From a virus, in the IMG/VR virus record IMGVR_UViG_3300044608_002262, positions 1 through 64,000 of that record: 64,000 nucleotides of DNA. One strand, written 5' to 3'. Within the stretch, counting starts at the first letter, position 1. Every line of letters begins with the position of its first letter. This document shows positions 1-64,000 of this stretch, piece after piece. Made by a program: the position numbers and the translations under genes. A model generated the notes under the pieces. It was given only the letters and a program-made list of their open reading frames with translations. It was not told the DNA's origin and searched no databases.

Positions 1-17
1 GGCGGTCATAGACCGCC
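1..17. repeat. Short perfect hairpin at window edge
   Basis: The arms GGCGGTC and GACCGCC flank a 3-nt loop. The hairpin lies downstream of the last minus-strand gene (stop at 50), so it could be part of a terminator, but no U-tract is visible inside the window. Confidence 0.4.
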
Positions 18-49
18 GCTACAAGGGAGGCTGGAAGTTTGGGTGAGGG

Positions 50-268
50 TTAGTCGTTGAAGTAATCCATTCCCTTGCGCTTGATGCTGCGCACGAGTTT
101 GTCGTAGTCCCAATTCGTAAGATGCGTCCAGACCCAGCGGTTCTTTTTCTCGTTCAGTATCCAGACGTTGTTGTTTGGCGTGGTGTTGGAGAAGGATTCC
201 TCAACGAGAAAGCTGACTCCTTTGCGGCGGAACTCCGTGCGGCGGGTGTAATCTTGGGTTTTAGGCAT
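50..268 (-). CDS. Hypothetical protein, 72 aa
   Basis: A small, charged, soluble protein rich in Trp, Asn and Lys (for example WILNEKKNRWVWTHL). It starts at an ATG that overlaps the last 8 nt of the upstream AAA ATPase gene, so it is probably translated from the same message. No family was recognised. It is the last gene of the leftward operon visible here. A role tied to the ATPase module is only suggested by position. Confidence 0.6.
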   Translation of the reverse strand: MPKTQDYTRRTEFRRKGVSFLVEESFSNTTPNNNVWILNEKKNRWVWTHLTNWDYDKLVRSIKRKGMDYFND

Positions 269-1757
269 TGATCTTGCGTTTGTTGGTGTTGGGTTTGGCG
301 GTTTCGGGGTGAGAGGCGGGTTTGGCCTTGCCGGAAAGGCGGCGGCGGCGGGCTTCGATGGAGTCGGCCATGGTCACGCTGGTCGGGGTGGTCGCGGCGA
401 TGGCGTTGATCACGTCTTCAGTCGTTGGTTCGCGGGCATTGTCGTTAAAGGCATGGGTCATGGCGGTGAGCCAGACTTGCTCGATTTGGCGACCGGAGAA
501 TCCGCCGGATGCCTCGGCCATGTAAGAGATGTCGAAATCCTCCGGCTTGCGTTTGCGCTTGGCGATGTGGATGCGCCAGATGGCAGCGCGCTCGGCGGTG
601 GTGGGCAGATCCACGGCCCAAACGTCGAGGCGGTCGATGAGGGCATCGGGGAATCCGTCGATGTCATTGGCGGTGAAGACGAAAAATATGCCTTCGCTGT
701 TGAATTGCATATCTTGGAGGATGGTCTTGATCACGCGGTTGGTCGTGCCGCCATCGGTCGTGCCGCTGGTCTTGCCGCCGGAGAAGAGGCCATCGGCCTC
801 GTCGATCCAGAGGACGCAGGGGGCAATGGCCTTGGCCGTGGCAAAGGCACTGCGCCAGTTGGACTCGGATTGACCGACAAGCGAGCCAAAGAGCACGCCG
901 CCTTCGATGCGGACTCCGGGGATACCGAAGGAGATGCTGCAAGCGCGGGCGGTGAGCGATTTACCAGTGCCCGCTTGGCCTACGGCGAGGAAACCGCGCG
1001 GAGAGTCGAGGCCATAGTCGCGGGCCTCGCGGGTGAAGTTGCGCCGCTTGGAGACAAGATCGGCCTTGAGCAATTCGAGTCCGCCGATTTCATCGAGTGA
1101 GACAGTGTTGGAGACGATTTCGAGGATGCCGTTCTTTTTGACCGCCGATGCTTTCTCGCGGGAGATGATGGTCGGCGAGAACTCGCCGGATTCGACCACG
1201 GAGAGGGCGTAGGCGTCCTCGGCCTCGGTCGTGATGAGGCCCATGGAGGCATCGAGCACGGCATCGAGGGCATCGCCCTGCGGCATCGGCTTTCCGGTCG
1301 ATTCGCAGAAGGTGGTGAGAAGGCTCTGCAATTCCTCGCGCTTCGGGAGTTGGAATTCCTCCATGACGAAGTGCTTCGACAATTCCTCGGGCAGCTTGAA
1401 GATGGGCGAGAGGATGATGATGGTCTTCTGCGCGGTCTTGGCGTGGAGGCAAGCGTCTTTGACCATGCGGTAGATGATCGGGTTCGGCTCGGCCAGCACG
1501 AGATGGAAGTCGCGCAGGAGGAGGATGGTTTTCTCGGGCAGTCCGTGGATGGCGGCGAGAACCTCGGTGGGATCTTGCTCGCCGAAGGCGGCTCCGGTGC
1601 GAACGTCGATGCGACCAGCGGTGCAAGACCAAGCATGGAGGGCATACTCCAGTTGGTCGGCCACGCCGCGAATCATGGACTCGGCGCGTTGCTCCTCGAA
1701 CGAGGTGAGGTAGATGCCGGGATAACCGGCACGGATTTTATGGGTTATGGATTGCAT
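261..1757 (-). CDS. Ycf46-like AAA+ ATPase
   Basis: A 498-aa AAA+ ATPase resembling plastid/cyanobacterial Ycf46. The N-terminal ~200 residues show the Ycf46 pattern (GYPGIYLTSFEEQR near 11-24, LLLRDFHLVLAEPNPII near 80-95, IIILSP and KLPEEL near 113-126). The C-terminal AAA domain has Walker A GQAGTGKS (260-267), Walker B VLWIDEAD (315-322), a sensor-1-like VFTAND and the GFSGRQIEQ helix. The start at 1757 was preferred to an in-frame upstream codon because homology begins there; it overlaps the zinc peptide gene by 13 nt. The family is predicted to remodel protein complexes, with substrate unknown. The neighbours DUF2997 and DUF1257 (Ycf35) also occur with Ycf46 in cyanobacteria, so this is probably a functional unit. 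Confidence 0.88.
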   Translation of the reverse strand: MQSITHKIRAGYPGIYLTSFEEQRAESMIRGVADQLEYALHAWSCTAGRIDVRTGAAFGEQDPTEVLAAIHGLPEKTILLLRDFHLVLAEPNPIIYRMVKDACLHAKTAQKTIIILSPIFKLPEELSKHFVMEEFQLPKREELQSLLTTFCESTGKPMPQGDALDAVLDASMGLITTEAEDAYALSVVESGEFSPTIISREKASAVKKNGILEIVSNTVSLDEIGGLELLKADLVSKRRNFTREARDYGLDSPRGFLAVGQAGTGKSLTARACSISFGIPGVRIEGGVLFGSLVGQSESNWRSAFATAKAIAPCVLWIDEADGLFSGGKTSGTTDGGTTNRVIKTILQDMQFNSEGIFFVFTANDIDGFPDALIDRLDVWAVDLPTTAERAAIWRIHIAKRKRKPEDFDISYMAEASGGFSGRQIEQVWLTAMTHAFNDNAREPTTEDVINAIAATTPTSVTMADSIEARRRRLSGKAKPASHPETAKPNTNKRKINA

Positions 1758-1915
1758 TGGTTGGGTTTTCTTTCGAGGAGGATCTTGACGCGGGCGCGGA
1801 TGGCGGGGAAGTCGATGCACATTCCGGTGCCTTCGCATTGAGGGCAGTTATCGCGCTCGATCCCCTTGCGGCAGCTACATTTCTGACCGGTCTTGGGTTG
1901 ATATGCTTTGTTCAT
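1745..1915 (-). CDS. Small zinc-finger (DnaJ-type cysteine) peptide, 56 aa
   Basis: This 56-aa peptide carries CSCRKG followed by CPQCEGTGMC, i.e. paired CxC/CxxCxGxG cysteines typical of a DnaJ-like zinc knuckle. It starts at an ATG that overlaps the stop of the 78-aa gene (ATGA) and ends inside the start of the AAA gene, indicating tight translational coupling. A purine-rich GGAAGAAG stretch lies upstream. It is probably an adaptor or structural partner of the ATPase; this is inferred from position only. Confidence 0.75.
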   Translation of the reverse strand: MNKAYQPKTGQKCSCRKGIERDNCPQCEGTGMCIDFPAIRARVKILLERKPNQCNP

Positions 1916-2148
1916 ACGCTCACTTCTTCCTCGATCCCGACAATCTTGTAATCGTCGGGATCGGCGGGTGATTTGTCGTAGCAGTAGTATTCCACTTCGC
2001 CCCACGATGCCTCGTCATACCAATCGGGATCGCCAGTTTTCAGTTGGTCGTGGAACTGCTTGGTGGCCGCACGTTTCGACTTGGCTTCAATATAGACATG
2101 GTTGACCAAGGTGCGGGTGCGCTGGACATCCAGCCGGAAGGTTTTCAT
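1912..2148 (-). CDS. Hypothetical acidic protein, 78 aa
   Basis: The protein has an RTLVNHVYIEAKSKRAA-type helix near its N terminus and a strongly acidic Tyr-rich C-terminal half (EVEYYCYDKSPADPDDYK). The start at 2148 overlaps the stop of the DUF2997 gene (ATGA), and its own stop overlaps the next start. The family is unknown. It is part of the Ycf46/Ycf35 unit by coupling. Confidence 0.7.
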   Translation of the reverse strand: MKTFRLDVQRTRTLVNHVYIEAKSKRAATKQFHDQLKTGDPDWYDEASWGEVEYYCYDKSPADPDDYKIVGIEEEVSV

Positions 2149-2330
2149 GCTGATTGGGTGGCCGATCCGGTGTTGAGGGTGTGGTATTCGGGCTTTTTCT
2201 TGCGGGTGGTCACAGTGCCGAGGGCGGCTTCGATGGCCTTGGTGGCTTTCTCGCAGGAATTGCCCTTGAAGCCGGTGGCTTCGATGGAGACTTCGCCGGT
2301 AGGCGTGATGGTGATGAGGAGCGATTTCAT
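2145..2330 (-). CDS. DUF2997-like protein, 61 aa
   Basis: A 61-aa protein with the DUF2997 pattern: an N-terminal beta strand (KSLLITITPTGEVSIEATGF) followed by GxxCxxATKAIEAALG and a basic C-terminal tail. DUF2997 genes are commonly adjacent to DUF1257 (Ycf35) genes in cyanobacteria and some phages, and that is the case here. The start at 2330 lies 2 nt from the DUF1257 stop. Molecular function is unknown. Confidence 0.75.
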   Translation of the reverse strand: MKSLLITITPTGEVSIEATGFKGNSCEKATKAIEAALGTVTTRKKKPEYHTLNTGSATQSA

Positions 2331-2332
2331 GG

Positions 2333-2716
2333 TTAGTTGAAGGATCCGGTGACGGCGAGGTTGATGGAGCCGTCTTGCTTGGTGACGCGGGCCACGGAGT
2401 AGCCTTTGGCGCGGCAAGCGGCGGTGGCGCGGTGGACGGCGTAAAGCTGCTTGAGCTTGGCGAAGTCCTTGCCGACAACTTTGGCGACGTGGCCGTTCCA
2501 CCAATCGGTGGTGAGGCCGAGCGTGCCATCGGTGTTGCGCTTTACGGCGATGTCGTAGGGGCCGGGGCATTTGATGACCATATCGGCCTTGAGGGTTTGC
2601 GATCCGTAGCCACGCGCAATGGCGTTGGCTTGGATGGGAAGGGCGAGTTCGCGGCAGGCGGCTTCGAGGGCTTTCTGGTCGCGGAACTCGCAGCTAACAG
2701 TTGTCCAGTGTGACAT
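2333..2716 (-). CDS. DUF1257 / Ycf35-like protein
   Basis: A 127-aa protein matching DUF1257 (plastid Ycf35). It opens with MSHWTTVSCEFRDQKALEAACRELAL in spirit of the family signature (short N-terminal strand plus acidic helix), then has IKCPGPYDIAVKRN and LTTDWWNG, and a C-terminal LYAVHRATAACRAKGYSV. The start at 2716 follows a CA-rich leader with AACACCAACC and no Shine-Dalgarno site. It is the first gene of the Ycf35/DUF2997/zinc/Ycf46 run. The function is unknown even in plastids. Confidence 0.82.
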   Translation of the reverse strand: MSHWTTVSCEFRDQKALEAACRELALPIQANAIARGYGSQTLKADMVIKCPGPYDIAVKRNTDGTLGLTTDWWNGHVAKVVGKDFAKLKQLYAVHRATAACRAKGYSVARVTKQDGSINLAVTGSFN

Positions 2717-2748
2717 GATGCTGTGTGTTTGGTTGGTGTTGGAACGCG

Positions 2749-2991
2749 CTACTGCGAGAGTTGCGCGTTGAAATGTTGGTGCTCCCACGCGAGGCAGGCA
2801 TCGCGGGAGGGATGGGAATAAGCGGTTTCGTCGTTGATGATGACTTGCCAGCACTGCGCTTCGTGGGCGAATTCGATGGTGCTGGCGCGCTCGATGGAGA
2901 GGCGACCGAGTTCGGCGAGCGGGATGTCCTCGTTCCAGAGGCAGCGCAGCGTGCCGTCAGTTGCGACTGACAATGTGTGCTGGCGGGGCAT
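2749..2991 (-). CDS. Hypothetical protein, 80 aa
   Basis: The protein has a beta-rich N-terminal part (LSVATDGTLRCLWNEDIPLAELG) and a C-terminal SRDACLAWEHQHFNAQL segment, resembling small phage proteins that mix a strand-rich core with a Trp/His helix. It starts at 2991, overlapping the previous gene by 35 nt in another frame, and there is a 32-nt gap to the DUF1257 gene. Function unknown. Confidence 0.6.
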   Translation of the reverse strand: MPRQHTLSVATDGTLRCLWNEDIPLAELGRLSIERASTIEFAHEAQCWQVIINDETAYSHPSRDACLAWEHQHFNAQLSQ

Positions 2992-3313
2992 CGGGCATTT
3001 TGTTGTCATTGATCGGGTTGGTTTCATGGAGGGCACGGGCATAGAACACGGCGGCTTCTTCGGCGGTGAAGACTGTGCTGGAGAGGCTGGAGAGGATGTA
3101 GCCATTGTCGTCGGGGTTGGTGTGGAAGTGCTCGCCAAGGAAACAGGCATACCGCTTGGGCGTGATGCCGTCGATGGCGGGCAGGACGAACAGCGCGACG
3201 ACCCGGTTGCCTTTGGTTGGCGGGTCGAAAATGCTGTCAGGGAAGCCCATCCCTTTCATGATGGACCGGATGAAGTTCTCGTCGTCGGTAACGGCATAGG
3301 GTGGATCTATCAT
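2957..3313 (-). CDS. Hypothetical protein, 118 aa
   Basis: A mostly hydrophilic protein with a central RVVALFVLPAIDGITPKRYACFLGEHF strand region and a C-terminal FTAEEAAVFYARALHE helix. The start at 3313 overlaps the stop of the 127-aa gene (ATGA). No family was recognised. Its position inside the leftward operon suggests an accessory early function. Confidence 0.6.
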   Translation of the reverse strand: MIDPPYAVTDDENFIRSIMKGMGFPDSIFDPPTKGNRVVALFVLPAIDGITPKRYACFLGEHFHTNPDDNGYILSSLSSTVFTAEEAAVFYARALHETNPINDNKMPDAPPAHIVSRN

Positions 3314-3693
3314 AGTGGATTTGAGATTGGAGATTGGAGATTTGAGAAGGCTACAGCCGCGTTCCCCAGCCAAGACCAACGCTCCAAGGTGCGTTTGTAT
3401 CCGGTGGGTTTTTCTTTCGTGCTGCTCAAGCTGGCGATGATGCTGTCGGCATACTCGCGCAGCGTGTCGGTGTCGGTGTCGATGGGTAGCCCTGTGCAGT
3501 AGGAGGCATCGTCCAGCCCCTCCCAATCGCTCTCGGCGTTTCCACGCCAGTCGATTGAGAAGCGCAGGAGCGGCACGTCGTCGGGGTCCTCAGCGTTGTA
3601 GTCGCCGCTCCATCCTTCGCCGATGTCCTCCCAAACGAAGCGGATGTTGTCTTTGATTACTTCGATGTCGGTGAATGGTGGGTAAGTTTTCAT
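3310..3693 (-). CDS. Hypothetical protein, 127 aa
   Basis: An acidic protein (IRFVWEDIGEGWSGDYNAEDPDDVPLLRFSIDWRG) with a regularly spaced Asp/Glu stretch in its first half and a basic, Leu-rich end. The start at 3693 follows the CA-rich leader TTTCCAACCAACC, without a Shine-Dalgarno site. It appears to begin a new coupled group, because a 132-nt gap precedes it. Function unknown. Confidence 0.6.
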   Translation of the reverse strand: MKTYPPFTDIEVIKDNIRFVWEDIGEGWSGDYNAEDPDDVPLLRFSIDWRGNAESDWEGLDDASYCTGLPIDTDTDTLREYADSIIASLSSTKEKPTGYKRTLERWSWLGNAAVAFSNLQSPISNPL

Positions 3694-3825
3694 GGTTGGT
3701 TGGAAATTTCAGACAGCGCGCTTTTTGCGGGCCATAATCAGAATCCCTGTTTGGGGTCTGTCCGCAGCCGATATACGCGCGACACGGTTTTGCCTCCGGC
3801 GATGGCCGGATGTCTGAAAAAGTGA
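3694..3825. other. Intergenic gap with small hairpin
   Basis: No gene is supported here. Around 3790-3815 there is a TCCGGC/GCCGGA stem with a 4-nt loop but no clear U-tract, so it is at most a weak minus-strand terminator. Confidence 0.35.
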
Positions 3826-4695
3826 TTAAGCGGCAAGTTTGCGGGCACCCATCGCACCGAAGCTGTCAGCTATGTTGCGGGCGGCGGCGGCGGTGGTTTG
3901 GCGGGTGAACTTGTTTTGGCGCAGGGTTTCGGCATCGCGCATCAGGTGGGTTTGGCAGTTGTGGATGAGTTCGGTGATGCGGGGGTTGTTGGCGATGTTG
4001 AGTTCGGGAGCGATGATGAGGATGTCGCGCAGGTTGCCGATGAGGGAGTCGCGGAAGATGGCATCGGGGTCGGAGAGCTTGGACGCGATGCGGTGGACGC
4101 AATCAAGCACGCGGGTCATCACCTGCTCGCTGGCTTGGGTGGCGGCGTGGTTCACGTTGCGCTCGATGTCGGCGCGGATCTGGGCGATGCGAACGTCATC
4201 GAGGTAGGACACGGCGAGGTCGGTGGTGCGGGGAACCGGCGCGGTGAACAGGGTGAAGGAGAACTTGCTGCGGATCTCGCTCGGCAGCGGGTAGTTTTCC
4301 GCGCGGAATTCGCCATTGTGGATGATGCGCGCTTTTTCGAGCACTTCGTCGTAACGCAGGGCGAAGTCGTCGGCCAGAGCGTTGAAGCGGGACTCGAAGC
4401 GGTCGAAGTAGGCGCGGTATTCCTCGAAGCGCGAGGTCGGCAGGAGGTAGCCGAACTGCGAGATGACAGTGTGGCGCTTGTGGAAGCTGTTCTCGGCATT
4501 GATCGCCTCGCTGCACAGCTTGGTGAAGGGGGTGATGAAGCTGGGAGGCCACAGCTTTGTGACCCACTGGCCTGCTTCTTTGCCCAGGTCGTGATTGTCT
4601 TTCACTTCCTCGGTCAGTTTCTTGTCGGTCTTCGACTTGCCCACCATCGAGACGGAGGGCTTGACGATGAGGACGCGGGATTGGATGTCGTTCAT
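3826..4695 (-). CDS. DUF3150-like phage protein
   Basis: A 289-aa mainly alpha-helical protein (WVTKLWPPSFITPFTKLCSEA, FHKRHTVISQFGYLLPTSRFEEYRAYFDRFESRFNALADDF, LPSEIRSKFSFTLFTAPVP, and a long C-terminal helical region). This order of features resembles DUF3150 proteins of phages and MoxR/AAA loci, which often sit near AAA ATPases as here. The start at 4695 overlaps the next upstream gene by ATGA. The assignment rests on recalled pattern, not a search. Biochemical role unknown. Confidence 0.55.
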   Translation of the reverse strand: MNDIQSRVLIVKPSVSMVGKSKTDKKLTEEVKDNHDLGKEAGQWVTKLWPPSFITPFTKLCSEAINAENSFHKRHTVISQFGYLLPTSRFEEYRAYFDRFESRFNALADDFALRYDEVLEKARIIHNGEFRAENYPLPSEIRSKFSFTLFTAPVPRTTDLAVSYLDDVRIAQIRADIERNVNHAATQASEQVMTRVLDCVHRIASKLSDPDAIFRDSLIGNLRDILIIAPELNIANNPRITELIHNCQTHLMRDAETLRQNKFTRQTTAAAARNIADSFGAMGARKLAA

Positions 4696-4940
4696 TTGGA
4701 GTTAGGAGTTGAGGGTTTGGAAATGGATAAAGGCCATGCTTTGCCAATGCGGTCGGTGATGCGCCAACCGGAAAACTGCGAGGTGGCGTCGATGATCGGG
4801 TGGTAGCGGTAGCGAATGCCGGAGTAGTAGCCTTGGATGTCCAAGGCGACTTGCAGGTGCTTGAGGGTGAGCGGCTTTGCCAGCGGCCCGTGATCGGCAA
4901 TGGCGACGAGGCTTTGGAGCATCGCGCGGGTGGCTTTCAT
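4692..4940 (-). CDS. Hypothetical protein, 82 aa
   Basis: Begins MKATRAMLQSLVAIADHGPL, followed by an LKHLQVALDIQGYYSGIRYRYHP segment. The start at 4940 lies just 3 nt downstream (on the minus strand) of the conserved TTTTTTGCAAAAG element that ends the terminator at 4944-4993, so it is the first gene of a transcription unit or is reached by readthrough. No Shine-Dalgarno site. Function unknown. Confidence 0.6.
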   Translation of the reverse strand: MKATRAMLQSLVAIADHGPLAKPLTLKHLQVALDIQGYYSGIRYRYHPIIDATSQFSGWRITDRIGKAWPLSISKPSTPNSK

Positions 4941-4943
4941 CAG

Positions 4944-4993
4944 CTTTTGCAAAAAAGTGTGCCGGTGGAGGGCGTTGTGTCCCCCCACCGGCA
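4944..4993 (-). terminator. Rho-independent terminator with TTTTTTGCAAAAG tail
   Basis: On the minus strand a TGCCGGTGG/CCACCGGCA stem (arms 4985-4993 and 4960-4968) is followed by CACTTTTTTGCAAAAG. It lies directly downstream of the 58-aa gene. The same tail recurs at 5340, 5993 and 7078. Confidence 0.8.
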
Positions 4994-4999
4994 ATCCGG

Positions 5000-5176
5000 T
5001 TAGGGCTTGATGTAGGCGTTGAGGCCGATGGTCACGGCCTTGCCGTTGACGAGGGCGTTGGTGACGACGTTGCCGCCACTGGTGGCGACGACGAGGGTTT
5101 TGCCGCTGGCCGAGGGGCGCGGCGTGCCTACGGGGATGGTGACGACGAGGTTGCCGTCTTTGATCATGGCGTGCAT
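5000..5176 (-). CDS. Small hypothetical protein, 58 aa
   Basis: Encodes a 58-aa beta-rich protein (MHAMIKDGNLVVTIPVGTPR, then a GKTLVVATSGGNVVTNALVNGK repeat-like strand pattern). An AGGAGAA Shine-Dalgarno site lies at a proper distance before the ATG at 5176, one of the few clear ones in this operon. It is bounded downstream by the terminator at 4944-4993. Two Met codons (residues 1 and 4) could serve as starts. Function unknown; possibly a small DNA- or protein-binding beta barrel. Confidence 0.65.
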   Translation of the reverse strand: MHAMIKDGNLVVTIPVGTPRPSASGKTLVVATSGGNVVTNALVNGKAVTIGLNAYIKP

Positions 5177-5248
5177 AGCTGGTTTCTCCTGTGTTCGGTT
5201 GTCAGTTGAGGCCGCACGGCGAACACGATCCGTGCGGCGGAAAGAGGT

Positions 5249-5278
5249 GGGCTACCCCCCCCCACCGGAGGGTAGCCC
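5249..5278. repeat. 9-bp perfect inverted repeat
   Basis: GGGCTACCC and GGGTAGCCC are separated by 12 nt, with a C-run in the loop. No U-tract follows on either strand. It lies in the leader of the 58-aa gene, so it could be an mRNA structure or operator. Confidence 0.5.
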
Positions 5279-5339
5279 TTGTGCAAACGCGCCTTCTGGT
5301 TGGTTGCCCTCCCAATCGGCGCGGCCCATGCACAAATTG

Positions 5340-5356
5340 CTTTTGCAAAAAAGTGG
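5340..5356 (-). repeat. Copy of the TTTTTTGCAAAAG element
   Basis: The minus strand reads CCACTTTTTTGCAAAAG immediately after the stop of the 45-aa gene. Unlike the other three copies it has no strong GC stem directly upstream, only a weak GGTTT/AAACC pairing. Confidence 0.6.
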
Positions 5357-5357
5357 T

Positions 5358-5495
5358 TTAGTCGGAATCCCGGTGTGGGAAAAACCGCATGGCCGCGACA
5401 CGGCGGCGGCGCAAGAGTCGCCGCCACCACGAGAGTCGGCGCGGCGGCGCGGTGACGACGTGAAGGTAAAACAAGTGGGGAACGAGACGTTTCAT
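5358..5495 (-). CDS. Tiny Arg-rich protein, 45 aa
   Basis: A very basic 45-aa peptide (RRLSWWRRLLRRRRVAAMRFF) with paired Trp residues. The start at 5495 overlaps the stop of the 55-aa gene (ATGA), the main reason to accept it. It is the last of four coupled small genes. Such peptides may bind nucleic acid or membranes; this is speculation. Confidence 0.45.
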   Translation of the reverse strand: MKRLVPHLFYLHVVTAPPRRLSWWRRLLRRRRVAAMRFFPHRDSD

Positions 5496-5659
5496 GGAAG
5501 AAGCTGCCGGAGCATTTGCACGATTTGGCGGATGCTGGAGCGGGCGACAGTGCGGGTCGGATGGTCGGTGGCGTTGCGCATCGGCCAAAAGCGCGTGAGG
5601 CGGTCGGCCAAGGCTCCGCGCATGGTGAAGCGGGCATCGTGGGGAATTTGCAGGATCAT
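5492..5659 (-). CDS. Small basic protein, 55 aa
   Basis: Starts MILQIPHDARFTMRGALADR and ends in a helix (SSIRQIVQMLRQLLP). Both ends overlap neighbours by ATGA, which supports the gene despite its size. Arg-rich; family unknown. Confidence 0.5.
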   Translation of the reverse strand: MILQIPHDARFTMRGALADRLTRFWPMRNATDHPTRTVARSSIRQIVQMLRQLLP

Positions 5660-5877
5660 ACGACGAGGGCGGCGAAGGGTTGGAAGGTGAGTGACCCGCC
5701 GCGAACGCGCGGACGGCGCGGCGGCAGGGGATCGCGCTGCGCGGTCGGCAGGGGCAGACCGAGCGAGGCGTGGAGCATGGACACGAGGAAATCGTGGCGT
5801 TGCTGCTTGAGTCGGTCGCTGATCGGGGTCAGTTCGACGAGTCGGACGCGGGTGTTGCTGTGGTTGTAGCGTTTCAT
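5656..5877 (-). CDS. Small hypothetical protein, 73 aa
   Basis: Begins MKRYNHSNTRVRLVELTPISDRLKQQRHDFL, a helical basic start, followed by a Pro/Arg-rich segment and a hydrophobic end. Coupled by ATGA on both sides to the 31-aa and 55-aa genes. No family recognised. Confidence 0.5.
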   Translation of the reverse strand: MKRYNHSNTRVRLVELTPISDRLKQQRHDFLVSMLHASLGLPLPTAQRDPLPPRRPRVRGGSLTFQPFAALVV

Positions 5878-5969
5878 AGGAATTCGCGGATGATGCCGGA
5901 GAGTTGCCAGCGCCAAGTGGAGGGCTTGACGATGGCCACGGAGACATGGAGGAGGATGCGAGCAATCAT
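5874..5969 (-). CDS. Peptide of 31 aa
   Basis: A hydrophobic 31-aa peptide (ARILLHVSVAIV near the start, then a Trp pair and an amphipathic end). Its stop overlaps the next start (ATGA). It lies about 25 nt after the terminator element at 5993-6042 and so would be the first gene of that unit. It could be a leader peptide or small membrane protein. Confidence 0.4.
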   Translation of the reverse strand: MIARILLHVSVAIVKPSTWRWQLSGIIREFL

Positions 5970-5992
5970 AGGATAAAGTTTATGGTCGGTGA

Positions 5993-6042
5993 CTTTTGCA
6001 AAAAAGGGGATGGGTGAGGGTCGTTGTGACCCTCACCCATCC
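5993..6042 (-). terminator. Strong terminator with TTTTTTGCAAAAG tail
   Basis: The arms GGATGGGTGAGGGT and ACCCTCACCCATCC form a perfect 14-bp stem with a 7-nt loop (CACAACG on the minus strand), followed by CCTTTTTTGCAAAAG. It lies 6 nt after the stop of the 255-aa gene. Loop and tail resemble those of the 4944-4993 terminator. Confidence 0.88.
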
Positions 6043-6047
6043 ATCGG

Positions 6048-6815
6048 TTAGGCCGCTTTGCGTTTGCGGGCCTTGGGAGCGGCAACGTGCGTCTCGACCA
6101 TCGCGGTGATGAGATCGAGGAGCGGCGTCTTGTCGGGAGCTTGGGAGAGGATGGAGTCCAGTTCGCCCAAGAGGACAAGCGCGCGGTCTTGCAGTGCGCT
6201 CTGAACCGAAGCCGGGTCGGCGTTGGTCGGCATAGCGACCACGTTTTCCGGCGTGGCCGGAGTCTCGGCGGGCGTGCTGGTCGGCGTCGCCGTGACTTCG
6301 GGTTCTGCCTCGGTTTCGGCAGGTGTTGGTGTCTCGGAAGGCGTCTCGGCAGAGGCAGACGACTCGGTAGCCTTGGATTGCTCCTTGGCAGCGATGTCGG
6401 CGGCGTGCTCGGCGAGCGTCATGCCGAACTTCTCCAGCGAAGCCAACTCCAACCGCCATTTTGTGCGGTTGGCGAAGGCAGCGGTGGCTTTCTCGGCCCC
6501 GATTTTGCTGATGGTCTGGCACTCGCGGAGTGTCAGGTCATCATAGCGGGACTCGGTGATGACACCATTGACGACAAGGGCGAAGGCGTTGCTCGCGTAT
6601 TGGCTGTTGGATATTGTGCCTTGCGAGATGCCCTTTTCCTTGAGGTAAGCCGTGATGGTCTGACCGCGCGGCACTTGCGGAATCATGGCGGTGAAGACTT
6701 TGCCAAGTTCCGAGAAGATCCGGCGGAGAGAGTTCTCGCGGTTGGTGAACTCGGCAGTGAGCTTGTCAATGCCGAGCTTGCTGAAGGTCGCAAATGCGAC
6801 GATTTGGTTTTTCAT
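6048..6815 (-). CDS. Hypothetical protein, 255 aa
   Basis: Residues 1-60 are a helical region with RRIFSELGKVFTAMIPQVPRG. Next comes a segment that reads like a helix-turn-helix (TITAYLKEKGISQGTISNSQYASNAFALV). Residues ~145-190 form a Pro/Thr/Glu low-complexity linker, and a C-terminal helical domain ends in a basic KARKRKAA tail. The start at 6815 follows a CA-rich leader (GAAACCAACACAAAAGAACC) without a Shine-Dalgarno site. It is monocistronic by its terminator. It may be a DNA-binding or structural accessory protein, family unknown. Confidence 0.6.
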   Translation of the reverse strand: MKNQIVAFATFSKLGIDKLTAEFTNRENSLRRIFSELGKVFTAMIPQVPRGQTITAYLKEKGISQGTISNSQYASNAFALVVNGVITESRYDDLTLRECQTISKIGAEKATAAFANRTKWRLELASLEKFGMTLAEHAADIAAKEQSKATESSASAETPSETPTPAETEAEPEVTATPTSTPAETPATPENVVAMPTNADPASVQSALQDRALVLLGELDSILSQAPDKTPLLDLITAMVETHVAAPKARKRKAA

Positions 6816-6969
6816 GGTTCTTTTGTGTTGGTTTCGGAAATGGCGGGAAGCCGCGCGCCGAAGGCACGCGTTCCGCCAAGAAACGGACGGAGAACCGAAC
6901 CGAAATGTAACCTATCCTGCCGGAGACGATCCGGCTGGCAGGCCAGCGGAGACAAGTCAGCAACTTGCC

Positions 6970-7033
6970 TCGGACGCTGGCTCGCGGCCCCCGAAGTGAA
7001 TCGGTCAGGTGGAGGGGGGGAGCCAGCGTCCGA
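6970..7033. repeat. 14-bp perfect inverted repeat
   Basis: TCGGACGCTGGCTC (6970-6983) and GAGCCAGCGTCCGA (7020-7033) are separated by 36 nt. Flanking CTTG/CAAG can extend the pairing. It lies upstream of the 255-aa minus-strand gene, so a regulatory or RNA-structure role is possible. Confidence 0.6.
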
Positions 7034-7077
7034 AACAAGGTTCGGACGGCGCGCGGATCATCTCACCGCGCGATTCA

Positions 7078-7113
7078 CTTTTGCAAAAAAGCGACCGCGC
7101 GAGAATCCGCGCG
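7078..7113 (-). terminator. Terminator-like element with TTTTTTGCAAAAG tail
   Basis: The minus strand has CGCGCG, a 6-nt loop and CGCGCG, then GTCGCTTTTTTGCAAAAG. The stem is short but all GC, and the tail matches the other copies. No gene is seen in the ~130 nt upstream, so it may back up the terminator at 7243-7280 or end a small RNA. Confidence 0.5.
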
Positions 7114-7138
7114 AAGATCAATCACGGGCGGGAAAATC

Positions 7139-7173
7139 AAATCCAGCGCGCGCGCGTTTGCGCGCGCTCGGAT
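7139..7173. repeat. GCGCGC hairpin with AT flanks
   Basis: AGCGCGCG/CGCGCGCT with a 6-nt loop is extended by AAATCC/GGATTT. T-rich sequence follows on the plus strand and ATTTGATTTT on the minus strand, so it could act as a bidirectional terminator. Confidence 0.5.
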
Positions 7174-7242
7174 TTTCTTTCCTCGCTCATTAGGTAGGAA
7201 TTACGTCATCTGATAGCGTCATATCAAATCGGCCAGCAAGGC

Positions 7243-7280
7243 AAAAAAAGAGCGCGCGCGGAGTTTCCTCCGCGCGCGCT
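7243..7280 (-). terminator. Strong terminator of the Arg/Ala-rich gene
   Basis: A 13-bp stem AGCGCGCGCGGAG/CTCCGCGCGCGCT with a 4-nt loop is followed on the minus strand by CTTTTTTTGC. It lies 20 nt beyond the stop at 7300 and supports that gene being real and leftward. Confidence 0.88.
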
Positions 7281-7299
7281 GTGCTCGCGCCGCGCGCTG

Positions 7300-8103
7300 T
7301 CAATCGCGCGCCAAGCGGCGCGCCTCCGGCGTCAATGGCGCGAGGCCAAGGCGCGCGCGCGTTGCGTCATGCGCGCGCATCATGCGGAACCATGCGCTTT
7401 CCGTTTCCGGCGCGTGACCGCCTCGCCGTCCCTCGCGCGAGACTCCGCGCGCGATGGCAAAGGCGAATGGCTCGCCTTTCAATCGCGCGAGCGCGCAACG
7501 CGCGGCGCGCCGGATGATGCGCGCATCACGCGCGAATTCGCGGCGCGCCTTGTTCTCCGCGCGGGTTTTCTTTCCTACCATGCGCGCGATGGCCTCGCGG
7601 TCTTTGTCATAAGCGGCGCGCGCACGCTCGCGGAGTTCCAACGCGCGGAGGATGACCGCGCGGCGCGTTTCCGACAATAGGCGCGCGCTGTGCTCGAACT
7701 CCTCCGCATCCGGCGTGACTATCTCCGCCGGAAGCGAAAGAAGCGCGCTGTCATCTTGCTTGGCAGTGTCCATCTTGGAAAAGAGAACATTGCTTTCTGC
7801 ATAGCCAGCGCGAGTCATAGCGGCGCGCGGCGCGCCTTGCGACCATGCACCGAGCGCGCCACTGGTGAATTCCTCCGCGAATTCCGCGAGGAAAAGCGGC
7901 CCGAATTCGCGCGGCCCTCCCGATTGTTTTTCCTGCGCGGCGCGCGCGGCGCGCCATGCGTGACGGCGAAGCGCGCGGAGAACGCGCGCCATGCGCGCCG
8001 GATTGATACGCGCGCGGCGCGCCGCGCGGGTTGCGTTGCTCAATTCATCTTGAGCGGATCCGCCGATAGTGGCGGGTTGCGTTGTGCTGGTGCTGTCTTG
8101 CAT
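7300..8103 (-). CDS. Arg/Ala-rich hypothetical protein, 267 aa
   Basis: A basic, helical protein (INPARMARVLRALRRHAWRAARAAQ; later ETRRAVILRALELRERARAAYDKDREAIARM; ENKARREFARDARIIRRAARCALARL). The start at 8103 follows the divergent regulatory region, and a strong terminator lies just past the stop. Codon choice is extreme: Arg is nearly always CGC and Ala GCG, creating long GCGCGC runs that also continue into noncoding DNA. No family was recognised. The coiled, basic nature would suit nucleic-acid binding, but this is inference. Confidence 0.65.
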   Translation of the reverse strand: MQDSTSTTQPATIGGSAQDELSNATRAARRARINPARMARVLRALRRHAWRAARAAQEKQSGGPREFGPLFLAEFAEEFTSGALGAWSQGAPRAAMTRAGYAESNVLFSKMDTAKQDDSALLSLPAEIVTPDAEEFEHSARLLSETRRAVILRALELRERARAAYDKDREAIARMVGKKTRAENKARREFARDARIIRRAARCALARLKGEPFAFAIARGVSREGRRGGHAPETESAWFRMMRAHDATRARLGLAPLTPEARRLARD

Positions 8104-8316
8104 AGCGACTATGACAATACGCCAAAGCGTAGCCAAGCGCAACCGGAAACGCGCGAGCGGGATGGGCAAAAACCCTCCGCGCGCGCGGCGCGCGGAACAG
8201 GGATAAAACTACTTATTCATAAGTATTTTTGCGCGGAATTCACCGACCATGGAAAAAATTGTCCGACCATGAGGTGAATTGGAGAAGTTGGCGGGTTGAC
8301 ACCGACGAAGAATCGT
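8104..8316. promoter_or_regulatory. Divergent regulatory region
   Basis: This region lies between the leftward Arg/Ala-rich gene and the rightward structural genes. It contains a perfect 16-bp palindrome TACTTATTCATAAGTA (8210-8225), an 8-bp inverted repeat AATTCACC/GGTGAATT (8237-8244, 8273-8280), a direct repeat CCGACCATG at 8243 and 8263 (20-bp period, two helical turns), and a TTGACA box at 8296. It is a good candidate for a repressor-controlled divergent promoter. Confidence 0.65.
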
Positions 8317-9336
8317 ATGGCAGCCAAAGCCAAGGGCGGGACGAACGAGTGGGGGCAGATCGCACGCGCGGCGAGTGAACACGCGCACAAATCGGTCATT
8401 GCCGACTATAAAGCGCAGGTGGAGCGGTATCAAAAGACCGTGATCGAGTTGGAAGACCAGCTTGGCGTCACCAAGGCACTGAGATCCGCGCCGACCAACA
8501 AGGTGCTGGAGGCTCGCAAGACGGCCAAGAGCGAAGCGGTGGCCGTGGCGGTGGCCTCGGATTGGCACGTCGAGGAATCGGTGGAACCGGCCTCGGTCAA
8601 CGGGCTTAACGAATACAATCTTGCCGTGGCCGACCAACGCATCGCCAAGTTTTTCCATTCGGTCGTGCGGTTGACAGACATTCAGCGCAACGGCGCGGAG
8701 ATCGACACGTGTGTTCTCTTCCTCGGCGGTGATTTGATGAGCGGCTACATCCACGAAGAGTTGATGGAGACGAACGCGCTGAGTCCGACTGAGACAATTC
8801 TTTGGTTGCAGGAGCGGATCGTGGCCGGGATCGGGCTATTGCAGCGTCACTTCAAGCGCATCTTGGTTCCGTGCAGCTTCGGCAATCACGGACGGACGAC
8901 GAAAAAGCCGCGCCATGCCACGGGCTATCGCAATTCCTACGAGTGGTTACTTTATCGTGTGTTGTCGCAGCGGGATTTTGGCGGGGCGGTCGAGTTTCAA
9001 GTGGCCGACTCGTATTTCAATTTTGTGAAGCTCTATGACAAGGTGATCCGGTTTCACCACGGCGATAATATCCGCTATCAGGGCGGGGTGGGTGGCCTGA
9101 CCATTCCGGTCGAGAAGGCCATTGCCAACTGGAACCGTGCTACGCCTGCCGACCTTGATGTGTTTGGGCATTGGCATCAGCAGCAGCAGAACCCCAAGTG
9201 GTGCAGCAACGGGTCGTTGATCGGCTACAACGCCTATGCTTTGTCGATCAAGGCGCAGTTTGAGCCGCCGCAGCAGACCTATTTCCTGTTCGATCACAAG
9301 AGAGGCCGCACGATTACCGCCCCGATCATTCTATGA
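8317..9336 (+). CDS. Calcineurin-like metallophosphoesterase
   Basis: A 339-aa protein with the full metallophosphoesterase motif series: SDWH (81-84), GGDL (137-140), GNHG (189-192), HHGD (247-250) and GHWH (284-287). These ligate two metals in the family, which includes Mre11/SbcD-type nucleases and phosphodiesterases. Residues 1-75 form a helical N-terminal extension. ATG at 8317 is preferred over the TTG at 8296, which belongs to a recurring TTGACA box. Phages carry such enzymes for DNA processing or nucleotide signalling; the substrate here is unknown. The next gene overlaps by ATGA. Confidence 0.85.
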   Translation: MAAKAKGGTNEWGQIARAASEHAHKSVIADYKAQVERYQKTVIELEDQLGVTKALRSAPTNKVLEARKTAKSEAVAVAVASDWHVEESVEPASVNGLNEYNLAVADQRIAKFFHSVVRLTDIQRNGAEIDTCVLFLGGDLMSGYIHEELMETNALSPTETILWLQERIVAGIGLLQRHFKRILVPCSFGNHGRTTKKPRHATGYRNSYEWLLYRVLSQRDFGGAVEFQVADSYFNFVKLYDKVIRFHHGDNIRYQGGVGGLTIPVEKAIANWNRATPADLDVFGHWHQQQQNPKWCSNGSLIGYNAYALSIKAQFEPPQQTYFLFDHKRGRTITAPIIL

Positions 9337-9611
9337 ACTGGAAAAACGAAGTGAACAGGATCAACAAGGCGGCATTTTCTTGGCCGAAAGGCTGGAGCAC
9401 ACGGGAAGAGATCGCGGAGCAACTGGAATGCTCGCCGGATCGGGTGCGTGAAGTGCTCGCGCCGGGGATCAAGACCGGCGACATCGAGGTGAAGGATTTT
9501 CAGGTGTGGGAAGACGGGCGGAAGATCCGCAAGACCGGCTACCGCAAGGTCATGGCCGAGGCGGACAAGCCGAGCAAGGCGGCGAAGCCGAAGCCGAAAC
9601 GCCGGAAATGA
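9333..9611 (+). CDS. Small winged-helix/HTH-like protein, 92 aa
   Basis: The segment WSTREEIAEQLECSPDRVREVLAPGIKTGDIEVKDFQVW is a plausible helix-turn-helix followed by a beta wing. The C terminus is a Lys/Pro/Ala-rich tail. It overlaps the phosphoesterase stop by ATGA and the next start by 4 nt. A DNA-binding accessory role is likely; the target is unknown. Confidence 0.6.
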   Translation: MNWKNEVNRINKAAFSWPKGWSTREEIAEQLECSPDRVREVLAPGIKTGDIEVKDFQVWEDGRKIRKTGYRKVMAEADKPSKAAKPKPKRRK

Positions 9612-9877
9612 GCGCGATCATCGGTTGCCTTTTGGTTTTGCTGGCCTTGCTGGGCCTGACGGCGCAGGTGGCCTATTGTTGCGGAGAGAAGCAAGGCACG
9701 AAAGACGAACGGGCGCGGGCTGACCATCGCGTGCGCGGCGTGCTCTCGCGCGATAAGAAGAAAAAGACACCCGCAGACACCCGCAACACCCGCAAAAAGA
9801 AGCCAAAATCGTCGAAAACGACGATCAAGGTGGGTGAGGTCGAGGTTCCGGCCTTGGTGGTGAAAGCCAAGGGCTAA
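9608..9877 (+). CDS. Membrane-anchored basic protein, 89 aa
   Basis: One N-terminal membrane segment (IIGCLLVLLALLGLTAQVAYCC) is followed by a Lys/Arg-rich cytoplasmic-type region (DKKKKTPADTRNTRKKKPK) and a short beta end. The start at 9608 overlaps the HTH gene. Its stop overlaps the convergent 74-aa gene by 4 nt. No family recognised. Confidence 0.6.
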   Translation: MSAIIGCLLVLLALLGLTAQVAYCCGEKQGTKDERARADHRVRGVLSRDKKKKTPADTRNTRKKKPKSSKTTIKVGEVEVPALVVKAKG

Positions 9878-10098
9878 TCCCGCCCGTCGAGCCATTCCTG
9901 AATGGCGAGGGTGGTTTCGCCGTTGGGGTTTTTGCGGCGGTGGATCCATTCGGAGATGCGGATGATGCCCGTTTTGACATCGCGGGGGCAGACGATCCGA
10001 GCGAGGAGGGTTTGCCTGCCGCGCGCGGCGGCGAGGTAGCGGGCCAACCGGCGCATGAGCGCGTCGGTGCGCGGGGTTGGTTTGCTGCTTTTGCCCAT
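9874..10098 (-). CDS. Small Cro-like HTH regulator, 74 aa
   Basis: A 74-aa protein with LARYLAAARGRQTLLARIVCPRDVKTGIIRISEWIHRRKNPNGETTLAIQEWL. The helix layout, the RISEW recognition-like turn and the NPxGExTLxxQEWL ending resemble compact Cro/XRE-type phage regulators. The start at 10098 sits 30 nt from a TTGACA that forms half of the palindrome at 10129-10141. It is the only minus-strand gene inside the rightward late region, so it probably regulates itself and the divergent 10157 gene. Confidence 0.65.
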   Translation of the reverse strand: MGKSSKPTPRTDALMRRLARYLAAARGRQTLLARIVCPRDVKTGIIRISEWIHRRKNPNGETTLAIQEWLDGRD

Positions 10099-10128
10099 AA
10101 AAAAGAAAGTCTTACTCAAAGGCGTAGC

Positions 10129-10141
10129 TGTCAAGTTGACA
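10129..10141. promoter_or_regulatory. Palindrome of two back-to-back TTGACA boxes
   Basis: TGTCAAGTTGACA places a TTGACA hexamer on each strand, one facing the HTH gene (10098) and one facing the 10157 gene. This could be two overlapping -35 elements or a repressor half-site pair. Confidence 0.6.
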
Positions 10142-10156
10142 CGGGCGGAGGATTTA

Positions 10157-10444
10157 ATGGGTCCGAAAAGATTTATGGGCAAGCCGAAGCGATTCGGTTG
10201 GCGTTCCCCACAGAAAGCAACAACGACGGCCCAGCCGAAGCCCCGGAGCTACGGGTGGAGAGCACCAGCCGCATCGCGGCAAAGGATGATCGAGGAGGAG
10301 TTGCCGCGCCAGAGCCGGGACGGGAAATACCTGTTGGCTCCTTGTCTGGTGCTGTGGGCGGCGGTGTGGGGAACGCGCGCGGCGTTTCACTCGGCGATGG
10401 AGCATTTGCCCTTTGCCCGCAGTCACGATTTTCAGGGGGTCTAA
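10157..10444 (+). CDS. Basic hypothetical protein, 95 aa
   Basis: The N-terminal half repeats a FGWRSP/YGWRAP motif (KRFGWRSPQ and RSYGWRAPA). The second half has a hydrophobic stretch LLAPCLVLWAAVWGTRAAF that could be membrane-associated. ATG at 10157 is preceded by GGAGGA at good spacing and by a TTGACA box. Function unknown. Confidence 0.55.
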   Translation: MGPKRFMGKPKRFGWRSPQKATTTAQPKPRSYGWRAPAASRQRMIEEELPRQSRDGKYLLAPCLVLWAAVWGTRAAFHSAMEHLPFARSHDFQGV

Positions 10445-10446
10445 CT

Positions 10447-11049
10447 ATGTTCAATCTCAAGTTTATCTACGACGAAATGTATGGGCTGAAGCCGCGTCGC
10501 GTGGCCGAGGTCGGGGTGAATGAGCCAGACAAGTGTTCGCTCTTGCCGTTTATTAACGCGGGCATTCCGGCCCTACTGGTCGAACCGCTGCCGTGGTGCT
10601 GTCAGAATTTGCGGGCGGCTTTCGAGGGCAAGCCGGTGGAAGTGATCGAAGGCGTGGCAGGCGACAAAGAGGGAAGCGTCTTATTGTATGATCGGGGCGA
10701 GGGAAGCTGGATCGACGATGTGCCGCAGGGGGCGGCCCCGGACGAGACGCATTCCGGGATGAATCGGCAAACGATGGACCCTCGCTTTATCCGCAAGGTG
10801 CAGAGCTACCGCTGGCGGATGATTGATCCCGGCGACATCGACGTGCTTTGTGTCGATACAGAGGGAGCGGAGTGGTTTGTCATTCGAGAAATGACCAGCC
10901 GCCCGTCTTTGGTGCGCTGTGAAATGCACTTCACGCACAGTGGGTGGATCAATCCGCATAACCCGGCGATCCGCCAAAAAATGAAAGATATGGGCTATGT
11001 GGTGATCGGGGAGGACGTGAGCGACATCCTTTGGGCCAAGGTAAATTGA
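10447..11049 (+). CDS. FkbM-family methyltransferase-like protein
   Basis: A 200-aa protein with the SAM-binding pattern of FkbM methyltransferases: VAEVGVNEPD (motif I region), LLVEPLPW, and IDVLCVDTEGAEWFVI, the characteristic DTEGxE motif. Family members O-methylate sugars or other small acceptors. The start at 10447 follows the previous stop by 2 nt. With the two glycosyltransferases at 13208 and 14284 it suggests glycan decoration of the virion or of host surface sugars. Confidence 0.75.
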   Translation: MFNLKFIYDEMYGLKPRRVAEVGVNEPDKCSLLPFINAGIPALLVEPLPWCCQNLRAAFEGKPVEVIEGVAGDKEGSVLLYDRGEGSWIDDVPQGAAPDETHSGMNRQTMDPRFIRKVQSYRWRMIDPGDIDVLCVDTEGAEWFVIREMTSRPSLVRCEMHFTHSGWINPHNPAIRQKMKDMGYVVIGEDVSDILWAKVN

Positions 11050-11051
11050 AT

Positions 11052-11240
11052 ATGAAACCGTATGAAAAAGAGATTCAGGACATCATCGCCGCGTTCGACG
11101 ATTTACGCGCCATGGCTGATCAAGACCCCAAACTTGCCGTGGCCGTAAAAAAAGCGGAGGGCGCGCTTTCGATCATGCTCACTTTGGCTGCGACGGCTCT
11201 GGAGGCGATGGGGGAACGCGGCATTTCCCATCCTAATTGA
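11052..11240 (+). CDS. Small helical protein, 62 aa
   Basis: Starts MKPYEKEIQDIIAAFDDLRAMA and continues as one or two amphipathic helices. ATG at 11052 is 2 nt past the previous stop. Its TGA stop forms part of the TTGACA box of the next gene. Family unknown. Confidence 0.55.
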   Translation: MKPYEKEIQDIIAAFDDLRAMADQDPKLAVAVKKAEGALSIMLTLAATALEAMGERGISHPN

Positions 11241-11256
11241 CAGGTAGGAGCGAGTT

Positions 11257-11502
11257 ATGGCGACGACCGATTGGCAGGAGATTTACAGCACCTACTCCAC
11301 GGCGGAGTTGCAGGAGGAGATCGTGGGGCTGAAGAAGCTGGCGGTCCCGCTGATGTCGCAGCAGGTGGGATCGAAGTCCTACACCAAGGATCTGCGCGAG
11401 ATCCGCGACCGGCTTCAGGCGGCGACGAGGATGCTGTATCAGGCCAGCGGATCGTCCAACGACAACACGGCGGTTCCCGATTTTTCGGCGGTGAGGTTCT
11501 AA
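11257..11502 (+). CDS. gpW-like head-tail joining protein candidate, 81 aa
   Basis: A short helical protein (TAELQEEIVGLKKLAVPLM, then LREIRDRLQAATRMLYQA) located directly upstream of the portal gene, the position of gpW (head completion) in lambda-like phages, which is of similar length. The start at 11257 has a TTGACA box 14 nt upstream and a GGAG-like element. The assignment relies on size and place more than on sequence. Confidence 0.5.
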   Translation: MATTDWQEIYSTYSTAELQEEIVGLKKLAVPLMSQQVGSKSYTKDLREIRDRLQAATRMLYQASGSSNDNTAVPDFSAVRF

Positions 11503-11505
11503 AGT

Positions 11506-13251
11506 ATGGCCGAGAACTCCAAAGTTACGTGGATGGACCGGGCGATTGCTTCGGTGGCCCCGCGTTATGCCATGTCGAGGGTGATGGGTCGCTCGATTCT
11601 CAAGGAATTCGAGAGCGGCGAAGAGGTGCGGACGCAGCGGGGCGACAGCGGCGGGAAGAGTCGCCATGCGTCGAGCGAAACGAGTCGCCGGAACCGGGAT
11701 CGGCTCAAGCAAATTTGGGAAGCACGCGACATGGAGGAGCGTTACTGCTTCGTGCGCGGGATTTTAGAAAAACTGACGCAATACGTTTGCGGGGCGATCA
11801 CTTATCAGGCTCGCACGGGCGACAGCGAGTTTGACGAACAATACCAGAACTACTTTCACGATTGGTGCAACAGGGCGGATGTGACGGGTCGCTTCCGTTT
11901 CTCCGAGTTGGTGCAGCTTGGTTTCCGCGCCACGGTGCGGGACGGCGAACATGGCTGGCTCATCCTGCCGGTGGATGGCGAACTGCGTTTGCAGTCGATC
12001 GAGGGCGACCGGATCGGCGGCGACGAGCCGAGAGGGAGCGTCGATGAATACAATATCAACGGCATCGTGATCGACGATTTGGGGCGGGTTCAGCGATACG
12101 AAATCTACAAGCGCACCCGGATGGCGCAATACATCAAGGAACTGGATGCCACGCCAGACCAGTTTATTCACCTTTACCGCCCGACACGGGTGGATCAATA
12201 CCACGGATTAAGCTGGCTGAGTCCGGCCCTGCCGCACGCGCGCGACATCCACGAACTTTTCGGCTTCGAAAAAATCGCCATGAAGTTTGCGGCGGCATTT
12301 GCCGGTTTTATACGCAGGCCCGATGGTTTGAAGAACGCGGGGATGGATTGGATGACGCGCAAGCCGGGATCAGAGTCCGGGCCGGGTTCTTTCAATGTTC
12401 AGCCGGGGCTGATCAAGAGGCTCCAAGAGGGCGAAGAGATCACTTTCCCCGGCAGCACGGGCCGACCCTCCGGCAACCTGATGCAGTTTGTCGAACTTCT
12501 CATCCGCGAAATCGCCTTGGGCATGAACCTGCCTTACGGCTTTGTCTATAACATGGGCCTGCTGGGGGGCGTGACCGCGAGAATCGAAGTGATGCAGGCC
12601 ATGCGGAGCATCGCGCAGATGCAGCAGATGTTGGTGGATCGGGTGCTGAACCGAGTGAAAGACGCTGTGCTGGACAATGCGATTGCGATGGGCGCGCTGT
12701 CGCCGCATCCGCTCTGGAATTCGGGATCGTGGAATTTCGGTGCGCGACTGACCGGGGATACGGGCAACTACGTGCAAGAGCAGATCATGCTGATGCAGAA
12801 CGGGTTAATCACGCGCGGGAAGGTGATCGAAGAGATGGATGGCTCCTCGCACATGGAAATCGCCCGGACGCGCGCCCGCGAGGTGAAGGAACTTCAGGAA
12901 GTCGGAGCCGAATCCGCCGTGCCGATCGAATTGGTCGTTCCGGCGATGAGCAACGCGACCGCGCTCTTGGCCGCGATCAACAGTCCGCCGGAACCCGCGC
13001 CGGAACCGCCTCCGGGCTATGTCGGCCAAGCCGGTGAGAAAACGGCAGCGCAGGTGATCGAAGTTTTGACGGCCTACGCCGAAGGCAAGCTGGAGCGCGC
13101 CAGCGCGATCCAATCCCTCGTCTGGGTCTATGGCGTGCCTCGCGCCAAAGCCGAAGCCCTTGTGCCGGAACAAAGACCGGAACAACCCAACCAACCAACC
13201 AATACCAATGCCAACACTGCTTCCTCCTCCTCCCCAAATAACAACGGCTAA
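11506..13251 (+). CDS. Portal protein (lambda gpB-like)
   Basis: A 581-aa portal protein. Lambda-type features include the N-terminal RNRDRLKQIWEARDMEERYCFVRGI segment, a middle LVQLGFRATVRDGEHGWLIL and LQSIEGDRIG, the HLYRPTRVDQYHGLSWLSPAL motif, and a clip/wing region with VELLIREIALGMNLPYGFVYN. It forms the dodecameric ring through which DNA enters and leaves the head, and docks terminase. The C-terminal ~100 residues are a Pro/Asn/Ser-rich extension whose last 44 nt overlap the glycosyltransferase gene in another frame. Confidence 0.9.
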   Translation: MAENSKVTWMDRAIASVAPRYAMSRVMGRSILKEFESGEEVRTQRGDSGGKSRHASSETSRRNRDRLKQIWEARDMEERYCFVRGILEKLTQYVCGAITYQARTGDSEFDEQYQNYFHDWCNRADVTGRFRFSELVQLGFRATVRDGEHGWLILPVDGELRLQSIEGDRIGGDEPRGSVDEYNINGIVIDDLGRVQRYEIYKRTRMAQYIKELDATPDQFIHLYRPTRVDQYHGLSWLSPALPHARDIHELFGFEKIAMKFAAAFAGFIRRPDGLKNAGMDWMTRKPGSESGPGSFNVQPGLIKRLQEGEEITFPGSTGRPSGNLMQFVELLIREIALGMNLPYGFVYNMGLLGGVTARIEVMQAMRSIAQMQQMLVDRVLNRVKDAVLDNAIAMGALSPHPLWNSGSWNFGARLTGDTGNYVQEQIMLMQNGLITRGKVIEEMDGSSHMEIARTRAREVKELQEVGAESAVPIELVVPAMSNATALLAAINSPPEPAPEPPPGYVGQAGEKTAAQVIEVLTAYAEGKLERASAIQSLVWVYGVPRAKAEALVPEQRPEQPNQPTNTNANTASSSSPNNNG

Positions 13252-14287
13252 AGCCCCCTCCGGCAGAATTGTCGAGGTGGTGCGTGACTACGCCGGTCAC
13301 GGCATTGAGTTTGCAGGCGGAAACAGCTACGTGGTGGAAGACCCGACGCTGGCCCATCTGATGATGATGGGGGTGGCAGGCAAGATCCGTGACCGTGAGT
13401 TGTTCCAAGGCGAAGCGGGCAAGCGGGTGCTGATAACAAGGAGCGGCGGGTTTGGGGATATTCTTTTTCTGACGCCGCTGATTCGCACGCTTTTGGCGGC
13501 GGGCAACGAAGTGACTGTCTGCTGCCACGACAACTACAGCGATGCTTTGTCCGGTGTGGCCGTGCAATGGAAGCGGTATCCGATGATTTTGGCCGAGGTC
13601 ATGCCCTATGACCGGGAGTTCTGGTTGGAGGGCGTGATCGAGTTTGCCGCCGATCCGTCGAGGCACGCGGTCGATCTGTTTGCCGAAGCGGCGGGGGTGG
13701 AACTGACCGAGGGCAAGGAATTGAGCTACGCGGTGAAGCCGGAAGACACGGCTTGGGCCGAGGAGCATTTTCCCAAGAAAGCCAAGCGGCGGATCGGGGT
13801 GCAGCTCATGGCGTCGAGTCCAGCGCGGACGTATCCGCAAGACCTTATGATCGAGGTGGTGCAGTCTCTCATGCTTCATGCGGATCTTGAGGTGGCGCTG
13901 TTCGGGCCTCCGGGGGCGATTCAATTACAGGAAAACCATCCGCGCGTGCTCAACGTGGCGGCACAGGCGAAGACCTTTGCCCAGAGTGCGGGGGTCTTGG
14001 CGCAGTGCGATGCAGTCCTGGCTCCCGATTCGGCCATCGCGCATCTGGCCGGAGCCTTGAAGCTGCCGACTGTGGCCCTTTACGGATCATTCCCGTGGCA
14101 GGCGCGCACGGCGTATGCTCCGACGATCCGTGCCTTGCAGGTTTCGCTGGCTTGTTCCCCGTGTCACTGGCACGGGCGGGGTTCGGCTTTCCCGCCGCAT
14201 GGCCCGTGCGCGCGCACCGGCAGGTGTGAAGTGCTCGCCCAGATCGAGCCGCAACGGGTGGTGCGGGAAGTGATGAAAGCCTTATGA
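13208..14287 (+). CDS. Glycosyltransferase family 9-like (heptosyltransferase-like)
   Basis: A 359-aa GT-B protein. RVLITRSGGFGDILFLTPLIR (about 73-93) matches the GT9 N-terminal donor/acceptor loop. The C-terminal half has VLAPDSAIAHLAGALKLPTVALYG, the hallmark nucleotide-sugar binding DSxxxHLAGAL motif. GT9 enzymes transfer heptose or related sugars to LPS core. The chosen ATG (13208) overlaps the portal 3' end by 44 nt. Its place between portal and internal-protein genes is unusual and points to sugar modification in virion or host-surface biology. Confidence 0.82.
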   Translation: MPTLLPPPPQITTAKAPSGRIVEVVRDYAGHGIEFAGGNSYVVEDPTLAHLMMMGVAGKIRDRELFQGEAGKRVLITRSGGFGDILFLTPLIRTLLAAGNEVTVCCHDNYSDALSGVAVQWKRYPMILAEVMPYDREFWLEGVIEFAADPSRHAVDLFAEAAGVELTEGKELSYAVKPEDTAWAEEHFPKKAKRRIGVQLMASSPARTYPQDLMIEVVQSLMLHADLEVALFGPPGAIQLQENHPRVLNVAAQAKTFAQSAGVLAQCDAVLAPDSAIAHLAGALKLPTVALYGSFPWQARTAYAPTIRALQVSLACSPCHWHGRGSAFPPHGPCARTGRCEVLAQIEPQRVVREVMKAL

Positions 14288-15048
14288 AAAAAACCAAGAC
14301 TGAGCGAAAGCCGTTCGATTTCAAGAAGTGCCATTTGCACATCGGGATTCCCTGCTACGGCGGCATGATGAGCGAACCGACTGTGACAAGTTTGCTCAAC
14401 TTTCTTCTGTTGGCCCAGAAGTTGGGCCTGAATTGGACGCTGGATACAATGGTGAACGAATCGTTGGTCACGCGGGCGCGCAATAATCTGATGGCGCAGA
14501 TGTTGTGCAACAAGGCTGCCACGCATTTCATGTTCATCGACGCGGATATTCGCTTCGAGGGCACAGCACCTTTGCGGCTGATGGTGGCGGACAAGGATGT
14601 GATCGGCGGGCTGTATCCGAAAAAAAGCGCGGGTCCGGCTGATTATGTGGTCAACTTGAACCCCAGAACGAGCGTGCAGGGCGATTGTTTCACGGTGAAC
14701 ACGATTGGCACGGGATTTCTGATGTTCAAGCGGGACGTTTATGAGCGTCTGATCAAGGCGCATCCAGAGACGAAATACGGCAATGACATGAGATTCGCCA
14801 AAGAGTGCGAAGAGAATATGTATGCCATATTCGACTGCAAAATCGACGACGATGGAATGTATCTCTCTGAAGATTGGCTGTTTTGCCGCAGGTGGCAGGC
14901 ATTGGGCGGCAGGGTATGGGCGCACAGCAAGGTGCTACTGAACCATTGTGGGCATCAGGAATTTCGGGGCGACTTGCCCGAAGGATGCCGTGGGAAAACG
15001 AAGCTCCCGGCGCTGAATCATATTTTGAAGGTGAAGAAGCGGAAGTGA
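14284..15048 (+). CDS. GT-A type glycosyltransferase
   Basis: A 254-aa protein with the GT-A fold signature: an N-terminal strand HIGIPCYGG, a helix LLAQKLGLNWTLDTMVNESLVTRARNN, the metal-binding DxD in FIDADIRF (D86/D88), and a late EDWLFCRRW acidic motif. Overlaps the preceding GT9 gene by ATGA, so the two are co-translated and probably act in one glycosylation path. The sugar donor is unknown. Confidence 0.8.
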   Translation: MKKTKTERKPFDFKKCHLHIGIPCYGGMMSEPTVTSLLNFLLLAQKLGLNWTLDTMVNESLVTRARNNLMAQMLCNKAATHFMFIDADIRFEGTAPLRLMVADKDVIGGLYPKKSAGPADYVVNLNPRTSVQGDCFTVNTIGTGFLMFKRDVYERLIKAHPETKYGNDMRFAKECEENMYAIFDCKIDDDGMYLSEDWLFCRRWQALGGRVWAHSKVLLNHCGHQEFRGDLPEGCRGKTKLPALNHILKVKKRK

Positions 15049-15081
15049 CAGTTCACCCGAATTGACAGGGATCGAGTTGAG

Positions 15082-18000
15082 ATGAGCCAAGCAATCGGAT
15101 ATGAGGGCGGAGTGCCGTTGACAGGGCGGATTGCGCGGGATCGGTGGGTGAAGAAGCTGCGCGATGAGGACTTGGATCGGCGGGACGCGAATCTGGGGCG
15201 GGCAGGTGCGGCGGGGGCGATTGCCGGTGCGCTGTTTCCGAGCCGCAAGATGGGGATCTATAAGCGCATGGGGATCGGCGCGGTGGCCGGGACGGCGGGA
15301 GTTTTGGGAGTTCGGCAGGCCACAAAGAATTCGCGGGATGCCTATGGCGAGCGGAGTCGCGGGGCGAAACGGGCGGAGTCGCTTCCGGCGGTAGCTGCGC
15401 TGACGGGCGCGGGGTTGCTGACGGCGAAGAAGCTGGGGCTGTTGAAGAAGCTGAAGTTTGCAGTTGGCAGTAGGCAGTCGTCAGTGGAACTGGAGAAGCC
15501 GTTTCATGGTTACAGCGAGAAGCGGCACGCCAAGACGGGCGGGCTGAATGACTCGTTCCGCAGGAAATACAACCGGGAGAACGGGAGTAACCTGAAGCGT
15601 CCGGTCACGACGGAGCCAAGCAAGCTCAAGCCGGGAAGCAAATCGGCCAAGCGGCGTGCTTCTTTCTGTGCCCGGATGGGCGGAATGCAGGGGCCGACCT
15701 CGAAGGATGGGAAGCTCACGCCGAAGGGCGCGGCCTTGAAGCGGTGGAATTGTTCGGCGGAAGTTTCCAGTGTTCAGTTTTCAGAGAAAAAAGAGAAGAA
15801 GGGGCTGAATCCTTATGTTGGAGCCACAGCGAGCGGAGCGATTTCGGGTGCGGCGCTTGGGTTTATTCCGACCATTCTCCGACGCGGCAACAGCCTAAAA
15901 ACGGCGCTCAAGGCCGGTGCGCTGGGCGGTTTGGCCAGCGGAGCGATTGTCGGCGGCGGTGCTTTGATCGGTTCGCGTATTCTGGGCGAGCCGCGCGAGG
16001 ACGAAGGATCGGCTTTTACCAAGCGCGCGGCGATTGGCGGCACGATTGCAGGTGCGGGCGCGGGGTTGGCCGGTGGGCTGTTGCTGCGTAAAACGGCCAA
16101 GGGGCAGAAGATTTTGGCCGATGCGGCGAAGAATTGGCGACCGGCTGAGTGGTTGCACAAGGGTCCGGTGGCAGGCAGCGCGGCGATCGGCGCGGTGGCA
16201 GGAGCAGGCTATGGTGGTGCAACTGGCGCGGATGAGGGGCAACAGGTGGATTCGTTGCGACATTTGCGGAAGGACTTGCGCAAGGATGTGAAAGCGGCGG
16301 CGATGAAGCTGGAAGGGAAAGTTGGCAGTGTTCAGTTTTCCGTTGGCAGCAAAGCCAAGTTTTTCATTACCCGGATCGCGGGTCGTGCCGAAGAAGGAAC
16401 GGTGGTGGGAAAGGCTTCGTCACTGAAAAGCGCGCGGCGGGTGAAGAACAAGCACGATCTCAAGTATGGGGCCACTGCCCACAAGATTGTCGATCAAGAG
16501 GGCAAGCCCGTTCTTTTTGCCCAGAAGGATTGGCGGGATGCGCGGCGGGAATCGCGTAGTGAAGCAGCTAAAGACGTGATGGTGGGCGGCGGGGCTTTGG
16601 CGGCGGGGGCTGGTGTCGGCGGCGGTGCGCTGTGGGCGGCACGGAAGTTTGGCCAGAACGCAGACAAGGCGGGCGCGGCGGCAGAGCAGGTGACAGAAAC
16701 ACTCAAGGGAGTGACCAAGCCGCGTTTTGTGCGGTCGCGTCAGTGGCTCAAAAAGCAGATGTCTTTCCCGACCTTTGGAAAAATGATGAAAAAGTTTCGC
16801 ATGAGTAGCACGGCGGCGGCGGTGGAGTTGAGTATTTTAAGGCCCAAGGGCCGAACCGCTGGATGGAGTGATTACGGCAAAATCAAAACTTCGGAGGGTC
16901 GCGCCAAGTTTGCCAAGGCACTGAATGCGGGCCGCGCGGCGGGCTGGGACAATTATGCTTCAACTCCGGCGATGAAGGATCTCTTGAAGGGCGAAAATGC
17001 GCGGGGGGCCATGCGCCAAAAATTCAGGAATTTCTTGAGGGTGCTTCCGTTGGAGAGCAAGCAACGTCTGACCGAATTTTATATGCTGCGCAAGGATTTG
17101 ACCGAGGAGCAGCGCAACGTGCGCAATGCGGTGGTGGCCGGAACGGTCGGCGTAGGTGCGGCGGCGGGAGTAGCCGCCGTGGGGTTGCGTTCGCTGAAGC
17201 GGGCGGATGAGGCCATGCGGCAGCGGTGGAGTTCGATCCCGGCGGCTCCGGCGACTTTGCCGGAAATGAGCACACCGAAGAAAAATCTGACTCCGACGAT
17301 GCAGGACAAATGGGCAGCGGCCCAAGCGCGCGCGGCGATGTCCCCCAAGGGATCGGGTCGCACGATTCGCGTTGAAGCTCCGCAGGCAATGGCGCGGCAG
17401 GCCGAGGCGCGGCGGATCAAAGAGATTCGTGCGGTATCGCGTGCGCCGATTGCCGATGCGGCGGAGGGCGCGCGGGCTTCGACCAAGGCGCGCGTAGCCC
17501 AAGGTCGTAAGTTGCAAAAAATTGCTTCGGTAGGAAATGCCGGGGTGCTGAGTCGCGGCGAGCGGATGACGGCTTCGGCAGCGTTGGCGGCTTTGCGGAA
17601 GAAGTTCCGCTTCGAGCACAATTTCGCTGTGCGCTACCGGGACAAGGATGGCAAATCGACGGGATGGAAAAGCTGGGCCAAGGGCGAAACAGTTTACGAC
17701 GAGAACATGAACCCGACGAAGATGGGGGTGGGTTCCTTGGCCAATTCGATGAATCGCTATGCGCAGCAGGGGTGGCGGGAGAGCAGGCGCGGAGCGAACT
17801 TGGTGCGCGATTTCCGCGAAGTGGCGAGCGGCCAGAAAACGAAGAAGCGGGAGTGGGAGAAATCTTATTTCAAGGATCGGGTGGCTGGTGCGCTCGGCAC
17901 GGCGGGCTTGATTGCCGGAACAGTGCTCTATCGCAAGGGCGGCAAATACGGCGCACCGAAATGGGCGCAGAAGTGGCACGGGGCGGTGAATAAAGTAGGT

Positions 18001-19344
18001 AGCGGCATCCAAAGCGCCAACAGGACGGCACAGGGCTGGCTGGACCGGCAGGTGAATGGGTTTGAGGCGCGGTTCAATGCAACGGTGCGGATGTTTTCGC
18101 AGGATAATTGGCGTCGGGCTGGATACACGGGAATGCTGACGGGTGGGCCACTTAACGTGCGGGATGAAATAGACGCCGAGCGATATTACCGCGCGGGCGG
18201 GGTTGAGTATCGCAAGCGAGACGCCTTAAAACACGCGCTGCCCGGAGCCGCCGCCGCGATCCCTGCAACTATTGCGGGTTACAAGTATGCAAAAAGTTTA
18301 GCGCGACGGGGCAAACCGTTGAGTGCGTTGGCGGTTCGAGTGGGTTTTCCGGCGGCGGCGGTTGGAGTGGTCAATTCGTTCGTTGGTCCGAGCAAGCAGG
18401 CGGTGAGTGACAGAGCAAAACGCACCCGCGAGTTTTCCACGGCGGAATACAAGCAGCTGGCCAAGAACAACTATAAAGACACAGCGCGCAAACGAGACTA
18501 CATCACCAGCAATATCGGATCTGTGGCGCAGAGTGGTTTGGCAGGCACGCTGCCCGGAATGGCTATTGGAGGGTTGCTGGCCGGAAAGCGCGGAGTAAAG
18601 CCGGGGTTGTTTGCGGGGATCGCTGGTGGAATTGCTACCCGCGCCATATTGCAAAAGCGAATCAACCGCAAAGAAGATAAGTGGATTGAAGAGGCCAATA
18701 GCGGGCAAGCGAGCAATTTGCGCCAGTGGGCTAACGACACAAAGCATACAGCAATCAATGTGGGTATTCCGCTTGGTTTGGCTGGGGCGGGTATTGGAAT
18801 TGCCGTCGCTCGCAAGCCGCTGTTTAGAGGAGCGAAAACCGCCGCCCGCAGCGCCCGAAAAATGGCAGCGACCGCGCGTGCCAAGATGCCGGTATCGAAG
18901 GCCACGCAGGATGCGCGGTTCGCCAAGGCCAAGCCTGCCCGTGCATGGGAAGTGGGCGGATCGCAGGCTGCGCCGTCGAACTGGCCGCGCCTTGCGATGG
19001 AATCACGCATGAATGCGACTTTGCAGATGTTTGAGGGCTACGGGCCGTATCAGGACTATTACTCGGCTCCGGGCTGGGATTTGCGGGATGCGCGGGGCAA
19101 GAGCGCGCGGGTCTTTGCGCCGGGAGCGAAAAAGCGGATGCGGCGACCGGCGGAGTGGCATGAGAAGAAGGATAACCAGAAGAAGCTGATTGCTGGGGCC
19201 GGGGTGGCGGCGGCTCTGTTGGCCGGAGGCGGTGGCTTTTATTGGGGCACGCAACGCGCACTGAGGCTGGGCAAGCTGGCCAAGACAAATGCCAAGTTCC
19301 GCGCGAGCAAGGGCGGCTTCGGAGACATCAGTGGCCTCAACTGA
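15082..19344 (+). CDS. Giant glycine-zipper internal/ejection protein candidate, 1420 aa
   Basis: A very basic 1420-aa protein built from about 15 Gly/Ala-rich hydrophobic segments (for example 40-52, 60-78, 246-265, 276-300, 317-335, 362-382, 499-520, 682-702, 934-950, 1051-1067, 1083-1101, 1150-1190, 1224-1243, 1370-1392) separated by Lys/Arg-rich linkers. Residues ~140-224 match the DUF6321 pattern (SEKRHAKTGGLNDSFRRKY; TSKDGKLTPKGAALKRWNC). Short strand-like peptides recur (FEARFNATVRMF, MESRMNATLQMF, GSVQFS). The start has a TTGACA box 14 nt upstream. Its place before the head protease suggests an internal head or ejection protein that is cleaved and later inserts in the host membrane; this is inference. 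Confidence 0.6.
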   Translation: MSQAIGYEGGVPLTGRIARDRWVKKLRDEDLDRRDANLGRAGAAGAIAGALFPSRKMGIYKRMGIGAVAGTAGVLGVRQATKNSRDAYGERSRGAKRAESLPAVAALTGAGLLTAKKLGLLKKLKFAVGSRQSSVELEKPFHGYSEKRHAKTGGLNDSFRRKYNRENGSNLKRPVTTEPSKLKPGSKSAKRRASFCARMGGMQGPTSKDGKLTPKGAALKRWNCSAEVSSVQFSEKKEKKGLNPYVGATASGAISGAALGFIPTILRRGNSLKTALKAGALGGLASGAIVGGGALIGSRILGEPREDEGSAFTKRAAIGGTIAGAGAGLAGGLLLRKTAKGQKILADAAKNWRPAEWLHKGPVAGSAAIGAVAGAGYGGATGADEGQQVDSLRHLRKDLRKDVKAAAMKLEGKVGSVQFSVGSKAKFFITRIAGRAEEGTVVGKASSLKSARRVKNKHDLKYGATAHKIVDQEGKPVLFAQKDWRDARRESRSEAAKDVMVGGGALAAGAGVGGGALWAARKFGQNADKAGAAAEQVTETLKGVTKPRFVRSRQWLKKQMSFPTFGKMMKKFRMSSTAAAVELSILRPKGRTAGWSDYGKIKTSEGRAKFAKALNAGRAAGWDNYASTPAMKDLLKGENARGAMRQKFRNFLRVLPLESKQRLTEFYMLRKDLTEEQRNVRNAVVAGTVGVGAAAGVAAVGLRSLKRADEAMRQRWSSIPAAPATLPEMSTPKKNLTPTMQDKWAAAQARAAMSPKGSGRTIRVEAPQAMARQAEARRIKEIRAVSRAPIADAAEGARASTKARVAQGRKLQKIASVGNAGVLSRGERMTASAALAALRKKFRFEHNFAVRYRDKDGKSTGWKSWAKGETVYDENMNPTKMGVGSLANSMNRYAQQGWRESRRGANLVRDFREVASGQKTKKREWEKSYFKDRVAGALGTAGLIAGTVLYRKGGKYGAPKWAQKWHGAVNKVGSGIQSANRTAQGWLDRQVNGFEARFNATVRMFSQDNWRRAGYTGMLTGGPLNVRDEIDAERYYRAGGVEYRKRDALKHALPGAAAAIPATIAGYKYAKSLARRGKPLSALAVRVGFPAAAVGVVNSFVGPSKQAVSDRAKRTREFSTAEYKQLAKNNYKDTARKRDYITSNIGSVAQSGLAGTLPGMAIGGLLAGKRGVKPGLFAGIAGGIATRAILQKRINRKEDKWIEEANSGQASNLRQWANDTKHTAINVGIPLGLAGAGIGIAVARKPLFRGAKTAARSARKMAATARAKMPVSKATQDARFAKAKPARAWEVGGSQAAPSNWPRLAMESRMNATLQMFEGYGPYQDYYSAPGWDLRDARGKSARVFAPGAKKRMRRPAEWHEKKDNQKKLIAGAGVAAALLAGGGGFYWGTQRALRLGKLAKTNAKFRASKGGFGDISGLN

Positions 19345-19372
19345 GTTGACTTACACGAGAAAGAAAAAATCT

Positions 19373-20239
19373 ATGAACACGGAAATCAAAAAGAAATTGG
19401 TCGCCCTTGAGGCGAATGTGGATGCGGTGCTGTTTCGCCGGATGTATGAGGACGAAGAGCAGCAGTCGGGTATGGGCGTGGGCCGTGCTTTGAATATCGG
19501 TGTGGGTGCGGCGGCGCTGGGCGCAGGCGCGTATGGCGCGAAAATTGGCGATCAGGCCATCCGCCGGAAATACGGCATGATGCCCGGAGTCGGTCGCCGT
19601 GAGGCTTATCGTCGCGCGGGAATGGATGCGATGGATGCGGCGAAGGGCTATGGCAGCAGGGCGCAGGATGCGGTAACGGGATCTGAGGGTTTCAAGGCCG
19701 GTCAGAAGGCGTGGCAGCGCAGCGCTGGTCAGGGCACGGGACTATTTTCGCGTGTTCGTCGTGTGCTCGGCGGGGCGACCCGTGCGATGACCGGCGGGCG
19801 TTTCGGCTTCGAGGCAATCGAGGGACGGGTGAATCGTTTGATCGAGCTTGCTGAAGTTCGCATCAACGAGAAGGGCCAACGCTCGGATCAGAATTTGCGC
19901 CGTGGAGCTATGGGCTTGTTGACCGGCAGCATCGGAAGCGGTGCCGGTTCACTCGTCAATGCCGGTCGGTTCAATGAGGAAAATGAAATTTATCGCAAGC
20001 GTGATGCAGCGGGTCATTCTTTGGTCGGCGGGCTGGCGGGTGTTCCTGTCGGCCTTGCCGGAGGCGCGGTTGCTGCGAGAATGCGCAGTCCGGGGGCGAT
20101 GGCGGCAACGGCAATAGGTGGCACACTCGGCGCAATAGGCGTGGGCTACGGCGTTTCGCGCGCGATGGGCGAGCGGTCGCTGGATAAGCGCAAGCGCGAT
20201 TCGCTTCTGGCGCGGTTGCAGGCCGGTCAACAGGGCTAA
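19373..20239 (+). CDS. Glycine-zipper protein related to the 1420-aa protein, 288 aa
   Basis: It starts with a helix plus strand (KKLVALEANVDAVLFRRMYEDEE) and contains Gly/Ala membrane-like segments at about 39-57, 178-196, 216-234 and 240-264. YRKRDAAGHSLVGG near 207 parallels YRKRDALKHALPG of the larger protein, so the two share ancestry. ATG at 19373 is preferred because a TTGACT box lies 21 nt upstream. Probably part of the same internal-protein set. Confidence 0.6.
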   Translation: MNTEIKKKLVALEANVDAVLFRRMYEDEEQQSGMGVGRALNIGVGAAALGAGAYGAKIGDQAIRRKYGMMPGVGRREAYRRAGMDAMDAAKGYGSRAQDAVTGSEGFKAGQKAWQRSAGQGTGLFSRVRRVLGGATRAMTGGRFGFEAIEGRVNRLIELAEVRINEKGQRSDQNLRRGAMGLLTGSIGSGAGSLVNAGRFNEENEIYRKRDAAGHSLVGGLAGVPVGLAGGAVAARMRSPGAMAATAIGGTLGAIGVGYGVSRAMGERSLDKRKRDSLLARLQAGQQG

Positions 20240-20243
20240 CTTT

Positions 20244-20834
20244 GTGAAGGCTAAAAGCGCGGATAAGCCCAAGGGCCGGTGCTGGAAGGGGTGCAAGCCC
20301 GTTCCCGGCAAAAAACCTTTCAGCAAGGGCAGTTGTTCTTGCGGGATGTCGGCGCTGATTCCGGGGATGATCGAGTTTGTGAGCGACGAGGGTAGGGCGG
20401 CAGCCGCCGCTGCGTTGCGATATAACAGATGGATAGATCAGAATCCCAATGTGGATTATGGAAAAAATCCACATTTTGGTGATTTAATGGCGACGCAGGA
20501 TCGCGTTCAGCAAAGAGGAATCGCGGCCAACAAAATGGGATGGCCGTTTGGAAAGAAAGCTCGCGCCCGCAGGGCCGAAAGAAAGACTTACAACGAGGAT
20601 ATTGATTACATCAATAATCAGTTGAAGGGACTGTCGGCTCTGACTCCCGGCATGGTGGCTTTTGCTTTGGGCGAAGACAATCGGCCTCGCAATAACAACG
20701 GGCAATTTCTGGCCAATGAGACGGGCGGGGCGGATCCGAATTCGATGGCGGCGGCATACGGCAATGTCGAAGCGGAGAAGATGGCGCGGCGGCAGGGGCT
20801 TATGGCTCGGCTCAAGGCGATGATGGGGCGGTAA
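20244..20834 (+). CDS. Internal-protein family member, 196 aa
   Basis: Starts at GTG 20244, 4 nt past the previous stop. The N terminus is Lys/Cys-rich (GRCWKGCKPVPGKKPFSKGSCSCG). Two near-identical peptides, SALIPGMIEF (near residue 36) and SALTPGMVAF (near 130), each open a charged domain. The ~80-residue spacing indicates an internal duplication. Grouped with the two preceding genes by basic composition and peptide style. Function unknown. Confidence 0.55.
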   Translation: MKAKSADKPKGRCWKGCKPVPGKKPFSKGSCSCGMSALIPGMIEFVSDEGRAAAAAALRYNRWIDQNPNVDYGKNPHFGDLMATQDRVQQRGIAANKMGWPFGKKARARRAERKTYNEDIDYINNQLKGLSALTPGMVAFALGEDNRPRNNNGQFLANETGGADPNSMAAAYGNVEAEKMARRQGLMARLKAMMGR

Positions 20835-20858
20835 GAACAATCAATGTTGTAGTTCACC

Positions 20859-21173
20859 ATGAGCAGCGATGACCACGGACACCGGATTGATCACCACGAC
20901 AAGGAACTGGAAAGGCATAGCAGTGCCTTGTCGCGGATCTCGGATACTTTGGACAGCTTGCAACGGGAGACGCACGAGATCCGAGTTACTTTGAGAGAGC
21001 GCGACCAGACGACCCGATTTTTGCGGGCTTCATTCAATGCCATCCTCGTTGCTGTGGTCATGCAGTTGGCCGGGACAGTCTGGTGGGCGGCAAAGATGGA
21101 TGCGGCGGTGCAGGCGATGACGCATACGGTGAGCGACCACGAGGATCGGCTGCGGCATCAGGAGAAAAACTAA
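20859..21173 (+). CDS. XhlA/holin-like membrane protein, 104 aa
   Basis: A coiled-coil N-terminal half with heptad Leu/Ile (SSALSRISDTLDSLQRETHEIRVTL), one membrane segment (FNAILVAVVMQLAGTVWWAA), and a short helical tail. This layout resembles XhlA-type small phage membrane proteins. It sits in the head region, not the lysis cassette, so it may instead anchor or space virion proteins. Start ATG 20859. Confidence 0.5.
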   Translation: MSSDDHGHRIDHHDKELERHSSALSRISDTLDSLQRETHEIRVTLRERDQTTRFLRASFNAILVAVVMQLAGTVWWAAKMDAAVQAMTHTVSDHEDRLRHQEKN

Positions 21174-21180
21174 TTTCCGG

Positions 21181-21221
21181 GCGCGGCGGTTGGTGGTTGG
21201 GGGACTCCCGCCGCCGCGTCC
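21181..21221. repeat. GC-rich inverted repeat before protease gene
   Basis: CGCGGCGG and CCGCCGCG-type arms surround a G/T-rich loop in the 81-nt gap before the protease start. No U-tract; it may attenuate transcription or shape the mRNA. Confidence 0.4.
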
Positions 21222-21254
21222 GAAAACCATTTAGTTGACTTGGAGCCTGCGGGT

Positions 21255-22529
21255 ATGGACTCGCAGGTTTTTCAATTTCAAGCAGGGAGCATCTCCGGTC
21301 GCGTGGATCGGGATGCTGGCATCATTCGTGGGGCGGCGGTGATCACGGGTGGCGTGACGGCGCGGGGGCATGACCTCGAAGTGGATGACACGACGCTGGA
21401 GCAGATCGTGACGTGCGGAAACACGAAGGGGCGGGTGCAGGTGAAGCTGAATCACAAAGACCCGCAAGCTCTGCAAAGTATTTGCGGCTACCTCGAAGGC
21501 TTTCGCCGCGAGGGCGACAAGGTGGTGGCCGATTGGCATTTGCTCAAGTCGCACGAGGAATTCGACGCGCTGATGGAGCGGGCGACGCGGATGCCGGATT
21601 GCTTCGGGCTTTCGGCGGCGTTTTCCGGTCCTCCGAAGGGGGAGAAGCGCAAGGACGGGAAGCAGGCCGCGCGCTGCGAGGAGCTACTGGCGGTGGATTG
21701 CGTGGCGATGCCTGCGGCGAATCCGGCGGGGCTTTTCGAGGCCGTGGTTGACACGGCGACAAATGGAAAACCTATGAACGATAAAATCGAACAAAACGAG
21801 GGTGCTGCCCCGGAGCCGACTTTGGCCGAGGTGCTGGCAGCGGTGCAGGAGTTGCAAGAAGTGGTGACGGCGGTGGCTAATCGCCAAGCCGAGGTGGATG
21901 CGCTGATCGAAGCGAACACGCCGCTTTCCATGGACGAACTGGCCGAACTCGACGCCATGAGCGACGAGCAACTGGCCGAGCAGGGGATTACCCGCGACGA
22001 ACTGAACAATTTGATCGCCAACGTGGCGGAAGCCGAGGGCGGCGAAGCCGAAGGCGAAGGGGAATTGGTTGGAGCAGGGCATAGCAGTGAGGGCAACGAT
22101 AGCGCCGCTGCCGGTGGCGAGGCCGCTGGTGCGGCGCTATCCGCTCTGCAACGCCGCGTGGTCGAGCTTGAAGGCAAGCTGGCCGAGAAGGCGCAGAACG
22201 ACGAGGCCGCTAAAATTCAGCACGCTTTCGATGTTCTGGAAGAGAAGCAGAACGCTCTCATCGCGCAGAACGAATCGCTCCAGCGCATCGTCAAGATGCA
22301 CGGGATCAAGGCGGCGAGCGCCGGAACCGAAGGGGTGAAGATGTTCTCCGGCGAAGGAGACACCGAATTCAACAGCATCGTCGCGGCCAAGGCTACCGAA
22401 CTGGAAGCCAGTGGAAAGCCCACTGCCGCCGCACGGGCCGAAGCGATCCGCTTCGCCATCAAGAGCAACCCGCGCGCTTACGCCGAGAGCCTGTCGGCTC
22501 GCGGTCTGATCAAGCTGGCGGACGCCTAA
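21255..22529 (+). CDS. Prohead protease with C-terminal scaffold domain
   Basis: A 424-aa protein. Residues ~1-165 look like a head maturation protease: SISGRVDRDAGIIRGAAVITGGVTARG, the conserved VKLNHKDPQALQSICGYLEGFR (His in NHK), and DCFGLSAAF with the likely nucleophilic Ser, then CEELLAVDCVAMPAANPAGLF. Residues ~175-424 are acidic coiled coil typical of scaffold. In lambda-like phages the protease removes itself and scaffold from proheads. Start ATG 21255 (TTGACT box 14 nt upstream) is chosen over an in-frame TTG. It is directly upstream of decoration and capsid genes. Confidence 0.82.
   Translation: MDSQVFQFQAGSISGRVDRDAGIIRGAAVITGGVTARGHDLEVDDTTLEQIVTCGNTKGRVQVKLNHKDPQALQSICGYLEGFRREGDKVVADWHLLKSHEEFDALMERATRMPDCFGLSAAFSGPPKGEKRKDGKQAARCEELLAVDCVAMPAANPAGLFEAVVDTATNGKPMNDKIEQNEGAAPEPTLAEVLAAVQELQEVVTAVANRQAEVDALIEANTPLSMDELAELDAMSDEQLAEQGITRDELNNLIANVAEAEGGEAEGEGELVGAGHSSEGNDSAAAGGEAAGAALSALQRRVVELEGKLAEKAQNDEAAKIQHAFDVLEEKQNALIAQNESLQRIVKMHGIKAASAGTEGVKMFSGEGDTEFNSIVAAKATELEASGKPTAAARAEAIRFAIKSNPRAYAESLSARGLIKLADA
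21774..22529 (+). CDS. Nested scaffold protein (internal start), 251 aa
   Basis: An in-frame ATG at residue 174 of the protease gene begins MNDKIEQNEGAAPEPTLAEVL, exactly at the protease/scaffold boundary. TTGACA lies 20 nt upstream, the same box seen at true unit starts. Lambda makes its scaffold Nu3 from such an internal start in gene C, so separate scaffold synthesis is likely. The product is acidic and helical (DELAEL, DEQLAEQGITRDELNNLI) with a coiled coil near its middle. Confidence 0.6.
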   Translation: MNDKIEQNEGAAPEPTLAEVLAAVQELQEVVTAVANRQAEVDALIEANTPLSMDELAELDAMSDEQLAEQGITRDELNNLIANVAEAEGGEAEGEGELVGAGHSSEGNDSAAAGGEAAGAALSALQRRVVELEGKLAEKAQNDEAAKIQHAFDVLEEKQNALIAQNESLQRIVKMHGIKAASAGTEGVKMFSGEGDTEFNSIVAAKATELEASGKPTAAARAEAIRFAIKSNPRAYAESLSARGLIKLADA

Positions 22530-22554
22530 AGAATCTAACGAGGAGAAAAAAATC

Positions 22555-22914
22555 ATGAATGCAACACAGAGCAATGGGTTCGACAGCTTCGTGGCAGCTT
22601 CCAGCAACGGCATCGCTGCCAATGTTCGGGTCAAGCTCAACGACAGCCGCAAACTGGAACTTGCCGGGGCGAGCGACATCGCCATCGGCGTGACTATGAC
22701 CAAGAGCACCGATGGCGTTACGCCGGTCGGGGTCAAGCTCAAGAACGCACCGGGCAGCTTCGAGGTTGTCGCGGCGGGCACGTTCGCAGCCGGAGTCGTC
22801 GTGAAGAGTGCGGCGGACGGCAAAGTGGTTTCGGGCGGCGCAGGCCATGACTTTGGCATCGCCTTCGGCAGCAGCACGGCGGCGAACGATGTCGTCGTGG
22901 TCTATCCGCTCTAA
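22555..22914 (+). CDS. Head decoration protein (DUF2190-like)
   Basis: A 119-aa beta-rich protein with the repeating pattern of DUF2190/gpD-type capsid cement proteins: NVRVKLNDSRKLELAGASDIAIGVTM, VTPVGVKLKNAPGSFEVVAAGTFAAGVVV and a final AANDVVVVYPL. Strong AACGAGGAG Shine-Dalgarno site 8-9 nt before ATG. Position between scaffold and capsid genes fits lambda order. Confidence 0.82.
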   Translation: MNATQSNGFDSFVAASSNGIAANVRVKLNDSRKLELAGASDIAIGVTMTKSTDGVTPVGVKLKNAPGSFEVVAAGTFAAGVVVKSAADGKVVSGGAGHDFGIAFGSSTAANDVVVVYPL

Positions 22915-22950
22915 GGCACGAGGAAATTTAACGAGGAGACGACAAGCACT

Positions 22951-23928
22951 ATGTTCACTAACACAGACGCAGAGATCCGCCCTGAATTGCAGGCGGTAGT
23001 TCAGGAAGCACTGGCGGCGGAGCAATTCTTCATCGCGGACAAAATTTTCCCTTCTTACGCTTCGGCGACCAAGACGGGCGAGTATCGCAAAATCAAGAAG
23101 GGCACCGGCAACATCCTTGCCATGACCAGCAGCGACAGCACCTTGCGTGCGCCGCGCACGGCCTACAAGGAAGTTGATCGCACCTATGAGAAAGCGTCCT
23201 TTGCTTGCAAAGATCGCGGTCTGACCGAGGTGATCGACGACAGCGATCAGGCTGATCTGTCGCGCTTCTTCGACGCACAGGCCACGAGCACCCGCTTGGT
23301 GCTGAACAACATCCTGCGTGCGCAGGAGGCCCGTGTGGCCGCGAAGATCATGGATGAATCGACTTGGGGCAAGACCGATGCGGTTGTCGCTTTGACCGAG
23401 GCGAACATCAACACGATCGACATCGCCCAGGACATCGAGGAAGCCATCGCCCGCGTGCAGAAGCGTGGCGAACTGGTCAACACGATGATCATGAGCCGCA
23501 ACATCTGGAAGCGCGTTCGCCGCTCGAAGCTCTTGCGTCAATACATCTTCGGCGACAATGCCGGGGGCAAGATCATCACCAAGGATGTGTTTCTCAGCAC
23601 TTTCCAAGACAGCGCGCCGATTCAGGCCATGTTCATCGCGGAGGCTGTTTACAGCACGGCGAAGAAGGGCGAAGCGGTTGCGGACAACAAGCTCTCCTAC
23701 ATCTGGGGCGACGACTACATCTGGCTCGGACACGTGGCCGGTGGTTCCCCGGACATGGGCGGCGCTGGCCGCTGCATCTACTGGCAGGAAGACGCGGCGT
23801 TCAGCTACGTGGTTGAGACGTTCCGCGACGAACCCCGCCGCAGCGATGTGGTGCGCGTTCGCCAGCACAACGAGGAGCACGTGGTCAACGAGTGTGCAGG
23901 CACGCTGATCAAAACGAACTACGCTTAA
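22951..23928 (+). CDS. Major capsid protein
   Basis: A 325-aa HK97-fold capsid protein of the lambda gpE/P22-like class. It has an N-terminal helical arm (RPELQAVVQEALAAEQFFIADKIFP), a central RGLTEVIDDSDQADLSRFFDAQATSTRLVLNNILRAQE spine helix, IARVQKRGELVNTMIMSRNIWKRVRRSKLLRQYIFG, and SYIWGDDYIWLGHVAGG. AACGAGGAG Shine-Dalgarno site. It is followed by the strongest terminator of the region, as expected for the most abundant virion protein. Confidence 0.9.
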   Translation: MFTNTDAEIRPELQAVVQEALAAEQFFIADKIFPSYASATKTGEYRKIKKGTGNILAMTSSDSTLRAPRTAYKEVDRTYEKASFACKDRGLTEVIDDSDQADLSRFFDAQATSTRLVLNNILRAQEARVAAKIMDESTWGKTDAVVALTEANINTIDIAQDIEEAIARVQKRGELVNTMIMSRNIWKRVRRSKLLRQYIFGDNAGGKIITKDVFLSTFQDSAPIQAMFIAEAVYSTAKKGEAVADNKLSYIWGDDYIWLGHVAGGSPDMGGAGRCIYWQEDAAFSYVVETFRDEPRRSDVVRVRQHNEEHVVNECAGTLIKTNYA

Positions 23929-23970
23929 AGATATGGCTTGCGGGTGATTTACCATCCCCACTCGCACCAG

Positions 23971-24007
23971 ACCCCGCCTTTCTTCGGAAAGGCGGGGTTT
24001 CTTTTTT
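23971..24007 (+). terminator. Strong rho-independent terminator after capsid gene
   Basis: A perfect 12-bp stem ACCCCGCCTTTC/GAAAGGCGGGGT with a TTCG tetraloop is followed by TTCTTTTTT. It separates head genes from connector/tail genes. Confidence 0.95.
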
Positions 24008-24033
24008 GTAGGAGGTGACAGGAGCCGAGAGGT

Positions 24034-24390
24034 ATGTTTGACGAAGCATTTGCCGTCGCGGATGAGGTGTCTTTGCTGATGATGGGCGAGGAGGTGACGA
24101 TCGTGGGCAATCGCGCGGCGGGCGATGTGTATGAGCCGGGGGGCATGGCGACGCGGGCGGTGCGGGATGAGGGGGAGTATTTCTCGTCGCTGGGTGATGG
24201 CGGCTACATCAATACGCGGAATTGTTCGTTTTATCTGTTGAGCACGGAGGCCAAGAGAACGGCGGCAGCGCACGGCAGCCGGGTGATCACGGCGAAGGAT
24301 GAATGGTCGGTGAGCGTGGTGCGGGATCTGGGCACGATGACGTTGCTGGTTTGTATCTCCACGAGCGGGCAGGCCACACCGGAGTTTTGA
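24034..24390 (+). CDS. Head-tail connector candidate, 118 aa
   Basis: A beta-rich protein (VSLLMMGEEVTIVGNRAAGDVYEP, NCSFYLLSTEAKRTAAAHGSRVITAKDEWSVSVVRDLGTMTLLV). It is the first gene after the capsid terminator, a position usually held by head-tail connectors. A GTGACA box lies 13 nt before ATG. Function is inferred from synteny only. Confidence 0.5.
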   Translation: MFDEAFAVADEVSLLMMGEEVTIVGNRAAGDVYEPGGMATRAVRDEGEYFSSLGDGGYINTRNCSFYLLSTEAKRTAAAHGSRVITAKDEWSVSVVRDLGTMTLLVCISTSGQATPEF

Positions 24391-24393
24391 TTT

Positions 24394-24819
24394 ATGAACG
24401 AGGTCAGGGGATTATTGGAAGAGGCGCTGGCGGAGAAGATCGTGAAGGTCTTGGCCGAGGCGAATGTCCCGTGTCCGGTGGTCAAGGGCGACTCGGAGGG
24501 GGAGCGACCGAATCAATATGTGGCCGTGGTGGCGAGCACGGCGGAGGCGCGCGGGGTGGGGAATTATCTGGTGGCGACGGAGATCCGGGTGGTGGGTCCG
24601 GTGGATGATGCGGTCGTGGCGGGCAAGGTGCGGCAGCGTTTGCGGGCCATCTGCGATTATCTCAATGCTCCGGCGTGCTCGTTTCGGCAGCTTGAGACGG
24701 ATGACTTGGCGGTGAGCGGATTTTATTTGAGCGCGCTGGATTCGCAGAAGGGATCACGGAGTCGGGCGGAAATCGTGCGACTGAAGATCGGCGCGGCGGC
24801 ATTGCTGCCGGAAAGTTGA
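24394..24819 (+). CDS. Tail completion/terminator protein candidate, 141 aa
   Basis: The protein begins with a helix (VRGLLEEALAEKIVKVLAEANV), then shows alternating strands (YVAVVASTAEA, YLVATEIRVVGPVD) and a helix VRQRLRAICDYLNAP. This matches the alpha/beta pattern of minor tail/terminator proteins, which precede tail-tube genes. Starts 3 nt after the preceding stop; its TGA is within the next TTGACA box. Confidence 0.55.
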   Translation: MNEVRGLLEEALAEKIVKVLAEANVPCPVVKGDSEGERPNQYVAVVASTAEARGVGNYLVATEIRVVGPVDDAVVAGKVRQRLRAICDYLNAPACSFRQLETDDLAVSGFYLSALDSQKGSRSRAEIVRLKIGAAALLPES

Positions 24820-24847
24820 CAGGCGAACAAAGACAGAGGAGACGAAT

Positions 24848-25180
24848 ATGGCACTAACACGCATCGGAACGGCTTTTGATTTTTTGACGGCGACCACGGG
24901 CAACGTCATTCAAAAAACAATTTCCAAGAGGTATAGCAGCGAGAACGAAGTGCTCAAAGCCGATGGTGACTTGGCCGACGTGATTTACTCGGGAGCCGAA
25001 ACGGTGGAGTCCGAAACGTCCATCGGAAGCAACATTGGAACTTTGTCGGCCACCGCCAACACGATTACGAACAGGGTTCGAGTCGAATTCAGCAATGAAG
25101 ATGTGGCCAAAACGGTGACTGAAAAAACCACATTTGATTTTGCCGCTGGCGGCGGCGGTGGCGGCGGTGGCGGCGTCTAA
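24848..25180 (+). CDS. Small tail-tube-like protein A, 110 aa
   Basis: A strand-rich protein (VIYSGAETVESETSIGSNIGTLSATANTITNRVRVEFSNEDVAKTV) ending in a run of nine glycines and Val. GAGGAGACG Shine-Dalgarno site and a TTGACA box 26 nt upstream. Begins MAL like the next gene. The two adjacent 110-aa proteins may be tail tube subunits or a tube plus cap; assignment by position before the tape measure. Confidence 0.5.
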   Translation: MALTRIGTAFDFLTATTGNVIQKTISKRYSSENEVLKADGDLADVIYSGAETVESETSIGSNIGTLSATANTITNRVRVEFSNEDVAKTVTEKTTFDFAAGGGGGGGGGV

Positions 25181-25192
25181 TAAGGAGGAATT

Positions 25193-25525
25193 ATGGCACT
25201 GATGAAAATAAAGAGCTCCAACCTAACCGTTGGGGTGTCGAATGTAACGTGCGCAGGCATCACCCATGTGACTTCTGCTTCTGCGGAAAAATCGTTTGGC
25301 ACGGTTTCCAAGGCGAAGGACAGCAATGGAGACGTGGTGGCGGCGCTGGTGGGCAAGGAGAGTTATTCCATGTCTGTGAGCGGATACAGCACGGCTGCCA
25401 ACGGGCCGAATCTGGGCGACAACATCTCCGTGGGTGGCCTCACCGGCAAAGTGACCAGCGTGAATATCGAGAAAACCGTCGAGGATTTCAGCAGGTTTTC
25501 CGCAGACGGTCGCGGGTTGCCGTAA
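25193..25525 (+). CDS. Small tail-tube-like protein B, 110 aa
   Basis: A beta-rich 110-aa protein (MKIKSSNLTVGVSNVTCAGITHVTSASAEKSFGTVS; YSMSVSGYSTAANGPNLGDNISVGGLTGKVTSVNIEKTVEDFSRFSADG). Its regular strand pattern fits a tail tube fold. TAAGGAGGA Shine-Dalgarno site right before ATG, the best in this stretch, suggesting high expression, as expected for a tube protein. Likely the major tail subunit, with moderate certainty. Confidence 0.55.
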   Translation: MALMKIKSSNLTVGVSNVTCAGITHVTSASAEKSFGTVSKAKDSNGDVVAALVGKESYSMSVSGYSTAANGPNLGDNISVGGLTGKVTSVNIEKTVEDFSRFSADGRGLP

Positions 25526-25528
25526 AAA

Positions 25529-26335
25529 GTGTTTCGCTACGTCGTTGACGAGAAGCTGGCGGAAAGCATTCTGCATGACGATGAGCATTGCGTCATGGGA
25601 GTGCGGTTGAAGCCGTTTTCCTGTTGGCACAAGTTTCAGTTGGAGCACTGGAATTCCCCGGTGTTGATCGGCGGGGCGACGTTATGGGATCTGTGGGTTG
25701 CGGCGCAGATTTGCCGCAGCCAATATCCGCATAGGCCGCGTTTCAAGAAGCGTCGCGCTTGGTGGCACTTTTGTTGGTGGGTCTGGCACGGGCGATTTCA
25801 CGTAGCGCGGGAGATGGACAAGTTCATCGCGTATTTGCAGGAATACAATGCCCCGCCGAAGACATGGACCGGAACGGGCAGCGCGCACAAAAAGCTGGTG
25901 GAGGCTTTGCGTTATCTCATGGAGGTGACGAGTAATGAAGAGGAGCGGGTGGAGGCCGAGGGCTTGGCGCGGTTGCATGAAGGACTGTCCAGACAGGGGC
26001 AGGAAGACCGTGACATGGATGACGGGCTGGAGCAGGTGGCGCTGTGGTGCAAGCACGGGCATCCGATCGAGCAGGCATGGAATATGCCTTTGGGCGAATT
26101 GGTCTGGATGAATGTGGCGGTGGCCAAGACGGAGGGGTCAAAGATTCCGCTGTGGACGCCGATGGACGAGGAGCGCATGAAAGTCCAGCGCAAGAATCGC
26201 GCGGAGAAGATCGCGGCGATGGCAGCGGAGATTGTGAAAAAGGAAGGCAAGAACGAGAAGGAGGCTTACGGCCACGCCCAGGTGCGGTATTGGCAGGACA
26301 CGGTGGAGCGACTGTCGCAGGCGGAGAAAAGGTAG
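25529..26335 (+). CDS. Tail assembly chaperone-position protein, 268 aa
   Basis: GTG start at 25529. The N-terminal half is Trp-rich and basic (RRAWWHFCWWVWHGRFHVAREMDKFIAYL). The C-terminal half is helical with MKVQRKNRAEKIAAMAAEIVKKEGKNEKEAYGHAQVRYW. The gene lies between tail-tube and tape-measure genes, where gpG/gpGT-type assembly chaperones are normally found. No slippery heptamer or second overlapping frame was seen, so a classical frameshift product is not supported. Confidence 0.5.
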   Translation: MFRYVVDEKLAESILHDDEHCVMGVRLKPFSCWHKFQLEHWNSPVLIGGATLWDLWVAAQICRSQYPHRPRFKKRRAWWHFCWWVWHGRFHVAREMDKFIAYLQEYNAPPKTWTGTGSAHKKLVEALRYLMEVTSNEEERVEAEGLARLHEGLSRQGQEDRDMDDGLEQVALWCKHGHPIEQAWNMPLGELVWMNVAVAKTEGSKIPLWTPMDEERMKVQRKNRAEKIAAMAAEIVKKEGKNEKEAYGHAQVRYWQDTVERLSQAEKR

Positions 26336-26355
26336 GTTGACTTGAAGGGCAGGGT

Positions 26356-29300
26356 ATGGCGGCAAGCACGACAGGCCCGGCAGGGATGGCTAATGCGGCT
26401 TCGGCCCTGAAGGGTGTCCTCAATGAGACGATCGGCCCTATGGCGGTGCTGACGGCGGGTGCGCTGGCTTTCGTGAAATACACGGCTGGCGCGGCGCTCA
26501 ACGCGGAAAAGATGGCGGCGGCATTGCGGGCGAGCGGGCAGGCGAAGGGGCTGGAAAACCAGTTTAAGGTCATCATGGGCAGCGCGGATGCCGCGCGCAA
26601 GAAGGTGGCGGAGTTGTCGAAGGAGGCGCAGCGCAGCCCCTTTTCGTTTCAGGCTTTGGGCAAAGCGGCCCTGAATTTGCAGGTGTTGAGCAATGGGGCG
26701 TTTGCTTCGGCGCGGGCCTTGCGGCAGGTGCAGGATGTGGCGGTGGCAACGGGAGCGCCGGTCGATGCAGTGGCTTCGGCCATGGCGGATCTGGTTGGTT
26801 CGATGAAGCGGGGCGGTGATGGGGCCGGAGCGGCGGCAGCGCAGTTGGCAGCGATGGGGGCAATTTCGCAAGCGGCGGCACAGAAGGTAGCGGATCTGGC
26901 AGCGCAAGGTGCTCCGGTGGGCGAAGCGATGCGCGTAGTGGAGTCAGAAACAAGCAAGGCCAGCGGTGCGGCGGCGGAATTGGCCAGCACGATCGACGGG
27001 CTGCAAGCGCAGCTTGAGAATTTACAGACGGCAAGTGATGTCAAGATCGGTGGGATGTTCGAGGAGGGCGCGAAGGCCGGTGCTCGCGCGGCGATTGGCT
27101 TCCAGAAGTTCAATAATGCATTTAGGGAGACGGCAGCGGGTCCGTGGTCGGCGATCATGGGCGGGCTTAACATGGTCAAGGAGGCAATCGGTTCGTTCCT
27201 CGGCTCGCTTGCCGACACGGGCGCGGCGCGTGCGTTTTTTGACATTTTAGCCCAGCTTTCGGTGGCGGTGTTGATCCCGATGGCGGCGGGGTTGGCGTCC
27301 GTGGCAAAAATGTTGGGCGGATTCGCTATGGCGGCGCTGCGGGCAACGGGCGCGATCAAAGGTTTGGTAGCCGTGGGTGGAGCATTTGGTCGGCTTATGA
27401 CGGTTGGCTCGGCGGCGACACTGGCGGCGGCGACAGCATTGGTGCATCTGGCGACCAAAGCCTACGAGGCGCAAGCAGCGATCAAGGCGTTGGAAGCAGC
27501 AGAGAAGGATAGAATGCAAAACAATGCGGGGCGCGAGGCCAACATTGTGCGCGCGGCTTCGGGGATGCAAACCGAGGACGATCGACGGGCGACATTGGAG
27601 CAGATCGGCGGTTCGATCCAAGGTGCCCAGCAGGAATTGACCGAGGCGGAGTCGGCGCAAGCTGCGGCTCGTGCCAAACAAAAAAGGTTGGCCGAAGGAA
27701 CTTTTTTAGGACTTTCGACCTCGACCCGTTGGGAGCGGATGCAGGCGGATGAAGAGGTAGTGATGGCTGATAGGCGAGTGGGATTTGCGCAGGGGCAGGT
27801 AAATATGCTGCGCGCGCGGCGGACGGCGGTGGCGGCGCAGGGCGGTTTAGGCGTGGATCGGGAGCAGGATCAACAAGCGAGGGAGCGGATGGTGTTGGAA
27901 AAGCAAATCCGAGATGACGCCTTTGCTTCCGCACAGGCGGCGGCAGATCCGCAAATGCAAGTGCGGATGGCCAATGCGGAGCGCAGGCGCTCACAGGAGA
28001 GGCTGAAAACAGCGGAAGCGGCATCGAGAGTAAATCCCAAAGAAAGGGCCGATCTGGATCAGGCAACAAGCGCGCTCGTGCCGGGTGAAGCGGATCCAGA
28101 AAATCTGCGGCAAGGGATTGAACAAATCAAGGCAGTCAAAGCGACGACGGAATCAAGCAGATTGAGCCGGGATATTGCGGTGCGGACGGCATTGGTGCAG
28201 CAAAGATCGGAGTTGGATGCAGCACAGGCGGGCCGCACGACAGAACAAGAGCGCGCCATGACGCCGCAGCAGCGTGAGGCGGAGGCGGCACGGCGGCAGG
28301 TGTTGAGGGAGCAAATTGCCTCGATCGGTGGGGAATCGGAAATTTCGGGCGCGCGGATTCAAGAGTTGCAGCGGCGGCGGGATTTTGCAGCTTCTCAGGA
28401 AGATGCGAATTCCGCGCTGGGAGCGGATGAGCAAGTGCGTAATCAGCAACAAGCGGCGAATGAGGCGGAGGCCGCGCAGAAGGCGTTGAATGCGGCGAAG
28501 GAGAAGACGTTGGCTTTGGAGAACCAACTGGCCGGGATTTCCGGTAGTGGCGCGCAGGCGGATGAGGCGGCGACAATCGAGAGCGAGAACCGGACGGCGG
28601 CTTTGCAGAAGGCTTTGGCGGCGGCGAAGGCTTTGGAGGCAGCGCAAGATAATTATACAGCGGCGAGGGCAAGCGGACAGGGAGAAGAGGCGGCGCGGGC
28701 GGGAGTAGAGCAGGCTTCGGTGGCGGCGGCGGCAGCAGGCGTGAACGGGCGTGGGGTGCAGGAGATCCAGAGTGCGCTGAATATCGAGCAGCAGATTTCG
28801 CAGGCGAATCTGAATCAAGCGCGGATCACGCAGGCGGCAGCGCAGGCGCGGGTGGAAGCGGCGCAGCGGCAACTGAATACGGAGAAGATGCTGGCGCAGA
28901 TGGCGCAAAAGTCGGCAGAAGCGAATGTCAATAATACGAACCCGGAGCAGGCCATCCGAGATCCAAGAACGGGCAGAATAGTAAAGTCGCTGACCCGTTC
29001 GCAGATCGAGAGCGACGCAGCAGATGCGGAAATTGCTGCCTTAGAGCGGAAGCTGGAGGCAGCCACCGAGAAGGATGCGGCTGAAAAAGCAATGGTTGAG
29101 GAAATGAAGGGCGGCAGGACGGCAAGCCCCGAAACCGCGCGAAGGGTTAAGGCGGCGAATGAAGCGGCAGAGTTGGCAGGGGTAGGAGACCAGCTACCGC
29201 AAGACATCCAGAAGCAGCTTCGCAGTGCGCGATACAACAAAGCGCAGCAGGAATCGGAGCGGATTGATGCGGCGCAAACGGAAGCGGAGCGGATCAAACT

Positions 29301-29709
29301 GGCGAGTCTTCGGGCACAGGAACAATACGGGCCGAACAAGGATCAGGCGCGCAGGGATGCGGATGCGCTGGAGGATTCGATGGCGAAGGAAGCCAGAACA
29401 AAGGAATTGGGCGAGACGATCAAAGATCCGGAAATTGCGGCGGGGTTGGCCAGTGCGGAAGTGGAGATGGCGCGGGCGATGTCAAATATCGAGAAGAAGG
29501 GGCAACCGGCGATGGGGGAGATGGCGAGCGTGGGCGGGAGCGCGGGATGGGGCGGGCTGGTCAATGACAACTCGAAGGATCTGAAGGCGATCAAGGAGAA
29601 CGCGGAGAAAATCAAGGATCTGATGGATACGTTCAAAAAGCAGCAGGAAACCGCGCTGGCCGACAACAAGCGCGTGATCGCCATGGCCGAAGCGGAAATG
29701 AGTCAATAG
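26356..29709 (+). CDS. Tape measure protein
   Basis: An 1117-aa protein. Residues ~1-200 carry the tape-measure N-terminal pattern (LENQFKVIMGSADAARKKVAELSKEAQRSPFSFQALGKAALNLQVL...TGAPVDAVASAMADLVGSMKRGGDGAGAA). Residues ~270-380 contain hydrophobic helices (FFDILAQLSVAVLIPMAAGLASVAKMLGGFAMAAL). From ~400 to the end it is Ala/Gln/Glu coiled coil. It sets tail length; at about 0.15 nm per residue this predicts a tail near 165 nm. TTGACT box 13 nt before ATG. Confidence 0.9.
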   Translation: MAASTTGPAGMANAASALKGVLNETIGPMAVLTAGALAFVKYTAGAALNAEKMAAALRASGQAKGLENQFKVIMGSADAARKKVAELSKEAQRSPFSFQALGKAALNLQVLSNGAFASARALRQVQDVAVATGAPVDAVASAMADLVGSMKRGGDGAGAAAAQLAAMGAISQAAAQKVADLAAQGAPVGEAMRVVESETSKASGAAAELASTIDGLQAQLENLQTASDVKIGGMFEEGAKAGARAAIGFQKFNNAFRETAAGPWSAIMGGLNMVKEAIGSFLGSLADTGAARAFFDILAQLSVAVLIPMAAGLASVAKMLGGFAMAALRATGAIKGLVAVGGAFGRLMTVGSAATLAAATALVHLATKAYEAQAAIKALEAAEKDRMQNNAGREANIVRAASGMQTEDDRRATLEQIGGSIQGAQQELTEAESAQAAARAKQKRLAEGTFLGLSTSTRWERMQADEEVVMADRRVGFAQGQVNMLRARRTAVAAQGGLGVDREQDQQARERMVLEKQIRDDAFASAQAAADPQMQVRMANAERRRSQERLKTAEAASRVNPKERADLDQATSALVPGEADPENLRQGIEQIKAVKATTESSRLSRDIAVRTALVQQRSELDAAQAGRTTEQERAMTPQQREAEAARRQVLREQIASIGGESEISGARIQELQRRRDFAASQEDANSALGADEQVRNQQQAANEAEAAQKALNAAKEKTLALENQLAGISGSGAQADEAATIESENRTAALQKALAAAKALEAAQDNYTAARASGQGEEAARAGVEQASVAAAAAGVNGRGVQEIQSALNIEQQISQANLNQARITQAAAQARVEAAQRQLNTEKMLAQMAQKSAEANVNNTNPEQAIRDPRTGRIVKSLTRSQIESDAADAEIAALERKLEAATEKDAAEKAMVEEMKGGRTASPETARRVKAANEAAELAGVGDQLPQDIQKQLRSARYNKAQQESERIDAAQTEAERIKLASLRAQEQYGPNKDQARRDADALEDSMAKEARTKELGETIKDPEIAAGLASAEVEMARAMSNIEKKGQPAMGEMASVGGSAGWGGLVNDNSKDLKAIKENAEKIKDLMDTFKKQQETALADNKRVIAMAEAEMSQ

Positions 29710-29711
29710 CC

Positions 29712-30521
29712 ATGGCAATTCTCGCGCTTTCAGGAAACAGGGAGCAGCGGATGCTGGCCCGAACGGTGGACCGTGGAAGGAATGCGGCGCGCGTTTATAC
29801 GATCGTGCGGGAACGATGGCTAATGCGGGACGGGAACACTCTGCCCAAAAACGTCTGGGATTTGCCTTCCGTCCCGGGTCAAGGACTGATGGGGGCCAAT
29901 GTGACGTTTGAAGATTGCGTGGCGACCTATGAGTGGAGGTTTGAGACGGTGGATTCCAAAGGCACTACTTGGTCCGGGTTTCCCCAATCCAACGGTCAAG
30001 GCGGCAAGATCATTACTTTTGAGGGGTCGCTGAATAAGACGCCGATCACGATGCACCGGGACATCGGCAAGTGGCTGGGCTATGTGTCGCCGGAGGGCAA
30101 GAAATACGGGCGGGTGGTGGAGGGGGAAGTGCAGTGGGAGTTAGAGGATCCGAGCGGGGGATCGGGGCGTCGGGGGCTGGATCCCACCAAGGACGGCGCG
30201 GCGCAGTTTATCAGCAACCTGAATCCCTTCTACGGGGTGAAGGATTTCTACGATGTGAGCGCCATGCACATCGTGGAAGAGGAACAGACAAAAGCGGAAC
30301 TGGCGGGCCTCCTCGATGGGATCGGGACGATTCAAATTCCGCCTAACTTGCAGGGCGACGAAAATGAAGAAGGATACAAGGACCGCAACTGGCTTTATGT
30401 GGGCGCAGATGCCTCGCAAGTGGGCAACAAGTTTTGGGTGCGTAAGGCGTGGATGTTGAGCGGGTTCGGCCAGTGGGAACCGGCGATTTACGATCCGAAT
30501 TATTTTGGAGGAACGCCATGA
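29712..30521 (+). CDS. Distal tail/baseplate protein A, 269 aa
   Basis: A beta-rich protein with VWDLPSVPGQGLMGANVTFEDCVATYEWRFE and a later FISNLNPFYGVKDFYDVSAMHIVEEEQTKAELAGLLDGIGTI. The NPFYGV motif and surrounding FxS pattern recur in the next gene, so they are paralogues. It lies straight after the tape measure, the place of distal tail proteins. The next start overlaps its end by ATGA. Confidence 0.55.
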   Translation: MAILALSGNREQRMLARTVDRGRNAARVYTIVRERWLMRDGNTLPKNVWDLPSVPGQGLMGANVTFEDCVATYEWRFETVDSKGTTWSGFPQSNGQGGKIITFEGSLNKTPITMHRDIGKWLGYVSPEGKKYGRVVEGEVQWELEDPSGGSGRRGLDPTKDGAAQFISNLNPFYGVKDFYDVSAMHIVEEEQTKAELAGLLDGIGTIQIPPNLQGDENEEGYKDRNWLYVGADASQVGNKFWVRKAWMLSGFGQWEPAIYDPNYFGGTP

Positions 30522-31255
30522 GCAAGCTAATCGGAAGACTGCCCCCGCCGATCATGGAGTCGATTCGCTTGGAGCCTCCGGGCAAGTTGACGGTGACGAT
30601 GACGGAGTTAATCGATCCGGCGATCCCGGAGCCGCAGATTAGGATCCCGACCTGCCCGGTGCCAAATGTGGTGGCGACGAGCTACGAACTGCAAACCGAT
30701 CCGCAGGGCGGGTTTAGCAAGATCGTGTGGACGTTCATGGGCGGCGTGATAATCAGTGATGAGGGCGATGGCGGCGGCGGTGATGGAACTTATGCCACGC
30801 CAAACGAGGTGATCGAGTTGTCGATCGGGGTGGATCAAGTGCCGCTGGGGATGCACCCGAAAATAAAGGACATATTGGATAAGTTCAGCGGCACAGTGAA
30901 GGAGGGTGAACTGACCTTTCCCGAACGGGATCCTACGGGCGCAAGCAAGCGCAAGGGTGTGGATGCGGATGGCGTTGAGTTTGCTTTGAATCCGTTTTAC
31001 GGGGTGACGAGTTTTTTTTCGCCACGGGCAACTTTCAGAATAAGGAGACTGAATCGCACGGGCGGCATCGCCGCTTTGGGGAAGCTGGATGACCCACCGC
31101 TCTCGAACCTCCCCTCTACGGGCCTGTCGGCCAGCCCGACCAACTGGATCAAGACCTCGGTGAACCGGCGCGATCATGGAAGCACGACGGAAACAACGGA
31201 GGAATGGCTGTATTCTTTGACCGGCTGGGAGAGCAAAATTTACTCCTACGCATGA
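30518..31255 (+). CDS. Distal tail/baseplate protein B, 245 aa
   Basis: A paralogue of the preceding protein: FALNPFYGVTSFFSPRATFRIRRLNRTGGIAALG corresponds to NLNPFYGVKDF...VEEEQTKAELAGLLDG. It also has SYELQTDPQGGFSKIVWTFMGG (compare CVATYEWRFETVDSKGTTW). ATG at 30518 with a TTTGGAGGA Shine-Dalgarno site. Probably another ring or hub protein at the tail tip. Confidence 0.55.
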   Translation: MSKLIGRLPPPIMESIRLEPPGKLTVTMTELIDPAIPEPQIRIPTCPVPNVVATSYELQTDPQGGFSKIVWTFMGGVIISDEGDGGGGDGTYATPNEVIELSIGVDQVPLGMHPKIKDILDKFSGTVKEGELTFPERDPTGASKRKGVDADGVEFALNPFYGVTSFFSPRATFRIRRLNRTGGIAALGKLDDPPLSNLPSTGLSASPTNWIKTSVNRRDHGSTTETTEEWLYSLTGWESKIYSYA

Positions 31256-31842
31256 TCTTGGTTCCATTACTTTTGAGGCGGCGACCGCCTAAAGTGGTTG
31301 CAGGCGCGGGGCTGATGTCCCGAACGCTCGGTGCGGGCAAGAATGCGCGCACGGTGCTTTACACTTCGCGCGGCGCTCCCGTCTTTGCCGGAGCGTGGTA
31401 TGTCTCTTCGGTAGGACTACAGGGCACTTCGGCTGAGGCTTTGGTCGCGCCGGGTTTTGTCAATGCCTTGGAGCCGGTGACGCCGGATGGAATTCCTCTA
31501 AGCGGGGCGACCGGTGGGAGCAAGGGGGGTGTAATCAAGGGCGATTGGAAGGAAGGCGATGAACAGTGGGTAGTGCTCAAGGTTAAGATTGATCTTGAGA
31601 CGGGAAAGATGGTGGCTACTGATCAGAAGGCAGTCGCCCCGGATAATCTGATCGTGGAGTTTTCACCGACCCCTCGCAGTGACTCGGCCAAGGGGGAATA
31701 CGGCTATGCGCCGCTGGCCTACATCAAGAAAATGCCGGGCGGGACGCTGGAGACATTTCAAATCGCCTACTTTTCTTACCGGCATAACACGGCCAAGAAT
31801 CAGTTCGGCGGAAACTGGCGGCACTTTTTCCACGCGGCATGA
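31252..31842 (+). CDS. Tail protein, 196 aa
   Basis: Begins MILVPLLLRRRPPKVVAGAG, then a beta-rich body (VLYTSRGAPVFAGAWYVSSVGLQG; DEQWVVLKVKIDLETGKMVATDQKAVAPDNLIVEFSP) ending FGGNWRHFFHAA. The ATG overlaps the previous stop (ATGA). The N-terminal hydrophobic stretch is short and followed by Arg, so not a clear signal peptide. Likely a baseplate component by context. Confidence 0.5.
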   Translation: MILVPLLLRRRPPKVVAGAGLMSRTLGAGKNARTVLYTSRGAPVFAGAWYVSSVGLQGTSAEALVAPGFVNALEPVTPDGIPLSGATGGSKGGVIKGDWKEGDEQWVVLKVKIDLETGKMVATDQKAVAPDNLIVEFSPTPRSDSAKGEYGYAPLAYIKKMPGGTLETFQIAYFSYRHNTAKNQFGGNWRHFFHAA

Positions 31843-31845
31843 GTT

Positions 31846-32805
31846 ATGAGTGATGGAGCCGTTTACAAACGAACAACGGGGAAAGGCAGGCGCGAGGTGT
31901 ATTACCTCGACGAGATCAGCCGTGAGTGGCAGCACCCGTGGTTTGTCACGGGGTTTTACGAGGATGACTCGTGGAAGATCCAGATCAAGCCTGGCTTCGT
32001 GAACGGGGAACCGGCGATGGCCCCATCTGACGAACTCGAAGATGGCGACAATACGACTTTCAAGCGGATACCGTTGACTGACCGGCCCAAGATCCCTTTG
32101 CCGAAGAACATCTTTGAGCAACCGGCCCGCGCGCCGGATTTCTTTAAGCGACTCGGGGTGAAGGATCCTGAAAAGCTGGACATCAGCATGGGAGGTCCGT
32201 CTGGCGTGACGATCACCATACCGACACAAACGGAGAAGACAGCGGGCGCTCGGACGATGTTGCAGTGCGTTGTGTTTATGAGTCAGGCGCGGGCGAGCCA
32301 AAAACTGGAGGCGTCGATTCCGGGCAATTTGTTGCTGGCGAATATCGTGGAATACACGGTGACGTGGGATGACTCGGCGTTGAGCGCGCTGGGTCGGCGT
32401 CCTCGGATCAATGTGGCGAAGGAGCTTCCGGACGCGCCAACGGGGGGGCAAGACCTATTAAATGGTCTGATGGACGACAATCTCGATCATTTGCCGTTGG
32501 CCACGCTCTATTTTGTCTCGCCGCCCGCCAAGGAGGGTGAGGAGCCGCCCGAAGACACGACGCCGGGGGCGGCGTATGAACTCTACGTGAAGCATGATCT
32601 GTTTTGGAATGTGAGTTACGCGGCCAAGAACCGTCCGCCGATCAACATCCCGGGTTTTGCTCTCGGTGCGGGGGTTGCTGCTTTTGTGGGTAGATACACT
32701 GTTGCCCCGTTGGCGACGCTGGGAGCGATGAATGCGGCCAGTTCGCTTCTCTTGGCGGCGGCATTCAACTCGGCATCGAATAGGGGGCGGTTCTGGACCG
32801 TTTAG
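31846..32805 (+). CDS. Tail protein, 319 aa
   Basis: Soluble N-terminal two thirds (YYLDEISREWQHPWFVTGFYEDDSWKIQIKPGFVNGEPAM; NLLLANIVEYTVTWDDSALSALGRRPRINVAKELPDAP) and a hydrophobic Ala/Gly-rich C terminus (FALGAGVAAFVGRYTVAPLATLGAMNAASSLLLAAAF) that could interact with membrane. Starts 3 nt after the previous stop. Such an end is compatible with a tail-tip protein for DNA entry; this is inference. Confidence 0.5.
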   Translation: MSDGAVYKRTTGKGRREVYYLDEISREWQHPWFVTGFYEDDSWKIQIKPGFVNGEPAMAPSDELEDGDNTTFKRIPLTDRPKIPLPKNIFEQPARAPDFFKRLGVKDPEKLDISMGGPSGVTITIPTQTEKTAGARTMLQCVVFMSQARASQKLEASIPGNLLLANIVEYTVTWDDSALSALGRRPRINVAKELPDAPTGGQDLLNGLMDDNLDHLPLATLYFVSPPAKEGEEPPEDTTPGAAYELYVKHDLFWNVSYAAKNRPPINIPGFALGAGVAAFVGRYTVAPLATLGAMNAASSLLLAAAFNSASNRGRFWTV

Positions 32806-32808
32806 GAT

Positions 32809-33090
32809 ATGTCGCGCTCGAATATTTTTAGTTTGTTGATGCTCTCGGATAGCTTCGGGCTGAACAAGCAGGCGCGGATCCGGCGGGAGAGGGAGCAATC
32901 GGCCAGTGCGGAGGTGCGGTTGGAGCCGCCGTTTCCCTACGATGTGCTGGGGTTCGATGATAAATTTTTTGGGGCGGAACCATCGGATTACGTTGAGGAG
33001 AAAACCACCACCAATCCCGGCTCCGGGGGTGGGGGATTTGCGGGCGGCGGAGGAGAGTTCGGCGGCGGCGGAGCGAGCGGGCGGTTTTGA
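32809..33090 (+). CDS. Small tail protein with Gly-rich C terminus, 93 aa
   Basis: A helical basic start (NIFSLLMLSDSFGLNKQARIRREREQ), an aromatic centre (FPYDVLGFDDKFFGAEP) and a C-terminal GSGGGGFAGGGGEFGGGG-type tail like that of the 24848 gene. Starts 3 nt after the previous stop. Function unknown, presumably tail-associated. Confidence 0.5.
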   Translation: MSRSNIFSLLMLSDSFGLNKQARIRREREQSASAEVRLEPPFPYDVLGFDDKFFGAEPSDYVEEKTTTNPGSGGGGFAGGGGEFGGGGASGRF

Positions 33091-33143
33091 TTTACGGAAG
33101 AATCCGCAGTTGACGGCGGCAGTTGACGCGACAGAGGAGTTAG

Positions 33144-35795
33144 GTGAGCGCCAATCTCTATTACGTTGATCTCTACAATGGACGCGCGGCCAATCAGGCA
33201 GGCCAAGCGGTGACGTTTCCCGAAGTGGTGGCGGGGGGCACTTTGAGTTTTGCCTTGAGGTTTTTGGAGTATTACGGGGCGTTTACAGAGAAGGATCAGG
33301 ATATTGCGGCCCTGCGGGTCGGCATAGGAACGGTGGATGCGCGGCCTACGGGCGGGACGTTTAGCCTGAAGATCGGAACGGGCGCTGCGGTGGTGGGAGG
33401 GAACACGACGCTGCCGCTTTCGTATATCGCAACGGCCACACAGGTCGAATCGGCGCTGAATGCGCTCTCGGTGGGTGGCAGCTATTCGGTGATTCAAGAA
33501 GCGGGGTCTTATATGATCGCGCGTGCGGACGGAGCCGCGATGGTCATTTCGGTGGTGTCGAACAAGCTGGATCCGGTGAGCTTTGGGCGCATCCTTGCGG
33601 TGCAGGTAGCGGGAAAATGGAATTACGAATTGCGGCTGACGGCGGCTCCGTTGGCCTTTGCCGATTCGGCGACGCGGGTGCTTCCCGATGCGCCTTCGAT
33701 CACAACACTGGTGAATGGTGGAGCGGATGTTTCCGGCACTTACCAATGGAACGAGATTCAGCAGCTACGGATTCCGCGTAATTGGAGGGGAACTTACCAG
33801 CTGCGATACGGCCAGTTTGCCAAAACGGATTTGTTGGATCCTCTGGATGGACCGGCGCAGATCGAGCGGGCGATCAACAAGATGCTGACGCTACCGAATG
33901 GAACGGTCTTGGGATCGGTGCTGGTGAGCAACCCGGAGCAGGACGTGGCGAATATCGAATTCCGTGATGATCTGGCAGGGGCGGATGTGGAGCAGTTGCA
34001 GGTGGCAGTTTTCAGCGCGCCGCAGGGAGATTGGACTTTTGATCTGCCTATGGATCGTTACGAGCTTTTCGCTGCGCTGCGGCAGGCGGAGGTGTTGATT
34101 TTGCCCTTCGAGGCGGAAGCGGATTTCTATCTGGATCCGGCGGACCCATCGGCGGGCATTGTGACGCGCAAGTTGTGGCAGACGACGCTGCGCGTGCGGC
34201 GGCCCCAGATATGGCCGGATATGGCGGTCGTGCCCGGTGTGGATTGGCTGCGGGTGAACCCGGAAGACTATGTGCCCTTCACGCCGAACCAGATTGTGAC
34301 GGGGCCGCAAACCTACTCAGCGGTGATTGGCAACGGATCAGCCACTTCTTTTACCATCACGCACGGACTGAATACGCAAGCCATCGCCAATATCATCGTG
34401 CGCCAAAACACGGCGGCATGGACGGCCTTGACGGAGGGCGTGGATTACAATGCGACGATCACCAATGCCAATGAGGTGCAGTTGGCCTTTGGCACGGCGT
34501 CAGCACCCGCATCGAACGGATTGCTGGTCTATGTGCAGGGTGCTCCGGCGGTGCGGCAGTGGGATGCCCACACGCATACGCAACAGCAGATCGTCGGGCT
34601 GACGGGCTTGTTGGAAAATATGCTGCAACGGATTGCGGTGTTGGAAAATCTCTTGCCGAAAGCAGGGGCGGCAGGTCAGCAGCTAAGTAGCCGTGCGCCG
34701 CAGGAGTTTACTTTGCCGAACGTGGGAGAGATTTTGCCGGATATAGCGGTATTGGACTCCGTTGCCACTTTGGCTTCACAGATTGTGGTGGACCTACAAA
34801 ACAAGCAGCAGGCTCCCGAGGGAACCGATGTCAAGGCGGCGGAAGAAAAGAAAAAAGAGGAGGAGGCAAAGCAGGAGATAGACAAGGATGCGCTCCCGGC
34901 TAACGTGCTTTACCGCGCCTTGATTCCCGGTGTGGGCAAGACCGGAGCGCGTGGCAAAGCGGCAGTCTTGGGACCGGATGGCGATGTGAAAGTTCCGGCA
35001 GAGCCGGAAATACCGAGCGACCCGGCGGTGTGGCCTACGCGCAGCGCCAGTATGGTTAAGTCTGGGCGCTGGCCGATTTTGCTTCCGGCGATTCAGTCGC
35101 CCTATGTTGCTTCATTTGGCACCGCCAGCGTCTTGCCGGATGCGGCGAGTTCGGCTGGGATGGTTTGGGCAAGCGGGTTATACCCGCCTGCGGTAGTGAG
35201 CTTGCCCGGTGAAGGTGGGCGCAAGGGGCAAACGATCAAGAGCGGGGAGCGATTTGCCAGCGATGGTCGCGCGCTCTACCGGGTGAATGCCCAAGGAAAC
35301 TGGTATTACCCCGCCGAGATGGACAGGGAGTTGTGGAGAGTGTTTTTCGATGACGCGCAATTTCCCGAGGGAGCGGTGCTTAATGTGGCCGGTGAGTTGC
35401 GCACGCGGATGCTGGGCGACTTCTTCGATGATGATGCGCGCGGGGTGGGGCGGGTGGACGTGGCGGCACAATACCTACTCTTGTGCGAGGCAGTGCCGGT
35501 CTCCGGCTCGGCAGGCTTGGGGCAAGTTTCGGCTCCCGTGGTGCTGGGTCAGACGCGGATCACCTTGTCGCCCGCGCTGGAGACGTTCCGGTGGGCGCTC
35601 TCGGTGCGGCGCGAGGCCTTGACGATGGTGAGTGCGTGGTCGGCTTACCGGAAAACCATGGCGGGCGGGAATTTCACTTTGCCTGCCACGATTCGCCTGC
35701 GGTTGACGAATTTCGATATAGATGATGCGTCTCCCGATCCGAGGGGCCAAGTGGCCTTGATCATGCCGCCGACCAGATTGGACATCACGCTATGA
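33144..35795 (+). CDS. Large tail/receptor-interaction protein, 883 aa
   Basis: A GTG start at 33144 with AGAGGAG upstream and two TTGACG boxes in the leader. Several beta-rich domains occupy residues 1-400. A turn domain (SATSFTITHGLNTQAIANIIVRQNTAAW) is typical of tail fibres, followed by a coiled coil (TGLLENMLQRIAVLENLL, then EEKKKEEEAKQEI) and a C-terminal domain ending RLRLTNFDIDDASPDPRGQVALIM. That last domain is duplicated in the next gene. Likely a central fibre or tail-tip protein. Confidence 0.6.
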   Translation: MSANLYYVDLYNGRAANQAGQAVTFPEVVAGGTLSFALRFLEYYGAFTEKDQDIAALRVGIGTVDARPTGGTFSLKIGTGAAVVGGNTTLPLSYIATATQVESALNALSVGGSYSVIQEAGSYMIARADGAAMVISVVSNKLDPVSFGRILAVQVAGKWNYELRLTAAPLAFADSATRVLPDAPSITTLVNGGADVSGTYQWNEIQQLRIPRNWRGTYQLRYGQFAKTDLLDPLDGPAQIERAINKMLTLPNGTVLGSVLVSNPEQDVANIEFRDDLAGADVEQLQVAVFSAPQGDWTFDLPMDRYELFAALRQAEVLILPFEAEADFYLDPADPSAGIVTRKLWQTTLRVRRPQIWPDMAVVPGVDWLRVNPEDYVPFTPNQIVTGPQTYSAVIGNGSATSFTITHGLNTQAIANIIVRQNTAAWTALTEGVDYNATITNANEVQLAFGTASAPASNGLLVYVQGAPAVRQWDAHTHTQQQIVGLTGLLENMLQRIAVLENLLPKAGAAGQQLSSRAPQEFTLPNVGEILPDIAVLDSVATLASQIVVDLQNKQQAPEGTDVKAAEEKKKEEEAKQEIDKDALPANVLYRALIPGVGKTGARGKAAVLGPDGDVKVPAEPEIPSDPAVWPTRSASMVKSGRWPILLPAIQSPYVASFGTASVLPDAASSAGMVWASGLYPPAVVSLPGEGGRKGQTIKSGERFASDGRALYRVNAQGNWYYPAEMDRELWRVFFDDAQFPEGAVLNVAGELRTRMLGDFFDDDARGVGRVDVAAQYLLLCEAVPVSGSAGLGQVSAPVVLGQTRITLSPALETFRWALSVRREALTMVSAWSAYRKTMAGGNFTLPATIRLRLTNFDIDDASPDPRGQVALIMPPTRLDITL

Positions 35796-36550
35796 TCATC
35801 GAAGACATCAAAAAGATCGGAACTTTGCCCTCTCCGGCCTTGGGGTTGCTCCCGGCGGTGCATGATGCCACGGTAACTCCGGTGTATGGAACGGCTTTGC
35901 CTGCGGTGGCAGCCGGGCAGGTTTTTCAAAATGCGGCGGGATCTGTGCTGACTCTCCCGGCCTTCGGCGCGTGGCCTCCCCAAAAGCTGCCGCTGGGCAG
36001 TTTTGCGGGGAGCGACGGGAGGTTTTGGTTTCCGGTGCGGCGTTACAAGGCGACCAATTCGTATTACCCGGAGCCGTTCGAGCGGGTGCTCTACACGCTG
36101 GCCTTCTCCGCGAACTCGCTGCCGCTTGGCGGCGCGTTCACATTGACGAGAAAGTTGAGCGCGCGTCTGTTGGCGAACAATACGGACGCGGTGTGGAATT
36201 TCGTGTGGGAGATCGGCATGCGGAGCGATCAATCCTCGCCTGCCCCGGTGGGTCCGAACCTCGACAGCTACGTGTGGCGCGAGCCTCTGATTGACCAACA
36301 AATCCACGTCACGGATGTCGTTTCGACTCACAGCATGGGCGTCACGCTGCGCCGGACTTTGATGGACAACCAAGAGGTGTGGCAGGGTGACATTGCAAGG
36401 TATCAGAAGGTAATCGGCGCGGTGAGCGCGCAACTTCCCACGGGGAACAGTTTTGTGCTGCGGGTGCGGTTGTCGTGCTTTGACACGCAGAATGACGTGC
36501 CCGACCCGCGCGGGTTCGTTGCTTACTTCTGCCTAGGCGAAAAGGAATAA
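35792..36550 (+). CDS. Tail protein sharing the preceding C-terminal domain, 252 aa
   Basis: Its whole length resembles the C-terminal third of the 883-aa protein: FGAWPPQKLPLGSFAGSDGRFWFPVRRYKATNSYYPEPFERVLYTLAF parallels the SGERFASDGRALYRVNAQGNWYYPAEMDRELWRVFF stretch, and RVRLSCFDTQNDVPDPRGFVAYF parallels RLRLTNFDIDDASPDPRGQVALI. This indicates tandem duplication. Start overlaps the previous stop (ATGA). Confidence 0.6.
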   Translation: MIIEDIKKIGTLPSPALGLLPAVHDATVTPVYGTALPAVAAGQVFQNAAGSVLTLPAFGAWPPQKLPLGSFAGSDGRFWFPVRRYKATNSYYPEPFERVLYTLAFSANSLPLGGAFTLTRKLSARLLANNTDAVWNFVWEIGMRSDQSSPAPVGPNLDSYVWREPLIDQQIHVTDVVSTHSMGVTLRRTLMDNQEVWQGDIARYQKVIGAVSAQLPTGNSFVLRVRLSCFDTQNDVPDPRGFVAYFCLGEKE

Positions 36551-36553
36551 GTT

Positions 36554-39500
36554 ATGCCACTGACTCCGGTAACTAATGTCGTAGTGGGTCCGCTGAGTCG
36601 CTCGTCCAGTGGAAGGACGCTCACCATCGACTCGGGCATGGTCGGCAACCAATATATCGCGCCTGGCACTACCATCACCTTCGTGGACACACTGATATAC
36701 GAAGCGACAATTACTTGGAGGAACACTGAGCAGACGAACCACTATGTAGAAATCTGGGTGACGGGAACTGGCGCTCCCACAACAGTTCATCTAGCGGTGC
36801 GCAACGCAGAGTCGATCCGAATTCCGATACAGCGATGGTGGGCGCAGGACAACTCGACCGCCGATCGCACCGTAACGATAAACGTGAAGGTAAAAAGCGC
36901 CACGGATGAATCGACGGTTGCCACTGCATCGCGCACAATTTCACTGAGCGAGGTGGGGAGCATACCATCCGCTCCGGGTCTGTTCGTATTGTCGGAGGAG
37001 CGGGGTGATCTGCTGCTACCTGCGCATAGTGGATTACGGCAGACGGATGTTCCTTACGGTAGTATATCTTTTAGTCCGCTCGGCACAACGCCAGCAATCG
37101 CGCCGGTCGCGGATGTTCTGATCAGTTGGTTTGTGGAGCCTCAGTCGTCGACTAACAGATATGGAAGGTTGTCCATCACTAATTCATTCGGCTATGACGC
37201 GAGTGCCATAGTTGCTGGGCCTACATTCACAGGCGGTTTTGCCTATAGCGGCATTGCGGCGCAGCCGTTGTGGTTTGGTGTTGGTGGTTTTGGTGGGGCA
37301 CTGCTGGACGGTGGGTTTTACAAGGCAGTTGCGTCGTTTAATCTGGCGGCGACTCCGATCAATTCGCTCGCCACCACGGCCCTCTCCAATGTGCGCCAAT
37401 GGACCAACTTGACCACGACCGTGACCCGTGAGGCGGTGTTTGAGTATTGGGCGAAGGGAACGCCCGCACCAAAAATAACGTCTCCTGCCACGATTACCGT
37501 GAATGTCGGGGATAGTATTTCGTATCTGGTGGTTGCCACTAGTCCGATCGGCGTGCCGAGCGTTGCCGCGAATCTCGGCACAACAGGATTGGCCTTCAAC
37601 TCCAGCACGCAAAGGATCACGGGCTCATTCTCAACGGCTGGGACGAGGACGATTACGGTCAGCGCGACGAATACCTATGGCACAACGACCAAGACGGTGA
37701 CGATTGTGGTTAATGTGGCTACGCCTGTGATCACGAGCCCGTTGACGGCTACGGTGGTGGCGGGGATGCCGTTTACCTATAACTTCACCGCAACGAATGC
37801 GACGAGCTTTTCGGTGAACCTCAACTCGGTGCCGGGCATTTCCTACAACGCAGCGACTCAGCAGATCACCGGAGCTTTCACTTCCGGCGGGGTGAAGTCG
37901 ATCACTTTGACGGCGAGCAATGCGGATGCCACAACGACGCAGACGTTGAATGTGACCGTGGCGATAGTGACCCCGGCCTTTACCAGTGCGCTCACGGCGG
38001 ATAATGTGGCGGGGCTGCCGTTCACCTACACGCTGGCCGCGAACGATGCGACGACTTTCAGTGTGGCCTTCGGCACAGTGACCGGGCTGACGTATGATTC
38101 GGGTTCTCGGCGGATTTCGGGAACTTTGACAGCGGCGGGCACTTACAACGTGAGCCTCACGGCGTCGAATGCCTATGCCTCGAAGACCGAGACGCTGGTG
38201 ATCACCTCTCGCGTAGTGACTCCGCTCATAGGAGGTGGATCGGCGGGCATCACCGGGCAGCGGAGCTACATACCGGTGAGTATAACAAGGAATGGAACAA
38301 CGGCCACCGTGACGGTCCTTGGTGGTAGTATAGGCAATCCCGCCGGACACCTGTTCAAGGAAGGCGAGCTGGTAAATATCGTGGGATGCGCGCAGAGCGC
38401 GTATAACGGCACGTTTGTGATATTGTCGGTGCTGCGCCCTCTGATTAGCGTTGCTTCGGTGTTCACCTATGAGGTGAGCGGATCTCCCGCGACTCCGGCC
38501 ACTGCCGCGACTCCGGACGGGATATTGGCAGGGCCGGGCGCTTTAACCTTAAACACGCGGGCGGGGGATCCAATCGAATACCAACTGGTAATTAGGAATG
38601 CGACGGCCAGCGCGGTGAGCTTCGGGACTTCGACGGGGCTTTCTTATTCGCCCGAAACTCAGAGAATTACGGGTGAATTTACTTCGGTGGACCCGGTGCA
38701 GACGTTGCGGATCACGGCGAGTAACCTCTTGGCGAACGCGACGCGGGATTTGACCGTCAACGTAGCGATCCCCCAGCCAAGAGTAACGAGCGTGCTGCAA
38801 ACCCGTGCGATCACGGGGCAGCCGTTCTCGTATGTGCTGAATACGGTCGATGCGACGAGTGTGGCGGTGAGTTTTGGCACGGCGATCGGGCTGACCTACG
38901 ATGCCGCTAATCGCACGTTATCCGGTGTCTTCGCGGAGACGCAGGCGGGGCAGCAGGTGGTGAGCATTGCCTTGGCCAATGAGTTTGCCAGCAAAAATGA
39001 GCAGTTGGTGATCACGGTCGAGGTGCCGCGCTTGCAAGATCCGAAAAATGTTGCGGTGAGTTTGCTGCATCGTGTGTGGGCGGCTCCCGGCAGGCAGACG
39101 ACGGTGTATGGCAGCGAATTGGTGCCGCCGAACAAGTTTGATCTGTATGGATTGGTCACGTGGGAGAATACGGAGCCTCGCACGCACAACGTCATTTTGA
39201 CGGTGGCGGGTCGCCGCACGACGAGACCCTCGGGGAGCACTTCGGCGCTGGTCTATCTGGCCTCGTGGACTGCACCGGAGGTGGCGGCGAAGACAGTCAA
39301 CATCGGAGTGCAGTTGACCGGGACGGAGTTCAGTTCGACCTTGGTGACAAGTAATGTGTCCGTGAATGCGGCGGCGGCGGCGGAGTTCACCGGGGAGTTG
39401 GCGGTTCGCTCCGATGCGAATTTCGACCCGGCTAATGCCTTGCTGGTGCCCGGATGGAATGGCGCATTGGACCGGAATCCGGCGACGTATCTGAATCAAG

Positions 39501-41101
39501 TTTACATCGAATATACCCCACCCGATCAGTTTCTCTTTTTGCGCCGAGGTGATGAGGCGGATCGTTTCCTTGCTCAAAATCCCGGTGCATTTGAAGCATG
39601 GAATCAGCCTCGCGGCAGCGGCGCGCTGCTGATTCAAGTTCCGGGAAAACTAACAGCAGGCGCGGAGGTATCAACAAGCGGCACAGACGAGCTTGGCAAG
39701 GTAACTTACGATTTGTCTGATGAAGTTGTCTCTGGGGACTATTATTTTACTTCGGTGGAGCAGCGGGCCTTGGATTTGCCGGGGCGATTGATCGGCGGCG
39801 CGGTCTATCGCGCGGAACTGAGGGTGGCGACGGGTGCTGTGCTGCCCAAGAGTTCAACCTACCAGATTACTTGGGAGGGGCTTAGCGGCACGCGCCGTAT
39901 TCCGCCCCAATATGTCACGCGGCAGCACTACAATGTGGCCATGATTGCGCAAGGGGTGTCGGAGTTGCCGCTGGGCACGGCCTTGAGCAAGTCGCTGTTT
40001 TTCACGGCTCCGGCTTTGACGGTGCCGTTCACCGCAACCGGGCCTTCGGGCGCGTTTGCCATCAATCGCCCGGCGCGCATTCCCTTGGTTGCTTCGCGGC
40101 GGGCAACTTGGACGATCGACTCGATTCAAGCCGCCAATGGCTCGGCGGCAAACTTGCCGGAGTTTGGCATCGAGTATGATCCGCCGGTCTTCGGCACTTC
40201 GGGACCGGAGCGCGCCTACTTGGTGGGCTCGCCAAGCACGGCGGGGGTGTTTCGCTTTAACATGACGGCGCGCAGCGGAAGCGAAAATGCTTCGGCAACA
40301 GGGACAGTATCGCTTGTGGCGAGTTTGCCACGCACGACGATCTCAACCAATAGCACGATTACCCGTGACGGCTGGAAGGCGAAGGTCGGTGATGAGCTAA
40401 GTCTCGCTTTCAGTTCCAACCCGCCCACATCGCTGTGGACGGCCACGGGACTGCCACCGGGAGTGCGGCTGAATCAAGACGGAACGATCATCGGAAGATT
40501 TACGAAAGGGGGCAATTATCTGGCGACAATCTCTGCTCAAGGCATTGGAACATCGCCGTATGACCCGTCACTGCCGACGACGATAAAGTTCACGATCGAG
40601 GCGGGTAGCGTGGCCTTGGAGGATTATTCAGCAGCGGGTCGCTCGCCGTGGCTTTTGTCGGAGTGGCAACTGATCGACCTGCACGTGCTGGCCCGGAGCC
40701 GGGAGGTGCAGAGCACGATGTTCGAGGGCGGGGCATTGCGGATCAAGGTGGGTGATGCCTTGAACTTCGGCATCTTTTTCGTGGATGCGGCGGACAATGT
40801 GTTTGAGCTTGCTCCGTCTCGTCTGCGTTTGACGATTCGCAAGGCGGATAATCTGGATGATCTGATGATCTTCAAGGGCGCGGAACCACCAGTCGCGGTG
40901 GAAAGCAACTTCCAGACTTACTATGAACTCAACGTGGTAACAGGAAGTCGGGAGCGTGAAGTGGCACTGGAATGGGCGGAGGAGAATGAAAAGAACGAGC
41001 CGCTGAAATGCGTGGCTGACCTTGATTGGGTGAAGGATGGTAAGAACTACAGTTCGCGCACGTTCCCGGTGATCTTGGAGTTGGATGTGACCAGACCGTA
41101 G
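36554..41101 (+). CDS. Giant Ig-repeat tail fibre, 1515 aa
   Basis: An N-terminal beta domain is followed from about residue 300 to 900 by repeated bacterial Ig-like (He_PIG-type) domains, each with PxITSPLTATVVAGMPF-like openings, a GxxYNAATQQITGAF core and an ITLTASNADATTTQ-like end. The C-terminal ~190 residues form a BppU-like module (ALRIKVGDALNFGIFFVDAADNVFELAPSRLRLTIRKADNLDDLM) also found in the next gene. Ig repeats on phage tails bind cell-surface glycans. It is the longest CDS of the window. Confidence 0.75.
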   Translation: MPLTPVTNVVVGPLSRSSSGRTLTIDSGMVGNQYIAPGTTITFVDTLIYEATITWRNTEQTNHYVEIWVTGTGAPTTVHLAVRNAESIRIPIQRWWAQDNSTADRTVTINVKVKSATDESTVATASRTISLSEVGSIPSAPGLFVLSEERGDLLLPAHSGLRQTDVPYGSISFSPLGTTPAIAPVADVLISWFVEPQSSTNRYGRLSITNSFGYDASAIVAGPTFTGGFAYSGIAAQPLWFGVGGFGGALLDGGFYKAVASFNLAATPINSLATTALSNVRQWTNLTTTVTREAVFEYWAKGTPAPKITSPATITVNVGDSISYLVVATSPIGVPSVAANLGTTGLAFNSSTQRITGSFSTAGTRTITVSATNTYGTTTKTVTIVVNVATPVITSPLTATVVAGMPFTYNFTATNATSFSVNLNSVPGISYNAATQQITGAFTSGGVKSITLTASNADATTTQTLNVTVAIVTPAFTSALTADNVAGLPFTYTLAANDATTFSVAFGTVTGLTYDSGSRRISGTLTAAGTYNVSLTASNAYASKTETLVITSRVVTPLIGGGSAGITGQRSYIPVSITRNGTTATVTVLGGSIGNPAGHLFKEGELVNIVGCAQSAYNGTFVILSVLRPLISVASVFTYEVSGSPATPATAATPDGILAGPGALTLNTRAGDPIEYQLVIRNATASAVSFGTSTGLSYSPETQRITGEFTSVDPVQTLRITASNLLANATRDLTVNVAIPQPRVTSVLQTRAITGQPFSYVLNTVDATSVAVSFGTAIGLTYDAANRTLSGVFAETQAGQQVVSIALANEFASKNEQLVITVEVPRLQDPKNVAVSLLHRVWAAPGRQTTVYGSELVPPNKFDLYGLVTWENTEPRTHNVILTVAGRRTTRPSGSTSALVYLASWTAPEVAAKTVNIGVQLTGTEFSSTLVTSNVSVNAAAAAEFTGELAVRSDANFDPANALLVPGWNGALDRNPATYLNQVYIEYTPPDQFLFLRRGDEADRFLAQNPGAFEAWNQPRGSGALLIQVPGKLTAGAEVSTSGTDELGKVTYDLSDEVVSGDYYFTSVEQRALDLPGRLIGGAVYRAELRVATGAVLPKSSTYQITWEGLSGTRRIPPQYVTRQHYNVAMIAQGVSELPLGTALSKSLFFTAPALTVPFTATGPSGAFAINRPARIPLVASRRATWTIDSIQAANGSAANLPEFGIEYDPPVFGTSGPERAYLVGSPSTAGVFRFNMTARSGSENASATGTVSLVASLPRTTISTNSTITRDGWKAKVGDELSLAFSSNPPTSLWTATGLPPGVRLNQDGTIIGRFTKGGNYLATISAQGIGTSPYDPSLPTTIKFTIEAGSVALEDYSAAGRSPWLLSEWQLIDLHVLARSREVQSTMFEGGALRIKVGDALNFGIFFVDAADNVFELAPSRLRLTIRKADNLDDLMIFKGAEPPVAVESNFQTYYELNVVTGSREREVALEWAEENEKNEPLKCVADLDWVKDGKNYSSRTFPVILELDVTRP

Positions 41102-41105
41102 CGCC

Positions 41106-41864
41106 ATGAACGAATCTGCCGTCGATCGGGTGCCTTGGATTGGGGCCAGATGGGATCTGTTGGATTTGCAGGTGTTGCTGCGCGGGGGGCTGGTGCAGGG
41201 CACGCTGTTGGAGAATGGGACGCTGCGATTGCGGGAGGGCGACAGCTTTCGGTTGGCGGTGTTTTTCGTCAACGGGCTTGATCAGGTCGTGGATCCCGCG
41301 CCTTCGCAGGTGAGGTTCTCGATCCGGGCCGCGAACAATGTCGATGAATTGCTGACCATGGCGCTCCAACCGGCGGTAGCGCAAAGCGAGGAGGGGATGC
41401 CGTATTTTTTGTTTGAGCCGAACGTGGCCCGGTTGGGAGGTGCGGCGACGGAATTGATGGATGGGCAGAATGAGTTGCGCTGCGTGGCTGATGTGGATTG
41501 GACGGTGGGCGGCAAGATTTACAGTTCGGCTTCTTTTCCGGTGTTGTTTGAGTTTGGGCTGACGACTCAGGAGGAGGTGAAAAACATCACCACCCGCCCG
41601 ACGACACCGACAAAACCGACTACTCCGACGACACCGACGACACCGACAAATCCGACGACACCGACGACACCAACGCCGCCGCAACCGCCTCCTCTGCCGC
41701 CATCGCCTCCCGGCTTGGATGAGGGGGCGATACGGGCATTGTTTGATCAATGGCTGTTGGAAGTGTTGCCGGTGGAGGAAGGGTTTCTTTATGTGCGCAA
41801 CGGCGAGATTACGGATGCGGTGCCGGGCACGGATTGCAGCACGGGGGAGCAATGGACGCCGTAA
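41106..41864 (+). CDS. BppU-like fibre module with Thr-Pro stalk, 252 aa
   Basis: Residues 1-155 repeat the C-terminal domain of the 1515-aa fibre (LRLREGDSFRLAVFFVNGLDQVVDPAPSQVRFSIRAANNVDELL, and LRCVADVDWTVGGKIYSSASFPVLFEF versus LKCVADLDWVKDGKNYSSRTFPVILEL). Then a Thr-Pro rich stalk (about 162-200) leads to a helical end (EGAIRALFDQWLLEVL). BppU is a baseplate upper-module fold that holds receptor-binding proteins; the assignment is by pattern. The last 13 nt overlap the next gene. Confidence 0.6.
   Translation: MNESAVDRVPWIGARWDLLDLQVLLRGGLVQGTLLENGTLRLREGDSFRLAVFFVNGLDQVVDPAPSQVRFSIRAANNVDELLTMALQPAVAQSEEGMPYFLFEPNVARLGGAATELMDGQNELRCVADVDWTVGGKIYSSASFPVLFEFGLTTQEEVKNITTRPTTPTKPTTPTTPTTPTNPTTPTTPTPPQPPPLPPSPPGLDEGAIRALFDQWLLEVLPVEEGFLYVRNGEITDAVPGTDCSTGEQWTP
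41590..41690. repeat. Thr-Pro coding tandem repeat
   Basis: Imperfect 9-nt units of the type ACACCGACG/ACACCGACA code for TPTTPT repeats. They form a flexible stalk and are a likely site of length variation by slippage. Confidence 0.75.
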
Positions 41865-42403
41865 AAGTATGCGCGGTTCCAAGCGCGCGAGTGCCGATTG
41901 TGGGCGGACGAGTGTTGATCGGGCGCTGTAATCCGGTCATCAACGGCGATTTTCGCGATCTCACGGGATTGGTTGCTCGGCCCGACGGATGGTATGGTGG
42001 AATGCCTGCTGGGTGGGTGGGGCGGGCGGGACAAATCTTTGCGGTGAAAACATTTGGCCAGACATTTTTTGCCAATTTGCACGTTCTTACGAGAGAGACC
42101 GGCGTGTTTTTTCGACAGGATGTTGGACGCAGTTGTTGCGGAAGAGTTTCTCTGCGGTTTTACGTGGACAATCCTTACAACAATGCCCTTTACGGAGACT
42201 ATAGCCTGACTTACCAAATCATTGCCGATGGCGCGGTGGCGGCGAGCGAGGTGGTAAGTGGCGGCAGAAATGCACCCCGCACGGTAACATTGCAGGCTCA
42301 GGTCAAGGCGGGAGCGCCAATCGCCATCGCTTTCTGCAAGGGCGCGCTCAACCACGCGATGGGGATCACCGACGTGTCGATGGTCGGGGTGGTGCGTGAT
42401 TGA
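41852..42403 (+). CDS. Carbohydrate-binding-like fibre tip, 183 aa
   Basis: A beta-sandwich pattern seen in lectin-like modules: NPVINGDFRDLTG, a Trp-rich GWYGGMPAGWVG, QTFFANLHVLTRETGVFFRQDV and RNAPRTVTLQAQVKAGAPIAIAFCKGALNHAMGITDVSMVG. It is paralogous to the 174-aa protein at 44234 (NGDFSNVSG, PFGWGAFVNV, YYANLQGLTR, TPQTVTLTASNVPAGHVVRINFWKA). The ATG overlaps the preceding gene by 13 nt. Possible receptor-binding tip. Confidence 0.55.
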   Translation: MDAVKVCAVPSARVPIVGGRVLIGRCNPVINGDFRDLTGLVARPDGWYGGMPAGWVGRAGQIFAVKTFGQTFFANLHVLTRETGVFFRQDVGRSCCGRVSLRFYVDNPYNNALYGDYSLTYQIIADGAVAASEVVSGGRNAPRTVTLQAQVKAGAPIAIAFCKGALNHAMGITDVSMVGVVRD

Positions 42404-42421
42404 CACCTGCGGCAAGGGCAG

Positions 42422-42754
42422 ATGATAGCGAGAGACATCATAATTCCCCGCCGCAGTGATTTTGTGTTCGAGGCGCATTTCAAAACTGGATCCGCGCCGC
42501 TAAATGTGGGTGGGTGGAAGTTTTGGTTCACGGCCAAGAGATCGCTCGATGATCTGGATGAGGCGGCGATCTTTCAAAAGGTGGCGGCCCCATCCATGGG
42601 CACCAGTGTTTCGTTTCACATCAACGAGAACGATACGGCCGAGGCAGGAGAGTTCTTTTACGACTTCAAGGCGCTGAGCCCGGCTGGATATGGTGCGCCG
42701 CTGCAAGGCGGTGCCTTGAGTATCCCGCCCGTGGTGACATTGGCGGCAAGCTAA
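42422..42754 (+). CDS. BppU-like small baseplate protein, 110 aa
   Basis: RDIIIPRRSDFVFEAHFKTGSAPLNVGGWKFWFTAKRSLDDLDEAAIFQK resembles the BppU N-terminal domain seen at the end of the 1515-aa fibre and in the 252-aa protein. It ends in a beta region (VSFHINENDTAEAGEFFYDFKALSP). A TTGACA box lies 16 nt before ATG. It therefore looks like a third copy of this fold within 6 kb. Confidence 0.55.
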   Translation: MIARDIIIPRRSDFVFEAHFKTGSAPLNVGGWKFWFTAKRSLDDLDEAAIFQKVAAPSMGTSVSFHINENDTAEAGEFFYDFKALSPAGYGAPLQGGALSIPPVVTLAAS

Positions 42755-42758
42755 ATCC

Positions 42759-44237
42759 ATGACTTACCTGCGGGCAGACTTCGATTTTGCCGACCCATCA
42801 AACGCGATGTCGGCGCTACGTGCCGACTTCGACATTGATTCCTTGGTTCAAGTGGAATCGGCAAACTTTGTCGGGTCGTGGTTTGTCGCGCAATTTGGCT
42901 TTCCCATGGTGGGTCCAACCGGTCCAGCCGGAAACGCGTCTTCCCACACCCACCCCGCCAATCAAATTTCTGATTCGACGGGTTCGGGCCGAACACTGCT
43001 GACGTCCAATCTTGTCGGCGCGAGGGCGCACCTCAGTTTGTTTCCATCGTTTGCCGACAGGGCGGCTTTCCCCGCGACGGGTGATGTGGATCGCGTCTAT
43101 ACGGCTCTGGACACATCCAAGATCTATGTCTGGGTGCCGTCGTCATCTACCTATGTGGAGGTATCTCCGCAAGTCAAAGCCGACTGGAACGCAACGAGTG
43201 GCGATGCGGAGATCCTAAATAAACCCTCCTCGCTTCCGCCTTCTGCCCACAATCACGACGACCTCTATTTCAACGCCGCCGTTCCGTGGACTGCCAACCA
43301 CACCATTGCTGACGGAACCCGCTATCTCGCTGGAGATGTAGTGTATTCAGGTGGGAGGATTTATCGGGCAAAATACGACAACGAATCTATGCCTGTCACC
43401 GAGGCACTGTATTGGGAGGACTTAGGGCCGGGCAATCGGCTGAATATTGATGGACGGGACATTGCGAATATTCCGAACCACGACGACCGCTACTACACCG
43501 AGACCGAGACTGACACATTGCTTAACGGCAAAATATCGGTGCCGACAACAGTCGTATCAACATACAATAGTTCACAAACCGTCACCCTCACCGCTCGACG
43601 CCATGCTTACTATTTAGTAGAAGCGAATACTGGCGCGACAGTGCAACTGACGCTACCTCCCGCAAGTAGCGGCACCCTAGTTGGAGACATTGCGACATTT
43701 GCAAGGTTATCGGCCAGCCCATTTAACCAAGGGACCATTACAGTTGGCTCAACGATCATTGGACACGCCGAGCAAAGAACTTTTCGGTATACAGGCGATC
43801 CGGTCAATATGTGGAACCTCTTAGAGGTCGATACTCACACTCACCCATTCAGCAGTATATCAGACTTCCCTGTAGAATACGTTATTGCCTGCTCCAACGA
43901 AACCACGGCACTGACTTCTGGTGTCGCGAAGGTCACATTCCGTGCCCCTGTGGCGTTCCGTCTCACCTCAGTTGCCGCATCGGTTACTGTAGCTCCGACA
44001 GGATTACCTTTGGTTGTGGATATCAACAATGGGTCAAACTCAGTGCTTTCCAACATCGCCAAATTGTCTATCGACGCTACAGAAAAAACTAGCGCCACGG
44101 CAGCTACGGCGGCTGTGATTCTTGCGAACTTTCGGGATTTTACGCAGGACGCCGAAATCACCATCGACATCGACCAAGTAGGCTCCACGGTAGCTGGCGC
44201 TGGACTCAAAGTTATTCTCAGAGGGACAAGGCTGTGA
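42759..44237 (+). CDS. Tail fibre with HxH motifs, 492 aa
   Basis: Repeated His motifs (SSHTHPANQIS near 61-71, SAHNHDDLYF, IPNHDDRYYT, DTHTHPFSSIS) like the metal-binding HxH sites of long tail-fibre needles. A GPTGPAG collagen-like turn is near 52. The C-terminal third (VEYVIACSNETTALTSGVAKVTFRAPVAFRLTSVAASV...) is a beta receptor-binding head. It starts 4 nt after the previous stop and its TGA overlaps the next GTG. Confidence 0.75.
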   Translation: MTYLRADFDFADPSNAMSALRADFDIDSLVQVESANFVGSWFVAQFGFPMVGPTGPAGNASSHTHPANQISDSTGSGRTLLTSNLVGARAHLSLFPSFADRAAFPATGDVDRVYTALDTSKIYVWVPSSSTYVEVSPQVKADWNATSGDAEILNKPSSLPPSAHNHDDLYFNAAVPWTANHTIADGTRYLAGDVVYSGGRIYRAKYDNESMPVTEALYWEDLGPGNRLNIDGRDIANIPNHDDRYYTETETDTLLNGKISVPTTVVSTYNSSQTVTLTARRHAYYLVEANTGATVQLTLPPASSGTLVGDIATFARLSASPFNQGTITVGSTIIGHAEQRTFRYTGDPVNMWNLLEVDTHTHPFSSISDFPVEYVIACSNETTALTSGVAKVTFRAPVAFRLTSVAASVTVAPTGLPLVVDINNGSNSVLSNIAKLSIDATEKTSATAATAAVILANFRDFTQDAEITIDIDQVGSTVAGAGLKVILRGTRL

Positions 44238-44755
44238 GTGCTTTTGTAATCAATCCGTATGCCTTCGCTGAAGAACGCGTCGTAAACGGTGACTTTTCTA
44301 ATGTCTCTGGAATGAATAATAATGCTACGAATTGGTGGGGCAGGGCGGTTCCTTTCGGCTGGGGCGCGTTCGTAAATGTGGCTACAAACGATTTCTTGGT
44401 GCGTTTGCTGAATGGCGTCTATTACGCAAATCTTCAGGGCCTTACACGTTCACCAGCAGAAGCAGGGGGGACATTGCCGTTTTTCCAAGATTTCACAATG
44501 CCTGCAACGCTTGATTTTGTTCTCACATTTAGCGCCTCAAACCCATTTAATGCAAACGCGTGGGCCATGGGTGCTAATGTCTTTAACAGAACTCTTGGGC
44601 AGCAAATTGCTGGTACGGGGACTGCAATCAACACACCACAGACCGTCACGCTTACAGCGTCCAACGTGCCTGCGGGTCATGTGGTTCGTATAAACTTTTG
44701 GAAAGCAGCGGCGGCTCAAAATCCTGCACTTTCTAATGTCAGCGTAATATTCTAG
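44234..44755 (+). CDS. Carbohydrate-binding-like fibre tip, 173 aa
   Basis: GTG start overlapping the HxH fibre stop. A beta-sandwich with VVNGDFSNVSG, NNATNWWGRAVPFGWGAFVN, YYANLQGLTRSPAEAGGTLPFFQDF and PQTVTLTASNVPAGHVVRINFWKA. Paralogous to the 41852 gene. Placed right after a fibre gene, it is a likely receptor-binding partner of that fibre. Confidence 0.55.
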   Translation: MSAFVINPYAFAEERVVNGDFSNVSGMNNNATNWWGRAVPFGWGAFVNVATNDFLVRLLNGVYYANLQGLTRSPAEAGGTLPFFQDFTMPATLDFVLTFSASNPFNANAWAMGANVFNRTLGQQIAGTGTAINTPQTVTLTASNVPAGHVVRINFWKAAAAQNPALSNVSVIF

Positions 44756-44757
44756 GT

Positions 44758-45222
44758 ATGAAACTTCTCTACAATGCCCAAACAGAACAAGTCCTTCCGT
44801 GGCCGCGCATTGATGAGGAGCCGATTGTCGGTCTTGCTCCAGAGCTTTTGGAGATGACTGTGGTGGAAAGCGCACCGCCTGCTTACAACTCCGAAACCCA
44901 AGTGCTCACTCAATCGGATTCCGTCAATGTGGAAGCGCAGACTGTGACGCGCACTTGGACCGTCACGGATCTCACCTACACCGCCGAACAGTGGACCTCC
45001 CGATTCCTTACCAGCTTGCAAATCATCGGCCTTCAGCGACTTGAGATGGCGTTGGTGACGAGCGGCAAAATGCTGGGCCCGGCTATGACGGGTATGAAGA
45101 CATGGCTGGAGGGTATTCTTTTATCTTCGGCGGCTGATCCAACTCCCCGCAGCGATTGGCCCGAACCGCCCGTGAGTTACGAAGCCGCCTCCCAAGAAGC
45201 GGTTGCACTGCTCGCGCCGTGA
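44758..45222 (+). CDS. Fibre-associated/assembly protein candidate, 154 aa
   Basis: It begins with a strand-rich head (MKLLYNAQTEQVLPWPRIDEEPIVGL) and a helical C-terminal half (WTSRFLTSLQIIGLQRLEMALVTSGKMLGPAMTGMKTWLEGILL). The layout and position after a fibre tip resemble tail-fibre assembly chaperones. The evidence is positional. Confidence 0.45.
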   Translation: MKLLYNAQTEQVLPWPRIDEEPIVGLAPELLEMTVVESAPPAYNSETQVLTQSDSVNVEAQTVTRTWTVTDLTYTAEQWTSRFLTSLQIIGLQRLEMALVTSGKMLGPAMTGMKTWLEGILLSSAADPTPRSDWPEPPVSYEAASQEAVALLAP

Positions 45223-45255
45223 TCGCCTTACTGAATTGACACTGCGCGAGTGGGT

Positions 45256-45420
45256 ATGAACTACCTACTCGACCGGTTGCGTGAGGATTCGACATGGCGG
45301 GGCATTCTGATGCTCCTGACCGCCGCTGGCGTGAGTTTGGATCCTGCGCAGGCCAATGCGATCATTGCGTTGGGGCTGGCGCTCGTCGGCTTGATCAACG
45401 TGCTGCGCAGGCAGAAGTAA
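45256..45420 (+). CDS. Holin-like small membrane protein, 54 aa
   Basis: A short amphipathic start (MNYLLDRLREDSTWRGILMLL) and a membrane segment (ANAIIALGLALVGLINVL) with a basic RRQK end. A size and charge pattern typical of small holins. It starts a new unit (TTGACA box 14 nt before ATG) and precedes the lipoprotein and endolysin genes. Confidence 0.7.
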   Translation: MNYLLDRLREDSTWRGILMLLTAAGVSLDPAQANAIIALGLALVGLINVLRRQK

Positions 45421-45429
45421 GGCCGCTCT

Positions 45430-45570
45430 ATGCGTCTCATCGCGGCGGTTGTGGTTTTGTTTTCCCTCGCAGGGTGCGAGGGAATGAAGGTGGGCGGGGG
45501 CTATAAGTTCGATACGCGGGAGTTCTTTCTGCAAATCGAGCGGCCTCTGGAACCGGGTCTGAAGAAGTGA
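45430..45570 (+). CDS. Small lipoprotein, spanin-like, 46 aa
   Basis: A signal peptide with lipobox LAGC (MRLIAAVVVLFSLAGCEG) followed by only ~30 residues (MKVGGGYKFDTREFFLQIERPLEP). Its short mature part and place beside holin and endolysin fit an outer-membrane spanin subunit or lysis lipoprotein (Rz1-like). This implies a Gram-negative-type host envelope. Stop overlaps the endolysin GTG. Confidence 0.7.
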   Translation: MRLIAAVVVLFSLAGCEGMKVGGGYKFDTREFFLQIERPLEPGLKK

Positions 45571-46253
45571 ACGTGCTCGCATGGTTGAGGAACTTATTCG
45601 CGGGCTGCGCGGTTGGCCCGAATCCGACCGGCGCGCTGTCGCTCTTGCCCTCGTCGAGCGTCTTAATCTCGGCCATTGTGCCGAAGTCTTTGCCGCTGCG
45701 CACCAGCGGATCCGCGCGGAAGCCGAGCGACGGAAATCGCATAGCGACGCTGCCACTGATCGCATTGGCCGAGGTGGGGAAAAAGGAAACCAAGGGCAAT
45801 AATCTCGGCGCGGAGGTGCGCAAATACCAAAGCGCGACAACGCTTCCGCCGGGTGCTTGGCCTTACTGCGCGGCATTCTGCTGCTGGGTGCTGGACCAGT
45901 GGCTCGATGATCCGGAGAACCGCAAGTGGCTGGCCTTGAAAAAGACTTCGCCGCAGGCATGGCGTCCGAAGACCGCCCTGGCCTATGGCTTTCTCAAATG
46001 GGCGAAGGCGCGGCCTGCCACGGTGCAGATCCTCCCGGACACGGCGGAGCCGGAGCCGGGTATGTTTGTCATATATGACTTTTCGCACATCGGCATCGTG
46101 AAGCGCAACATCGACGCCACGTTCTTCGAGGCGGTGGAGGGAAATACCAACTCTGCGGGGAGCCGCGATGGCGATGGCGTGTATGTCAAAAGGCGTCGCC
46201 GGAGCTTGGCCCGCGCGTTTCTGCGCGTCAGGCCAAGCGTGGCTTCGTGGTAA
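45567..46253 (+). CDS. CHAP-domain endolysin
   Basis: A 228-aa protein, GTG start overlapping the lipoprotein stop. The CHAP-like catalytic domain starts near residue 60 (IALAEVGKKETKGNNLGAEVRKYQ) with nucleophile Cys101 in PYCAAFCCW, His174 in DFSHIGIV and Glu/Asn near 191-193 (VEGNTN). The first ~55 residues hold a weak hydrophobic start (NVLAWLRNLFAGCAV). CHAP enzymes cleave peptidoglycan peptide bonds at lysis. The end is Arg-rich. Confidence 0.82.
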   Translation: MNVLAWLRNLFAGCAVGPNPTGALSLLPSSSVLISAIVPKSLPLRTSGSARKPSDGNRIATLPLIALAEVGKKETKGNNLGAEVRKYQSATTLPPGAWPYCAAFCCWVLDQWLDDPENRKWLALKKTSPQAWRPKTALAYGFLKWAKARPATVQILPDTAEPEPGMFVIYDFSHIGIVKRNIDATFFEAVEGNTNSAGSRDGDGVYVKRRRRSLARAFLRVRPSVASW

Positions 46254-46268
46254 AGGTAGGGAAAGTCC

Positions 46269-46451
46269 CTACTTGGATGAGGTGGGTTTCTTGGCCTTGA
46301 CGACAAGATCGGCCAAGAATTTGGAAACCCCGCCTTTGCTTTTCTCAGGGTAGTAGCCCCTGTCTGCCGCGAGGCTAACTGCAAGGGCGTCAACGTCTTC
46401 TCCCCATTGCACGGTTCGCCTTTTTGCGACGCGATTTTTGTGCTTCTTCAC
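46269..46451 (-). CDS. RHH-like small regulator, paralogue 1, 60 aa
   Basis: A 60-aa basic protein, GTG start at 46451. RRTVQWGEDVDALAVSLAADRG...SKGGVSKFLADLVVKAKK resembles ribbon-helix-helix DNA-binding proteins (N-terminal strand plus two helices). It is clearly related to the divergent 64-aa gene (RTIRWSSEIDSAAVDLVFSR...RGGVSELLTRLVMAEAKR). The two share the intervening operator at 46459-46520. Likely a lysogeny or plasmid-maintenance-type switch component; this is inference. Confidence 0.6.
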   Translation of the reverse strand: MKKHKNRVAKRRTVQWGEDVDALAVSLAADRGYYPEKSKGGVSKFLADLVVKAKKPTSSK

Positions 46452-46458
46452 TCTGTAA

Positions 46459-46520
46459 TCATACGCATGGAACGCCTAGAGAGCAAATTTTCATTGTCGG
46501 CATGCGCTTCATGCGTATGA
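46459..46520. promoter_or_regulatory. Divergent operator: perfect 10-bp inverted repeat
   Basis: TCATACGCAT (46459-46468) and ATGCGTATGA (46511-46520) are separated by 42 nt in the 116-nt gap between the two divergent paralogous small genes. The 42-nt spacing (52 bp centre to centre, about five helical turns) suits looping or cooperative binding by the encoded RHH-like proteins. Confidence 0.7.
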
Positions 46521-46567
46521 TGCGCCCCTTAAATACATCACCAACAACCTCCTGATATCATCGTGCT

Positions 46568-46762
46568 ATGCCAAAGCATTCTTTATCATCAAGTCGCAGG
46601 AACCGGACCATTCGTTGGTCATCGGAAATAGACAGCGCCGCCGTCGATCTGGTCTTCAGCCGTAAAATGCGCGGTGGGGTGAGCGAACTGCTCACGCGCC
46701 TCGTTATGGCCGAAGCAAAGCGCAAACGTGGAATCGCGCACCTACAACAAGCGCCGCAATGA
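46568..46762 (+). CDS. RHH-like small regulator, paralogue 2, 64 aa
   Basis: A 64-aa basic protein with RTIRWSSEIDSAAVDLVFSRKMRGGVSELLTRLVMAEAKR, parallel to the 60-aa divergent gene but lacking its ~6-residue insertion between the helices. Its end overlaps the excisionase-like gene by ATGA, linking it to integration control. Start ATG 46568. Confidence 0.6.
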   Translation: MPKHSLSSSRRNRTIRWSSEIDSAAVDLVFSRKMRGGVSELLTRLVMAEAKRKRGIAHLQQAPQ

Positions 46763-47082
46763 TCGCTTCTCCCTCCCCAGCGCAAATAAGCGGTGCGACC
46801 TACACGCAAACCGCCACCTACGAGCATTCGGTCATTGATCCCGATACGCTGCACTATCCGCGCCAGCTTTGCGCTGCCATCGGACTCGGCGTAAACCAAA
46901 TCAATGCCCTCAAGCGTCTTGGGTGCCCGTTCTTTGGTCGCAAGACGACGTTGCGCTGGGTGAGGGTGTTTCTGGCAGAGCGGGCGGGGGCAATACCGCT
47001 GGCAGACGCAACATCGCCGAGCGCATATCCTCCACTGACAGGCGGGAATAGATGCGGTGAACCAACTGAGAGCTATGATTGA
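46759..47082 (+). CDS. Excisionase-like HTH protein, 107 aa
   Basis: The centre reads HYPRQLCAAIGLGVNQINALKRLGCPFFGRKTTLRWVRVFLAE, a MerR/Xis-type winged HTH. It overlaps the 64-aa regulator by ATGA and runs convergently into the integrase gene, whose 3' 173 nt it overlaps antisense. Excisionases bind attP arms and steer the integrase toward excision. Assignment by fold pattern and neighbours. Confidence 0.6.
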   Translation: MIASPSPAQISGATYTQTATYEHSVIDPDTLHYPRQLCAAIGLGVNQINALKRLGCPFFGRKTTLRWVRVFLAERAGAIPLADATSPSAYPPLTGGNRCGEPTESYD

Positions 47083-48013
47083 CCAACCTCATCGCTTGCA
47101 TCTCGGAGAGGCCCGCGCGGTGGCATCGGCTGATGAAGCTGACGCGCAGGCTGTGGCTGGTCGCTCCGGTGGCTTGTTTCAGAATGATGTTGAAGCGGCG
47201 GTTGTCTTCGCGGGTCAGGGCCGGTGCGGTGCGCTTGGCTCCACTGGCGCGCAAGGCTTCCAACAAGGGCCGCAGGGCTGGCGGCAGCGGCACGGGGTAG
47301 AGTTTGCGCGGATCGGTGTCCTGCCGCTTGGCGTCACTCACGTAAAGAATGTCGCGCTCGAAGTCGATCTGGGTGAGGGGCATGGATGCCTCGGAAAAAC
47401 GGCATCCGGTAGCCATCATGATCTCGAACACATGGCGCATCCATGCGGGACGCTCGGCAAAGCCCGCGCGGCCAGCGGCGAGCAGATGGGTGGTGAGGTC
47501 GGGTTTCACTTTGACCGGAGCGAGGCGGATCTTGGCCAAGGCAATGACGTTGCGTTCGACATACTCTCGCCGCATGGCCTCGTTGAGCAGGAAGGCAAGG
47601 AACTTGGCCTCCATGCGCGCGGTATTTTGCCCGACCCCCTGCGCCTTGCGCCACTGCATGAACTCCTCGGCGTGCTCGTAGCGAACTTGGCGCGGGTGAG
47701 TCAGGCGCTTTTCGGTAAGGAAGGCGGCGAGGTTGGCCCACGCAATCTCGGCACGGCGGCGAGTCGAGGCCCGATCGTAGTGGTGGGCGAGGTAGTCAGG
47801 CACCCAGCGGGCGAAGTGGCCGGGGTCTTTGGCACGGAAAACCAGCTTTTGCTCCTCTTGGCTCGCCTTGTGGGCCAACCGGCGGGCGGCTTGGGTGTCG
47901 GCGGCAATGGCATGGCGCAGGCCGGTGGAGCTATCGCGCCAATCGCCGGTCTGCGGATCGCGGCGGCGCAGTATCCAATAAGGAGATTTTTTGGTTTTTT
48001 TAAGCGAGGCCAT
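46910..48013 (-). CDS. int: Tyrosine integrase
   Basis: A 367-aa tyrosine recombinase. It has an arm-binding N terminus (PYWILRRRDPQTGDWR), a core-binding SAM-like domain (~60-160) and a catalytic domain with Arg205 in ATGCRFSEAS, Lys near 229 (SDAKRQ), HxxR in TSHSLRVSF (287-290), His313 in VNHSS and the nucleophile Tyr322 in HRIYSRL. It integrates the phage at a host att site. A ~35-residue Pro/Ser-rich C-terminal extension overlaps the xis-like gene on the other strand. Start 48013 lies beside the attP candidate. Confidence 0.9.
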   Translation of the reverse strand: MASLKKTKKSPYWILRRRDPQTGDWRDSSTGLRHAIAADTQAARRLAHKASQEEQKLVFRAKDPGHFARWVPDYLAHHYDRASTRRRAEIAWANLAAFLTEKRLTHPRQVRYEHAEEFMQWRKAQGVGQNTARMEAKFLAFLLNEAMRREYVERNVIALAKIRLAPVKVKPDLTTHLLAAGRAGFAERPAWMRHVFEIMMATGCRFSEASMPLTQIDFERDILYVSDAKRQDTDPRKLYPVPLPPALRPLLEALRASGAKRTAPALTREDNRRFNIILKQATGATSHSLRVSFISRCHRAGLSEMQAMRLVNHSSQLVHRIYSRLSVEDMRSAMLRLPAVLPPPALPETPSPSATSSCDQRTGTQDA

Positions 48014-48027
48014 TTAGCCAATCGGGC

Positions 48028-48200
48028 GGTTCCCCATGGTTCCCCATACAGAGGGGAGTTTGCCAAGGTTTCCCATGGAATAACGTGGACTAACAGCGTA
48101 AAGCGTTGGTTTCAAGAAGCTTACCATTACACCACGAGCCAATCTAAGTATCTAAGAAATCAAGCACTTACAAAGTGGTTCCCCATGGGTTCCCCATGGG
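48028..48200. other. attP candidate with arm-type direct repeats
   Basis: Directly upstream of the integrase start, GGTTCCCCATGG-type repeats occur at 48028-48048 (one full and one partial copy), 48067-48078 (variant GGTTTCCCATGG) and 48177-48199 (two copies). They flank a ~100-bp AT-richer core. This copies the arm-core-arm layout of lambda attP. The core includes a stretch (about 48100-48150) that on the minus strand resembles the 5' half of a tRNA (GGTGTAATGGTAAGC), so a tRNA target is possible. Confidence 0.65.
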
Positions 48201-48279
48201 ACGAGAGTTTTTGCAAGCGCGGCATGAAGTGGAGTGTCGTGCCTTGCGGGGGATTAAGCAAGGGGAAAGGAGCATTAGT

Positions 48280-48441
48280 ATGATCGGATTGGCTTTTGCC
48301 TATGGGCTGGTTTTTGGGGTGCTGACCGTGGGGGTAGCCGGGTGGCTAGTGGTGGATCGGTTGGCACGTGAACGCGATCGCTACCGCAAACTCTTCTACG
48401 AGGCTACGGGGGAGATCGGCAGAGCAAGGAGGAGGAAGTGA
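48280..48441 (+). CDS. Small membrane protein, 53 aa
   Basis: MIGLAFAYGLVFGVLTVGVAGWLVV is one membrane segment, then a basic helical tail (RLARERDRYRKLFYEATGEIGRARRRK). An AAAGGAGC Shine-Dalgarno site precedes ATG 48280. It is the first gene of the rightward early region; next gene overlaps (GTGA). Function unknown. Confidence 0.55.
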   Translation: MIGLAFAYGLVFGVLTVGVAGWLVVDRLARERDRYRKLFYEATGEIGRARRRK

Positions 48442-48701
48442 ATATGAAGGCGGGTGTGGAATCGGTGGTGCGCGATTTGCGCAAACGGGTGCTGGAGTTC
48501 GGGGCGAAGGAGGCGATCTTCGCGCGCGCTCGGCAGATGGCCAAGGCGGAGGGCATGGATTTCTATGCCGCGCTGGGCAAGATGGGGAAACACGGGGGCA
48601 AGAAGTCGGGCGCAATACGCCGGGCGCAGGCTCCGCAGGTGCTCACGCCGGAACAGCGGGCGAAGCAGGTGGCTGACATGGAGCGGCGTGGGCTATGGTA
48701 G
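48438..48701 (+). CDS. Basic helical protein, 87 aa
   Basis: VVRDLRKRVLEFGAKEAIFARARQMAKAEGMDFYAALGKMGKHGGKKSGAIRRAQAPQ is helical and strongly basic with a Gly-Lys hinge. The GTG at 48438 overlaps the previous stop; ATG 48444 is an alternative. The end overlaps the next ATG. Possibly nucleic-acid binding; unknown family. Confidence 0.5.
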   Translation: MNMKAGVESVVRDLRKRVLEFGAKEAIFARARQMAKAEGMDFYAALGKMGKHGGKKSGAIRRAQAPQVLTPEQRAKQVADMERRGLW

Positions 48702-49495
48702 ATCGCGCCCCCCAGAGCAAGGAGCGCGGGCACCGCTATTCGGAGGTGCTGCAATATGATGCTTTGGCGTCTTCGATGCAGGCCAAGGCGGATGCGGCTT
48801 TTGCTCTCTGGGTGGCGGATCTTCGTGGATCGGAGTTGTTGGAGGTGCTACGTGCGGCGGGGGTGGCTGAGTGTGAGATCGCTCAGTGGGGGTCTTTGTC
48901 GCCGGAGCGGCAGGTGAGGTTGTTGCGGGGGCAGTCGTTGGGCGGGGATGTGCATTGTGATGTGGGCCTTGACTCGGATGTGGCGCAGACGGCTTGGGTG
49001 GCGTCGGCGGATTTGAGCGATGGAATGGATGCTTGGGCGGATACTTTGATGGATGAGCTGGGGTTGACGGAGGAGCAGGCGCAGCTTGCGGCGCAGTGGG
49101 ATGAGGATCGCCGGGAGGCTGTGGTGCGGGAGCATGAGCAGCGCACGCTGGAGGCGGTGATGTGCAGACTGACGGCGGCGGCTTCTCCGCGTATCGCTGC
49201 GGTGGCGATGGCTTTTGCGCTTTCTGTGCCTTCGGTGCGGGTGGCGACTTGGGTGGAGGGTAAGCGGGTGTTGCGGGAGTGCAGAACGCAAATGCAGGCG
49301 GCGGCGGCGCTTTTGACCAGTAGGCAGAATCTCTCGAAGGAGGTGCGTAAGGCGCTGCGGTTTTTGGGGGCGAAGCAGAATATGCACTCGAAGAGGCCGC
49401 ATGAGGTGGAGAGTTTCCGTTCGGCGCAGAGGCGTAATCATTGGCGGCGGCGGGTGTTTGCTCGTGGCTGTGAGCATGGAAGGAGGGTGGCCTAA
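48695..49495 (+). CDS. Hypothetical protein, 266 aa
   Basis: Mainly helical. The N-terminal half is acidic (ALWVADLRGSELLEVLRAAGVAECEIAQWG; DGMDAWADTLMDELGLTEEQAQLAAQWDEDRREAVV) and the C terminus strongly basic (SKRPHEVESFRSAQRRNHWRRRVFARGCEHGRR). A hydrophobic helix PRIAAVAMAFALSVPSV lies in between. ATG 48695 overlaps the preceding stop and its end touches the next start. Family not recognised. Confidence 0.5.
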   Translation: MVDRAPQSKERGHRYSEVLQYDALASSMQAKADAAFALWVADLRGSELLEVLRAAGVAECEIAQWGSLSPERQVRLLRGQSLGGDVHCDVGLDSDVAQTAWVASADLSDGMDAWADTLMDELGLTEEQAQLAAQWDEDRREAVVREHEQRTLEAVMCRLTAAASPRIAAVAMAFALSVPSVRVATWVEGKRVLRECRTQMQAAAALLTSRQNLSKEVRKALRFLGAKQNMHSKRPHEVESFRSAQRRNHWRRRVFARGCEHGRRVA

Positions 49496-49845
49496 TGGAT
49501 GCGGGGATGGATTTCTCGGCGGTGGTGGAGGAGGCGCAGAAGGCTACGGGGCTCTCGCCGGGCTTGGCTCATGAGGTGGCGCAGCGCCATGTGGCGCGGG
49601 TGCAGGGTGTGTCGGAGCGATATAATGCGTGGCTCTTGGGCCGGTTGGTGATGTGGCTGACGGATGGGGAGCGGACGAAGCTATCGGTGGCGGCGCTTCC
49701 GCTGGCTCTGGGTATGGGGAGTTGGTGGCATGAGGGGCGCAAGATCACTTCGTTGGAGGAGCAGGCGGCGGCGTTGCGTATTTCGGTGGAGGATTTGCGC
49801 GCGGAGGTGGAGCGGGCGCGGGTGCAACTGAGGGGGGATTCATGA
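49495..49845 (+). CDS. Hypothetical protein, 116 aa
   Basis: A helical protein with a weakly hydrophobic middle (LSVAALPLALGMGSWW) and a C-terminal coiled coil (LEEQAAALRISVEDLRAEVERARVQL). The start overlaps the preceding stop by one base, and the end overlaps the next gene by 4 nt. Possibly a small membrane-associated coiled-coil protein. Confidence 0.5.
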   Translation: MDAGMDFSAVVEEAQKATGLSPGLAHEVAQRHVARVQGVSERYNAWLLGRLVMWLTDGERTKLSVAALPLALGMGSWWHEGRKITSLEEQAAALRISVEDLRAEVERARVQLRGDS

Positions 49846-50198
49846 TGTTGGAGGATTTTCCTTTTGAGTTGGCGTCGTTTGTTCGCCCGACTGATCCGGC
49901 TACGTCGCACGCGGCGGCGGCTTCGCGCAAAAATAAGATCCGGTGGGGGTCGCAGCGGTATCTTTTGCTCAATGAGTATGTGAAGGGGAATCTGACGGAT
50001 GAGGAGGCGGGGAAGGCTTCCGGTCTGTATGAGCAGCGTGCGTGCTTTTGGAAGCGTTGCGGTGAGTTGCGGGATCTGGGGCTGATCTGTGATTCGGGTA
50101 TGACGCGGACGAGTGACAGTGGCAATGAGGTGATGGTGTGTTCGATCACGTATCGCGGGCTTTCGGTGTTGGAGGCCGTGGAGGCGGAGAGGGTATGA
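49842..50198 (+). CDS. Winged-helix protein, 118 aa
   Basis: GSQRYLLLNEYVKGNLTDEEAGKASGLYEQRACFWKRCGELRDLGLICDSG is a winged-helix pattern, with TYRGLSVLEAVE forming the last helix. An N-terminal DPATSHAAA motif is common in phage proteins of this kind (PTDPxTSxxAA). ATGA overlaps both neighbours. Probably a replication-region DNA-binding protein. Confidence 0.65.
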   Translation: MMLEDFPFELASFVRPTDPATSHAAAASRKNKIRWGSQRYLLLNEYVKGNLTDEEAGKASGLYEQRACFWKRCGELRDLGLICDSGMTRTSDSGNEVMVCSITYRGLSVLEAVEAERV

Positions 50199-50629
50199 CA
50201 TACATGATTCGTCGAGAGGAGCTTCCGGCGGCGGTGTTGGCGCTGGATGAGATTTGTTTTCCGGGGGATTACCGGATCACGCCGGAGAATGCTTTGTGGT
50301 GGGTGGTGTGGTGTGGGGAGCAACCGGTGGGTTATGCGGGGTTGCGGCCTTGCATGGCGGAGGTGAATCGGGGGATCGGCTTTTTCAATCGCGCGGGCGT
50401 GGTCGCGGAGCATCGCGGCAAGGGGCTGCAAAAGCGGCTGATACGCGCAAGGGAAGCGGGAGCGCGCGCGGCGGGGCTGCGGGAGGTGGTGACTTATGTG
50501 GCGTCGTGGAATTGCGCGTCGATGAATTCGCTGATCGCGTGTGGATACAAGACGTATTCGCCTGCGGTGAAGTGGGGCGGTTCGGGTGCAGTCTATTTTT
50601 GGAAACAACTAACACAGAAAGGCAAATAA
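50195..50629 (+). CDS. GNAT-family acetyltransferase
   Basis: A 144-aa protein with the GNAT fold: VGYAGLRPC, then the acetyl-CoA binding VVAEHRGKGLQKRLIRAREAGARAAGL (Q/RxxGxG/A form R-G-K-G-L) and VASWNCASMNSLIACGYKTY (GNAT motif B). Phage GNATs can modify host or phage proteins or tRNA; the target is unknown. Start 50195 overlaps the winged-helix gene. Confidence 0.8.
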   Translation: MTYMIRREELPAAVLALDEICFPGDYRITPENALWWVVWCGEQPVGYAGLRPCMAEVNRGIGFFNRAGVVAEHRGKGLQKRLIRAREAGARAAGLREVVTYVASWNCASMNSLIACGYKTYSPAVKWGGSGAVYFWKQLTQKGK

Positions 50630-50631
50630 TA

Positions 50632-51318
50632 ATGAGTGAAGCAGCAAATATGGAGTTGGTGCCGATGGTCGGCGGTGAGTTGGAGAGGGAGCGGTCGTTC
50701 CGCATCACGCCGACAGGTGTGGTGTTTACGAAGGAACTGACGAAGGAGGAGTTCCGCGAACTGATCGGGATGTTCAAGGTGCTGGGAGATTCTTATGACA
50801 TCTGCCTCGGCACGACGCTGCGGGCGGGGATGGAGTGGTATGGCAAGGAGTATGTGGAGGGGGTTTTGGAGCAAGCGGAGTTTCCTTACGCGGCGGCGGT
50901 GCGTGCTCTGGTGCTCTCGCAGATGGAGTTGGATTTCACGGAGTGGACGGGATTGACGGGGGATCATTACCATGTGCTCGGTTTGGCTTTTCGCGGTGAT
51001 GCGACGTTGCAGGAGAAGTGGGCGCAGGAGACGGAGAAGCATCATTTGTCTCCGAGGGCGCTGAAGCGTTCGATCGAGCGTGGCGAGGTGGTGACGGACG
51101 CGCAGATCGAGGAGGAAAGTGGCGGTCATAGCGGGGGCTTTGGCTACCTCGATGAACTCGCCCTGGCCTATTCGCAGTGGTCGCGCCGCGTGGGTGGAAA
51201 GAAGGCGGTGATGGAGTTGCCGCGTGATGAGAAGATCAAGTGGCTGGGCAGTGTGCAGCCGATCGTGGAGTTGGCCGAAGAGGTCGAGGCTTCGCTGGAT
51301 GAGGGGGTGGAGAAATGA
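50632..51318 (+). CDS. Hypothetical early protein, 228 aa
   Basis: A mixed protein with a strand pair near 20-35 (SFRITPTGVVFTKELTKEEFRELI) and a long helical body (KHHLSPRALKRSIERGEVVTDAQIEEE; DELALAYSQWSRRVGGKK). Resembles DNA-binding phage proteins with an HxLSPRAL helix, but no family is recognised. Start ATG 50632 is 2 nt after the GNAT stop; its end overlaps the next gene. Confidence 0.55.
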   Translation: MSEAANMELVPMVGGELERERSFRITPTGVVFTKELTKEEFRELIGMFKVLGDSYDICLGTTLRAGMEWYGKEYVEGVLEQAEFPYAAAVRALVLSQMELDFTEWTGLTGDHYHVLGLAFRGDATLQEKWAQETEKHHLSPRALKRSIERGEVVTDAQIEEESGGHSGGFGYLDELALAYSQWSRRVGGKKAVMELPRDEKIKWLGSVQPIVELAEEVEASLDEGVEK

Positions 51319-51527
51319 ACAATGAACAGGAAATAGCCGAGGCGTTGCTTGAGGGTCTGCTGGCAGTGGCTCGTTCCATCACTCCGAAGGGATTGCCGGG
51401 AACAGATGCAAACGGGGGAAGCGTCGACTCACTAACAGAGTCTTGCATGGGTATCACGGGCGGTCTTTGCCGCGTGGCGGCGGCCATAGACAACCTCGCA
51501 GACGCGATTGCAGACCGTGATGTATGA
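51315..51527 (+). CDS. Small helical protein, 70 aa
   Basis: MNNEQEIAEALLEGLLAVARSITPKGLPGTDANGGS then a second helix GGLCRVAAAIDNLADAIADRDV. An acidic helical hairpin, ATGA-coupled at both ends. No family. Confidence 0.5.
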   Translation: MNNEQEIAEALLEGLLAVARSITPKGLPGTDANGGSVDSLTESCMGITGGLCRVAAAIDNLADAIADRDV

Positions 51528-51685
51528 AGCACAAGGAGCAAATCGAGGTGGAATGGAGCGAATGCCCGATGTGTCTTGGGGCGAAGGTGTGCAAGACGCC
51601 ATCGGGATTGAAGGAGCAGCGCTGTGCTCTGTGTTCCGGCAAGGGGCGCGTGGTGGTGCGCGCCAAAAAGAAGGGGGGCAAATGA
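51524..51685 (+). CDS. Zinc-finger peptide, 53 aa
   Basis: A 53-aa peptide with CPMCLGAKVC and CALCSGKGR, a DnaJ-type CxxCxG cysteine pair, flanked by basic residues. It parallels the 56-aa zinc peptide of the Ycf46 module. ATGA coupling at both ends supports it. Confidence 0.65.
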   Translation: MKHKEQIEVEWSECPMCLGAKVCKTPSGLKEQRCALCSGKGRVVVRAKKKGGK

Positions 51686-51960
51686 TGGATCGCGCGGCTC
51701 GTGAGGCGGCGTTGCGGCGTTACGCGGACTATGCGGCGCGGCGTAAGGCGATTGATGCGGTGCTCACTTCCATGGATGAGGGTGGATGGAAAGGTGAGGG
51801 ATTAACCCGCGAGGAGGTGGCGGAGGTGCAGGCGGCTGGATTTGCAGCGGCAAGAGCAGTGGTGCAGCGGTGGCGCGAGGAGGCGCTGGCGCAGCAGGAA
51901 TCGGCACTCGATGAAATGGAGGAAGTGCAAACGGCAGCTTCGATGGTGACACAATCATAG
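51682..51960 (+). CDS. Helical protein, 92 aa
   Basis: MMDRAAREAALRRYADYAARRKAIDAVLTSMDEGG and a second long helix (VAEVQAAGFAAARAVVQRWREEALAQQESALDEMEEVQTAASM). Two coiled-coil-prone helices. ATGA-coupled to the zinc peptide. No family. Confidence 0.5.
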   Translation: MMDRAAREAALRRYADYAARRKAIDAVLTSMDEGGWKGEGLTREEVAEVQAAGFAAARAVVQRWREEALAQQESALDEMEEVQTAASMVTQS

Positions 51961-51972
51961 GAACACACAGGG

Positions 51973-53286
51973 ATGGGTGTAGATAATAACAAAGGGTCGC
52001 TCCTCGTGAGCGACATAAAGGCACGGCTGTCGCTGGTCGATGTGGTGAGCAGCGATGTGCAGCTTCGCCGCAATGGGCAAACACGCTGGTCTGGGCTATG
52101 TCCATTCCACCGTGAAAAGACGCCGAGCTTCACGATATATGCGGGCAGGGATGGCGAGAGGTTTAAGTGCTGGGGGTGCGGTGAGTCTGGTGATGTTGTC
52201 GATTACTGGCAGAAGACGCAGGGCGGCGACTTTGGGCAAGCTATCGAAAGATTGGCTCAGATGGCGGGAATTGTGCCGGGGGAGGTGAATTCGGATCGCA
52301 AGAGGGTGGTGGCTCCGGCGGCGGTGGTAGAGGATGAGGTGAAGCCGTTAAGTGAGGTGGAGCATTTGAAGTGGGTGAGAGCGGCGGCGGAATTGGCTGA
52401 ATGTAATACGAGGGTGGGCCAATGGGCGCAGTGGCGGGGGCTTTCGGAGGAGGTGATGCGCTGGGCGGCGGTGCGGAGACTGTGCGGGACTCTGGTGTAT
52501 CGTGGGGAGTGGCGGGAGGCATTTGCGATCGAAAGGCCGTGCGAGGCAGGCTTGGAGCAGGTGGGTTGGCATGTGCGCCTCGCACCGCATTCGCAGGGCA
52601 ATAGGCATGATCGTGCTTCATGGCGCTATGAGCCGCAGGGGATTGGTTCGTGGCCGGTGGTGGTGTTGCCGGAGGGGGGAATGCAGAGCGCGCGGTTTGT
52701 TTTCATCTGCGAGGGCCAATGGGATGTGCTGGCCCTTGTCGATCTGATGGGGTGGCAAAAGAAGTGGCCGGAGAGTGTGGCGGTGTTTGGATTGCGTGGC
52801 GCAACGACTTGGCGGCGGCTACTGAAGTATAAGTGGCCGGTGGAGGCCACGGTGTTTCTGTTGGCCGATCGTGACGATGCGGGTCAGCGATGGCTCGTCG
52901 GCGATGGGTGTTTTGCCGAGGAGCTGCGTAAGCTCGTTCGCTTTGTCTATGGATTCTGGCCGCAGATCGAGGGCGCAAAGGATCTCAACGATGCGGTGCG
53001 GGCAATGAGTGTGGCAATGCGCGATGTCGTGCGAGGCAATCTACGAAGCAAGGTCGTGCAAGATCGCCAAGGTCGCCGCGTGACTAAAGTGACATTTTTC
53101 TCGTGGTCGAAGAAGCAGATCGAGCGCGATGACTTGGTGGGTCAATGGGGCCGATGGGTGAAAGCGATGAGTGGTGTGACTCCCAAGGGCCGCGCGCGTA
53201 AGACCGTCTGGTTGCGTTTTATGAATCCTCACAATGAAGCGAAGGCTTGGTTTGAATGTGCATGGAGGGAGTGGGAGAAGCTATGA
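51973..53286 (+). CDS. DnaG-type primase (CHC2 zinc finger plus TOPRIM)
   Basis: A 437-aa protein. The CHC2 finger is CPFH (43-46) with CWGC (66-69) and the typical EKTPSFTIY and GDVVDYW flanks. A TOPRIM-like core follows with FICEGQWDVLALV (acidic Glu) and LLADRDDAGQRW (DxD), then KDLNDAVRA. It makes RNA primers for replication. It lacks a recognisable helicase domain, which is supplied by the gene two downstream. Stop overlaps the next ATG. Confidence 0.85.
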   Translation: MGVDNNKGSLLVSDIKARLSLVDVVSSDVQLRRNGQTRWSGLCPFHREKTPSFTIYAGRDGERFKCWGCGESGDVVDYWQKTQGGDFGQAIERLAQMAGIVPGEVNSDRKRVVAPAAVVEDEVKPLSEVEHLKWVRAAAELAECNTRVGQWAQWRGLSEEVMRWAAVRRLCGTLVYRGEWREAFAIERPCEAGLEQVGWHVRLAPHSQGNRHDRASWRYEPQGIGSWPVVVLPEGGMQSARFVFICEGQWDVLALVDLMGWQKKWPESVAVFGLRGATTWRRLLKYKWPVEATVFLLADRDDAGQRWLVGDGCFAEELRKLVRFVYGFWPQIEGAKDLNDAVRAMSVAMRDVVRGNLRSKVVQDRQGRRVTKVTFFSWSKKQIERDDLVGQWGRWVKAMSGVTPKGRARKTVWLRFMNPHNEAKAWFECAWREWEKL

Positions 53287-53777
53287 GCGCCGTCGCAATC
53301 CAACAATCACCGGCTCTTGTGCCTGCTCTGCATGAAGTGCTGACAGGGGAGATGGCTAGTCGCTATGGCCCGTTGCCTGTTGTGCCCCTGCCTGCGGAGG
53401 ATGAATTGCTGATCGGATTTGTTCATGCGCTGGGATCACATTTACGGGGCAAGGGAATCTTTCGGCGCGATTATGTGGTAGTTATCCCTGATGAGGAGAA
53501 GCACAGGATCAGGTTAATCAATGCGGATTCGTTTTGCTCTTGGTCCCAACAGCATGTGGTGACGAGCAAAATAAAATACGATGCCAATGGTCAGCCCTAC
53601 ACGGTTTACAAGGACATGCCGGGTGAGGTGGCAAAGAAGGTGTTGGAGTCCGTGCTGCTCCGTCCATTTCTTGAAGAGATCGAAGAGGTGCATGAGGTGC
53701 CGCTGCCCTGCGCTGATGGCTCTGATCTCTTGCGCCCCGGATTGACCGCCGGAACTTTTACCTTCGCTTTTGAATAA
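53283..53777 (+). CDS. Replication protein (primase-helicase N-part-like), 164 aa
   Basis: ELLIGFVHALGSHLRGKGIFRRDYVVVIPDEEKHRIRLINADSFCSW then VYKDMPGEVAKKVLESVLLRPFLEEIEEVHEVPL and a LRPGLTAGTF end. This order is typical of the region before the SF3 helicase core in larger phage replication proteins, here split into its own gene. ATGA overlap with the primase. Confidence 0.6.
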   Translation: MSAVAIQQSPALVPALHEVLTGEMASRYGPLPVVPLPAEDELLIGFVHALGSHLRGKGIFRRDYVVVIPDEEKHRIRLINADSFCSWSQQHVVTSKIKYDANGQPYTVYKDMPGEVAKKVLESVLLRPFLEEIEEVHEVPLPCADGSDLLRPGLTAGTFTFAFE

Positions 53778-53780
53778 TTT

Positions 53781-54974
53781 ATGCAAATGCCTGAAATCCG
53801 AAAAACTCCTACATCACGAGATATGCCATATTATGAATGGACGCTTGGGGAGAGCGTGAGCTATTTACGCTGGTTGCTCTCGGAGTTTCCTTTTTCCGAT
53901 TGGGTAGAGGTCGAGACTAGCGATGGAGAGGTCACGCGGCAAAGCCGTTCGCAAGCGGTTCAGGTGGCAGCGATGTTTTCGGTGTTTTGCAAGGCAATGA
54001 TGCGCCGTGGTTCGAACCGAATGGGCTTTATCTTCACGGCGAACTCGCAACGATCTGGCAAGTCGCTCTTGGCAAAGCTGGCAATCATGCCGCCCTGCGG
54101 CAACTTCAAGGGGCAATCGTGGAAGTCAAATGAGGAGGAGCTAAACAAGGTGATCGACGCCGAGATGATTGCGGGATCGAGCTATATCTGTTTTGACAAC
54201 GTGCGAGGCTACGTTGGAAGCCCGACACTTGAGGGCTTGATGACCAGCCCAAGTTGGACAGGTCGGATCTTGAAGGAGTCACAGATGTTCGAGGTCAAAA
54301 ATCGCATGACTCTTTTCATCACCGGCAATGAGTGCATTGTCTCCCCCGACATGGCGCATAGATGCCTGATCGTGGATTTGCACATAGATGAGGGAAACGT
54401 GCAGGACCGCGCCCCGTCATGGGTGCTGGATGAGTCGTGGCTACTGGAGAAAGAGAATCGGCGGTGCATTCTTTCGGCCTTGTGGGGTGTTGTGCGCGCT
54501 TGGGTGGCGGCGGGCAAGCCATTGGCGTCGAGCTTTGGTTTTAAGTCGCGCCTTGGCTTTGAGCATTGGGGAGACTTGATTGGTGGTATCGTTGGATTTG
54601 CCGGGTTTGGAGATTGTTTGGAGTTTCCTCAATTAGACGCGGGCGGCAACAGTGAGGAGCGAAGCATCCTTGACCTTTTGGATTACCTCATTGCCAAAAT
54701 GACCGAAAATCAGAAGGAATTTACATTCCAAGAGGTTTCTCAGATTTGCTACGAGGAAGGCCTCTTTGAATGGATGATGGAAGGCAAGGAGTATGATGGA
54801 ATGTTTACCGTAACTCCGAAATGCCGATCCTCTATGGGAAAATTGCTCAGTCGCTATGCTCCAAACACTGATGGGAATAAACTACCAAGAAGATACGTGA
54901 GGAATGGAGCGGTCTATCATTTTGGAACAAGAGGCAAGGGCCGTTACCGCCGATATTTCGTGAGAGATATTTGA
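53781..54974 (+). CDS. Replicative helicase/ATPase (SF3-like)
   Basis: A 397-aa P-loop ATPase: Walker A in ANSQRSGKSLLAK (near 87-99), Walker B-like YICFDNVRGY (135-144), sensor-like LFITGNECIV and an Arg-rich MAHRCLIVDL region, followed by a helical C terminus with a winged-helix-like end (FTFQEVSQICYEEGLFEW). Probably the replicative helicase paired with the primase upstream. It is the last gene of the unit, before a terminator. Confidence 0.78.
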   Translation: MQMPEIRKTPTSRDMPYYEWTLGESVSYLRWLLSEFPFSDWVEVETSDGEVTRQSRSQAVQVAAMFSVFCKAMMRRGSNRMGFIFTANSQRSGKSLLAKLAIMPPCGNFKGQSWKSNEEELNKVIDAEMIAGSSYICFDNVRGYVGSPTLEGLMTSPSWTGRILKESQMFEVKNRMTLFITGNECIVSPDMAHRCLIVDLHIDEGNVQDRAPSWVLDESWLLEKENRRCILSALWGVVRAWVAAGKPLASSFGFKSRLGFEHWGDLIGGIVGFAGFGDCLEFPQLDAGGNSEERSILDLLDYLIAKMTENQKEFTFQEVSQICYEEGLFEWMMEGKEYDGMFTVTPKCRSSMGKLLSRYAPNTDGNKLPRRYVRNGAVYHFGTRGKGRYRRYFVRDI

Positions 54975-54995
54975 CCCTCTATTATTCGCGGGTCC

Positions 54996-55028
54996 AAGGG
55001 TCACAGGATTTCCCTGTGACCCTTTTTG
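54996..55028 (+). terminator. Terminator after helicase gene
   Basis: AAGGGTCACAGG / CCTGTGACCCTT with a 5-nt loop, followed by TTTTTG. It ends the early replication unit 22 nt past the stop. Confidence 0.9.
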
Positions 55029-55454
55029 TTTCTACGCAAAATAGCAGAGGTGGCGCATAGGCCGCAAACCTGACCTATGCAGGCGTATTTTTCTCAGCCT
55101 CAGTGTGTTCCTGAGAGTAAACAGTAGGTATTAGAGGTAGTATAGGTTTTCCCATATTAAAAAATACAAAGAAAGGGGAAAAAGCCGAAATCTATTAAGG
55201 GCAGCTGGAAGAAACCCATTCACCCATACGATCTATGCTCATTCGTGTGCAACGTCTTGATCACCAAGTGACTTGCGCTGGCATAGGTCGCGTGGCTTGC
55301 CTATGCGCTGACCTGTGCGAGTGTTTTTCACCACCACCAAGGTAAAGGAATCTCTTTAACCGCAAATCTAACAGGTTTCCGCGAAGCGGGCGGCTTGTAA
55401 ACCTGTTCGGGGTGGTTTAGTTGACAAGTTAAGTTGAGTGAGGGGTGGGCGTAT
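55029..55454. other. Noncoding cos/origin candidate
   Basis: About 425 nt without a gene, directly upstream of the terminase. It contains two dyads GCATAGG-N12-CCTATGC (55055-55080 and 55281-55306), an A/T-rich centre (about 55147-55200, with TTTTCCC/GGGAAAA), a 9-bp inverted repeat AACAGGTTT/AAACCTGTT (55370-55407) and a TTGACA box at 55421. The position before the small terminase fits cos with terminase binding sites; the AT-rich core and nearby helicase/primase genes also fit an origin. Confidence 0.6.
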
Positions 55455-56111
55455 ATGGATGCCAGTGGAGAGCAGAAAGTAAAATTGTCCGACATCGCGG
55501 CTGATTGGGGGTGCTCGGTTGCCTATGTGAGCCGGATGAAGAATGAGAGGGGTTGCCCGGTGGAATCTTTGGAGGCCGCGCGGGAATGGAGAATGCAGAA
55601 TGCGGCGCGCGGTGGAACGGGCTACCGGAGTCGCGGCCAAAAAAAATCCCCCGCTCGTGAGAGCGAGGGAGTGAGCGCGGAGATCGAGCCGATTTCATTC
55701 GGGCCGGTGAAGAAGAAAAGCCTCAAAAGTATGGAGCAATCTCTGAAAGCCAGCGTCGAAATTGAGGAAAACGCGAAGTGGCTGGTAGACCGAGCGATTG
55801 CCTTGGATGAAGTCGAGAGGCTTCCGCTGTTATTGCAAAGCTACAACAAAGCGAAGGAGGGGCGGCTAACATCTGAGAAAATGGTTTTGGAGATAAAGGA
55901 GAAAGCGAAGGTGCTGGTTCCTTGGGATGATGCCCGGTCCCTTTTCGGTAAAGGGTGGGGGGCGTTGCTTTCTCGGTTGCGCGGCTTGCCGTCGATCCTT
56001 GGGCCAAAAGTGAATCCGGCGGACGACGTGACGGCGGCGGAGATCATCAGGCAAGACATCGAGCGGGCGATCGCAGACGGCCAGAAGGTTTATGAGCAAG
56101 TCATGGTATGA
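55455..56111 (+). CDS. Terminase small subunit (Nu1-like)
   Basis: A 218-aa protein with an N-terminal HTH (VKLSDIAADWGCSVAYVSRMKNERGCPVESLEAAREW), as in DNA-binding small terminases of the Nu1 type, and a helical oligomerisation region (ALDEVERLPLLLQSYNKAKEGRLTSEKMVLEIKEKAKVL; LLSRLRGLPSILG). It recognises packaging sites in the preceding noncoding region. ATG 55455 was chosen over an upstream TTG. Its end overlaps terL by 20 nt. Confidence 0.75.
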   Translation: MDASGEQKVKLSDIAADWGCSVAYVSRMKNERGCPVESLEAAREWRMQNAARGGTGYRSRGQKKSPARESEGVSAEIEPISFGPVKKKSLKSMEQSLKASVEIEENAKWLVDRAIALDEVERLPLLLQSYNKAKEGRLTSEKMVLEIKEKAKVLVPWDDARSLFGKGWGALLSRLRGLPSILGPKVNPADDVTAAEIIRQDIERAIADGQKVYEQVMV

Positions 56112-57903
56112 CGAGGGGATGGCGGAGCTACGCAAGTTTTGCGTGGATACCCTTGCACCTGCCGATGACTTGCCTGTGTGGCAATGGCTGGAAAAGAACT
56201 GCTACGTGCGCGGCGACCATGAAGGCGCTTATTCTACGACCCTAACGCCCTATGCCAGAGAACCGCTAAATTGCTTCAAAGAGAAGCGCATCGAGGACTT
56301 GGCGCTGTGTTTCGCCGCACAGACGGCGAAGACAACGATTGTGATGGGCGGCGTCTCTTGGCTTTTGGTCAATAGTCCGTCCGATTCGCTGTGGGTCATG
56401 CCTGATAAAGAGCTTGGCGGCTCCTTTTCCCGCAATCGCTGGATTCCTTGGGTCGATGACTGTGTGCCGCTGCGGGCGCTGAAACCCCGCAACCGCAACT
56501 TTTTCACCACCCGCGAGCAGAAATTCGCCCGTGCCACGGTTTTCTGGGTCGGGTCGAACAGTCCCGGCCAGTTGGCATCGCGTCCCTGCGGCAACGTCAT
56601 TATGGACGAAACCGACAAATTCGGTCTGCGCAACGACCGCGAGGCCGGTGCGCTCAAAAATGCCGAGGAGCGGACCAAGACCTTCAATTTCCCGAAACGC
56701 ATCAAGACCTCTACTCCCACTGTCTATTATGGGGAAATCTGGCAAGAGTTCCTAAAGGGCGACCAGCGGTATTTCTGGGTTCCGTGTCCTCACTGCAAGG
56801 CCATGATCAAGCTGATGTGGAAGCAAGTTCGCTGGTGGGAGAAGGACGAGAGCGAAGCCAAGACCGACAACGAGTGGGATATGGGCAAAGTCGCGGCCAA
56901 TGCCCACTACGTCTGCCAAGAGTGCTCGGGCAAGATCCTCGATGCCCACAAGCCCGGTATGCTACTGGCCGGTGAATGGCGACCCTCCCGCGAAGCCGCC
57001 GAGGCATCCCGCCGCAGTTACCACCTTAATGCCCTTTACGCTCCGTGGAAGCAGACGCGATTCGGTGCCTTGGCCGTGAAATGGCTCCAGAGCAAAACGA
57101 CAGTCGATGGTCGGCAGAACTTCATCAACTCCACCCTCGCCGAACCCTTCGACGGGGAAAATGCCTACGACGACACGCCGGTTGTGACCGAGCCGTATCT
57201 GGTCGCAGAGATCCAGCGGGACCGCGTAGCCCTCATGACAGTGGACGTTCAGCGACCGGGCTTCTGGGCGGTGGTTCGCACCTGGGCGAAGTCTGGGGAA
57301 AGCTGGCTCCTCTGGGCCGGATTCGTCGAAACCATCGAGCAGCTTGACGTTCTCCAACAGAAGTATGCCGTGCAGCCCAATCACGTTATGATCGACGTGG
57401 CCGACCAGACCAACTTGGTCTGCAAATGGATGGTGGACAGGGATTGGCGCGGCGCGTGGGGCAGCGACAAGAAGGGATTTGTCCACGCCCTCGGTAATGG
57501 CTACCGGGTGCAGAAGCTCGTTTCCCCTGTCCAATGGCGCGATCCTCACTTGGGCACGGTCTATGCCAGCGAGCAGAATCCTCGCGCGCGCTATGTTTTC
57601 TGGGCCAACGATCCGATCAAAGACATTCTTGCCGTGCAGCGTCATGCCGAGCCGCGCCGCTGGCACGTTCATGGCGACATCCCGCAGGAATACACCCGAC
57701 ACCTGAATGCCGAGATGAAAGTCATGCGGCAGAATCCACGCACCGGACGCTACACCGTTGTTTGGAAGCAAATCCGCAAAGCCAACCACTTGCTGGACTG
57801 CGAGGCCATGCAGGTTGTCGATGCCCTGTGCTGCGGCATCATACAGGAAGACCACGAGAAATACGCCAACGCCCAGCAGGCATTAAGCCTTGAAGCGAAT
57901 TAG
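56092..57903 (+). CDS. terL: Terminase large subunit (gpA family)
   Basis: A 603-aa GpA-type terminase. The ATPase has a P-loop-like AAQTAKTT (75-82) and Walker B NVIMDETDKF (168-177). A CxxC pair set (CPHCKAM, CQECSG) forms a zinc site. The nuclease domain has MTVDVQRPGF and VMIDVADQTN acidic motifs and a late HLLDCEAMQV. It powers DNA translocation and cuts genome ends. The family is typical of cos phages, which supports a cos site upstream. Confidence 0.92.
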   Translation: MSKSWYDEGMAELRKFCVDTLAPADDLPVWQWLEKNCYVRGDHEGAYSTTLTPYAREPLNCFKEKRIEDLALCFAAQTAKTTIVMGGVSWLLVNSPSDSLWVMPDKELGGSFSRNRWIPWVDDCVPLRALKPRNRNFFTTREQKFARATVFWVGSNSPGQLASRPCGNVIMDETDKFGLRNDREAGALKNAEERTKTFNFPKRIKTSTPTVYYGEIWQEFLKGDQRYFWVPCPHCKAMIKLMWKQVRWWEKDESEAKTDNEWDMGKVAANAHYVCQECSGKILDAHKPGMLLAGEWRPSREAAEASRRSYHLNALYAPWKQTRFGALAVKWLQSKTTVDGRQNFINSTLAEPFDGENAYDDTPVVTEPYLVAEIQRDRVALMTVDVQRPGFWAVVRTWAKSGESWLLWAGFVETIEQLDVLQQKYAVQPNHVMIDVADQTNLVCKWMVDRDWRGAWGSDKKGFVHALGNGYRVQKLVSPVQWRDPHLGTVYASEQNPRARYVFWANDPIKDILAVQRHAEPRRWHVHGDIPQEYTRHLNAEMKVMRQNPRTGRYTVVWKQIRKANHLLDCEAMQVVDALCCGIIQEDHEKYANAQQALSLEAN

Positions 57904-57933
57904 CAGGTGATTGAAAAAAAGCCAAAAAAAAAT

Positions 57934-57965
57934 CCCCGCATGGTTTTACCCATGCGGGGTTTTTT
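57934..57965. terminator. Bidirectional terminator after terL
   Basis: CCCCGCATGG/CCATGCGGGG, 6-nt loop, then TTTTTT on the plus strand, with a run of nine A before it that gives a U-tract on the minus strand. It serves the terminase gene and the convergent leftward operon. Confidence 0.92.
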
Positions 57966-57984
57966 GTGAGCGGCGCGGTTTGCG

Positions 57985-58188
57985 CTAATTCAGATTCTTC
58001 GTTCGTCCGAAGACATTATCGAAGGTGGCCGCTGCGCCTTGCTCGAAGACTGCGCGGCTGATGCCCTCGGCCTTGGCCAAGCTCGCGGCGGAGTAGAGTG
58101 CGGCGTTGATCGCATTGGTTACATTTCCTTCAGTGATCTTCTCCAAGGCCGTGATTGCATCCTCAACGATTTGGTTTCTGTCTTTCAT
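57985..58188 (-). CDS. Small helical protein, 67 aa
   Basis: MKDRNQIVEDAITALEKITEGNVTNAINAALYSAASLAKAEGISRAVFEQGAAATFDNVFG: an acidic, helical protein. Start 58188 overlaps the stop of the 73-aa gene (ATGA). It is the last gene of the leftward operon before the shared terminator. Confidence 0.55.
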   Translation of the reverse strand: MKDRNQIVEDAITALEKITEGNVTNAINAALYSAASLAKAEGISRAVFEQGAAATFDNVFGRTKNLN

Positions 58189-58406
58189 GAGAGAAGCTCT
58201 GGATAATTGTCTTTGAAGTAAGCTCGCGTGTGGTGATCGGTGACAGCTCGCAGCAACTCCCATTGGCCAGTAGGCGTTCCGCCCTCCCAGCGTTCATAGA
58301 TTGCATCGTGCGGCGCGGCAGTAGCAATGGCACGTTCGACCTTATGTTCGCAGTCCGGGCTTCCCATCATTTTTTCCCAAGCTCGGATGCAGAGGTAATC
58401 GTTCAT
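58185..58406 (-). CDS. Hypothetical protein, 73 aa
   Basis: MNDYLCIRAWEKMMGSPDCEHKVERAIATAAPHDAIYERWEGGTPTGQWELLRAVTDHHTR, acidic and His/Trp-rich. ATGA overlaps on both sides support translation. No family. Confidence 0.5.
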   Translation of the reverse strand: MNDYLCIRAWEKMMGSPDCEHKVERAIATAAPHDAIYERWEGGTPTGQWELLRAVTDHHTRAYFKDNYPELLS

Positions 58407-58624
58407 TTCTCCCTCTCCTTCGCTCCGCGCATCAGTTCGTAGTAGGCGAAGGTGGCACAGGCGAGGATCGCCGCGCGGTCGCTGTTTTCGATCTTCTGTT
58501 CGATCGCCATTCGTTCGACGGCGCGGCGGTGCTCGATGAGGATGTTGATGAGGTTGTCGCGGCCTTCTTGCCACGACTCCTCGATGGTTTTTCGTTTCTT
58601 GGGTGTTGGGTTTGGTTCGTTCAT
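58403..58624 (-). CDS. Hypothetical helical protein, 73 aa
   Basis: A charged start (NEPNPTPKKRKTIEESWQEGRDNLINILIEHRRAVERM) and a helical end (ENSDRAAILACATFAYYELMRG). ATGA-coupled. Unknown family. Confidence 0.5.
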   Translation of the reverse strand: MNEPNPTPKKRKTIEESWQEGRDNLINILIEHRRAVERMAIEQKIENSDRAAILACATFAYYELMRGAKEREK

Positions 58625-59205
58625 AAGCGTTGTTTGATTTTGCCGTAGATCATCAGGCAGAGTTGTTTGGCCAGCGTGCGTCCCTCGTAGAACATCCGCA
58701 TGGCCGTGAGGAGGAAGAATCCTCCCATGAAGCGAACGAGCGAATACTCCGTGTTCCAGCAGATGAGTCCGAGCACCAAGTAGATCAAGCCGTAATACAG
58801 GTATCGCGTGCCCTCGTTGACTTGGGCTTGCGGCATGATCGGCGGAAGCGTGGGAGCGGTGGTTTCGGCGGTCGGTGAAACAAACCCCTGTGCCGGTCGC
58901 CGGATAAAAAGCATCGGCTCGGGTTGCGGCTCCGGGGGCGGCGGGTCGATGTAGCCCTGCAACCATGCGAAATGCTCCGGCGTCCATGCGAAGGTCAGCG
59001 TCGGCTGTTCCGATCGCAGGGTTCCGTTCTCGCGCGTGAGCACATCGTAAGCCAGCGGATCGCCGCGCGAGTCATCGTGGATGACGACCCACGAGTTATC
59101 CGTGGCGCAATCCACCCGCAGGGTTTGCCCGTCCATCTTCACCTTGCCGCGCTTCAGTTCGCCATCGGCGGTGACTACGGGTTTGAGCGGTGCGAGGACA
59201 CGCAT
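58621..59205 (-). CDS. Membrane protein, 194 aa
   Basis: An N-terminal soluble beta domain (~1-95: KVKMDGQTLRVDCATDNSWVVIHDDSRG), a Pro-rich linker (YIDPPPPEPQPEP), then two membrane segments (YLYYGLIYLVLGLICW and LVRFMGGFFLLTAM). The large N-terminal domain would lie on one side of the membrane. No family. Its stop overlaps the next start. Confidence 0.55.
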   Translation of the reverse strand: MRVLAPLKPVVTADGELKRGKVKMDGQTLRVDCATDNSWVVIHDDSRGDPLAYDVLTRENGTLRSEQPTLTFAWTPEHFAWLQGYIDPPPPEPQPEPMLFIRRPAQGFVSPTAETTAPTLPPIMPQAQVNEGTRYLYYGLIYLVLGLICWNTEYSLVRFMGGFFLLTAMRMFYEGRTLAKQLCLMIYGKIKQRL

Positions 59206-59236
59206 GATGTCAGTGTTCAGTTTCGGGAAGACGGAA

Positions 59237-59440
59237 TCAAGCCGTCTTACGCTTGGTTTTCTTGGGTCGTTTTGGGGGTGGCTTGGGCATCTCGGCCAAG
59301 TCGCAGGTGCGGAGGATGTCGTTGAGGAATTCCTGCACCATTTGCAGGCTCATCACGGCATCGGCGGCGAGGGTGAGCGCCTGCCAGATGAGGCGGTCGC
59401 GGTCATCCTTGGTGTAATACTTGGTTTTGGGTTCGGTCAT
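59237..59440 (-). CDS. Hypothetical protein, 67 aa
   Basis: MTEPKTKYYTKDDRDRLIWQALTLAADAVMSLQMVQEFLNDIL then a Pro/Lys tail (PPPKRPKKTKRK). Helical N terminus, basic C terminus. ATGA overlap with the clamp gene. No family. Confidence 0.5.
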   Translation of the reverse strand: MTEPKTKYYTKDDRDRLIWQALTLAADAVMSLQMVQEFLNDILRTCDLAEMPKPPPKRPKKTKRKTA

Positions 59441-60471
59441 GCGGCTTTGGCTTGTGCGGGTTGTGCCGTCCTCATTGGCATGAGGACGAGTTGTGCGTTG
59501 TGCGGGTGGTCCGTTTTGGTGAACAGACCCGGAGAGAGGTCGTCGAGCACGTCCAGCGTGTTGAATCCGGCCTTGAGATAGGGGCGCACGAATTCGGCGT
59601 TGAATGAGATGTCGCTCGTGCCATCCGCGATACAGAAGATATTACGGGCGTGTTCGCGCCCTTCTGGGTCGATCAGCACAATCTGCGACACCCCCTTGCG
59701 GATGCGGAAGTGGAATTGCTCGTCGCGCAACAGGTGAAATGGCAGCGAGTCCAGCGCCTCGATCACGTGCTGCGGGTTGAACTGCACATTGACCAGCGCG
59801 GGCTTTGGCATGACCTTGCGCCATTCGGGGTAGTTGCCATCCACGGCCCTGACCACCAGCGTCATGTTGCCGCCGCGCAGCCGTAGGAACTTCTGGCCAT
59901 TGCGCTCCGTCACTTGGATGAACGCTTCGCCCTTTACCGAGCGATGGAATGCGCGGATTAGCTTGGAGTCCGGCACGATGAGCGGTTTGTCGTGGATCGT
60001 TTGGTGGCCTTGCGAGACGTAGAGGCAGCGTCCGTTGGTGGCGATGATATGGTCGCCTTCGAGGCACGTGCCGTTCAGCACGTAGCGGGTCGTATCGGTC
60101 GAGATGCTGTGCTCGGCTTCGAGCATTGCCGTCACCGGATACGGATGCGCCGTGGGCGGGAAGGGCGTGCTGGCCGCTTCGCCGATCACGCGGATCAGTT
60201 CGTCCGTATCCTTCTTGCCGACCGGAGTGATCGCCGCGAAAGGATCGCGGCTTTTGGTCTTGGCGTGGTGTTTGAGGTCATCGAGCGATACGGCATACGG
60301 CGCGTTCCTCTGCGGTTGGCAGGGGATGGTTACGCTCATGGCTCCCCACGAGTTCTTCGTGGCGAGGGCGGTGAGGGTCACGTGGTCATGCGCTGGACGC
60401 ACGAGCACATTGCACAATGCCGGTATTGCTTTTTGGTCTATGGCTTTACTGAGCAGGTTCGTGTAGTTCAT
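59437..60471 (-). CDS. DNA sliding-clamp (DnaN-like) homologue
   Basis: A 344-aa protein resembling the DNA polymerase III beta clamp. YVLNGTCLEGDHIIATNGRCLYVS parallels the beta-clamp GxxxxATDGxRL region. MTLVVRAVDGNYPEWRKVMP matches the domain-linker motif (GxYPDYxxVxP), and it ends HNAQLVLMPMRTA, like the DnaN VMPMRL terminus. It encircles DNA and tethers polymerase. A phage-encoded clamp is uncommon outside some large phages. It overlaps the upstream gene by 26 nt. Confidence 0.75.
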   Translation of the reverse strand: MNYTNLLSKAIDQKAIPALCNVLVRPAHDHVTLTALATKNSWGAMSVTIPCQPQRNAPYAVSLDDLKHHAKTKSRDPFAAITPVGKKDTDELIRVIGEAASTPFPPTAHPYPVTAMLEAEHSISTDTTRYVLNGTCLEGDHIIATNGRCLYVSQGHQTIHDKPLIVPDSKLIRAFHRSVKGEAFIQVTERNGQKFLRLRGGNMTLVVRAVDGNYPEWRKVMPKPALVNVQFNPQHVIEALDSLPFHLLRDEQFHFRIRKGVSQIVLIDPEGREHARNIFCIADGTSDISFNAEFVRPYLKAGFNTLDVLDDLSPGLFTKTDHPHNAQLVLMPMRTAQPAQAKAA

Positions 60472-60688
60472 CTTTCATTAGGGTTAGGGTGAAGAAGGGC
60501 GCGAAGAACGTGATTCCGAGCAGTTCCATGTCGGCGGCATTGCTTGGCTCCGTTTCATGCAGTTGCAGGCTGGCCAAAGCCAACGCTTGCCCGAGCAGGT
60601 ATCTGCCGCGCGCCGAATCGAGCAATTCCGTGGCGGCTTGCTCGCGTTCTTCTTTGGTCAGGTGGCCGTATTTGTTGAGGGCGTTCAT
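60446..60688 (-). CDS. Hypothetical protein, 80 aa
   Basis: MNALNKYGHLTKEEREQAATELLDSARGRYLLGQALALASLQLHETEPSNAADMELLGITFF. A helical protein with a hydrophobic end. Start 60688 overlaps the zinc protein stop (ATGA). Its 3' end overlaps the clamp gene by 26 nt in another frame. No family. Confidence 0.5.
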   Translation of the reverse strand: MNALNKYGHLTKEEREQAATELLDSARGRYLLGQALALASLQLHETEPSNAADMELLGITFFAPFFTLTLMKDELHEPAQ

Positions 60689-61017
60689 GTCAGGGATTTT
60701 CCTTTCGACGGGTGCGACATCACTTCGCTGTCGATGATTGCGTTGAGTCTGGCCTCGATCCGGTCGAGGAACGATTTGCGAACTTGCGTGGGTTTCCATG
60801 CGCGTTGCTGTGCTTTTGAAAGCGCACGCTTTTTGACGGCGGCGCGGTTCATGGTGCTTTGCCTTTTTACGGCTTCGGTTTCGGTGGTCATAAATGGGGA
60901 ATGTCTTGCTGCATGGCAGCTAAAGCGGCGGCGTCCGTTGTGGCGGCGGCAGTATTCGCCTTCGCGCGCCCCGCACTCGGGGCAGGGTTTAGCGCGCGCA
61001 TCTTTGCGAGATTTCAT
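60685..61017 (-). CDS. Small zinc-binding basic protein, 110 aa
   Basis: The N terminus has CPECGAREGEYCRRHNGRRRFSCHAARH, a possible Cys4/His zinc finger, followed by Lys/Arg-rich helices (AAVKKRALSKAQQRAWKPTQVRKSFLDRIEARLN). Start 61017 overlaps the preceding stop (ATGA). A DNA- or RNA-binding role is likely. Confidence 0.6.
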   Translation of the reverse strand: MKSRKDARAKPCPECGAREGEYCRRHNGRRRFSCHAARHSPFMTTETEAVKRQSTMNRAAVKKRALSKAQQRAWKPTQVRKSFLDRIEARLNAIIDSEVMSHPSKGKSLT

Positions 61018-61403
61018 TTCGCCGTGAGGCGCGGCATCTTCGCCACCATGAATCTCTCCTCCGAGCAGAGGACGAGGTAGAGGTGGTCATGGCCGGGATC
61101 GGGCATGGGGTCGTTGCCTTGCACTTCCTGCCGATAGAGGTTGAGGAATTCCATCGGGCTGGTGATGGTCAGGGCGGCGATCCTTCCGGCCTCGCGTTCC
61201 TTGTCGCGCATGGCTTCCAATTCCTCGCGCTCCTTGAAGCCGAGGGCCACGTTGACGGCCTTCTCGTCTTCGAGGTCGAGCACCCAGAAGACCGGCAGTT
61301 CGTCATTCACGGCGAACTTGGCGAGGTCGGTGTGGTAGTTGAGCAGCGACTTGATGCGCTCGCTAACGCCAGCGGTGTTTGATCCAGTGTGGTGTGGTTT
61401 CAT
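61014..61403 (-). CDS. Hypothetical protein, 129 aa
   Basis: Begins MKPHHTGSNTAGVSERIKSLLNYHTDLAKFAVNDELPVFWVLDLEDEKAVNVALGF. The middle is helical and the end is beta-rich (HDHLYLVLCSEERFMVAKMP). Start overlaps the ligase 3' end by 41 nt. No family recognised. Confidence 0.5.
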   Translation of the reverse strand: MKPHHTGSNTAGVSERIKSLLNYHTDLAKFAVNDELPVFWVLDLEDEKAVNVALGFKEREELEAMRDKEREAGRIAALTITSPMEFLNLYRQEVQGNDPMPDPGHDHLYLVLCSEERFMVAKMPRLTAK

Positions 61404-61941
61404 CGGGAGAGCGGGTTTGTATGGGGTAATGACTATTGCGTTGTTTCATCACGACGCCCTCGTAGAAGGGCGTGTTCCAGAGGAAGTTGCGGCGGAGCAG
61501 CAGATCGTAAATGCTTTGAGCATCACTCATGGGATAGCTCGGTGTCAGCAGCACGGCATCCTGCCGTGGCGGTTTGTCGTGGTGCAGCACCTCAAACCAC
61601 GATTGCAGCAGGGTCCGCCGCTCGTCGTAGGTTCCCTCGGTCACGGCATCGAGGATGATGAGTGCTCCGCGTCCGATCCCGTGGCGGCGCTCCAGCCCCT
61701 CGCAGTCGATCCATTCGAGGGTGGGGGCCGTTTCCCAGACGGCCTTGAGGGCAATGAGGGCCAAACGGAAATCGCCTGCGATGGAAAGCGGTTTGCCGTG
61801 CCGGTTGTAGGCCGTTCCGGTTGGCGCGTGAACGAGCACGCGCCAACCATTGAACTTCGGCTCCACCGCCCAATCGCCGCGCTTGGGTGGAGCAAGATCC
61901 AGCCGTCCGCCGCTGATCGGGCGTGCAGGGTAGGTAATCAT
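61363..61941 (-). CDS. Minimal ATP-dependent DNA ligase-like nucleotidyltransferase
   Basis: A 192-aa protein containing ordered ligase motifs: I EPKFNGWR (27-34, Lys29 is the predicted adenylated residue), Ia NRHGKPL (46-52), III LEWIDCEGL (75-83), IV YEGVVMKQ (160-167) and V HWIKHRW (185-191). It covers the adenylation domain only; the OB-fold that most DNA ligases carry is absent. It could seal nicks or act as a DNA/RNA repair adenylase. ATGA-coupled upstream. Confidence 0.78.
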   Translation of the reverse strand: MITYPARPISGGRLDLAPPKRGDWAVEPKFNGWRVLVHAPTGTAYNRHGKPLSIAGDFRLALIALKAVWETAPTLEWIDCEGLERRHGIGRGALIILDAVTEGTYDERRTLLQSWFEVLHHDKPPRQDAVLLTPSYPMSDAQSIYDLLLRRNFLWNTPFYEGVVMKQRNSHYPIQTRSPDETTPHWIKHRWR

Positions 61942-62192
61942 GGCAAGGCGAAGCCGTCGAATACCGCGTCCTCAAACTGTCGGACGTAGCTGGGGAGATC
62001 CAAGTTCCAGTTCGAGATGAAGCGCAGTTGGCAACTGTGCTCGAAGATGTCGGGCAACTCCTCGATCCGGTAGATGCCGTATTCGCTATGGCGCGCATCA
62101 TCGGCTGCCGCCTTGTCATCGAGCAGATAGATTTTGTGGCATCCGTCGAAGGCGAACAGCTTGGCTTTGATGGTTTTTCCGTTGATGGTCAT
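61938..62192 (-). CDS. Hypothetical protein, 84 aa
   Basis: MTINGKTIKAKLFAFDGCHKIYLLDDKAAADDARHSEYGIYRIEELPDIFEHSCQLRFISNW. A beta-rich N terminus, mixed acidic. ATGA overlaps on both sides. No family. Confidence 0.5.
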   Translation of the reverse strand: MTINGKTIKAKLFAFDGCHKIYLLDDKAAADDARHSEYGIYRIEELPDIFEHSCQLRFISNWNLDLPSYVRQFEDAVFDGFALP

Positions 62193-62488
62193 GACGAGCA
62201 CCATCCTCCGATGAGCCAGAATTTCTGGCCGTTTTCGTTGTAGGAAACAGCCAAGGGTGCTTCCCACTTTTCGTGCCGGTCGGCGACGACCTCGCGCGCT
62301 TCGTCTTCAGTGGCCAGCATGGCATCATTCCATCGTGGCTTACCTTTGAGCATCCCGATGCAGCCGGAGTAGGAATGGCCGCTTTCGTATCGAGACTGCT
62401 CGCACATATCCTCCCAGACTTGGAGGATGCCTGTTTCGCCCAGCTCATCGGCAAACAGCCGGTAGTTGAATGTCGCTCCCATGGTCAT
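62189..62488 (-). CDS. Hypothetical protein, 99 aa
   Basis: YRLFADELGETGILQVWEDMCEQSRYESGHSYSGCIGMLKGKPRWNDAMLATEDEAREVVADRHEKWEAPLAVSY then a Trp-rich end (FWLIGGWC). Compact, acidic. Resembles no family with confidence. Coupled by ATGA to both neighbours. Confidence 0.5.
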   Translation of the reverse strand: MTMGATFNYRLFADELGETGILQVWEDMCEQSRYESGHSYSGCIGMLKGKPRWNDAMLATEDEAREVVADRHEKWEAPLAVSYNENGQKFWLIGGWCSS

Positions 62489-63126
62489 TCTTTCGTCTTG
62501 GTCTTGACCATGGCCACGAGCGGCACGAGGCGGTCGAGTTCGAGGTTGGTGTCCTTGTCGAACGCGGTGTGCCGTGCGGTGTGGAACTCCTTGGTCGGTT
62601 TGATGATCGCCTTGGCGGTCAGGGCTTCGCTCGCATTGTGCTTGGCGAATAGCTCTTGCATCTCGGCGATGAGGGCTTCGGCGGCATCCTCGGGGATGGC
62701 ATCGCCATCGACGCGCAACTCGAAGGATTGGTGGAAGTAGCGCGCGGCGGCTTCGTCACCGATCGCTTTGGCGATGGCCGCATCGTCGTTGGTCGCCTTG
62801 TAGCGGTTTTGCAGGGTGACGAGCACTTCCTTGTCGCCGCTGCGGGCCGATACGCTGGAGGGGATGGCGGTCTTACCGGCGTTCGTCTCGAAGTAATGCT
62901 GCTTGGCAATACTCGTGATCTGCGCCTTGTCGATCTTCAGTGCGCCTTCGAGGGCTTCGATGGCGCGGCTGCGGTCGAGGATGGACTCGACCAATCGGGC
63001 GACATCGCCTTCCTCGTCGGGGATCACCGGATACGCTTTGGCCGATTTCTCCGATTTCTGGGCGATAGCGCCGAGGTTGAGTTTCTTGATTCCGGTTTTG
63101 GCCGGAGTTGTTGTTGCAGTAGGCAT
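62485..63126 (-). CDS. Hypothetical protein, 213 aa
   Basis: A Thr-rich N terminus and GIKKLNLGAIAQKSEKSAKAYPVIPDEEGDVARLVESILDRSRAIEALEGAL, then long helices and LRVDGDAIPEDAAEALIAEMQELFAKHNASEALTAKAIIKPTKEFHTARHTAFDKDTNLELDRLVPLVAMVKTKTKE. Start 63126 was chosen over an upstream codon. A probable structural or DNA-associated helical protein; no family. Confidence 0.55.
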   Translation of the reverse strand: MPTATTTPAKTGIKKLNLGAIAQKSEKSAKAYPVIPDEEGDVARLVESILDRSRAIEALEGALKIDKAQITSIAKQHYFETNAGKTAIPSSVSARSGDKEVLVTLQNRYKATNDDAAIAKAIGDEAAARYFHQSFELRVDGDAIPEDAAEALIAEMQELFAKHNASEALTAKAIIKPTKEFHTARHTAFDKDTNLELDRLVPLVAMVKTKTKE

Positions 63127-63202
63127 AGTCTTACTAATGCTTGCGGTGTTCGGTTCAGAGGAGGCAACGCGGTGAACACCGGCCACGTTGCGGAAAGACA
63201 GG

Positions 63203-63493
63203 TCAGGCGATTTTGCGCTCGCCGAGGCGTGGAGTCTGGAACAGGGGAACTTGGATCAGATTTGCGGGCCTCGCGGGAGCGTGGTAGTCGTGCGACGAGC
63301 GGCACACATCGTCCGCGCGGCCCATGTCCACGAGCCGAGTATGTTTGCAGGAGCGAGTGCCATCGGAGGTGGTGCGCCGGGTCCACCCACGGCAATTACA
63401 GGAGGTCGCGCCATCGCTGTATTGCAGGGTTTCGTATTCGGCGTCCGAGCTATCCGAGGAAAAGGCCCAGACGCGGGATATTTGCTTGGTCAT
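63203..63493 (-). CDS. SWIM-type zinc-finger protein, 96 aa
   Basis: A 96-aa protein with SCNCRGWTRRTTSDGTRSCKHTRLV, a CxC...CxH arrangement typical of SWIM zinc fingers, preceded by a strand region (VWAFSSDSSDAEYETLQYSDG). SWIM modules bind DNA or proteins. The gene begins 10 nt downstream of the tRNA-Cys gene on the same strand, suggesting a shared transcript. Confidence 0.7.
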   Translation of the reverse strand: MTKQISRVWAFSSDSSDAEYETLQYSDGATSCNCRGWTRRTTSDGTRSCKHTRLVDMGRADDVCRSSHDYHAPARPANLIQVPLFQTPRLGERKIA

Positions 63494-63502
63494 AAAATAG
63501 TA

Positions 63503-63573
63503 ACCACCTTGTCGGAATCGAACCGACGATGAGAGTTTTGCGGACTCTTGCCTTGCCACTTGGCTAAAGGTGG
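63503..63573 (-). tRNA. tRNA-Cys (GCA)
   Basis: The minus strand folds into a full cloverleaf: acceptor stem CCACCTT/AAGGTGG, D stem GCC/GGC, anticodon stem AGAGT/ACTCT with loop CCGCAAA (anticodon GCA), T stem GTCGG/CCGAC with loop TTCGATT. Position 73 is U, the expected identity base of tRNA-Cys. All stems are perfect. The CCA end is not encoded. It lies between the 64000-side gene and the SWIM gene. Confidence 0.95.
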
Positions 63574-63621
63574 AGAGTTGCCCCCGCGCCACTGCCACAC
63601 GGCAGGGCGCGAGGGTGTGCG

Positions 63622-64000
63622 CTATGCAGCAGCACAATGGGGTTCGGCATGGATGGCGCGCTGGCCGATGCCGCCGAAAGTCGCGGTGCGTTTCTGGGCG
63701 GTGGCGATCTGATCTTGCACCACCCGCATGAGGTCAAGTTTTTCCGCCGCAGTGAGATTGTGGACGGAGCGGTGGCCGCTTTGCACGAGCTTGAGTGTTT
63801 CGAGAGCTTCCAGAAGATCGTGGGTCCGCAAGGCCTGTTGGTTGCGGCGATACTCTTGCATTAGCGGGCACTTATTGTTGGCTTTGGTCACGGCTTCTCG
63901 GAGGTCCGCGCCGTAGGTCAGGCTCGTCCCCCTGTGTGCCGCCGCATAAACCCTCCGCACGATGATTCCGTCTTCGGTGGTGATACGGAATCCCCGCCCC
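63622..64000 (-). CDS. Hypothetical protein, partial (N terminus cut by window)
   Basis: The frame stays open to the window end, reading ...RGFRITTEDGIIVRRVYAAAHRGTSLTYGADLREAVTKANNKCPLMQEYRRN. A helical C terminus (LLEALETLKLVQSGHRSVHNLTAAEKLDLMRVVQDQIATAQKRTATFGG) follows. A GTG at 63960 is a possible but unneeded start. The gene is upstream of the tRNA. No family. Confidence 0.6.
   Translation of the reverse strand, partial: GRGFRITTEDGIIVRRVYAAAHRGTSLTYGADLREAVTKANNKCPLMQEYRRNQQALRTHDLLEALETLKLVQSGHRSVHNLTAAEKLDLMRVVQDQIATAQKRTATFGGIGQRAIHAEPHCAAA

Follow-up and report, generated by a model that had tools for sequence, protein, structure and literature searches.

The window, that is the whole stretch of DNA analysed here, covers 64 kb of an IMG/VR virus record 66.8 kb long and contains portal, major capsid, terminase, integrase and primase genes, which identify its source as a temperate tailed phage. 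Near its left end lies a group of minus-strand genes (Table 1), and the five ORFs from the ATPase to DUF1257 are all present as the earlier note had described them, tightly packed with overlaps of 4 or 13 bp or a gap of 2 bp. In the nearest relative, L002, the sequence runs unbroken from this module across the left end of the window to the record end and on through 64.0-60.0 kb. Window position 1 and the record end at 66800 are joined in this relative, indicating that the genome is circular or circularly permuted.

Table 1. Genes of the module operon and its upstream neighbours in the window.
Feature	Coordinates	Strand	Remarks
Ycf46-type AAA+ ATPase	261..1757	-	498 aa, start at 1757; PF00004 3.9e-21; phrog_8638 1.7e-97
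Cys-rich (CxC..CxxCxGxGxC) peptide	1745..1915	-	56 aa; lineage-specific, not core; only in L002
Acidic protein	1912..2148	-	78 aa; lineage-specific, not core; only in L002 at E<1e-3
DUF2997	2145..2330	-	61 aa, invariant Cys26; PF11211 9e-19
DUF1257 (Ycf35 family)	2333..2716	-	127 aa; PF06868 7.8e-13
orf83 family	2749..2991	-	80 aa from ATG at 2991; phrog_38408 3.1e-6; accessory, DUF3150 variant
DUF3150-like protein	3826..4695	-	289 aa; PF11348 2.7e-5; accessory gene of the window's variant

Taking the curated Pfam cut-offs as thresholds for family membership, the ATPase belongs to the AAA family (76.3 bits against a cut-off of 21.2, with both Walker A and Walker B present), and the DUF2997 and DUF1257 homologues proposed earlier were recovered by profile search well over their cut-offs (67.5 against 24.1 bits and 49 against 22.2 bits, respectively); the DUF3150-like protein scores slightly below its own (24.0 against 24.9 bits). 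Comparison with L002 gave dN/dS values of 0.28 for the ATPase, 0.26 for the acidic protein, 0.05 for DUF2997 and 0.08 for the DUF3150-like protein, with zero amino-acid changes in DUF1257, which indicates that all of these are genes under purifying selection. The Cys-rich peptide has no synonymous differences from its L002 counterpart, hence no dN/dS, and is 95.6% identical over 45 codons.

The ATPase matches phrog_8638, a functionally uncharacterised PHROG family, over residues 2-495. It comprises an N-terminal domain (residues ~1-200) that is probably a degenerate AAA domain and a C-terminal AAA domain (residues ~205-458) that is predicted to be active. The protein has GQAGTGKS as Walker A, VLWIDE as Walker B and N364 as the sensor-1 residue. 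The assignment of the N-terminal domain comes from the profile alignment of the N half of the protein to its own C half, at 55% probability (hhalign, E 1.2e-4), and an alignment of Ycf46-type N-domains revealed that the P-loop is absent from this domain. Pore loop 1 reads Ser-Leu-Val-Gly in the window ATPase and is largely non-aromatic across the family, and Pfam and NCBIfam scans found no protease domain. The Walker motifs and the N-terminal Ycf46 pattern noticed previously are both there, the pattern, with its invariant residues, being common to the window ATPase and cyanobacterial Ycf46; moreover, residues 8-482 align at ~35% identity to Nostoc and Gloeocapsopsis proteins. Because the same two-part protein occurs in cyanobacteria, we regard the ATPase as Ycf46-type rather than generic AAA, and, with both DUFs above cut-off, the locus does not present a generic AAA protein without DUF1257/DUF2997 matches. 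The description of the ATPase as Ycf46-like holds for the broad family, defined by a degenerate N-terminal domain and a C-terminal AAA domain within ~500 aa, but not in the sense of a strict orthologue of cyanobacterial/plastid Ycf46: a quick maximum-likelihood analysis of 120 proteins placed the window ATPase with phages and Verrucomicrobiota/Lentisphaerota (SH-aLRT 100), outside the cyanobacterial clade, which is separate within the same family. This grouping suggests that the host of the phage is probably a member of the Verrucomicrobiota.

We found 78 viral relatives, and linkage was counted over 84 viral loci, where DUF1257 lies beside the ATPase in 46 and DUF2997 in 44, with a gene order that varies between loci; this neighbourhood analysis bears out the proposal of a conserved module that is mobile on phages. 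Across 146 distinct ATPase loci, the two DUF genes occur together in 65, neither is found in 69 and only one in 12 (p = 8e-27, kinship ignored). Likewise, among 149 Planctomycetota genomes, all 14 with DUF1257 are among the 25 with DUF2997, and these 25 all fall within the 48 with a Ycf46-type N-domain (p = 3e-13 and 2e-15 for the two nestings, kinship ignored), such a domain lying no more than 10 kb away at 29 of 31 DUF2997 places. The module is present in the cultured phages Aeromonas HJ05, Rhizobium RHph_I4 and Pseudomonas SM1, and on plasmids or genomes of Paenibacillus, Ca. Manganitrophus, Pseudanabaena, Planctomycetota, Verrucomicrobiota, Myxococcota and Methanococcoides. The trio of ATPase, DUF1257 and DUF2997 is a real and widespread module in viruses, bacteria and archaea, and the recurrence of this gene set in many of them makes it very probable that the three proteins function as a single machine. 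In Mycobacterium phage Firecracker the ATPase is present, with neither DUF1257 nor DUF2997 found, and 68 of the 146 loci carry no partner family; since many Ycf46-type ATPases lack linked partners, the motor may also act alone or with unlinked ones.

In cells, the module was seen with Hsp70, and in some cases with GrpE, at L119, L122, L086, L146 and L159, and these neighbours suggest a protein-complex or chaperone setting; the same loci contain large proteins belonging to a HEAT/WD40 or FGE-sulfatase cluster. Separately, a conserved cluster of ~9 kb in Methanococcoides, Pseudomonas and Paraliomyxa (L115, L117, L140 and L162), which may be a defence or mobile-element system, contains a Ycf46-type ATPase, an SF1 helicase (AAA_11/AAA_12), large unknown proteins, DUF2997, DUF1257 and radical SAM.

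DUF2997 has one cysteine that is invariant in 76 of 76 sequences, cyanobacteria among them. About half of the DUF2997-positive loci carry a radical-SAM protein of ~200 aa (Fer4_12, 3.6e-33) with invariant CxxxCxxC and GGEP motifs, and 35 of the 36 distinct loci with this protein have DUF2997. Ferredoxin Fed7 stands beside DUF2997 and Ycf35/DUF1257 in the cyanobacterial cluster g (PMC4284462), and a ferredoxin adjoins DUF2997-DUF1257 in all four cyanobacteria that we examined. A family search of the window found no member of the radical-SAM family, so that any cysteine chemistry is not directly transferable to this phage. The window belongs to a variant with DUF3150 and orf83 in which radical SAM almost never occurs, DUF3150 being present in 1 of 35 loci with radical SAM against 20 of 36 without it (p = 7e-7, kinship ignored). 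DUF3150 was found in 28 loci, and a Ca. Manganitrophus plasmid is annotated AAA-DUF1257-DUF2997-DUF3150; the suspicion that the DUF3150-like gene is part of the module is thus correct for one of its variants. The orf83 family was found in 25 loci, the phages HJ05, RHph_I4 and SM1 included. The earlier note had also counted the zinc peptide and the acidic protein of 78 aa as module members, a claim that is not supported, both being restricted to the window and L002; conservation of orf83 reaches further than that of the zinc peptide. We rejected the idea that this peptide substitutes for radical SAM or ferredoxin, given its lack of conservation past L002. The presence of the module in the genomes of bacteria and archaea, its radical-SAM partner, the DUF2997 cysteine and orf83 are new beyond the earlier note; our literature search found no mention of DUF3150, and the DUF2997/DUF1257 papers found there were not about phages.

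Ycf46 of cyanobacteria and red-lineage plastids (Slr0374 in Synechocystis) has the same two-part architecture as the window ATPase over its full length, but in cyanobacteria it lacks DUF1257 and DUF2997 within ~8 kb, whereas the window ATPase is linked to both. Where PMC7496141 cites Jiang et al. 2015, loss of Slr0374 is described as leading to lower EcaB carbonic anhydrase activity. The DUF2997 and DUF1257 families of cluster g are the same as those of the window, and phage-based profiles retrieve cyanobacterial DUF2997 at 1e-12 to 1e-14 and DUF1257 at 1e-29 to 1e-31; cluster g, however, has ferredoxin, while the window operon lacks it and has DUF3150, orf83 and the Ycf46-type ATPase. The cyanobacterial genomes G050-G053 each contain two or three DUF1257 genes, namely Ycf35 (~153 bits) and a second, divergent form (~82 bits).

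Structure prediction gave a DUF1257 model with pLDDT 90 and a poor DUF2997 model (pLDDT 58.6). Foldseek found no PDB match below E 0.001 for DUF1257 or for the low-confidence DUF2997 model, and PDB sequence searches with both returned chance matches only; among viral models, DUF1257 had two matches (2e-10 and 1.1e-4), both unnamed. With the DUF2997 model poor and DUF1257 lacking a confident PDB match, the fold yields no function.

Starting from the observed gene set, linkage, invariant residues and domain architecture, we see an even chance that the locus is a variant of a three-protein machine composed of a non-proteolytic AAA+ remodeller and a DUF1257-DUF2997 pair, and we infer a physical complex, an adaptor role, a cysteine chemistry and a non-proteolytic remodelling as follows. 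The Ycf46-type protein would be a Cdc48/FtsH-class AAA+ motor lacking a protease domain, with an inactive AAA domain ahead of an active one, and it would remodel or dissociate a protein complex with no degradation. DUF1257 and DUF2997 would be the dedicated adaptor/substrate pair of this motor, and the single invariant cysteine would be the functional site of DUF2997. In other lineages, a [4Fe-4S] partner might act on this cysteine, which would be modified or redox-switched; in many phages, bacteria and archaea this partner would be the small radical-SAM protein, and in cyanobacteria ferredoxin. In the variant of the window phage DUF3150 and orf83 would stand in place of that partner. More tentatively, Ycf46, Ycf35 and DUF2997 could possibly be one ancient machine of phages, bacteria, archaea and cyanobacteria, with the two Ycf proteins also in plastids. 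In such a machine an Fe-S enzyme or carrier would act on the DUF2997 cysteine and the AAA+ protein would then deploy or reset DUF1257-DUF2997, the phage variant having DUF3150/orf83 swapped in for the Fe-S partner.

The invariant cysteine also lends itself to a different scheme, one of peptide modification by radical SAM, in which DUF2997 would be a peptide substrate modified at its Cys, DUF1257 would provide recognition, the AAA+ protein would deploy the peptide and the window would hold a reduced form; we consider this unlikely. The Cys does lie in a protein of 60-70 aa, radical SAM adjoins in half of the DUF2997-positive loci, and in the FtsH ternary systems (Kaur et al. 2020, PMC7159879), whose inactive N-terminal and active C-terminal AAA domains resemble the layout of the window ATPase, some members have a radical SAM together with a separate gene for a peptide, the presumed substrate. 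However, the other half of the DUF2997-positive loci, including the window, have no linked radical SAM and yet keep the Cys invariant, and the ferredoxin found in that place in cyanobacteria is an electron carrier, not a modifying enzyme. Furthermore, vWA and MoxR, the published core of the ternary systems, were absent from the Pfam-scanned module genes of the window and from the scanned cellular neighbours, so that the locus is not a member of these systems, and DUF1257 is not named in PMC7159879.

As the earlier note suggested, the ATPase may remodel a host complex or support replication. A beta-clamp/RusA-like gene (59437-60471) lies in the same leftward block as the module, which is ~7.6 kb upstream of it once the record ends are joined, and this block shared with a sliding clamp suggests an early or replication role of the module in the phage. 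A beta-clamp-like gene is also close to DUF3150 in L007, L009, L092 and L093, and in RHph_I4 and SM1 DnaB and PolA follow a few genes downstream of the module. These arrangements would suit a replisome helper, with the ATPase remodelling a phage replication complex, for example by acting on the sliding clamp, but we find that reading distinctly unlikely, as DnaB is tens of kb from the module in most of the 150-200 kb relatives, cellular copies neighbour Hsp70, GrpE, HEAT/WD40 or TPR genes, and the clamp-loader match of the ATPase (phrog_168, 6.8e-4) is weak and generic to AAA proteins. We considered and rejected a link between the module and replication genes in general, which is true for the window lineage and RHph_I4/SM1 and fails in the large phages.

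Lower credence still is given to the reading that the phage carries the locus as a defence or counter-defence cassette. The AAA core of the ATPase resembles that of IetA, the ATPase of IetAS (7e-21), and an NCBIfam anti-phage ATPase (2.2e-20), and some cellular copies belong to large clusters that include SF1 helicases akin to PADLOC models. Nevertheless, the IetA match is confined to the generic AAA region (residues 244-460) and reaches 73 bits against a cut-off of 510, with the degenerate N-domain unmatched, the Pfam scan of the operon found no effector or protease partner, which places the locus outside IetAS, and the module is retained throughout one phage lineage. Finally, that a generic AAA gene came by chance to stand next to unrelated DUF genes, as the abundance of AAA families might allow, is exceedingly improbable and already contradicted by the Pfam matches at curated thresholds, the common Ycf46-type N-domain and the linkage (p < 1e-12 in two samples).

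The ycf46 and ycf35 genes have long been known from algal plastid genomes, their function being little understood. Both Ycf families are linked here to one operon with DUF2997, to its invariant cysteine and to an Fe-S partner, in non-photosynthetic organisms and phages, which argues for a basic activity that is not photosynthetic; this activity is open to direct test in cultured laboratory phages and in Synechocystis. In the stretch directly upstream of the module operon, we also observed four exact minus-strand copies of CTTTTTTGCAAAAG (window 4944-7091, at 4944, 5340, 5993 and 7078), where chance would yield 0.45 copies with up to 2 mismatches permitted. L002 has four copies in the corresponding stretch and none occurs in any other of 180 loci; the element is possibly a regulatory repeat.

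Follow-up and report, generated by a model that had tools for sequence, protein, structure and literature searches.

How phages choose the proteins of their heads is known, to our knowledge, in few cases (T4 and P1). The locus considered here raises this question for three adjacent proteins encoded next to head genes in the window, by which we mean the whole stretch of 64,000 nucleotides analyzed, part of a 66.8-kb virus record. An earlier note on this DNA read positions 15082–20834 as a set of repeated glycine-zipper modules joined to recurring short peptides and suggested an internal-head polyprotein whose peptides could be capsid-targeting or cleavage tags. We ask here what the region encodes and what the short peptides are for. 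The answer we prefer, to which we give about even weight, is that 15082–20834 encodes internal head cargo, namely an ejected string of the polyvalent type in which each module carries a capsid-loading tag like those of T4 and P1.

Results

Gene order and composition of the locus

The gene order is portal, glycosyltransferase, phrog_1574 protein, giant protein, 288-aa protein, 196-aa protein, 104-aa protein, protease-scaffold, decoration-like protein, and major capsid protein. The principal genes are as follows.

11506..13251, + strand: lambda-type portal (PF05136, 1.4e-43)
13130–14287: family-9 glycosyltransferase
14284–15048: second protein, after the glycosyltransferase (phrog_1574)
15082..19344, + strand: putative giant modular cargo protein, 1420 aa
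19373..20239, + strand: 288-aa accessory protein with three Gly/Ala segments
20244..20834, + strand: 196-aa accessory protein
21240..22529, + strand: prohead protease-scaffold fusion; protease domain at 21255–21746, resembling T4 gp21
22951..23928, + strand: major capsid protein (phrog_1005, 5.1e-33)

The coordinates and sizes given earlier for the three adjacent proteins of 1420, 288, and 196 aa are right, and all three are basic, as the note had described them, with Lys plus Arg at 19, 15, and 17% versus Asp plus Glu at 8, 9, and 9%, respectively. The head protease gene was said to follow directly; the protease-scaffold gene is indeed nearby, at 21240, but the 104-aa ORF lies in between. We counted 16, 3, and 1 Gly/Ala hydrophobic segments in the 1420-, 288-, and 196-aa proteins, and the earlier figure of "15+4" is therefore about right. 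Shuffled sequences have means of 1.9 (maximum 6), 0.6 (maximum 3), and 0.1 (maximum 2) such segments, making the excess large for the giant, which also holds 82 GxxxGxxxG-like patterns versus 56.9 when shuffled (maximum 77). The YRKRDA motif is common to both large proteins, as had been noticed (YRKRD at residue 1043 of the giant and 207 of the 288-aa protein), and YRKRD is also present in accessory proteins of three related loci (L018, L028, and L029). Pfam and PHROG scans recognized DUF6321 (residues 150–222, 3e-13) as the sole domain of the giant, with no recognized enzyme or effector domain, and recognized no domain in the 288- and 196-aa proteins. The following modules can be delimited in the giant.

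15103..15414, + strand: module A, residues 8–111, Gly/Ala hydrophobic pair, also at 946–1047 in L003 and 670–766 in L006
15529..15747, + strand: DUF6321 domain, residues 150–222 (PF19846, 3e-13)
15808..16293, + strand: module B, about residues 243–404, Gly/Ala segments, end near DEGQQVD
16525..16785, + strand: module R, about residues 482–568
18172..18432, + strand: YRKRDA module, about residues 1031–1117, motif also in the 288-aa protein
19072..19281, + strand: C-terminal anchor module J (GWDLRDARG..)

The modules are not copies of one another. Self-BLASTP of the giant found no internal repeat at E 0.01, and of 36 profile–profile comparisons among 9 module alignments, only five exceeded 20% probability, each over 16–33 columns. 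On these two comparisons we reject an internal repeat array, and the repeated zipper modules of the earlier note are not mutually homologous in the profile–profile test.

Relatives of the giant and their payloads

Viral contigs were searched with the scaffold and the giant as queries, and also with the C-terminal module and two internal modules. The first set of relatives consists of 18 loci treated as distinct, and the second of 20 further contigs, or 15 once near-duplicates were removed (L037, L038, L043, L049, and L055 were left out as near-identical). Relatives were found solely in uncultured viral contigs. For the C-terminal module, no relative was confirmed among 84,980 bacterial and archaeal genomes, and its matches in named phages are only 15 residues long. 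Among the 40 of 182 matches listed for the whole giant against named phages, all fall around the DUF6321 stretch, and sequence search gave no relatives of the 288-aa protein. All 18 first-set giants contain module J, by means of which this set was largely gathered.

A portal gene lies upstream of the giant in all 18 first-set loci, and a protease-scaffold gene lies downstream in 15 of the 18, with none seen in L018, L023, and L024. The giants are mosaics in which module order varies: the window has module A at residue 8, L003 has it at 946, and L006 at 670, and the DUF6321 stretch is at 135–138 in the window versus 452 in L009. N-terminal payloads vary as well. Pfam scans of 16 giants found InPase in two (7.5e-45 and 1.7e-43), DUF6321 in seven, and a DNA-ligase OB match below the cut-off in two; the MuF family was absent from these scans. 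In each of the two podophages examined, DUF6321 has a gene to itself, lying between those for scaffold and capsid, and in the one myophage examined it is part of a hypothetical protein adjoining the terminase gene. Several unrelated domains are joined in a mosaic chain that is encoded with portal head genes, as is characteristic of polyvalent proteins. Portal adjacency in 18 of 18 loci, mosaicism, and the enzyme payloads of relatives together support the earlier suggestion of internal-head-type cargo.

Two further observations concern the N termini of relatives. HExxH-like domains were seen, by eye only, in L006, L019, L020, and L028. An ADP-ribosyltransferase was suspected by eye in L002, L003, L011, L014, L015, and L024 but is not claimed: the four N termini scanned (L002, L003, L011, and L014) gave no Pfam match, and a predicted model of the ART-like N terminus was unusable (pLDDT 33).

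A short tag typically precedes modules across the family

The short peptides quoted in the earlier note are present, but the tags of the window are degenerate, and the window by itself gives weak evidence that they recur. A blind motif search of its three proteins returned a top motif different from the quoted peptides; shuffles equaled the core patterns in 50/300 and 70/300 cases and the extended pattern, [SE][AS][KR]-hydrophobic-x(3-6)-F, in 5/300; and the within-genome junction test gave 9.2 versus 8.8. Comparison of relatives nonetheless indicates that these peptides belong to a family-wide feature.

In the first set, a typical module is preceded by an F-centered tag of about 12 residues. 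Phe makes up 5.9% of residues within 25 positions upstream of module anchors versus 2.1% elsewhere and is missing at five junctions. Among 67 distinct tags, which come from related loci and are not independent, Phe is followed by Ser, Asp, Glu, Ala, or Gly in 61 and preceded by Glu in 22, versus 37 of 484 other Phe residues. Non-homologous junctions of one genome are closer to each other in sequence than junctions exchanged among genomes (12.32 versus 10.86 permuted, sd 0.32, 0/2000; 1/2000 in a reduced set of 11 loci), whereas control peptides taken 25 residues inside the modules have no within-genome likeness (1608/2000). The tag was the top motif of a blind search in L009, L018, L023, L017, and L028 (reached by 0, 0, 0, 2, and 1 of 40 shuffles, respectively), with FxTPAxR in L018 and L023 and PGMIEF in L009; in most other first-set loci, the top motif was not the tag or was not significant. 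In the 12 of 18 first-set loci taken into pattern counts, the extended pattern occurs 12 times versus 1.5 when shuffled and the core pattern 30 times versus 7.6 (0/300 for each). A short signal is common to otherwise unrelated modules.

These junctions also bear on whether the tags could be ordinary exposed linkers or caps before membrane hairpins, with Phe as a membrane-interface anchor that has no partner. The tags do border Gly/Ala hydrophobic modules, and they often pair basic residues with one aromatic. However, lineage-specific likeness across non-homologous junctions is unexpected of generic caps, and tags also precede a non-membrane domain such as DUF6321, so we regard this explanation as quite improbable.

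The second set was examined with junction anchors that were regular expressions set on the first set and fixed before the second-set test; they matched nothing in four deep relatives (L051, L057, L062, and L092). Phe is present at 29 of 29 junctions, at 8.0% versus 2.4% elsewhere. Within-genome likeness is suggestive only, as it did not reach significance (15.28 versus 14.36, 134/2000, 25 pairs; control peptides 981/2000). The blind search placed the tag on top in L052 (0/40 shuffles), L092 (1/40), L039 (4/40), L042 (6/40), L050 (9/40), and L057 (31/40) and returned different motifs elsewhere among the 15 loci. The tags of L052 are of the LSAKLRGLKEF type. The extended pattern occurs 19 times versus 1.6 and the core pattern 37 times versus 8.1 when shuffled (0/300 for each) in 13 of the 15 second-set loci, L040 and L052 being excluded for their closeness to L039 and L053; both patterns were written after the second-set motifs had been seen, and these second-set counts are not blind.

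Because the modules are indeed shuffled, the tags might be DNA-level repeats or recombination seams. Codon agreement at identical tag residues speaks to this explanation. In L018 (13/34, expected 0.40), L023 (10/20, expected 0.47), and L052 (16/55, expected 0.28), agreement is no higher than codon usage predicts, and the likeness is therefore not a recent DNA duplication. Agreement is above expectation in L009 (14/17, expected 0.53), in L017 (8/17, expected 0.32), and for the SVQFS pair of the window (4/5, expected 0.40); a second window comparison gave 3/6 (expected 0.39). Tag codons as varied as chance in three phages indicate that selection acts on the tag peptide in L018, L023, and L052. 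We disfavor the DNA-level explanation and give it very little credence.

Whereas the tags of giants sit inside the chain, 12 of 33 accessory proteins have a strict tag within 45 aa of the N terminus, versus 0.03 per protein in the remainder of these sequences; the other 21 lack a strict N-terminal tag.

With the family as a guide, the window can be read again. A leave-clade-out matrix made from 53 tag contexts, hand-picked in other clades, gives 6 sites of at least 7 bits in the three proteins versus 1.4 in shuffles (0/200), with a site density of 3.2 per 1000 aa in these proteins versus 0.7 in other window ORFs. The tags of the three proteins are listed below with matrix scores.

15766..15783, + strand: tag SSVQFS before module B (9.4 bits)
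16324..16341, + strand: tag GSVQFS (5.3 bits)
16507..16524, + strand: tag PVLFAQ before module R (7.4 bits)
18064..18099, + strand: extended tag EARFNATVRMFS
18424..18447, + strand: tag TREFSTAE, giant residue 1118 (13.3 bits, top score in the giant)
19000..19035, + strand: extended tag ESRMNATLQMFE before the C-terminal anchor module
19409..19435, + strand: N-terminal tag EANVDAVLF of the 288-aa protein
20349..20378, + strand: tag SALIPGMIEF in the 196-aa protein (12.3 bits)
20634..20663, + strand: tag SALTPGMVAF in the 196-aa protein (8.2 bits)

The list of peptides in the earlier note mixes tag variants (FNATVRMF, MNATLQMF, SVQFS, and the PGMIEF type) and omits TREFSTAE, the N-terminal tag of the 288-aa protein, and similar motifs of the portal and scaffold. 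Its proposal that such peptides behave like address or processing tags is supported by the comparison across relatives.

Portal, scaffold, and protease

Motifs resembling the tags are found in two head proteins of the window.

11593..11616, + strand: portal N-terminal arm motif SILKEFES (12.7 bits)
22332..22355, + strand: F motif GVKMFSGE of the scaffold tail, ahead of the C-terminal region (matrix score <4 bits)

By eye, an F motif is present in the N-terminal arm of 17 of 17 portals looked at and ahead of the C-terminal region in 15 of 15 scaffold tails. These portal and scaffold motifs are nearer to cargo tags than other F contexts are (Mann–Whitney 6e-10 and 7e-5, respectively). Genome-by-genome covariation with cargo tags was not found in permutations for the portal motif (mean 814/5000, maximum 358/5000; control 78/5000) or, with the motifs of L020 and L021 corrected by hand, for the scaffold motif (4302/5000 and 2114/5000). 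We entertain, tentatively and with less than even confidence, the idea that in this family of uncultured phages a portable, lineage-tuned tag of about 12 residues, placed ahead of almost all modules of the giant and at the N termini of its small companions, could be a multivalent loading code common to portal, scaffold, and cargo, such that a tagged domain would become capsid cargo.

The protease-scaffold has no Pfam or PHROG protease match and no useful PDB sequence match and is recognized by fold only. A model of its protease domain (pLDDT 74.7) has T4 gp21 (5jbl) as its best PDB structure match (Foldseek probability 1.00, E 3.1e-3, TM 0.50), with no Foldseek match at 0.001 or better and with herpes proteases among the next matches. 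The gene at 21240–22529 is thus predicted to have the T4 gp21/herpes assemblin fold, in agreement with the earlier identification of a neighboring head protease. His67, His100, and Ser120 are invariant in the protease alignment and may be catalytic. Trimming of the lambda portal at its N terminus by the lambda head protease was not confirmed in literature passages and is not used here.

A protease next to the cargo genes brings up the chief rival of the loading signal. The tags could be where the head protease of the phage itself cuts, in which case the giant would be a polyprotein divided between modules in the prohead, and the portal arm and scaffold would be cut at similar motifs. The gp21 class to which the neighboring protease domain is best matched cuts portal and ejection proteins in SPN3US, according to passages of PMC10052503. 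The presence of F motifs in every portal arm and scaffold tail inspected, the enrichment of Glu before Phe, and the mostly small or acidic residue after it all fit cleavage. However, the SPN3US protease is described in the same source as cutting after Glu (AXE), and Glu is at −1 in one-third of the tags and in neither SVQFS nor RMF/QMF. Moreover, many copies are conserved over about 12 residues (SAKL...F), which is long for such sites, and tags at the extreme N terminus of small proteins suit targeting better. We consider cleavage unlikely as the explanation of the tags, yet, by analogy with T4, it may coexist with targeting.

Discussion

Returning to the reading of the locus as internal head cargo, the giant and the two small proteins would probably be loaded into the prohead and be ejected together with the DNA. 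The giant would be a polyvalent-type chain in which each module follows its own tag, much as though independent tagged internal proteins had been joined and later reshuffled, and each F-centered tag of about 12 residues would be a capsid-loading signal comparable with those of T4 internal proteins and P1 DarB. Upon entry, the Gly/Ala hydrophobic modules may insert into or traverse the host membrane; such modules accompany enzyme payloads (InPase and ligase-like) in relatives. Packaging and a docking partner, which could be the capsid, scaffold, or protease, are inferred here, as are ejection and membrane insertion, for which we draw on position, composition, and comparison. The earlier observation holds in outline, and its interpretation holds for internal-head-type cargo and tag-like peptides but not for the proposed zipper repeats.

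A tag that recurs and is legible in sequence data could make internal ejected proteins recognizable in uncultured phages, and it turns the binding partner of the tag into a directly testable question. Such a tag could also serve as a natural addressing system for protein loading in phage-derived shells.

In open-access literature, at the level of titles and the starts of abstracts, we found no description of repeated tags of this sort, and the locus is best compared with four known systems. In SPN3US, passages of PMC10052503 and PMC5694885 describe a head protease that cuts portal and ejection proteins after AXE, and the former describes this gp21-class enzyme as also cutting itself. SPN3US and phiKZ would resemble the present case in having a head protease with a short target motif in portal and ejection proteins (PMC10052503, PMC5694885); that motif is AXE, whereas the tags here are F-centered with a Glu that is not constant.

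The polyvalent proteins of phages and conjugative elements, as portrayed in parts of Iyer et al. 2017 (PMC5512222), are like the giants in being large, multidomain, mosaic, and encoded by head or portal genes. They include InPase, a domain that is described there as also fused to portals and that relatives of the window giant carry. Unlike them, the window giant has no recognized effector domain, and the repeated junction tag of the giants does not appear in the descriptions of polyvalent proteins in those parts of PMC5512222.

The internal proteins of T4 are presented in passages of PMC3012670 as diverse, with a targeting sequence as their only common feature, and unrelated cargo bearing one short signal is what the proteins described here resemble (PMC3012670, PMC5694885). 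As in T4, several stand-alone accessory proteins are tagged N-terminally and a gp21-like protease is nearby. The giants differ in having many internal tag copies per chain, and no sequence relation is claimed.

In P1, DarA–Hdf pairs are described as bound to the inner capsid surface in the abstract of PMC12810830. DarB is a head protein of great size whose packaging signal is short, its first 30 residues being sufficient according to passages of PMC9024508, and the giant would resemble it in these respects. The signal of DarB is N-terminal, whereas the tags of the giants recur along the chain.

Additional sequence features of the giant and neighboring genes

The top motif returned by a blind search of the window, F/Y-x-Q-x-x-W-R-x-A, was reached in none of 40 shuffles. 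It occurs in the giant, the 1420-aa mosaic and putative cargo protein, at residues 347–355, 479–487, 893–901, and 1005–1013 and is distinct from the tag, the ~12-residue F-centred peptide that typically precedes the modules of this protein.

Among loci of related uncultured viral contigs, the giants of L018 and L023 have an N-terminal DNA-ligase OB-like match, slightly under the Pfam cut-off, with a KLDG motif recognized by eye. These two sequence features suggest a ligase-like payload within the head protein. An HExxH-like metallopeptidase motif, also recognized by eye, lies in the N-terminal third of the giants of L006, L019, L020, and L028. This region has no Pfam match in these four proteins and could possibly represent a self-processing or effector domain.

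The interval between the portal gene and the giant (window 13130–15048) holds two genes, one encoding a family-9 glycosyltransferase and one that matches phrog_1574. In L002 the glycosyltransferase gene occupies the same place, and in L014 and L015 it sits on the upstream side of the portal gene.

The 196-aa accessory protein has a Cys-rich start (CWKGCKPVPGKK..GSCSC; window 20271–20345), with an equivalent in L009 and L011, that appears zinc-ribbon-like by eye in all three. Its PRN..GQ[FY] stretch (window 20685–20760) is also found as the start of separate accessory proteins in L036, L041, L050, L052, and L053.
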